From a virus, in the IMG/VR virus record IMGVR_UViG_3300021960_000532, positions 1-23,381 of that record: a stretch of DNA of 23,381 nt; one strand, given 5' to 3'. The translations under genes and the position numbers were made by a program. The notes below the pieces were generated by a model. That model was not told the origin of the DNA and made no database searches. It was given only the letters and a program-made list of their open reading frames with translations. The number at the start of each line of letters is the position of its first letter. The stretch's first letter is position 1. This document shows, in pieces, positions 1 through 23,381 of this stretch.

Positions 1-666
1 TTAGTTGACAATGGTATGCCATCAAACGACGGACAGTGTTCACTTATAATGAACTCAGTTGCAGGTACAAACCTACGTCAGTTAGCTACACTACAAAGCG
101 TTTCAGACGCAGGTTCTAGTGATTTGCTAAGACAAGGTGTATTACTTGACCTACAAGGACTTGCAATGCGTGAGTCAGCACAAGTGCAGTCACATACCAA
201 AGGCACTGGTACAAGCTATCTTGTAAATGACGCTTCTTCTGCTATTGGTGATACAACAATCGCGGCAGATGGTGGTTCAGGTACAATCCTTAAAGGTGAC
301 ATCATTACAATCAATGGTGACAGCAATAAGTATTGCGTAAACACTGCACTATCTGGTGGTTCATTTGTTATCGGTCAAACTGGACTACGTTCAGCTGCCG
401 CAGACAATGCCGCTATAACAGTAGGAAATAACTACACAGCAAACATTGCAATGCACAGACGTGCGTTAGAGTTAGCTGTTAGAGCACCAGCTGTTCCAGA
501 AGGTGGAGACACTGCAGATGATGCTATCTTGGTACAAGACCCACATTCAGGCATGGTATTCGAAGTGCGTATGTATAAAGGATATCGTAAGGCAATGATT
601 GAAGTTGCTGTTGCTTGGGGTGTAAAAGCTTGGAAGCCAGACTTCATAGCAACACTACTCGGTTAG
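1..666 (+). CDS. Major capsid protein, P22 coat-like, 3' part
   Basis: The reading frame is open from the first base of the window, so the gene begins upstream; 221 residues and the TAG stop are visible. The Met at position 16 is internal, because codons for LVDNG precede it in frame. The protein forms the icosahedral shell. The call rests on the general look of the P22 coat family: a conserved Pro-Ser-Asn stretch near the visible start, a helical LLRQGVLLDLQGLAMRES segment, a Gly/Thr/Asp-rich beta insertion (about visible residues 66-145), then NIAMHRRALELAVR and a C-terminal AWGVKAWKPDFIATLLG. That ending closely resembles coat proteins of this group. Its position directly upstream of head-tail connector genes supports the call. 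I did not align it, so the P22 subfamily is less certain than the role. Confidence 0.8.
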   Translation, partial: LVDNGMPSNDGQCSLIMNSVAGTNLRQLATLQSVSDAGSSDLLRQGVLLDLQGLAMRESAQVQSHTKGTGTSYLVNDASSAIGDTTIAADGGSGTILKGDIITINGDSNKYCVNTALSGGSFVIGQTGLRSAAADNAAITVGNNYTANIAMHRRALELAVRAPAVPEGGDTADDAILVQDPHSGMVFEVRMYKGYRKAMIEVAVAWGVKAWKPDFIATLLG

Positions 667-680
667 ACGAGACTGATGAC

Positions 681-705
681 AGGGGGCGGCATCTGCCGTC
701 CCTTT
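681..705 (+). terminator. Hairpin terminator or attenuator after the capsid gene
   Basis: A G-rich arm at 682-691 pairs with 694-703: the core is GGGGCGGC against GCCGTCCC with one G-U pair, and the loop is 2-4 bases. The 3' arm runs into TTTA at 703-706. In this AT-rich genome such a GC-rich stem is conspicuous. It starts 14 bp after the capsid stop, where a partial terminator would keep capsid mRNA more abundant than the connector genes downstream. The U-tract is short, so incomplete termination is likely. Confidence 0.65.
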
Positions 706-735
706 ACTCACACATAACATAGCGAGGTAAACAAA

Positions 736-882
736 ATGGCACTTAAAAAGAAACCCTCAAAGAAAATTGCCAAGCCCAAAGTGGCTAAAACAGTTAAAAT
801 GGTACGACCAGACGGCAAGACCGCAGACGTGCACTCAGCAGAAGTAGAAAACTATCGCTTAGGCGGATACGAAAAGGCATAG
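736..882 (+). CDS. 48-aa Lys-rich protein after the capsid gene
   Basis: A short ORF with ATG at 736 preceded by GAGG at 724-727. The N-terminal half is highly basic (MALKKKPSKKIAKPKVAK). The C-terminal half reads VRPDGKTADVHSAEVENYRL, followed by GGYEKA. From memory, similar short proteins with a PDGxxADVHxxEVxNYRxGG ending occur between capsid and head-tail connector genes in other tailed phages; no function is established that I know of. The location, clear ribosome site and 3-base gap to the next gene support it being real. It could be a minor head protein or a DNA-contacting basic peptide, but neither is shown. Confidence 0.7.
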   Translation: MALKKKPSKKIAKPKVAKTVKMVRPDGKTADVHSAEVENYRLGGYEKA

Positions 883-885
883 ACA

Positions 886-1359
886 ATGACACTTATTGTT
901 GAAGATGGAAGTCGCGTTGCAGGTGCTAATACATATGTTAGCTTAGCAGAGTTTAAAGCTTGGGCAGATGCAAGGTTAATCACATATAGTAGTGACAGTC
1001 ATGTTAATGCATATATCTTGCGTGCAATGGATTACATTGAGGACTTGAGCTTTATAGGCTTTAAGGAAACAGAGACACAATCATTACAGTGGCCTAGAGT
1101 TAATGTAGTTATTGATGGCTTTGGTTTAGATGCAAGCACAATACCAGACGAACTAAAGGTTGCAGTATATGAGGCTGTTAAGACAGTGATTGATGGTGAT
1201 AGTAAGCAAGACCCAATAGATAGGCAAGTTGTTAGCGAAAGTGTTGATGTTATATCTATTACATATAAAGATACAGCAGGGCAACAACGACAGACACCTG
1301 CATTAACAAGAGCTTTGAGAAAGTTAGTGCAATCACCTAACACAGTTATGCGTGCATAA
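886..1359 (+). CDS. Head-tail connector (adaptor), DnaT-like/gp6-like fold
   Basis: 157 aa. The opening MTLIVEDGSRVAGANTYVSL, then a helical FKAWADAR segment and a LQWPR motif, is characteristic of the phage protein group usually labelled putative DnaT-like ssDNA-binding. These sit at the adaptor position between capsid and tail genes, so I read it as the first connector bound to the portal rather than a replication protein. The helix-rich body (residues 15-60 and 85-105) and the C-terminal RALRKLV helix fit an adaptor. It overlaps nothing and ends 2 bp before the next start. No Shine-Dalgarno is visible, so translation may depend on the preceding gene. Confidence 0.7.
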   Translation: MTLIVEDGSRVAGANTYVSLAEFKAWADARLITYSSDSHVNAYILRAMDYIEDLSFIGFKETETQSLQWPRVNVVIDGFGLDASTIPDELKVAVYEAVKTVIDGDSKQDPIDRQVVSESVDVISITYKDTAGQQRQTPALTRALRKLVQSPNTVMRA

Positions 1360-1361
1360 TT

Positions 1362-1724
1362 ATGGCACATGCAGGTTATAACTATTCACCGATAACGAAA
1401 TCAGCCGAAGCACTCATTACAAGATTTGGTGAGGAGTTTACATTTACACGTACAACTGATGGCGCATATAATCCAGCTACAGGTTCAGTAGCACAGACAA
1501 CAGCTACATATAAAAAGTATGCTTGTGTGTTTGATTATACAGACGCAGACAGAGCTGGTCAGACAGTGCTGCAAGGTGACAGACGTATGCTTGCTGAAGG
1601 TCACAGCTATGAGATAAATGACACAGTGGTTATTAATAGCGATATATTTAAAGTCATTAATGTTGATGAGATAAGACCTAATGGCAGTGATATTGTTGCT
1701 GCTAACTTACAGGTGAGAAAGTAA
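1362..1724 (+). CDS. Head closure / head-tail joining protein
   Basis: 120 aa, mostly beta-strand by composition. The start region is followed by ALITRFGEEFTFTR and DGAYNPATGSVAQT, and the C-terminal half contains YEINDTVVINSDIFKVINVDEIRP. This strand-rich plan (a plug-like beta-barrel with a DxxxxxGxxYxVxxVxxxxP ending) is typical of head-closure proteins related to the HK97 gp7/SPP1 gp16 group. Its place between adaptor and neck protein agrees. The stop overlaps the next ATG (TAATGG). No obvious ribosome site, so coupling to the upstream gene is likely. The specific family is inferred from order and overall pattern. Confidence 0.6.
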   Translation: MAHAGYNYSPITKSAEALITRFGEEFTFTRTTDGAYNPATGSVAQTTATYKKYACVFDYTDADRAGQTVLQGDRRMLAEGHSYEINDTVVINSDIFKVINVDEIRPNGSDIVAANLQVRK

Positions 1725-2194
1725 TGGCTAGAGCAACAACAGACAAAGAATTTAGACAGTTGGTTGAAAAGTTGCAGCTGCAGAATACAGATGTGGTACG
1801 AGGCACTATATTTGCAATGGGCAGTGATATAATACAATCCAGCCCAGTTGGTAACTATAAGCTATGGAAAAAGTATCAGGCTAACCCTAGAGCAAAGAGG
1901 CCAAAAGGTTACACTGGAGGTAGGTTTAGAGGAGCATGGCAATCAACATTGGATAGGCCAAGTGGTAGAGTAACCCTACGCAAAGACAAAACAGGCAGTA
2001 AGTCACAAGAACGATTAATGAAGGCAGTAGAAGCATTGCAAGCAGGTAATACGTTTTATATGACAAACAACTTGCCTTATGCGGTAGAGTTAGAGTTTGG
2101 GCATAGTACACAAGCACCTACAGGCATTGTCAGAAAAGTGTTATTGACATACAATGAGGCTATAACAAAAGCACAAAGCAAGGCTAGAAGATGA
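1724..2194 (+). CDS. Neck / tail completion protein, HK97 gp10-like
   Basis: 156 aa. The pattern is that of gp10-like proteins: an N-terminal helix (EFRQLVEKLQLQNTDVVRG), a SSPVGNYKLWKKY stretch, a basic Gly-rich TGGRFRGAWQS motif, then NNLPYAVELEFGHSTQAPTGIVRK close to the C terminus. The GRxRxxW and YAxxLExGHSxQAPxGxVR signatures are the diagnostic parts. These proteins join the head connector to the tail tube terminus. An AGGTGAG sequence lies before the ATG, and the 3' end overlaps the next gene by 4 bp (ATGA). Confidence 0.8.
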   Translation: MARATTDKEFRQLVEKLQLQNTDVVRGTIFAMGSDIIQSSPVGNYKLWKKYQANPRAKRPKGYTGGRFRGAWQSTLDRPSGRVTLRKDKTGSKSQERLMKAVEALQAGNTFYMTNNLPYAVELEFGHSTQAPTGIVRKVLLTYNEAITKAQSKARR

Positions 2195-2601
2195 GTACGT
2201 ACTTTAATGATATGCAAGCTGCACTAGATACGCAACTAAGCACACTATCTGGTGGCTATGACATTGCATATCCCAACATAACCTATAAGCCAGTAGGAAA
2301 CACAACATATTTACGTGCAAGCTTTATACCAGCAGACACATTACAGGTCAGCTTAGGTTCTAATGGCAAAGACGAAACACAAGCAATATACCAAATAGAT
2401 GTAGTAAGTCCAAGGGGTTCTGGTAGGTCAACACTTACAGATAATGTAGCAGACCACTTTAAGCGCGGAACAGTGCTAACTTATAACAATTTGAAATTGC
2501 GAGTAAGGTCGGTTAGTATCGAACCTGCAATAAACGACGGGGCATGGTTTTTCGTTCCAGTTTCCGTATCCATTAACGCATACACAGGAGCAAGAGTATG
2601 A
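2191..2601 (+). CDS. Tail terminator protein, DUF4128-like
   Basis: 136 aa. It follows the gp10-like gene and precedes the tail tube gene, the usual terminator position. The start STYFNDMQAALDTQLSTL is helical. The body holds YLRASFIPADTLQVSLGS and an IYQIDVVSPRGSGRSTL segment before the beta-rich end; this resembles the DUF4128 group of tail terminators. The protein would cap the tail tube and stop polymerisation at the length set by the tape measure. It overlaps its neighbours by 4 bp on each side. Confidence 0.65.
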   Translation: MSTYFNDMQAALDTQLSTLSGGYDIAYPNITYKPVGNTTYLRASFIPADTLQVSLGSNGKDETQAIYQIDVVSPRGSGRSTLTDNVADHFKRGTVLTYNNLKLRVRSVSIEPAINDGAWFFVPVSVSINAYTGARV

Positions 2602-3515
2602 CTATAGCAAACGGAGCACAACATAGCATTGCCTATATTGCGGAAACGACATATGGCACAACCCCATCAACACCATCATTTAAACCCTTTGCGAATACAG
2701 GTACATCACTTGGTATAAGCAAAGATGGCATTGAAAGCGAAAAGCTAAGAGGTGACAGACAAGTAGAAGATTTCAGGCATGGTAACAAGTCAGTTAGTGG
2801 CGATGTAACAGCTGAGCTAGAATATGAAGCATTTGACGATATATTAGAAGCAGTATTATGCGGAACATGGGCAACAGACGTGTTAAAAGCAGGTACAACA
2901 AGACGTTCATTTACTATCGAGCGTAAATTTGCTGATTTAACTGCACCAGAATGGCATAGAAACACAGGTTGTGAGTTTAACGCATTAAGCTTATCTGTAT
3001 CACCGAACGCAATGGTCGAGGCAACTTTTGGTGTTGTAGGGCAGAACTTATCTATCGGAACAACTGCAATAACAGGTTCATCTTATGCAGCCGATAGCAC
3101 TAACAAGCCATTTGATAGCTTCACAGGTTCAATACAGGAAGGTGGCTCAGCAATATCAACAGTGACATCTATCGAGCTAAGCCTAGAGAACGGCATAGAG
3201 CCACTGTTTGCAGTTGGCAGCCAAACCACACAACGACCATCAATCGGTAAGTCACGACTAACTGGTACGCTTACAACATACTTTGAGGATAAAACTTTAT
3301 ATGAGAAGTTCCTTAATGAAACCGAAAGCACAATACAGTTAGTGTTAACAGACCTTGATGGCAACTCATACACAATCGACTTGCCACGTGTTAAGTACAA
3401 TAGTGGACAGCCAGATGTATCAGGCGAAGGTGCTATTACAGTTAGCATGGAGTTTGTAGCATTATATAACACCAGCGATGCAACACAGATTAAAATAACT
3501 AGGGCTGATGCTTAA
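2598..3515 (+). CDS. Major tail tube protein
   Basis: 305 aa. The start reads ANGAQHSIAYIAETTYGTTP, a form often seen in siphovirus tube proteins. LRGDRQVEDFRHGNKSVSGD and repeated beta-strand segments follow, ending in a strand-rich ISVSMEF-type C terminus (GEGAITVSMEFVALYN). The length and the position between terminator and tail chaperone fit the main tube subunit, which forms hexameric rings around the tape measure. It has a good ribosome site (AGGAGCAAG) even though its ATG overlaps the previous gene, as expected for the most abundant tail protein. Its stop overlaps the next ATG by one base. Confidence 0.75.
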   Translation: MTIANGAQHSIAYIAETTYGTTPSTPSFKPFANTGTSLGISKDGIESEKLRGDRQVEDFRHGNKSVSGDVTAELEYEAFDDILEAVLCGTWATDVLKAGTTRRSFTIERKFADLTAPEWHRNTGCEFNALSLSVSPNAMVEATFGVVGQNLSIGTTAITGSSYAADSTNKPFDSFTGSIQEGGSAISTVTSIELSLENGIEPLFAVGSQTTQRPSIGKSRLTGTLTTYFEDKTLYEKFLNETESTIQLVLTDLDGNSYTIDLPRVKYNSGQPDVSGEGAITVSMEFVALYNTSDATQIKITRADA

Positions 3516-3916
3516 TGGAATTTAATCAACTTGCGACAGTAGGTCGACATGAGAACGGGGCTGAGTGTAATATACTTAACCCCGTTACCAATGAGCCAAC
3601 AGACTTTTATGTTAAGGTGTGTGGCGCAGACAGTAAGGTGTGGAGAGCTGCAAAGAAAAAGCAAACCAATGCAATAATCACAGCACGCTCTAATCTAAAA
3701 GATGGTCAGACTTATGAGGACATTGATATAGACTTTGATGCACTAGATATACAAGCACTGGTAGATGCTACGCTAGACTGGAGAGGACTAGCTAATAAAG
3801 GTAAAGAAGTTAAGTTCACAGCTGAGGCAGCTAAAGACCTTTATGAGCAAGCACCAGATGTAGTAAAACAGCTGTTATACTTTATAGGTAATGGCGAAAA
3901 TTTTATGCACGACTGA
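3515..3916 (+). CDS. Tail assembly chaperone, short form (gpG-like)
   Basis: 133 aa ending DFM-type at a TGA (3914-3916). It lies between the tail tube and the tape measure, where siphoviruses encode the tail assembly chaperone pair. The N-terminal half is beta-rich (EFNQLATVGRHENGAECN); the C-terminal half is helical (FTAEAAKDLYEQAPDVVKQL). A perfect slippery heptamer sits 9 bases before the stop, and ribosomes shifting -1 there continue into the GT extension. By analogy with lambda G/GT, the short form would coat the tape measure and the long form would recruit tube subunits. No recognisable Shine-Dalgarno is present, and the start is coupled to the tube gene stop. Confidence 0.8.
   Translation: MEFNQLATVGRHENGAECNILNPVTNEPTDFYVKVCGADSKVWRAAKKKQTNAIITARSNLKDGQTYEDIDIDFDALDIQALVDATLDWRGLANKGKEVKFTAEAAKDLYEQAPDVVKQLLYFIGNGENFMHD
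3898..3904 (+). promoter_or_regulatory. -1 ribosomal frameshift site (A AAT TTT)
   Basis: In the chaperone frame the codons read GAA AAT TTT ATG, so the heptamer is X-XXY-YYZ with X = A and Y = T. It allows both tRNAs to re-pair one base back on AAA and TTT. The -1 frame has a TAA at 3889-3891 and is then open to 4245, and the 0 frame stops at 3914. The shift therefore has to occur in a short window, 3892-3916, and this heptamer is the only canonical slippery site I see there. Confidence 0.85.
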
Positions 3917-4248
3917 TTGACGACTTTGTAGCCTATGGTCGATGGGCTAACTATATTAGGCAAAAGCCAAAAGGTTCAGACGTCAGTCGATACGATACAT
4001 ATAAGCAGGTAGAGAAAAGCACTGGTAAAACACCAGCTGAACTACGTAAAGCACCAGAGCTTAGAAGTGAACTTGTTAGCTTATGGACTTTATTTTGCGA
4101 AATGCGTGAACCTAGTTATAATGAACTTGCTTCATACGTAACAATGACAGGCATTTCATTAAGCCCTTGGGAAGTCGAAGCTATTATGAAGTTGACCCGA
4201 CATATGGGTGAGGAGTTAAATAAATGGCCACCGAACAAGCAGTATTAG
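3904..4248 (+). CDS. Frameshift extension of tail assembly chaperone (T part of gpGT)
   Basis: These 114 codons are read only after a -1 shift at 3898-3904, giving a fusion of 130 + 114 = 244 aa. The added part begins YARLIDDFVAYGRWANYIRQ and ends near RHMGEELNKWPPNKQY at TAG 4246-4248, overlapping the tape measure start by 25 bp. There is no ATG or GTG near its 5' end (the first in-frame ATG is about 59 codons in), so it cannot be a normal separate gene. The helical, charged sequence and its place just before the tape measure match the T domain of lambda-type chaperones. It would be missed by any ORF caller that requires a start codon. Confidence 0.85.
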   Translation, partial: YARLIDDFVAYGRWANYIRQKPKGSDVSRYDTYKQVEKSTGKTPAELRKAPELRSELVSLWTLFCEMREPSYNELASYVTMTGISLSPWEVEAIMKLTRHMGEELNKWPPNKQY

Positions 4249-6677
4249 TATTTAAGGTCGACACAAAAGACATTGGTAAGGCGCAAAAGCAGCTTGAAGC
4301 TATGGGCTTGTCAGCTATCAAGACGAAATCCAAGATAAAAGAGTTTGCAAAAGATACTGGTAAAGGTGGTAAAGACGTTAGTGGCTTTGGTCGTAAAGCT
4401 GGTATGGCTGGCGTACAGTTTGAGCAGTTAGCAGGTCAAATAGCTATGGGACAGAACCCAATGCGTGCTGTTGGCGTACAAGCAGCCGACTTAGGCTTTG
4501 TGTTAGGTACACCATTACTTGGTGCTGTTGTCGGTATATCAGCTGCCATTGCGTCAGTTCTTATACCTATGTTGTCAAACGCAGCTATGAACACTGAGAA
4601 GCTTACTAAGCTGAATGAAAAGTTAGCAGAGAGCTTTAATATAGGAAAAGATGGTACAGTTACTTTATCAAAGTCATTGCAAACACTTATAGATAATTTT
4701 GGCTCAGTTGGTGAACTAGCATTAGAATTACAAAAAGTTGATATAGCTAAAGGTGCAAGAGATAGTATTGCTGCACTTAATAAAGAATTTGTTAAGGTAA
4801 TGCCTAATCAGTCACAAATAGCTATCGAGCTAGGTAATCAATATAGTGTATTAGGGACAAAGATAAGCAGCGCGACAGAAAAAGAAGAAGCATACAATGT
4901 TGTCTTAGGTAAAAACGCTGAAGCATACGGCATTGAAAAAGAGCAACTAGAAACATTAATACCATTAATTAAATCACTAGAGGACGGAAAAGAGGGTGCA
5001 GCTGATAAAGCCACTGCCTATATAAGAAGTTTGGTTGAGCTTGAAGGTAAAGACATAACTAATAAATTTAGACGCTTTGCAGATGCAATACTCATGGCAG
5101 CAACTAACCAAGCAACTTTAAATAAGTTGAACGATGCAGCTGTTACTGGTGCTACAAACCAAACTAATGAAATTGCAGACTTAATCAGTAAGCTAAAAGA
5201 ACGAGCAGACCTAGAGGAAGGACTTATTACTAGAACTGATGTGCTTACAAAGAAATATGACGCGGCAACTGCAGCCATAATAATAGAACAAGAGACAAGA
5301 ATTAAGAACGCTAAGACACAAGAGGCAAATGATAAGCGTGTTGAGCAAACACAAAAAGCAGCTAACAAGCGATTTGAAGCTAGATTAGCTAAGCTAAGAA
5401 TTGAAGGTGAGCTATTAGGTGGAAACGAAAATGCAGCTATAGAGCTTGATAATACATTAACCCCATTACAGAAAAGGCAGCTACAGGCACAAATAGACAT
5501 CAACAATGAACTAAGAGAGACAGCTAGGATAGAGGCAGAACGTAAAGACAGCATAAAGGCTATGCTTGAAAGCGCACGCAAGGCGCTTGCCGACCAAGCA
5601 GCTGCTGATAAAAAAGCAGCAGAAGAAAAAGATGCTAGAGTTAAGAGTGAGATGCAAAAGACTAAAGATGCTGAGACATTAGCTGCTGAACAATATTTAG
5701 CAAACTTAGATTTCTTAGCCACTTTAGATGTTAAGTATGCAGAACAAAAGAAGGTACTAGGTCAAAAATACTTAGATGATTACAATGCAGCAGTCGCACA
5801 AGCACAAGCACAAGAGGCTGCGTTAAAACAAGAACAAATTGTAGAGGAGACAGCAGCAAACATAGAAAGGCTATCAGTCAATGAAGAATATTGGGCGTTA
5901 TGGTTAGCTAATGCACAGAACGCAATGACAACATTTAATGATATTACAGCATCAGGCGTAAATGCATTTCAGAGTGGTTTTGGCTCAGCGTTTGAGCAGG
6001 TAATTATGGACGGAGAAGGCATCAAAGGTGTTGTCTCAGGTATATTTGAGGACATGGCTAGAGCGCAGATAGCAGCACTAGGTCAGATGGCAGCCGAGAG
6101 GCTTACACTATTCTTGATGGATAAAGCATTAGGTAAGTCAGCAGCAGCGTCAGGTGCAGCAGCAATGATAGCAAACGCAACAGCTGCACAAGCAATGGCT
6201 GGAATACAAGCATATGCGTCAGCTGCAGCAGTGCCCCTAACAGGCTATCTAGCAGCACCAGCTGCGTTAACAGCTGCGTTAACAGCCACTGCACCACTAC
6301 TAGCTACAGTTGCAACAGCATCGACAAGTGCAACAGGCGCAAGAGCATTAGGTGGACAAGTACGAGGTGGAGAAAGCTACTTAGTCGGTGAACGTGGCGC
6401 AGAGATATTAACTATGCCTAGTAATACAATGGGGCGCATCACACCAAATCATATGATGGGTGGTGGTCAGTTGAATGTTACTGTTGAGAATTATGGTAGT
6501 AGCAATATAAGCGTGCAAAAGATTAGCGAAACAGATGTACGTATAATAGCAAGAGAAGTAGCAAGCCAAACAGTACAGCGTGAAGCACCAAGAGTTATTG
6601 CAACTGATATATCTAATCCTAATGGCAGGGTTAGCAAAACATTAGCAAATAAAACAAGCACACAGCGAAGGCGATAA
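4224..6677 (+). CDS. Tail tape measure protein
   Basis: 817 aa, one of the three largest genes and directly after the chaperone. A hydrophobic Gly/Ala segment lies at residues 88-118. A long charged coiled-coil follows (about 320-560, rich in Lys, Glu and Ala), then an Ala-rich hydrophobic stretch (about 625-705). The C-terminal GGQVRGGESYLVGERGAEIL motif from residue 710 is a hallmark of tape measure proteins. The protein sets tail length and is expelled at infection; at about 0.15 nm per residue, as in lambda, the tail would be about 120 nm (inference). A strong GGTGAGGAG sequence precedes the ATG. A perfect 12-bp tandem duplication (6261-6284) lies in the Ala-rich part. Confidence 0.92.
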   Translation: MATEQAVLVFKVDTKDIGKAQKQLEAMGLSAIKTKSKIKEFAKDTGKGGKDVSGFGRKAGMAGVQFEQLAGQIAMGQNPMRAVGVQAADLGFVLGTPLLGAVVGISAAIASVLIPMLSNAAMNTEKLTKLNEKLAESFNIGKDGTVTLSKSLQTLIDNFGSVGELALELQKVDIAKGARDSIAALNKEFVKVMPNQSQIAIELGNQYSVLGTKISSATEKEEAYNVVLGKNAEAYGIEKEQLETLIPLIKSLEDGKEGAADKATAYIRSLVELEGKDITNKFRRFADAILMAATNQATLNKLNDAAVTGATNQTNEIADLISKLKERADLEEGLITRTDVLTKKYDAATAAIIIEQETRIKNAKTQEANDKRVEQTQKAANKRFEARLAKLRIEGELLGGNENAAIELDNTLTPLQKRQLQAQIDINNELRETARIEAERKDSIKAMLESARKALADQAAADKKAAEEKDARVKSEMQKTKDAETLAAEQYLANLDFLATLDVKYAEQKKVLGQKYLDDYNAAVAQAQAQEAALKQEQIVEETAANIERLSVNEEYWALWLANAQNAMTTFNDITASGVNAFQSGFGSAFEQVIMDGEGIKGVVSGIFEDMARAQIAALGQMAAERLTLFLMDKALGKSAAASGAAAMIANATAAQAMAGIQAYASAAAVPLTGYLAAPAALTAALTATAPLLATVATASTSATGARALGGQVRGGESYLVGERGAEILTMPSNTMGRITPNHMMGGGQLNVTVENYGSSNISVQKISETDVRIIAREVASQTVQREAPRVIATDISNPNGRVSKTLANKTSTQRRR

Positions 6678-6680
6678 GAC

Positions 6681-7553
6681 ATGACTAAGTTTGCTATTAC
6701 ACCGAGCAGCGCCAGTTATAGTTTTAACGAACGGCCAGAGACAGTTGGTGCAATTATGCAGGGTGGACTTGGCGCGTACAGGCAGACAATTAAAAACCCT
6801 GCAGCTGTTGTGTCAGTAGAGTGGACACTTGATGTAGGTGGCTACAATTACTTTAAAGCATTTTATGCAACACATAGTAAAAGTGGCTCATTACCTTTTG
6901 AGATTGACCTAGCAATAGATGGTACAGCGTTAGAGGAATATACAGCATACTTTATTGATAATAGTATTAGTACAGGCGCGAGAAGTGGCACAGATTATGT
7001 TGTATCAGCAAACTTAGAGCTAAAAGCAAAGCCATTAACGGCATCTGGTACGCCTAGCACGCCATACAAGCTAGATTATATACCTAATCAAGCGTCCTAT
7101 GTCATCAATACACGACAAGAAACAATAGCTATACCATTAGAGGGTGGAACAAGTAGATATCGTAAAGATATTGTTGATGCAGGTACTATCGCAAATGTGA
7201 GTTGGATATTAAATACAACCGAATATGCGGACTTTAGAGAGTTCTACAAATTAACTACAAATGCAGGAACAACAAGCTTTAAGATTGACCTAGCTATAAA
7301 TTATGGAACACTAGAAGAATATGACGCTCGCATAATACCAGACAGTCTATCAACATCAAGATATGCAGATGGGTTCTTTAACGTACAAGCACAATTAGAA
7401 TTAAACGCCAAAGCAAGAGATACAGATGCTGATTTGATTGCACTTGTCTTATACCCTGAATATGGCGAAAACTATGCAACCTTGTTCCCACCAAGCGAAA
7501 ATGATATAGATATAATCATAAACACAGACTTTCCGAGCTATCTAAATGAGTAA
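6681..7553 (+). CDS. Tail tip protein with two tandem domains, gpM position
   Basis: 290 aa between the tape measure and the gpL-like gene, where lambda has M. It is an internal duplication. The first half (about residues 5-118) runs SASYSFNERPETVGAIMQGG, AYRQ, VSVEWTLDVGGYNYFKAFY, FEIDLAI, LEEYTAYFI, LELKAKP. The second (about 126-245) runs QASYVINTRQETIAIPLEGG, RYRK, VSWILNTTEYADFREFY, FKIDLAI, LEEYDARII, LELNAKAR. Each unit is about the size of lambda gpM (109 aa) and looks like a beta-sandwich. I infer a duplicated gpM- or distal-tail-like protein joining the tube to the tip complex. AAGGCG precedes the ATG. Confidence 0.6.
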   Translation: MTKFAITPSSASYSFNERPETVGAIMQGGLGAYRQTIKNPAAVVSVEWTLDVGGYNYFKAFYATHSKSGSLPFEIDLAIDGTALEEYTAYFIDNSISTGARSGTDYVVSANLELKAKPLTASGTPSTPYKLDYIPNQASYVINTRQETIAIPLEGGTSRYRKDIVDAGTIANVSWILNTTEYADFREFYKLTTNAGTTSFKIDLAINYGTLEEYDARIIPDSLSTSRYADGFFNVQAQLELNAKARDTDADLIALVLYPEYGENYATLFPPSENDIDIIINTDFPSYLNE

Positions 7554-8043
7554 TTATACAGAGTTCTATTTAAACAGTGACAGCAACATAGTGCAGCTAG
7601 AAACTATCGAGCTTTCACATAGCGATTTCACACAAACATATAGAGTAGTAAGAAATGCAACGAATGGCATTACAGCAACCACAGAGACAGGTGCAAGTGT
7701 TGCTTTTGCATATTATCCACTAGCTATTGACCCAGCTGAAACAAGAGATAACTTAGACCAGTCATTTACAATATCGTTAGGTGATTTAGGTGAGATACTG
7801 CCAACAGAACTAGATGCAGTTGCAACAGCAGATGGGTTCGGTGAAAAGCCAGTCTTGATATATCGAACATACAGGTCAGACGTTTTAACTGCACCATTAT
7901 TTGTAATAACACTTGAGGTTGAGAGCTTTACATTCAACGAACAAGGCTCAGTATTTGAAGCTAAAGCACCGAGCCTAAATATAAATAAGACTGGTGAAAC
8001 ATATACTTTTGCACGTTTTCCGATGTTGCGTGGGTTCTTATAA
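7546..8043 (+). CDS. Minor tail protein, DUF1833/gpL-like
   Basis: 165 aa. Features include HSDFTQTYRVVRNA near the start, AFAYYPLAIDPAETRDNLDQ, an IYRTYRSDVLTAPL segment and the ending FPMLRGFL. That ending and the central Y-R-x-Y strand pattern are what I associate with DUF1833 phage tail proteins, which occupy the gpL position upstream of a NlpC/P60 protein. In lambda, gpL joins the tip and carries an iron-sulphur cluster; I see no Cys-rich motif here, so that feature is not supported. It overlaps the upstream gene by 8 bp, and its stop overlaps the next ATG. Confidence 0.65.
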   Translation: MSNYTEFYLNSDSNIVQLETIELSHSDFTQTYRVVRNATNGITATTETGASVAFAYYPLAIDPAETRDNLDQSFTISLGDLGEILPTELDAVATADGFGEKPVLIYRTYRSDVLTAPLFVITLEVESFTFNEQGSVFEAKAPSLNINKTGETYTFARFPMLRGFL

Positions 8044-8393
8044 TGCGTGACGAGCTATATCATAAGACTTATGACAAGAATAACTACAACTGCGCACATT
8101 TTGCACGTGATGTATATCTAGCTGAAACAGGTAAAGATATTAGTGATACGTTGTCAGGTTTTTTATTACCACCAAGCAAACGTGTAGTAGATATGACTAA
8201 AAGACATAGATTAATTAAACTAGATAGACCTATAAGCCCCTGCCTAGTTATAATGCTAGGTAGTAGGGTTGCACCACACGTAGGTGTATTTATACGCGAT
8301 AAGGTGATACATATACGTGAGCAAGGCGTGCAATATGTTTCATTACATGTAGCTAGTATGGGTTTTAATAAGTTGGGTTATTACAAATGTTGA
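8043..8393 (+). CDS. Tail tip cysteine peptidase, NlpC/P60-like (gpK-like)
   Basis: 116 aa. The motif YNCAHFARDVY places a catalytic-type Cys at residue 17. A His at 79 sits in APHVGVFI and a second His at 90 in VIHIREQGV. This Cys-His-His arrangement and spacing is that of NlpC/P60 papain-like peptidases. The usual RGD segment before the His strand is replaced by SPCLVIM, so it is a divergent member. In lambda-type tails, gpK is the tip peptidase thought to cut peptidoglycan stem peptides during DNA entry. It lies between gpL-like and J-like genes as expected, and overlaps the tip gene by 7 bp. Confidence 0.75.
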   Translation: MRDELYHKTYDKNNYNCAHFARDVYLAETGKDISDTLSGFLLPPSKRVVDMTKRHRLIKLDRPISPCLVIMLGSRVAPHVGVFIRDKVIHIREQGVQYVSLHVASMGFNKLGYYKC

Positions 8394-11300
8394 AGCAAGT
8401 TATATTGGCAGAGAATGCATTAGAGCCAGAGACATGGACAGTACACCACGTAACTAATGTCACAGATTTCTTGATGGAAAGATATGACAGGCTGCCAGAT
8501 AATGCACGTATTTATCACAATGATGTTAGTGTTGATAAAGACGTTACACCAACGAATGAACAGCAAATAGAGACACTAAATAATCTTGATGGTGTAATTA
8601 TAGTTGTCATGTATCCTGCAGTGGGTTTACCCTTTTGGGTTTATGCTGTCGCTGCGGCCGTCGTTTCTGTTGCCGTTTCATTGTTGCTCATGCCAAAGCC
8701 ACCAACACTAACGCAGCGCAACACACAGACTGAAAGCCCTAATAATGGGCTGTCGGATAGGAAAAACAAAGCAAGAATATTAGCACGCATTCCAGATATA
8801 TATGGTAAAGTTAGGTCGACACCAGACTTGCTAAATTTACCATATAAAGAATTTATCGACCATCAGGAGGTTGAGTATGCCTATATGTGTGTTGGACGTG
8901 GCAGCTATGATATACAGGCTGATAGTATAAAAGATGGTGACACAAAGTTTAGTGATATTTCAGGTGCATCTGTTGCAGTGTATCCACCAAATACATCACC
9001 TAATAATGGTAGCCCACAATTAACAATAGGTTCAGCTATAAATGAGCCAGTGCTAAAGTCTGTTAGAAGTAATGCGGCCAATGGACAAACATTGAAAGCA
9101 CCAGACGCGGCGGCATTTAATGGTAATAACAATACTAAGTTTGTATATCCAAATCAAATAACTACAACAGCGTCAGGCATAGACTTTACTGAAGAATTTG
9201 TATCAGGTGCAACATTAACAGTAACTAATGCTAGTTATACAGCAGTAGTCGGGACAGTAGGTAGCCAATTAACACGTAACGTAAAATGCAAAATAGCGTC
9301 TAATGGTTTTGATGGTGAGATAATATATACAACTGGTGATGCAACAAATGATTTTAGTGTTAATGATAGTATAAGACTTGAATTTGCGTTATTTCAGACA
9401 GATGACAGTAGCACATTAAATCTCAATGGTGATTATGTTGTAAAAGCGGTTACAAGCACAACAATAACACTAGACTATCCAGAAGCAATAAATACTGATT
9501 GGGGGCAAATACAAAATGAGTTTGCCGCAAATGAGACAGGTACAAAGAATGTATTTCTAACAAATCTTGGTAGTGTTGTAACTGTTAACCTTGCAGGTGT
9601 TTATACAATATCAAGCGTTACATCAACTACAGTTAGTTTAAGCAATCCTGCTAGTGTTAATAGTGACTGGAATAAATTAGATGACTATGACAACCCTGCA
9701 GATGAAACAGGTTTACTTAGTCCTTATATGTATTCAACTGGAGAAGCTTTTATAGGTTGGTTTAACTTACTTGTTGATGACCTAGATAAGATATACATAA
9801 ACCTAGTTGCATTGAATGGCTTATATAAGGACGATGGTGAGCAACAATATGCTTTTAATATTGCAGTGCAGGTACAAGTCGAACAAACTAGCGCAACAGG
9901 TACGCCAACAGGAACAGTAGAAACATTCACAGGCACAGTTTTAGGTTCCAGTAGTAGTAAGAGTACACGTGCATTGACTATGAAAATTAATCCGACATTT
10001 ACAGGATATTGCAGAGTACGAGTTAAACGTACAACAAATAGCGATACTAACTTTGAAGGAACAGTTGTTGATGAGGTTAAGTGGCGTGATTTATATGCTA
10101 TGTCACCAGTATCGCAAAATGACTTTGGTGATGTTACCACAGTGCAATCCGTAACTTATGCTACTGATGGCGCATTAGCTGTTAAGTCACGTAAGTTAAA
10201 CATGGAAGTGACACGTAAATTACCTAAACTGCAATACGAGCGTTATACATTCCCTATGACATGGACAAGCCACAGCAACGGCTTAGTAAAAGTAGCAGGT
10301 AACAATGTAACAATAAGTAGTGATGGTAGTAGTTATGGTGGCTATGCTGATTTAGATGCTATCAGTAATGGACAGGTCATTACAGTAACACTCACATTGG
10401 ACAATACTAAGACAACAGCAACTACAGTGACTATTGGACTTCACGATGGCACAAGCTTTATATCTAATACAGCTACAGTAACTAACGGCACAGCGACATA
10501 TACCTTAACATCAACAAGCGCAGAAGCAAATCCATTCGTGTTATTGCAGTGTGGTAATAATGACACATATTTTACTGTAACAGATATGCAAGTTAGCGGT
10601 GAAGATTATCCAAGCACGCAGACGATTAGCGCAGATAGTTACTATGGCGGAGTTATAACTTATCAATATGGTGGTGTTAAGGTATCTAATGATGGCGGCA
10701 GTTATGGCGTAAGCGTGCCTATTGAATATGGCAACACAGGCTATAAAACTATTGTAGACTTTGACTTGCTATCAGCATCAACTAGCACGTCTGTTAGCGT
10801 TGTTATACTAGATGCATCAAATCAAGTAATGTCAAATGTAGAAACTGTATCAGCAGGTACTAGGTCATTAACATTAACACATACAGCAAGTACAGCAGGT
10901 AGAGTTGTTATATATAGTACGCAGAGCACTACATTCTTTGTCTTGCGTAACCTAAAAATTAAAGCGCAAGAACTTGGTGTTAGTAAGTATGCGACGACAG
11001 ACGCGGCACAAATATTGACTAATATATGTGTTGACCCTTACATTGGGCGCAGATTATTGACAGAAGTAGACCTAGAAAGCGTTTTAAGCACAGCTGAGAG
11101 CGTTTCAGATTACTTTGGGACAACTAAAGCATCAGAGTTCAATTACACGTTTGACGCTGATAATTTAAGCTTCGAGGAAACTGCACAAACTATAGCAACA
11201 GCAATTTACAGTCAGGCATACAGGCAAGGCAGCAAGTTAAAGTTGAGCTTCGAGAAGGAAACAGACGACAGTGTGTTATTATTTAATCATAGAAACAAAT

Positions 11301-12010
11301 TACCACAGTCAGAAGCACGTTCAGTTAGATTTGGCAATACAAGTGACCACGATGGCATAGAGTTTGTATATGCTAGTCCAGTTGATGATGCTTTAATAAG
11401 TATAAATATCCCAAGTGACCAGTCTGCAACAAATCCAGATAAGATAGAAAGCGTTGGAGTAAGAAACGGCGTGCAAGCATACTTTGCAGCAAACAGAGCT
11501 TGGAATAAAATACAGTATCAAAATACACTGGTTGACTTCGAGGCAACGCAAGAAGCAGACTTATTAGTTACAAATGATAGGATTTTAGTTGCAGACAATA
11601 CACGAACTGGCACACAAGACGGCGAAGTGACAGCTGTTAATGTGTTAGAGCTAACCTTATCACAAGATGTTACTTTTGCAGGTGGCGGTGTTACATATAC
11701 TATATTCTTACAGCATATCGATGGTACAGTAGAAAGCATTGGCATTACAGCAGGTACAGCAGACAATAAAGTTGTTTTGGCTAATGCACCTAGATTGAGC
11801 TTAGTCACAGACCAAAATAAATACGCTAGAACAGGTTATAATATAGTAGCAAGCAATGACGCAAGAGGCACAGCGTTCTTAGTCACAGAGAAGCAAGCAA
11901 ACGATAACTTTACGTCGAGACTAACAGCTGTTAATTATAGTGACAAATACTATACCCAAGATAATGATTATCTTACAGGTGTTGTAGATATTGATGGCGA
12001 TGCAATTTAG
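8387..12010 (+). CDS. Tail tip / host specificity protein, gpI+gpJ (TipJ) type
   Basis: 1207 aa. Residues 1-68 resemble the ubiquitin-like gpI region, followed by a hydrophobic segment (69-102) ending in MPKPP, as in gpI. From about 110 it is J-like: KNKARILARIPDIYGKVRS, then EVEYAYMCVGRG. Two short repeats lie at about 343-385 and 400-443, each with a VTSTT core and a D-W-x-x-x plus NETG or DETG ending. Residues about 619-862 are an insertion of two related beta-sandwich-like domains, each with a DGxSYG motif. The J core resumes at AAQILTNICVDPYIGRR. The protein forms the central tip hub, binds the receptor and triggers DNA ejection. No Shine-Dalgarno is seen; it overlaps gpK. Confidence 0.8.
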   Translation: MLKQVILAENALEPETWTVHHVTNVTDFLMERYDRLPDNARIYHNDVSVDKDVTPTNEQQIETLNNLDGVIIVVMYPAVGLPFWVYAVAAAVVSVAVSLLLMPKPPTLTQRNTQTESPNNGLSDRKNKARILARIPDIYGKVRSTPDLLNLPYKEFIDHQEVEYAYMCVGRGSYDIQADSIKDGDTKFSDISGASVAVYPPNTSPNNGSPQLTIGSAINEPVLKSVRSNAANGQTLKAPDAAAFNGNNNTKFVYPNQITTTASGIDFTEEFVSGATLTVTNASYTAVVGTVGSQLTRNVKCKIASNGFDGEIIYTTGDATNDFSVNDSIRLEFALFQTDDSSTLNLNGDYVVKAVTSTTITLDYPEAINTDWGQIQNEFAANETGTKNVFLTNLGSVVTVNLAGVYTISSVTSTTVSLSNPASVNSDWNKLDDYDNPADETGLLSPYMYSTGEAFIGWFNLLVDDLDKIYINLVALNGLYKDDGEQQYAFNIAVQVQVEQTSATGTPTGTVETFTGTVLGSSSSKSTRALTMKINPTFTGYCRVRVKRTTNSDTNFEGTVVDEVKWRDLYAMSPVSQNDFGDVTTVQSVTYATDGALAVKSRKLNMEVTRKLPKLQYERYTFPMTWTSHSNGLVKVAGNNVTISSDGSSYGGYADLDAISNGQVITVTLTLDNTKTTATTVTIGLHDGTSFISNTATVTNGTATYTLTSTSAEANPFVLLQCGNNDTYFTVTDMQVSGEDYPSTQTISADSYYGGVITYQYGGVKVSNDGGSYGVSVPIEYGNTGYKTIVDFDLLSASTSTSVSVVILDASNQVMSNVETVSAGTRSLTLTHTASTAGRVVIYSTQSTTFFVLRNLKIKAQELGVSKYATTDAAQILTNICVDPYIGRRLLTEVDLESVLSTAESVSDYFGTTKASEFNYTFDADNLSFEETAQTIATAIYSQAYRQGSKLKLSFEKETDDSVLLFNHRNKLPQSEARSVRFGNTSDHDGIEFVYASPVDDALISINIPSDQSATNPDKIESVGVRNGVQAYFAANRAWNKIQYQNTLVDFEATQEADLLVTNDRILVADNTRTGTQDGEVTAVNVLELTLSQDVTFAGGGVTYTIFLQHIDGTVESIGITAGTADNKVVLANAPRLSLVTDQNKYARTGYNIVASNDARGTAFLVTEKQANDNFTSRLTAVNYSDKYYTQDNDYLTGVVDIDGDAI

Positions 12011-12020
12011 GAGCAAGTAA

Positions 12021-15000
12021 ATGGCAGAATTACCACTAGACCAAGCCGTTCCAAGGTTTAAGGCGAACGAGGATAGATTAGACACGTTTGTCAACTCAGC
12101 TACAGGTTATACAACATCTGGTGGTGTTTCAGTACAATCAATACAAGAATTTCTAGCAAGCATTGGTAGCAACGGCATAGATTTTGTCGATAATGCTAAA
12201 GCTAGATTTGGCACAGGTAATGACCTAGAAATATATCACAGTGGTTCAGGTAGTTTTATCAGAGATACAGGCACAGGCGATTTAACTATTGATGGCAGTG
12301 CAATAATTATACAGACTGCTAGTGCAGAGCGTGTAAGCGTAACCGCATCAGGCATAGACGTTACTGGCACAGTTGAGTTTGATGGACTATCAGGAACAGG
12401 TGCAGTTACAATTACTGACATAGCCGACGAAGATAACATGGCTTCAAATAGTGCTACAAAACTAGCTACACAACAATCAATTAAAGCATATGTAGATACA
12501 CAAGTTGCAACAATACCAACAGGAGATATTACTTCTGTAGTCGCAGGTACAGGTTTAACAGGTGGTGGCACTACTGGTGACGTAACATTAAACATAGGTG
12601 CAGGTACAGGCATAACAGTAAATGCAGATGATATTGCTATTGATGCTACTGTTGCAACACTTACAGGCACACAAACATTTACTAATAAAACACTTACAAG
12701 TGCAGTTTTAAATACATCTGTTTCTGGTACTGCGGTGCTTGATGAAGATGACATGACATCAAATAGTGCAACTAAGTTAGCCACACAACAATCTATAAAA
12801 GCTTATGTAGATGCTAACGTAGGTGGCGGTGGCTTGCCTACAACTGGTGGCACAATGACAGGCGATATACTTTTCAATGATGGTATTAAAGCTAAGTATG
12901 GTACTAGCTCAGATTTACAAATATTCCACGATGGTAGTGACTCTTATATTACAGAGAGTGGCACAGGAATATTATTTCTACGCACAAATCAATTACAAAT
13001 ACAAAGTGATGACGGATTAGAAACTTACGCAACATTTACTGATAATGGTGCTGTTAATTTATATCATAATAATTCGGCAAAACTAGCTACAACATCTTCT
13101 GGTATAGGTGTAACAGGTGATATAGATATTTCTACGTCAGGCGCAAGTAATACATCTAAGGGACTTGCTATTGCTACTAGCGGTACTAATTTCGAAAGTG
13201 ATGGCGGTATAATAAGTATTGACCACGCGGCAAGTGGCGCTGTTACAGGTGGCTATTTTAGTAAGTATAGTGCGGGTGGTACATTACGTCATTCAGTTAA
13301 AGGTGATGGTACTGGTTACTTTGCGGAACGCTTGGGCATAGGTCACACGTCACCAGTTGCTAAAATGGCAATACTAGGTTCATCTAACTCAACTATAACT
13401 GAAGCTAATTCAAACTTATGTGTTGAAGGTAGTGGCGGTAATGGTTTGTTATTTGGTACATTAAGTACTACTGGATTTAAAAGCTATATACAATCAGGCT
13501 TTGTATCAAACTTATCTTTAGCTACTTATGATTTATTATTAAATCCTGAGGGCGGTAACGTAGGTATAGGTACTACAAGTCCTAACCATGAGCTACATAT
13601 TGAAAGCACATCACCGACTATACGTTTAGTTGATACTGATGGAAATAATACACTAGATATTGGACAAAGCGCTTCGTCTTGTTATATAGACTTTGACAAC
13701 AATGTAAGATTTAGAAACTTAGCTAATGCTGAAAGACTTAGAATTGATTCAGGTGGTATAGATGTAACAGGTGCTACTAACACTACAGGTACTAGTAACA
13801 CTAGACAATGGTCGGTTGGTACAGCAGGTGCTAAAATGGGTATATATGCCCTTGATAACAGCACTATGTATATGCGCGTTGAAAGTGGTACTTCAAGTAA
13901 TCTACAGTTCGGTACATACGATAACATTCCAATCTACACTATCACTAATAATACTGTTAGAACAACTCTATTAGGTAATGGTAATTTTGGCGTTGGAGTT
14001 ACGGCTCCTGCTTATAAGATTGATGTACGTGGTGATGCTAACACCGATGTTGCCATACAAGTCAAAGCAACAGGTACAGGTGATGTAGATGCAGATTTAC
14101 GATTAGATGCCGCTGATACAGGTGAGTCTGTATTAAGAATGATGCGCAATGGTGTAACTAGAGCTAGGGTAGAATTTACAAGCAATGAACTTAATATAAC
14201 AACTGATGAGTCTGGTAGTCATATTGATATGCAACCCGATGGCACAAGAGTTATGCGTTTTGAAAGTGATAACATTGAAGCAGTTAAGGTCATAACTTGT
14301 GAGCGCAGTGGCGTATCTGAATCAACAATGATAAGTTTTGAAAATGATAACGGCCAAGTTGGTAAAATTACTAGCAGTGGACTTGGCACAGTGTATGGAA
14401 CCACATCAGACTACAGACTTAAAACTGATGCACAGCCTATGTTAAATAGTATTGACCGAATAAAAACACTCAACCCAATTAACTTTGAGTGGATTTCAGA
14501 TGGCAGTAGAGTAGATGGATTTTTAGCACATGAATTGCAATCTATTGTGCCAGAGGCTGTCATAGGCACGCACGATGGTATGCGTGACCAACAGTATGTT
14601 GAGAGCGAAGCAACAGGTGACATATACACACCTGCTGTTGAAGCAACGTATGAGACAATACAAGTTGAACTTACACCTGCTGTTGAGGCCGTTTATGAAA
14701 CAGTAACAGTAGAGATTAGCCCTGCCGTAGAAGCTACATATGACGAAGATGGCAATGAACTTACCCCTGCCATTGAAGCAGTAACAGAAGAACAAGAGCA
14801 ACTTGTTACACCTGCCGTTGACGCTACATATGAGGAACAACAACAAGAGCTAACATCTGCTATTGATGAGGTTATACATAGCTCAGATGTTGAGAAGCCA
14901 GACGAACTTGAAGAAGGTCAAACATGGCGTGAAACTACAGAAAGAATAATGGCAACACGGCAAGTGCCAGACTATCAGAATATAGACCAAAGTAAGCTTG

Positions 15001-15083
15001 TGCCGCTACTTACATCAGCACTACAAGATGCTATTGCTAAGATTGAAGCATTAGAAACACGCCTAGAAGCGCTAGAGGCATAA
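12021..15083 (+). CDS. Tail fibre with C-terminal S74 self-cleaving chaperone
   Basis: 1020 aa. An N-terminal attachment region (LPLDQAVPRFKANEDRLDTF) is followed by beta-strand modules seen twice: ARFGTGNDLEIYHSGS near residue 57 and AKYGTSSDLQIFHDGS near 291. A 25-residue segment occurs twice (SNSATKLATQQSIKAYVD). The C terminus is an S74 domain: TTSDYRLK with Ser796 and Lys801 spaced as in endosialidase-type chaperones, then FLAHELQSIVPEAV and the final IDQSKLVPLLTSALQDAI coil. Cleavage before or after Ser796 would free about 225 aa after trimer folding. Residues 869-958 are six 15-residue repeats inserted in this domain. A good AGGAG lies upstream. Confidence 0.88.
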   Translation: MAELPLDQAVPRFKANEDRLDTFVNSATGYTTSGGVSVQSIQEFLASIGSNGIDFVDNAKARFGTGNDLEIYHSGSGSFIRDTGTGDLTIDGSAIIIQTASAERVSVTASGIDVTGTVEFDGLSGTGAVTITDIADEDNMASNSATKLATQQSIKAYVDTQVATIPTGDITSVVAGTGLTGGGTTGDVTLNIGAGTGITVNADDIAIDATVATLTGTQTFTNKTLTSAVLNTSVSGTAVLDEDDMTSNSATKLATQQSIKAYVDANVGGGGLPTTGGTMTGDILFNDGIKAKYGTSSDLQIFHDGSDSYITESGTGILFLRTNQLQIQSDDGLETYATFTDNGAVNLYHNNSAKLATTSSGIGVTGDIDISTSGASNTSKGLAIATSGTNFESDGGIISIDHAASGAVTGGYFSKYSAGGTLRHSVKGDGTGYFAERLGIGHTSPVAKMAILGSSNSTITEANSNLCVEGSGGNGLLFGTLSTTGFKSYIQSGFVSNLSLATYDLLLNPEGGNVGIGTTSPNHELHIESTSPTIRLVDTDGNNTLDIGQSASSCYIDFDNNVRFRNLANAERLRIDSGGIDVTGATNTTGTSNTRQWSVGTAGAKMGIYALDNSTMYMRVESGTSSNLQFGTYDNIPIYTITNNTVRTTLLGNGNFGVGVTAPAYKIDVRGDANTDVAIQVKATGTGDVDADLRLDAADTGESVLRMMRNGVTRARVEFTSNELNITTDESGSHIDMQPDGTRVMRFESDNIEAVKVITCERSGVSESTMISFENDNGQVGKITSSGLGTVYGTTSDYRLKTDAQPMLNSIDRIKTLNPINFEWISDGSRVDGFLAHELQSIVPEAVIGTHDGMRDQQYVESEATGDIYTPAVEATYETIQVELTPAVEAVYETVTVEISPAVEATYDEDGNELTPAIEAVTEEQEQLVTPAVDATYEEQQQELTSAIDEVIHSSDVEKPDELEEGQTWRETTERIMATRQVPDYQNIDQSKLVPLLTSALQDAIAKIEALETRLEALEA
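14625..14894 (+). repeat. Six tandem 45-bp (15-residue) repeats in the S74 region
   Basis: In frame, the units begin YTPAVEATYE, LTPAVEAVYE, ISPAVEATYD, LTPAIEAVTE, VTPAVDATYE and LTSAIDEVIH, each exactly 15 codons. The consensus is about LTPAVEATYE followed by five acidic or polar residues. The DNA has diverged at third positions, so the array is old or selected at protein level. The sixth unit is degenerate. The array lies between the conserved N-terminal half and the C-terminal helix of the chaperone. Confidence 0.9.
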
Positions 15084-15500
15084 ATGAATAACTTACTTAG
15101 TATAACAAAAGACTGGATAATTGGAGATGACCATAAGTTAGTTAATGGTTGGCAAATTATAAAACCGAATGGCGATGGAAATTATGTTGGTGATAAATTT
15201 GACTATGCAGTTACAGCAGTATATTTATTGAATAAGAACAGTATAAAAAATATGTTACTTTCGTTATTGACCAGACGCTGTAGTATTTATTCTGTAAAAC
15301 TTGGTGGAGCCAAGACATTAGTAGTGAAGCATCAGGGACGCTTTATAGATTTAAATAAACAAACGTGGGTTAATCGTTGCAATCTTGAATGCAGTGAACC
15401 TATGTATCAATTTAGATTTAGGCTGGCTTTGCCATATATTGGTTATAAGCTGTTGCTAGGTCGATATGAGCGATGGCTATTATGGAACAAAATCTCGTAA
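15084..15500 (+). CDS. Unknown 138-aa basic protein after the tail fibre
   Basis: I do not recognise this protein. It starts immediately after the fibre stop (TAA then ATG) and ends 28 bp inside the next gene. The N-terminal part reads SITKDWIIGDDHKLVNGW. A short hydrophobic stretch near residues 43-62 is too mixed with Lys to be a clear membrane segment. The C-terminal 40 residues are rich in Arg and aromatics (FRFRLALPYIGYKLLLGRYE). Position between fibre and lysis genes would suit a fibre accessory protein or a lysis protein, but nothing in the sequence decides it. Confidence 0.6.
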   Translation: MNNLLSITKDWIIGDDHKLVNGWQIIKPNGDGNYVGDKFDYAVTAVYLLNKNSIKNMLLSLLTRRCSIYSVKLGGAKTLVVKHQGRFIDLNKQTWVNRCNLECSEPMYQFRFRLALPYIGYKLLLGRYERWLLWNKIS

Positions 15501-15733
15501 ATGTATTATTAACTGGTGCAAGTATTATGTTCGGTGCAATGCTTAGGACAATATGGACAGGTGTTAAAGATTTAGAGCAATCCGACAAAGAAATTAATGA
15601 TAAACTTACTAAAATAGAGGTTACTGTTGCAGGTAATTACATAAGACGTGCAGAGTTTAATGATATGGTTCAAAGGTTATTTACTAAACTAGATGCAATA
15701 GACCAGAAACTAGACGCAAAGGTTGATAAGTGA
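15473..15733 (+). CDS. Small membrane-anchored coiled-coil protein in lysis group
   Basis: 86 aa. Residues about 8-30 (VNVLLTGASIMFGAMLRTIW) form one likely membrane segment. Heptad-rich helix follows (KDLEQSDKEINDKLTKIEV), then NYIRRAEFNDMVQRLF and a C-terminal DAIDQKLDAKVDK. The order TM, coiled coil, NYxxRxEF, KLDxKxDK recurs in short phage proteins next to holins, though I know of no proven function. It could be a holin partner or inner-membrane spanin-like component. A second in-frame ATG at 15482 is an alternative start. The stop overlaps the GTG of the holin gene. Confidence 0.65.
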   Translation: MAIMEQNLVNVLLTGASIMFGAMLRTIWTGVKDLEQSDKEINDKLTKIEVTVAGNYIRRAEFNDMVQRLFTKLDAIDQKLDAKVDK

Positions 15734-16146
15734 GCTTAGGTATTACAGAACTTATTGCAGGTATATTTAAGCCAGCTACGGAACTAATAGACAACTTGCA
15801 CACAAGCAAAGAAGAAAAGCTTGAACAGAAGCGTCTGTTATTGGAAGTACAAGGTCGCGCTATGGATAGGGTACATGAGTATAACACAGAGTTGCTCATG
15901 GGTCAGGCTAAAATAGTAAACAGCGAAGCAAGCTCAGAGCATTGGTTAACAGCTAACTGGAGGCCATTAGTTATGCTTATTTTTACAGGTTTAGTTGTAG
16001 CACGTTTTCTAGGATTTGAGGCTGAAGGCATGACTGAAAAAGAATATCAAAGCTTGTGGAATTTAATCACGCTAGGTGTAGGTGGATATATTGGTGGTAG
16101 GTCAGTAGAGAAAGCCATAAAAACATACAAAGGCACAGGCGAGTAA
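15730..16146 (+). CDS. Holin, 3TM family type
   Basis: 138 aa from a GTG start that overlaps the upstream TGA (GTGA). The region IVNSEASSEHWLTANWRPLVML followed by two hydrophobic helices (about 78-95 and 108-126) is typical of the 3TM holin family; the first helix (residues 1-22) is amphipathic, followed by a charged coiled helix (23-60). Holins make the inner-membrane holes that release endolysin. The next gene is the endolysin, with stop and start overlapping (TAATG). The assignment is by pattern and context. Confidence 0.78.
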   Translation: MSLGITELIAGIFKPATELIDNLHTSKEEKLEQKRLLLEVQGRAMDRVHEYNTELLMGQAKIVNSEASSEHWLTANWRPLVMLIFTGLVVARFLGFEAEGMTEKEYQSLWNLITLGVGGYIGGRSVEKAIKTYKGTGE

Positions 16147-16559
16147 TGCCATTTAGATTTAGTAAAAGCAGTAGCAATCGTTTGCTAGGTGTTGACCCAG
16201 ATATATTTAGAGTAGCTCGGCTTGCTATACAAATAACAAAAATAGACTTTGGCATACCTTTACATGGTGGTTTGCGCACACAAGCTGAACAATATGAGCT
16301 ATTTACAGCAGGACTATCTAAATGTGATGGGTATGAAAAGATAAGCGCACACCAGACAGGCGAAGCATTAGATGTATATGCCTATGTTGATGGTAAAGCG
16401 TCTTGGAAAGAAGAACATTTAGCAATGGTTGCAACGGCAATGCTACAATCAGCAAGCCAATTAAGTATTGGATTAGAGTGGGGTGGATTATGGAAATCAT
16501 TTATTGATATGCCACACTTCCAGTTACAAAAAAAGAGACCACAATTAAGCGGTCTCTAA
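16146..16559 (+). CDS. Endolysin, L-alanyl-D-glutamate peptidase type (M15/VanY)
   Basis: 137 aa. Zinc ligands of the M15 family are visible: SAHQTGEALDVYAY gives His69 and Asp76 (HxxxxxxD), and DMPHFQL gives His124. The substrate-binding GGLRTQAEQ segment (41-49) and the EWGGLWKSF block (111-119) also match T5-type endolysins. The enzyme cuts the peptide side chain of peptidoglycan at the end of infection. No signal peptide or SAR helix is seen, so release should depend on the holin just upstream. The last codons form one arm of a hairpin that looks like a terminator for the opposite strand. Confidence 0.9.
   Translation: MPFRFSKSSSNRLLGVDPDIFRVARLAIQITKIDFGIPLHGGLRTQAEQYELFTAGLSKCDGYEKISAHQTGEALDVYAYVDGKASWKEEHLAMVATAMLQSASQLSIGLEWGGLWKSFIDMPHFQLQKKRPQLSGL
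16534..16557 (-). terminator. Minus-strand intrinsic terminator inside the endolysin 3' end
   Basis: AGAGACC (16534-16540) and GGTCTCT (16551-16557) form a perfect 7-bp stem with a 10-base loop. On the minus strand the stem is followed by an unbroken T run (complement of the A run just before 16534), the classic intrinsic form. On the + strand there is no T run after it. The nearest minus-strand transcripts are those of the operon ending at 17769, about 1.2 kb upstream in that direction. Confidence 0.6.
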
Positions 16560-16565
16560 GTTAAC

Positions 16566-16600
16566 ACAAGGAAATAGGGGATAATGAAACCTTGTTTTTT
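16566..16600 (+). terminator. Late operon terminator or attenuator
   Basis: ACAAGG (16566-16571) pairs with CCTTGT (16590-16595), and TTTTT follows at 16596-16600. The position right after the endolysin stop is right for the end of the late transcript. The stem is only 6 bp and the loop 18 bases, so strength is uncertain. The loop carries a ribosome-site-like AGGGGATA and an ATG. Confidence 0.45.
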
Positions 16601-16604
16601 ATAG
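16584..16604 (+). CDS. Possible six-codon leader ORF (MKPCFL)
   Basis: The ORF ATG AAA CCT TGT TTT TTA TAG follows AGGGGATA, a ribosome site of the same form as those used by the early genes of this phage. It covers the 3' arm and T run of the hairpin at 16566-16600. A ribosome here would prevent hairpin formation and let RNA polymerase read into the phosphoesterase gene. The ORF is so short that chance is a real possibility. Confidence 0.25.
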   Translation: MKPCFL

Positions 16605-16630
16605 TTAGCACAGAAAGTTGAGAAACACAA

Positions 16631-17812
16631 ATGGGCATTACAAACAAAAGTAAATTAAATTGGAATGAGTTAGAAGAATATTGCAACAATCAACGTGAGC
16701 TAGATATAATAAAAGCCCGCGCACACTATGACAATGTTGACGAAACAGCCGCACATTTTGGTATATCGAGCCGAGCGATTTATACGATTACAAGTGGCGT
16801 AAAAGCAAGAGCCGCACGCAAAGGTCATGCGCCAGAACATGATATGACTGCTACTGCACCAGATGGCTTCCAAGTCAAAGGTGTTAGCACTTATTACAAT
16901 GCAAGCGGACAAAAAACAGGCCAATGGGTTAAGACTATTGGCGACAAAGAGCGTCAACATGAGATTATGTTGCAGGCGATTGAAGAAACGCATAAAAACT
17001 ATAAGCCATTTAAGCCAAGCTCTAAAGTAAAGCACACAGATAAAGACTTATTATCATTAATTACGATAACGGACTTTCACTTAGGTATGTATGCATGGGA
17101 AGCTGAAACTGGTGATGACTGGGACGTAAACATTTCTAAACGTGTTTTTCTTAATGCTATAGCAGATATGATAGAAGCCGCACCAAAAGCTCATACAGGC
17201 TTTCTTTGCCAGCTAGGTGATTTCCTACACTTCGACGGCATTACGGCTGTTACTCCAATGTCAGGCCACATATTAGACGCTGATACGCGCTATAGTAAGC
17301 TGGTAGGGTTGACTATTGAGATAATGACACAAGCCGTTCATATGATGCTTAAAAAGTTTGGCAAGGTTGTAGTAGTACAGGCCGAAGGCAACCACGATAT
17401 GTCAGGTTCAATATGGCTAAGAAAGCACATTAAATATGTATTTAAAGATGACAAAAGAGTAGAAGTCATTGACAATGAATTCCCATACTATGCTTATTTA
17501 CATGGTGAGATATTACTAGGGTTTCATCATGGGCACAAAAAGAAAATGGCACAACTGCCAAAGTTGTTTGCGAGTGAGCCACGTTTTCGTAAACTATGGG
17601 GACAGTCAACACAAGCTTATATACATACTGGACATATGCACCACGAACGTGTTATTGAGGACGCTGGCGCTGTCTGTGAAATGCACCCGACATTGTCAAC
17701 ACGAGATTCCTACAGCACCGCTGGCGGCTGGACGTCAGCAAGAGGTGCTAAAGTAATTACATATCATTCTAAACTTGGCGAGGTACACCGAACAACTGTG
17801 AGGCCACGTTAG
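16631..17812 (+). CDS. HTH plus calcineurin-like metallophosphoesterase
   Basis: 393 aa. Residues about 10-62 form a helix-turn-helix region (DETAAHFGISSRAIYTITSG). From about 143 the metallophosphoesterase motifs occur in order: TDFH (D148, H150), LGDF (D197), GNHD (254-256), FHHGH (300-302) and GHMHH (334-338). These bind two metal ions and hydrolyse phosphodiester or phosphomonoester bonds; the substrate is unknown. HTH-linked phosphoesterases of this kind occur in other tailed phages and may act on DNA. The gene is separated from the lysis genes by terminator-like hairpins. Its 3' end overlaps the opposing operon by 44 bp. No strong ribosome site is visible. Confidence 0.82.
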   Translation: MGITNKSKLNWNELEEYCNNQRELDIIKARAHYDNVDETAAHFGISSRAIYTITSGVKARAARKGHAPEHDMTATAPDGFQVKGVSTYYNASGQKTGQWVKTIGDKERQHEIMLQAIEETHKNYKPFKPSSKVKHTDKDLLSLITITDFHLGMYAWEAETGDDWDVNISKRVFLNAIADMIEAAPKAHTGFLCQLGDFLHFDGITAVTPMSGHILDADTRYSKLVGLTIEIMTQAVHMMLKKFGKVVVVQAEGNHDMSGSIWLRKHIKYVFKDDKRVEVIDNEFPYYAYLHGEILLGFHHGHKKKMAQLPKLFASEPRFRKLWGQSTQAYIHTGHMHHERVIEDAGAVCEMHPTLSTRDSYSTAGGWTSARGAKVITYHSKLGEVHRTTVRPR

Positions 17813-18071
17813 CGGCTTGCTGATATTGCAACTCTAATTTATCACAAATAGCATAAAACTCAGTTGCTTTCTCAGCACCATAGCAAGTATATGATGACCA
17901 GTTTAATGTTTCAATAAAGTTAAACTTATTAGTGTAGACATCACGTCTAAATAGATGAAAGTCATACTTTAAGCAGTCGTCATCTTCGTGGACTAGCTCT
18001 TGATTAAGAAAGTATGTGTCCATATATTCGTCTATGTTGTCTTGCCAGTTCCAACTTTGTATAAAAGCCAT
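17769..18071 (-). CDS. Unknown 100-aa acidic protein, last gene of minus operon
   Basis: I do not recognise this family. The protein is rich in aromatic and acidic residues (WNWQDNIDEYMDTYFLNQ, then HEDDDCLKYDFHLFRRD). No membrane segment or known motif is evident, but there are two Cys (residues 33 and 63). The ATG overlaps the stop of the HNH gene (TAATG) and is preceded by a strong AAGGAGATA, so the start is well supported. The C-terminal 14 codons lie antisense to the phosphoesterase C terminus. Confidence 0.6.
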   Translation of the reverse strand: MAFIQSWNWQDNIDEYMDTYFLNQELVHEDDDCLKYDFHLFRRDVYTNKFNFIETLNWSSYTCYGAEKATEFYAICDKLELQYQQAANVASQLFGVPRQV

Positions 18072-18478
18072 TAGTCTATCTCCTTGATATTTGGTTTGTA
18101 AGTATTGCCAAAGCTTCTTGATTGTATCTTGGTACGACTTTGGATTCGTTGCTTGGGTTTCTGTGACTTCTTAGTCGTTTTTAGTAGCGAACGTAACTTT
18201 TTACGTGCTAGACTATCTGCTTTATCTTTAACTATTGCACACTTAATGCAGGTCAATAAGATATTACGCAATTCGTGTTTTCCACCCATAGAGCGTTGAT
18301 GAATGTGTTCCTCTCGTATATGCCTTGCCTTAAATACTAAAGGCTCTTTACAAGTCGCGCATTTACCATCTTGCTCTATCAATAGTTGACCAAACTGCAT
18401 TTTAGTTAGCGGTTTGAATTTAACATAGTCGGGGTGGTCAGAAAGCTTCATAGTCGCCTCTAAGTGCTTTGCTGACAT
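18071..18478 (-). CDS. HNH-type nuclease protein, possibly degenerate
   Basis: 135 aa. A zinc site is formed by CATC (40, 43) and CIKC (77, 80). Between them EEHIHQRSMGGKHELRNILL carries the H (58), GG and N (72) of the HNH fold. The final His normally seen after the second CxxC (CxxCH) is Ala here, so catalytic activity is uncertain. The basic tail (residues 85-125, many Lys and Arg) should bind nucleic acid. HNH proteins in phages act in packaging, homing or recombination. The start at 18478 overlaps the upstream gene by 41 bp. An alternative ATG at 18451 has a better AGAGG site and gives 126 aa. Confidence 0.75.
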   Translation of the reverse strand: MSAKHLEATMKLSDHPDYVKFKPLTKMQFGQLLIEQDGKCATCKEPLVFKARHIREEHIHQRSMGGKHELRNILLTCIKCAIVKDKADSLARKKLRSLLKTTKKSQKPKQRIQSRTKIQSRSFGNTYKPNIKEID

Positions 18479-18635
18479 CAGCCTTTAATCTTCTTAACCA
18501 TTTATGTTGGTCGCGTGTATCTCCCCTTAATATTGCATTGCGATATTTGTAACGTGAATAATATGGGTGATTTACATAATAAGTTACAATGTTATTTTTG
18601 TCTTTATACTGTTCAATCATTACGCAGACTTTCAT
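18438..18635 (-). CDS. Unknown 65-aa basic protein in minus operon
   Basis: I do not recognise it. The N-terminal part is strand-like (KNNIVTYYVNHPYYSRYKY); the C-terminal part is a basic helix (KWLRRLKADVSKALRGDYEAF). It has many Tyr, Arg and Lys and could bind nucleic acid, but there is no defined motif. It overlaps the HTH gene by 23 bp and the HNH gene by 41 bp. A second in-frame ATG at 18620 would reduce the overlap with the HTH gene to 8 bp and may be the true start. Neither has a clear ribosome site, so coupling is likely. Confidence 0.5.
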   Translation of the reverse strand: MKVCVMIEQYKDKNNIVTYYVNHPYYSRYKYRNAILRGDTRDQHKWLRRLKADVSKALRGDYEAF

Positions 18636-18822
18636 TTAATTCATGTAATATGCTAGGAGTTAAATCATCACCATAAAGATTTATAATTTTAGACCAATGC
18701 TTTTCTGGTATGCCATTATTGACATACCATTTTCTAATTGTTTGCTGTTGCGTTTTACAATGTTGACTTAAAGCAATAGTGCCTCCACATTGTTTTATAA
18801 TTTGTTTTATTGTATATTTCAT
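18613..18822 (-). CDS. Small HTH regulator, YdaS/Cro-like
   Basis: 69 aa. The pattern CGGTIALSQHCKTQQQTIRKWY, followed by GIPEKHWSKI and an LYGDDLTP ending, matches single-domain Cro/YdaS proteins. In these, a Gly-Gly-x-x-Ala-Leu helix leads into a TxQxTIxxW recognition helix, and the domain ends in (I/V)P-x-x and a strand. It would bind operator DNA as a dimer. The ATG is one base past the stop of the 269-aa gene, and its AAGGAG lies within that gene's last codons. The nearby dyad at 19704-19736 is a candidate target; this is inference. Confidence 0.7.
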   Translation of the reverse strand: MKYTIKQIIKQCGGTIALSQHCKTQQQTIRKWYVNNGIPEKHWSKIINLYGDDLTPSILHELNESLRND

Positions 18823-18823
18823 T

Positions 18824-19633
18824 TTACACTCCTTTCATAATTTTTTTGGCGTAATCATCAATATCTTTGTTTTTCATTATTCTGTGTGTGGCTATTATAA
18901 AAAGCCTTTGTTCCCAAGTCATTTCATCAAGCTCCCATTTATATTCAGCCCAATAATCAGCCGCGCAATCTTCATAATTTTCGCTGTATTTACTACAAGC
19001 TTTTGTTATACGTTTATCCTCAAATTCCCATATAGGTTTATGATAATAACGTTTCTCTTGTTTAAAATAACACCAGTCATATTTTTCATCAGAATAAATA
19101 CAAAGAACTTTCGAAACGTTTCGTCGCTTTATTGGTTTATTTATTTCTATATGCTTTGTCGGTATATTTTTATTGGCTTCAATTCGCTTGCGTGATTTTT
19201 CAATATAATTCTTGCTAAAGAAGAATTTGGTAAATCGTAATTCAATGCAAGCGTGTTCTGCATTATGACCATGACCTAATTTTGCACCTGCTAAATGTCC
19301 TGCGTCATGTATTATATTTGCCCAGCCTGTGTCTGGTGAAAGTTTATATATATAATAACCATCTAACTTACTTTTATTATCACGCTTACCAGCGCTACTG
19401 TAATCACTTACAATCCAGCTAAACTTTCTTTTTCTATATGTATAAGTATCATTTATAATTTCATATGGAAATTCTTGATTAAATTCCTTTAGCCAAAATT
19501 GCTTAATACATTGTACTGCTGTTTTGAAATCAGCAGGTTCACTAGGTTCACCAAATCTAATTGTAAAACCATTATCAGTCCAAATTTTATTTGTACGTTC
19601 GTAAACGCCTTTGGCTTCTTGTGATATTCTCAT
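18824..19633 (-). CDS. 269-aa protein with HDxxH metal-site-like motif, unknown function
   Basis: First gene of the minus operon. Residues 104-131 read WANIIHDAGHLAG followed by KLGHGHNAEHACIE, giving His109, Asp110, His113, His121, His123, His127 and Glu131. This is like a zincin helix HExxH with Asp in place of Glu, followed by further ligand candidates. The preceding strand (YYIYKLSP) and the hydrophobic residues around the motif fit a metallopeptidase-like core. From memory, uncharacterised alphaproteobacterial phage proteins share W-x-x-(V/I)-H-D-x-x-H. An HD phosphohydrolase is less likely because no earlier conserved His is seen. The C-terminal part (200-260) is helical and charged. 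The AGGAGAT site and promoter at 19685-19713 support the start. Confidence 0.55.
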   Translation of the reverse strand: MRISQEAKGVYERTNKIWTDNGFTIRFGEPSEPADFKTAVQCIKQFWLKEFNQEFPYEIINDTYTYRKRKFSWIVSDYSSAGKRDNKSKLDGYYIYKLSPDTGWANIIHDAGHLAGAKLGHGHNAEHACIELRFTKFFFSKNYIEKSRKRIEANKNIPTKHIEINKPIKRRNVSKVLCIYSDEKYDWCYFKQEKRYYHKPIWEFEDKRITKACSKYSENYEDCAADYWAEYKWELDEMTWEQRLFIIATHRIMKNKDIDDYAKKIMKGV

Positions 19634-19684
19634 ATTACATCTCCTATTAAATGGCTTAATTGCCTTATGTAATATTTATATAGT

Positions 19685-19713
19685 AATTTATTTATTATAA
19701 TAAGTAAAGTCAA
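19685..19713 (-). promoter_or_regulatory. Candidate sigma70-type promoter for the minus operon
   Basis: On the minus strand, TTGACT (19713-19708) is followed after exactly 17 bases by TAAATT (19690-19685). The expected start of RNA near 19678 leaves a leader of about 45 bases that contains one arm of the outer inverted repeat. The -35 element overlaps the inner dyad. In so AT-rich a sequence the -10 match alone would mean little; the -35 and spacing carry the case. Confidence 0.5.
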
Positions 19714-19731
19714 AAAAGATAATTATTTTAC

Positions 19732-19760
19732 TTTACATTATATATACAATTTGATACTGT
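19732..19760 (+). promoter_or_regulatory. Weak candidate promoter for the rightward early operon
   Basis: TTTACA (19732-19737) and TACTGT (19755-19760) are 17 bases apart, and the -35 overlaps the inner dyad arm. The -10 match is poor, and TATTAT at 19766-19771 is an alternative without a good -35. A promoter must lie in this interval if the operon is separately transcribed, but its exact place is uncertain. Confidence 0.3.
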
Positions 19761-19803
19761 AATTATATTATCAAGCAATTAAGCTACATAAGGAGATAAT
19801 AAA

Positions 19804-20052
19804 ATGGAAAATAATTTTCACACATGGATAGATACATTTATTGATGAAAAAAATATAGACGTTGAACAAGTATTAGAAATTAATGGCAATAGTGGAATGA
19901 ATTATATTCCATTAAATTGCTTAATTGACGCTATTAAAAATACATCTAATAATGAACAAAATAATATAAAAAGTATGTTAGTAAAAATAGATTTCTACCA
20001 TAAAGATGTAATACATTATTTTAAACATTTAGCACAAGCTATAGCAATTTAA
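19804..20052 (+). CDS. Conserved-looking 82-aa early protein, unknown function
   Basis: First gene of the rightward operon. The sequence has the form FHTWIDTFIDEKNID, GNSGMNYIPLNCLIDAI and NIKSMLVKIDFYHKDVIHYF, then HLAQAIAI. From memory this pattern (TFxxEKxID, NxIP, IKxxLVxIDFxxxDV, HLAxAxA) recurs in short early proteins of unrelated phages, but I know of no function for it. It is acidic and helical, with no membrane segment. The ribosome site AAGGAGATAA is strong, so high early expression is likely. A role as a host-takeover or regulatory protein would be a guess. Confidence 0.75.
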   Translation: MENNFHTWIDTFIDEKNIDVEQVLEINGNSGMNYIPLNCLIDAIKNTSNNEQNNIKSMLVKIDFYHKDVIHYFKHLAQAIAI

Positions 20053-20062
20053 GGGGATAAAA

Positions 20063-20257
20063 ATGGTACAGTACGAACCAGCAAACAGCTATTATAATTA
20101 TAACGAAACAACAAACCATATTGAAATACCACGAGATAATTGGAACAATTACATAGCCGATTATCATAAACATTATGGTCGTGATGGTAAGTGGTACATA
20201 ACACACTATAATTCAGAAACACATGGAACTGATTTAGTTCCTGTAATAATTACATAA
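20063..20257 (+). CDS. Unknown 64-aa Tyr/Asn-rich early protein
   Basis: A short ORF with a good AAGGGGATAAAA ribosome site 10 bp after the previous stop. It is rich in Tyr, Asn and His (YEPANSYYNYNETTNH; DYHKHYGRDGKWYITHYN). No family is recognised. The clear initiation site and the tight operon context argue that it is expressed. Confidence 0.6.
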   Translation: MVQYEPANSYYNYNETTNHIEIPRDNWNNYIADYHKHYGRDGKWYITHYNSETHGTDLVPVIIT

Positions 20258-20281
20258 CTGCATAAAAATAGGAGATTAAAT

Positions 20282-20878
20282 ATGCAACATTCAGAATCAA
20301 CAAAAAACATAGCACCCGCGGTTACAGCCGCTAGTAATGCCATTACAGGTGCTAAGAAAGATGGCAAAAACCCACATTACAAATCAACATATGCAACACT
20401 TAGCTCAGTTATTAATGCGGCTAATAAACCACTAGCTGATAATAATTTAAGCATAATGCAAGAGTTAAGTGAAATAACAGACAACCAAATGATTAAAGTT
20501 ACTACACGATTAACACATACGTCTGGTGAATATTATGAATTAGTAACACCAGCACCATTGAAAAATAAAGATATTCATGTGCTTATGTCAACATTCACAT
20601 ATTGTCGTAGAAATGCAATATCAGCAATGCTTAATATGCCTGTTGAAGATGATGATGGAAATAAATCACATGATGCAAAAGCAGAGGAACCTGATTTTGA
20701 TACAGAACCACTAATGAGAAATATATATCAAGCACAAACTGTAGAAGAATTAGATGCAATAGCTAATACTATTAGACATACAGAAATGCCTAGTAAAAGC
20801 AAAGCTACATTGCGTAGTTTATATCTGACAGCGAAAAGAACCATGTTGAATAAAGAAGATAATAATGAAAATACATAA
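20282..20878 (+). CDS. ERF-family single-strand annealing protein
   Basis: 198 aa. The core matches the ERF superfamily: an N-terminal helix (NIAPAVTAASNAI), KNPHYKSTYATLSSVINA (residues 29-46), LTHTSGEYYEL, then a FTYCRRNAISAMLNMPVEDD segment ending in DDDGN. ERF proteins bind ssDNA and anneal complementary strands during phage recombination. The next gene is a YqaJ-type exonuclease and then an SSB, so these three form a recombineering set. The C-terminal tail (about 135-198) is acidic, then helical and basic. The ribosome site is ATAGGAGATTAAA; the 3' end overlaps the exonuclease start by 14 bp. Confidence 0.9.
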   Translation: MQHSESTKNIAPAVTAASNAITGAKKDGKNPHYKSTYATLSSVINAANKPLADNNLSIMQELSEITDNQMIKVTTRLTHTSGEYYELVTPAPLKNKDIHVLMSTFTYCRRNAISAMLNMPVEDDDGNKSHDAKAEEPDFDTEPLMRNIYQAQTVEELDAIANTIRHTEMPSKSKATLRSLYLTAKRTMLNKEDNNENT

Positions 20879-21512
20879 TGTAGAACAAGGTAGCCAAGAA
20901 TGGTTTGAAGCGAGGTGCGGTAATTTTACTGCATCTCGTATTAAAGATATATTAGCTAAAACCAAAAGTGGGTATAGTACATCGCGCAAGAATATGATTG
21001 TTAAATTAGCACTAGAACGCATGACTGGTCATGTCGAACAAAATACATATACTAGCCCTGCTATGCAACGTGGAACAGAGCTAGAAGCTGAAGCAAGAGA
21101 TTGTTACGCATTCGAGTTTGGTTATATAAATGTAAAAGAAATAGGTATGGTAACTCACCCTGACTTTGATTATATTACGTGTTCGCCAGATGGTTTAGTT
21201 GATAATGATGGATTAGTAGAAATTAAATGTCCATCTGCAATGCATAAGCACGTTAGCTATTTACAAGAAAATGCACACGCAGTTGAATATAAAACACAAT
21301 TACAGCATCAATTAATGGTAACTAAAAAAGAATGGGTTGACATAGTATCTTATGACCCACGTTTTCCAGTAGGTTTGCAATTAGCCCGTTGCAGGGTTTT
21401 ACCAGATATAGAATACCAAGAATATATGCTTGAAGAAATACATAGTGCCAACAGTGAGGTTGAAGCATTATTGTTAGAACTTAACCAATTACAAGGAGAT
21501 AAAAATGGTTAA
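20865..21512 (+). CDS. YqaJ-like / lambda-exonuclease-type recombination nuclease
   Basis: 215 aa. The opening QGSQEWFEARCGNFTASRI is a typical YqaJ start. RGTELEAEA (69-77) supplies an acidic residue. The PD-(D/E)xK core reads SPDGLVDNDGLVEIKCP with Asp109, Glu119 and Lys121. A later QLQHQLMVT helix (145-153) fits the family. The enzyme degrades 5' ends of linear duplex DNA to make 3' ssDNA, which the upstream ERF protein would anneal. The ribosome site is a weaker AAGAAGATAATA. It ends 8 bp inside the SSB gene. Confidence 0.9.
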   Translation: MKIHNVEQGSQEWFEARCGNFTASRIKDILAKTKSGYSTSRKNMIVKLALERMTGHVEQNTYTSPAMQRGTELEAEARDCYAFEFGYINVKEIGMVTHPDFDYITCSPDGLVDNDGLVEIKCPSAMHKHVSYLQENAHAVEYKTQLQHQLMVTKKEWVDIVSYDPRFPVGLQLARCRVLPDIEYQEYMLEEIHSANSEVEALLLELNQLQGDKNG

Positions 21513-21921
21513 TAAAGTAATTTTAATAGGGAACATTGGAAGTGAGCCACAGATACGCTCATTTAGTAATGGTAATAAAAACATGAGCTTTTCATTAGCT
21601 ACAAATGAACGTTGGAAAAATAAATCTGGCGAAACCCAAGAAAAAACATATTGGCATAAAATTAGCATATTTAATGAAAATTTAATTAAGTTAATGGAAA
21701 GTTATGCTGGCATGGGTTCAAAAATATATATTGAAGGTAAATTAATAACCAGAAAATATAGTACTGATAGTGGTGATAAATATACAACTGAAATTGTGCT
21801 AGAACGTTATAATGGTGAAATTAAATTACTTGGCAATAATAATAAAGGTACAGGACTAGCAACATTACCTGATAAGCCAATTACAACAGATTATCCACTT
21901 GATGACGATATACCATTTTAA
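21505..21921 (+). CDS. Single-stranded DNA-binding protein
   Basis: 138 aa. The OB fold is evident: NKVILIGNIGSEPQIRSF, a central SFSLATNERWKNKSGE and TYWHKISIF, then YIEGKLITRKY. After a short flexible segment the protein ends DDDIPF, the acidic tip that recruits partner proteins. The linker (about 108-130) is shorter than in E. coli SSB (178 aa). It protects ssDNA in recombination and replication and probably works with the ERF and exonuclease proteins directly upstream. The ribosome site ACAAGGAGATAAAA is strong. Confidence 0.95.
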   Translation: MVNKVILIGNIGSEPQIRSFSNGNKNMSFSLATNERWKNKSGETQEKTYWHKISIFNENLIKLMESYAGMGSKIYIEGKLITRKYSTDSGDKYTTEIVLERYNGEIKLLGNNNKGTGLATLPDKPITTDYPLDDDIPF

Positions 21922-21923
21922 AA

Positions 21924-22337
21924 ATGGGACAATATACAATACAAATTAACAGTGAGGTTGAGAGATTAAAAGCTCTTGACCTTACTAAAAGAGCACCAGC
22001 TGGCACATATATAACTTGGAAACGTGATAAACGCACCACAAATCAAAATAGCTTAATGTGGGCATTATTAACTATAATTAGCAATCAAGTACGTTGGAAT
22101 GGTAATGAATGGCATATAAGTGATATTGGTGGTCGTTATAGTGCAGAAAATTGGAAGCAGGTTTTTGCCTCTAGTTTATACAAAACGCAATTTATGCCAG
22201 ACCTTGATGGCGGTATGATACCATTAAATCCAAGTACAAGCAAAATGACTAAGGAGCAACATAGCGAATTATGTGAATTAATTATAGCGCAAGCCAACAA
22301 CTGGGGTATTAATATAAAAGATATAGAAAGTGAATAA
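21924..22337 (+). CDS. NinB-type recombination protein (lambda Orf family)
   Basis: 137 aa. The motif RTTNQNSLMWALLTIISNQV (residues 37-56) and the later NWKQVFASSLY fit NinB, a recombination mediator that in lambda can replace RecFOR functions. The family pattern R-x-x-x-Q-N-x-x-x-W-x-x-L is present. It follows SSB after 2 bp with no Shine-Dalgarno, so translation is probably coupled. It overlaps the RusA gene by 8 bp. Confidence 0.8.
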   Translation: MGQYTIQINSEVERLKALDLTKRAPAGTYITWKRDKRTTNQNSLMWALLTIISNQVRWNGNEWHISDIGGRYSAENWKQVFASSLYKTQFMPDLDGGMIPLNPSTSKMTKEQHSELCELIIAQANNWGINIKDIESE

Positions 22338-22677
22338 ACTAGTATTACCATTTCCAATTAGCGTTAATGCTATGTATTCAAATCTTGGACGAAGGCGTGT
22401 TAAATCTAAAAGATATAGAATATGGCGTGAAAAAGCAGTTGCAATGTTACAAATACAATATAACCAAAAATTAATAGATTATAATATAAAGTTAGAAATA
22501 GCTTTAAGCCCAAAAGATAAAAGGAAAAGAGATTTAGATAATCATGCTAAGGCAATACAAGATGCATTAACGTCTTTAGTTATTACTGATGATAGTTTAA
22601 TAAAAGAATTATATATGTATTGGTTGCCTAAATCAAAAAATGGATATGCAAATATAATTATAAAAAAATACAAATAG
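22330..22677 (+). CDS. RusA-type Holliday junction resolvase
   Basis: 115 aa from a GTG at 22330 within the end of the NinB gene. Features of the family: a start PFPISVNAMYSNLGRRR, the helix RYRIWREKAV, then KRDLDNHAKAIQDAL with Asp68 and Asp70, and ITDDSLIKEL with Asp87/88. These acidic residues correspond to the catalytic positions of RusA (70, 72 and 91 in the E. coli enzyme). It cuts four-way junctions formed during recombination or replication. The basic N-terminal patch should contact DNA. No own ribosome site is seen. Confidence 0.92.
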   Translation: MNKLVLPFPISVNAMYSNLGRRRVKSKRYRIWREKAVAMLQIQYNQKLIDYNIKLEIALSPKDKRKRDLDNHAKAIQDALTSLVITDDSLIKELYMYWLPKSKNGYANIIIKKYK

Positions 22678-22685
22678 GAGATAAA

Positions 22686-23381
22686 ATGACTTTACCATAT
22701 TTTTGTTACTTCCCGAAAGACATGGGCTATAAAACTATGCACTTAACTTTAGCAGAGTTTGGTGCATATAACAGATTATTAAGTTTATGTTGGACTACAA
22801 ATGGTTGTGCAATACCAAATGATATAGATTGGATATCACGTAAATGCTTATGCAGAAATAAAGAAGATATTAATGTTTTACAGGCAATATTAAATGAATT
22901 CTTTATAATAAAAAAGAATAGATATTATAATAAAAGATTGTCTGAAGAATATATTAAATCAAATATAAAACATAAAGCCCGTGTTGATGCAGGAAAAAAA
23001 GGTGGCATAGCTAAGTCATTGAAAAATAATAATAAAAGTTCTAGCAAAGCTATAGCAAAAACAAAGCAAAGCTCTAGCAACCATAACCATAACCATAACC
23101 ATAACCAGATTATTAATATTAATTTTATACCAAAGGAGCTAAACAAAAATACTAAAACATATAAGCTTATTGATAAGCATATGACACAAGAAGAATTAGA
23201 ATTACAGTTGGAAAAATTTATTTTATATCATACAAATAAAGAAACTAAATCTGATGATTTTAATAGACAATGGAGAGCTTGGTTACAAAATAATATACAA
23301 TGGAAATTAGAAAAAACAGGAGATAAAAATGTCAAACATAATTCCAATACACTCAAAGAAATTAGCGACCAAAGACGTAAT
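22686..23381 (+). CDS. DUF1376-type replication protein, 3' end outside window
   Basis: The frame is open from ATG 22686 to the end of the window (232 codons). The N-terminal domain (about 1-100) has the DUF1376 pattern: LPYFCYFPKDMGYKTMHLTL, FGAYNRLLSLCW, PNDIDWISRKC. A GKKGGIAKSL segment leads into a Ser/Asn-rich linker with NHNHNHNHNQ (132-141). The C-terminal part (EELELQLEKFILYH, DDFNRQWRAWLQN) resembles the end of DnaT- and phage-replication proteins. Such proteins sit upstream of a helicase or loader and are thought to start replication. The ribosome site is AAATAGGAGATAAA. The stop is not visible, and the next gene appears to overlap its 3' end. Confidence 0.8.
   Translation, partial: MTLPYFCYFPKDMGYKTMHLTLAEFGAYNRLLSLCWTTNGCAIPNDIDWISRKCLCRNKEDINVLQAILNEFFIIKKNRYYNKRLSEEYIKSNIKHKARVDAGKKGGIAKSLKNNNKSSSKAIAKTKQSSSNHNHNHNHNQIININFIPKELNKNTKTYKLIDKHMTQEELELQLEKFILYHTNKETKSDDFNRQWRAWLQNNIQWKLEKTGDKNVKHNSNTLKEISDQRRN
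23079..23108 (+). repeat. Tandem 6-bp repeat AACCAT in the replication gene
   Basis: Four perfect AACCAT units (23079-23102) are followed by a near copy, AACCAG (23103-23108). In frame they encode Asn-His repeats in the linker between two domains. An AT-only stretch (ATTATTAATATTAATTTTATA) begins right after. Because the unit is a multiple of three, slippage would change linker length without a frameshift. Confidence 0.85.
23329..23381 (+). CDS. Start of next gene, partial
   Basis: ATG at 23329 follows ACAGGAGATAAAA, the same initiation element used by the other early genes. Seventeen codons are visible (MSNIIPIHSKKLATKDV), in a different frame from the DUF1376 gene. The fragment is too short to identify. 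By gene order a replicative helicase or loader would be expected, which is inference only. Confidence 0.5.
   Translation, partial: MSNIIPIHSKKLATKDV

Follow-up and report, generated by a model that had tools for sequence, protein, structure and literature searches.

Do the overlapping reading frames between the tail tube and tape measure genes of an uncultivated virus encode a short and a long tail assembly chaperone, made by −1 ribosomal frameshifting, and what in the RNA would promote the slip? The window, the whole 23,381-nucleotide stretch of IMG/VR record IMGVR_UViG_3300021960_000532, carries this gene pair on its plus strand. Frameshifted tail chaperones are textbook for tailed phages, and the pair belongs to that known kind; the addition here is an RNA helix downstream of the slippery site, a feature beyond the original prediction, which covered the heptamer and the frames.

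Layout and identity of the gene pair

The zero frame (3515–3916) begins at ATG 3515, encodes a G-like, short tail assembly chaperone of 133 aa (14.9 kDa; relatives 29–96% identical) and matches phrog_313, tail assembly chaperone, with E = 6.9e-12. It stops at TGA 3914–3916, and the −1 frame is closed upstream by TAA 3889–3891, both as originally predicted. The −1 frame is then open over 3892–4245, ending at TAG 4246–4248; the predicted extent to 4248 holds, with a count of 118 codons instead of 117, and the predicted overlap is present, with 22 nt ahead of the zero-frame stop instead of about 25. Within it, A_AAT_TTT at 3898–3904 lies exactly in phase, as had been claimed (zero-frame codons AAT 3899 and TTT 3902). 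Any in-phase X_XXY_YYZ occurs at 15 of 6,160 codon positions in the genes of the window, or a ~1.5% chance per six-codon overlap, and a chance heptamer is untenable because the site is conserved among relatives.

The T-like extension (3904–4248), which ribosomes that have slipped would read in the −1 frame, matches Pfam PF23812 (Phage_TAC_18; E = 1.3e-11), and its dN/dS of ~0.14 and 0.25 against two relatives indicates a protein-coding frame under purifying selection. The predicted G-T fusion has 244 aa (27.9 kDa, from sequence), with QLLYFIGNGENFYAR as the predicted tryptic junction peptide in this window. Upstream lies the tail tube gene (2598–3515; PF18906, E = 3.7e-58) and downstream the tape measure gene (4224–6677; phrog_1538, E = 1.3e-48), whose start overlaps the end of the extension. 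Homology of both parts and this position uphold the predicted chaperone identity.

AlphaFold models are confident for both parts (pLDDT 88–89). The extension model matches the tape measure chaperone of Escherichia phage Seurat (268 aa; BFVD) with E = 1.8e-5 and a query-normalised TM of 0.78, a likeness of predicted fold at 26% sequence identity, and lower-ranked matches are tail assembly chaperones of 9NA, K1H and Loki. Neither part had a convincing match among solved structures (PDB) by sequence or fold; a match to YopM (E = 0.0029) was set aside for the short stretch covered. A homologue is present in ~105 named phages, and a protein-level search of genome contigs returned no relatives. On every feature tested, the predicted pair is a clear member of the G/GT-type frameshifted tail assembly chaperones.

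Elsewhere in the window are a large tail protein whose C-terminus carries a Peptidase_S74 intramolecular chaperone domain (12021–15083), lysis genes in which a GTA_holin_3TM holin precedes a Peptidase_M15_4 endolysin candidate (15730–16559), and a recombination module of ERF, YqaJ and RusA families (20282–22677). A minus-strand block (17769–19633) includes a 269-aa protein with no Pfam match (18824–19633).

Frame switch and slippery site in relatives

Wherever both parts of a relative can be aligned, the reading frame of T is −1 relative to that of G and the join falls at the same codon, which is the frame switch that the original prediction expected of homologues. Tyr1 of the extension is invariant, and protein conservation reaches the slip site. 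AAT TTT persists in lineages with identity as low as 27% and GC content as high as 0.68, where both codons are rare. AAT is found in 23/23 lineages with N-F at the site (8.7 expected) and TTT in 31/31 (13.0 expected), counts for which the site-locating rule allowed TTC and AAC and favoured T-rich positions, the fixed-position listing being the cleaner evidence. Conservation of the AAT wobble base points to the slip itself, because this base is free of −1 coding constraint after the slip; the third T of TTT is a weaker argument, since it doubles as the first position of the −1 codon that follows. Of 23 lineages, 18 have A immediately before AAT although the encoded amino acid varies (GAA, GCA, GGA, GTA, CAA), and the exceptions either keep T_TTT (C_AAT_TTT, G_AAT_TTT, G_GTT_TTT) or use G_GGT_TTT.

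Among ten named-phage loci, the heptamer is T_TTT_TTC in eight, T_TTT_TTA in EC151 and A_AAT_TTC in 438212. Phage 438212 (L038), the one relative among named phages in which the G part was found, has its A_AAT_TTC in the same place, a third heptamer type. Measurements in E. coli place H_HHU_UUY heptamers among the most efficient and show that the tetramers U_UUU and U_UUY also shift given a stimulator (PMC4066793); the relatives' heptamer set fits these measurements on H_HHU_UUY and U_UUY. A_AAU_UUU is absent from the 21 motifs used for gene search in that survey of shifty heptamers (PMC4066793), so that such families would have been missed. Five loci (L012–L015 and L052) have a non-canonical G_GTT_TTT but share the frame switch, and their helix is very stable (MFE ~−44 kcal/mol); these may rely on A-site slippage plus structure. 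In ~18% of contigs found by DNA pattern (for example L228–L277), C, G or T precedes AATTTT and the helix is kept; P-site re-pairing would be imperfect there, which suggests that strict tandem slippage is not universal.

Taken together, the frames, the heptamer, the frame switch in relatives and the homology of both parts point to a G/GT-type pair made by −1 ribosomal frameshifting, which we strongly infer from sequence. As in lambda gpG/gpGT, short and frameshift-extended chaperones are encoded between the major tail protein and tape measure genes, with a −1 slip at the end of G; the likeness is one of arrangement, and lambda differs in using G_GGA_AAG in place of A_AAU_UUU, and a conserved downstream helix is a feature of the present system. 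DMU1 gpG/gpGT and the pairs of Barton, Donnerlittchen and phiH1 share a homologous T extension, the −1 frame and the gene order but have a T_TTT_TTC heptamer and a longer overlap. The DMU1 record annotates gpG plus a joined gpGT, whereas those of Barton, Donnerlittchen, phiH1, Baskent_P4_1, Vibrio phage 1.117.O and R7M give two ORFs, the second with a late start. In the named-phage records L035, L036, L037, L100, L102 and L103 the extension stands as a short separate ORF with a late start and its first part is lost. Truncation at a late start codon is thus frequent in deposited records, which bears out the original expectation that the extension would be lost in automatic annotation.

A covarying helix downstream of the heptamer

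Past the heptamer by 5–6 nt, positions 3910–3917 (CGACUGAU) pair with 3982–3989 (GUCAGUCG) in a predicted helix whose 5′ arm holds the zero-frame stop. In the window the 5′ arm begins 5 nt after the heptamer; the family consensus arms are 3911–3918 and 3981–3988, and the window is without the outermost consensus pair, having U3918 opposite C3981. The stretch of RNA past the heptamer folds with z = −3.4 in the window, the same outer helix appeared in almost all of 16 folded sequences, and RNAalifold, run on a gapless alignment of 24 sequences, finds this helix alone. Across 23 distinct rows, 97.8% of cells are paired, falling to 2–44% when the partner is slid by 1–3 columns, and cells changed on both sides number 20, compared with 5.6 in shuffles.

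Each arm also codes for a conserved peptide (RLI/RLT and VSR), so the null model was one of synonymous codon choice, under which 138 ± 7.7 of 240 pairs are expected (maximum 167 in 2,000 draws) and 235 are observed. The pair 3915–3984 joins the wobble bases of a Leu codon (CTG/CTA) and a Val/Ile codon (GTC/GTT/ATC/ATT); among 83 sequences <90% identical, 44 have GC, 36 AU, 2 GU and 1 AC, where 20 AC are expected (Fisher p = 6e-20, a statistic that ignores relatedness). Where 3912 is A and its partner could be C or U, the partner is U in 50/50. Among relatives the stop itself is either TGA or TAA, and the 3′ arm varies in step with it. When the helix-coding columns were left out of the tree, pair 3915–3984 showed 9 changes on one side and 11 on the other, and four supported independent pairs agree at 3.8 of 4 on average with none opposite (sign test p = 0.125, from too few pairs for significance); independent origins of the covariation are therefore only partly resolved. 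As read from these alignments, the putative helix is kept in the wider clade by compensatory changes at codon wobble positions.

Between −60 and +122, we found no other stack combining high pairing with covariation, either as a further helix or as a pseudoknot, and inspection by eye showed no conserved Shine-Dalgarno-like stimulator upstream. No described RNA family in Rfam matched the window at the gathering threshold. Against synonymous-codon shuffles, the whole clade has low folding energies (z of −1.5 to −5.9 in most cases; −0.7 at locus L054), and energies outside it are mostly weaker. A search of the T_TTT_TTC relatives Barton, Donnerlittchen and phiH1 found no comparable helix, the longest arms being 5 bp, and the predicted helix is clade-specific.

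A search of viral contigs by DNA alone, using AATTTTA, five bases, the 5′ arm, 56–68 bases and the 3′ arm and no protein, matched at least 120 stretches, with a loop of exactly 62 nt in 80/80 matches listed. Two further patterns with the loop fixed at 62 nt brought the total to 205 readable loci, and the patterns combined matched more than 200 viral contigs. The chaperone pair is encoded at 205/205 readable loci, and in every one the zero-frame stop occupies an identical position within the 5′ arm. As a control, moving the helix by one base (a four-base spacer) yielded one unrelated match in viral contigs, with a loop of 57. With the spacer likewise one base short, genome contigs gave three matches, which were taken as chance.

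The enclosed stop, present at all 205 loci, also suits a helix that is real and serves another role, tuning termination at that stop, protecting the mRNA or coupling translation to the tape measure gene. We regard such a role as possible but improbable, the helix beginning 5–6 nt after the heptamer and so within the 5–9 nt at which published −1 stimulators lie downstream of the slip site (PMC3777964), with covariation support. The helix is most likely a frameshift stimulator, as judged from its position and conservation. Heptamer plus structure at a fixed short distance is also the arrangement of dnaX and IS3-family −1 signals, from which the present element differs in its putative long-range helix, a loop of ~62 nt and a zero-frame stop in the 5′ arm. 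Hairpins were judged relevant in only one phage cluster of the E. coli motif survey (PMC4066793). We found no description of A_AAU_UUU combined with a covarying, stop-holding helix in the literature searched, most subscription journals being outside its scope.

How the long chaperone would be made

Three other origins of the second product were weighed against a ribosomal slip. Two separate genes, the second frame having its own start or being reached by termination-reinitiation at the zero-frame stop, would find some encouragement in that stop lying only 10 nt past the slip with CTG or ATT codons overlapping it. In relatives, however, CTG becomes CTA or TTG and ATT becomes ATC or ACC, and protein conservation extends up to the slip site. 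The earliest ATG, GTG or TTG of the −1 frame in the window is ATG 4102, 198 nt past the slip, in keeping with the original claim of an extension that has no start codon, and first such codons in relatives are scattered, mostly at +6 to +216 nt. The independent start, which the prediction had named as the contrary outcome, was looked for in related phages and none was consistent; on start positions in the window and relatives it was rejected, and a separate-gene arrangement is very unlikely.

Slippage by the polymerase in place of the ribosome could also yield a shifted product, and long T runs at the site in some relatives (for example L085) would favour it. The window has only A4T4, short of the An n>7 and Tn n>8 quoted for transcriptional realignment (PMC3711429), and transcriptional slippage needs no conserved helix at ribosomal spacing; we hold it to be more improbable still. 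That a lost base, through sequencing error in the short double homopolymer A4T4 or through gene decay, split one chaperone gene is next to impossible and was rejected, since dozens of independent contigs, drawn from different samples and spanning several slippery motifs and GC contents of 0.37–0.68, show the same split, and both frames are under purifying selection.

With a probability of roughly 95%, based on sequence comparison, −1 programmed frameshifting at A_AAT_TTT makes the G and G-T chaperones; the downstream helix would raise the slip rate. The course of events that we infer extends to the slip and how often it happens, to stimulation by the helix and to what the two proteins do. The majority of ribosomes would read G (133 aa) and terminate at 3914, and a minority would slip back one base at A_AAT_TTT and continue into T, giving the 244-aa fusion. 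On slipping, tRNA-Phe would re-pair perfectly with UUU, and tRNA-Asn would move from AAU to AAA with only a wobble mismatch. The helix would stand at the mRNA entrance of the ribosome while AAU and UUU occupy the P and A sites, slowing it and raising −1 slippage, and ribosomes that do not slip would run into the stop codon three codons on, within the 5′ arm of that helix. As in the lambda system, the G part would bind the tape measure protein and the T part would recruit the tail tube subunit (PMC5009743).

Searching for heptamer plus helix recovers, from environmental phage contigs, long chaperones that had been missed. We consider it somewhat more probable than an even chance that tailed phages of a widespread clade, most of them uncultured, share an undescribed RNA element, composed of a slippery site and a covarying long-range helix with the zero-frame stop in its 5′ arm, that would set the ratio of short to long chaperone, the opening of the helix by a slipping or terminating ribosome linking termination to frameshifting. 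In lambda the short:long product ratio is ~30:1 and critical (PMC5009743), and the helix is a candidate stimulator, with strong covariation support, in a system where that ratio is critical.
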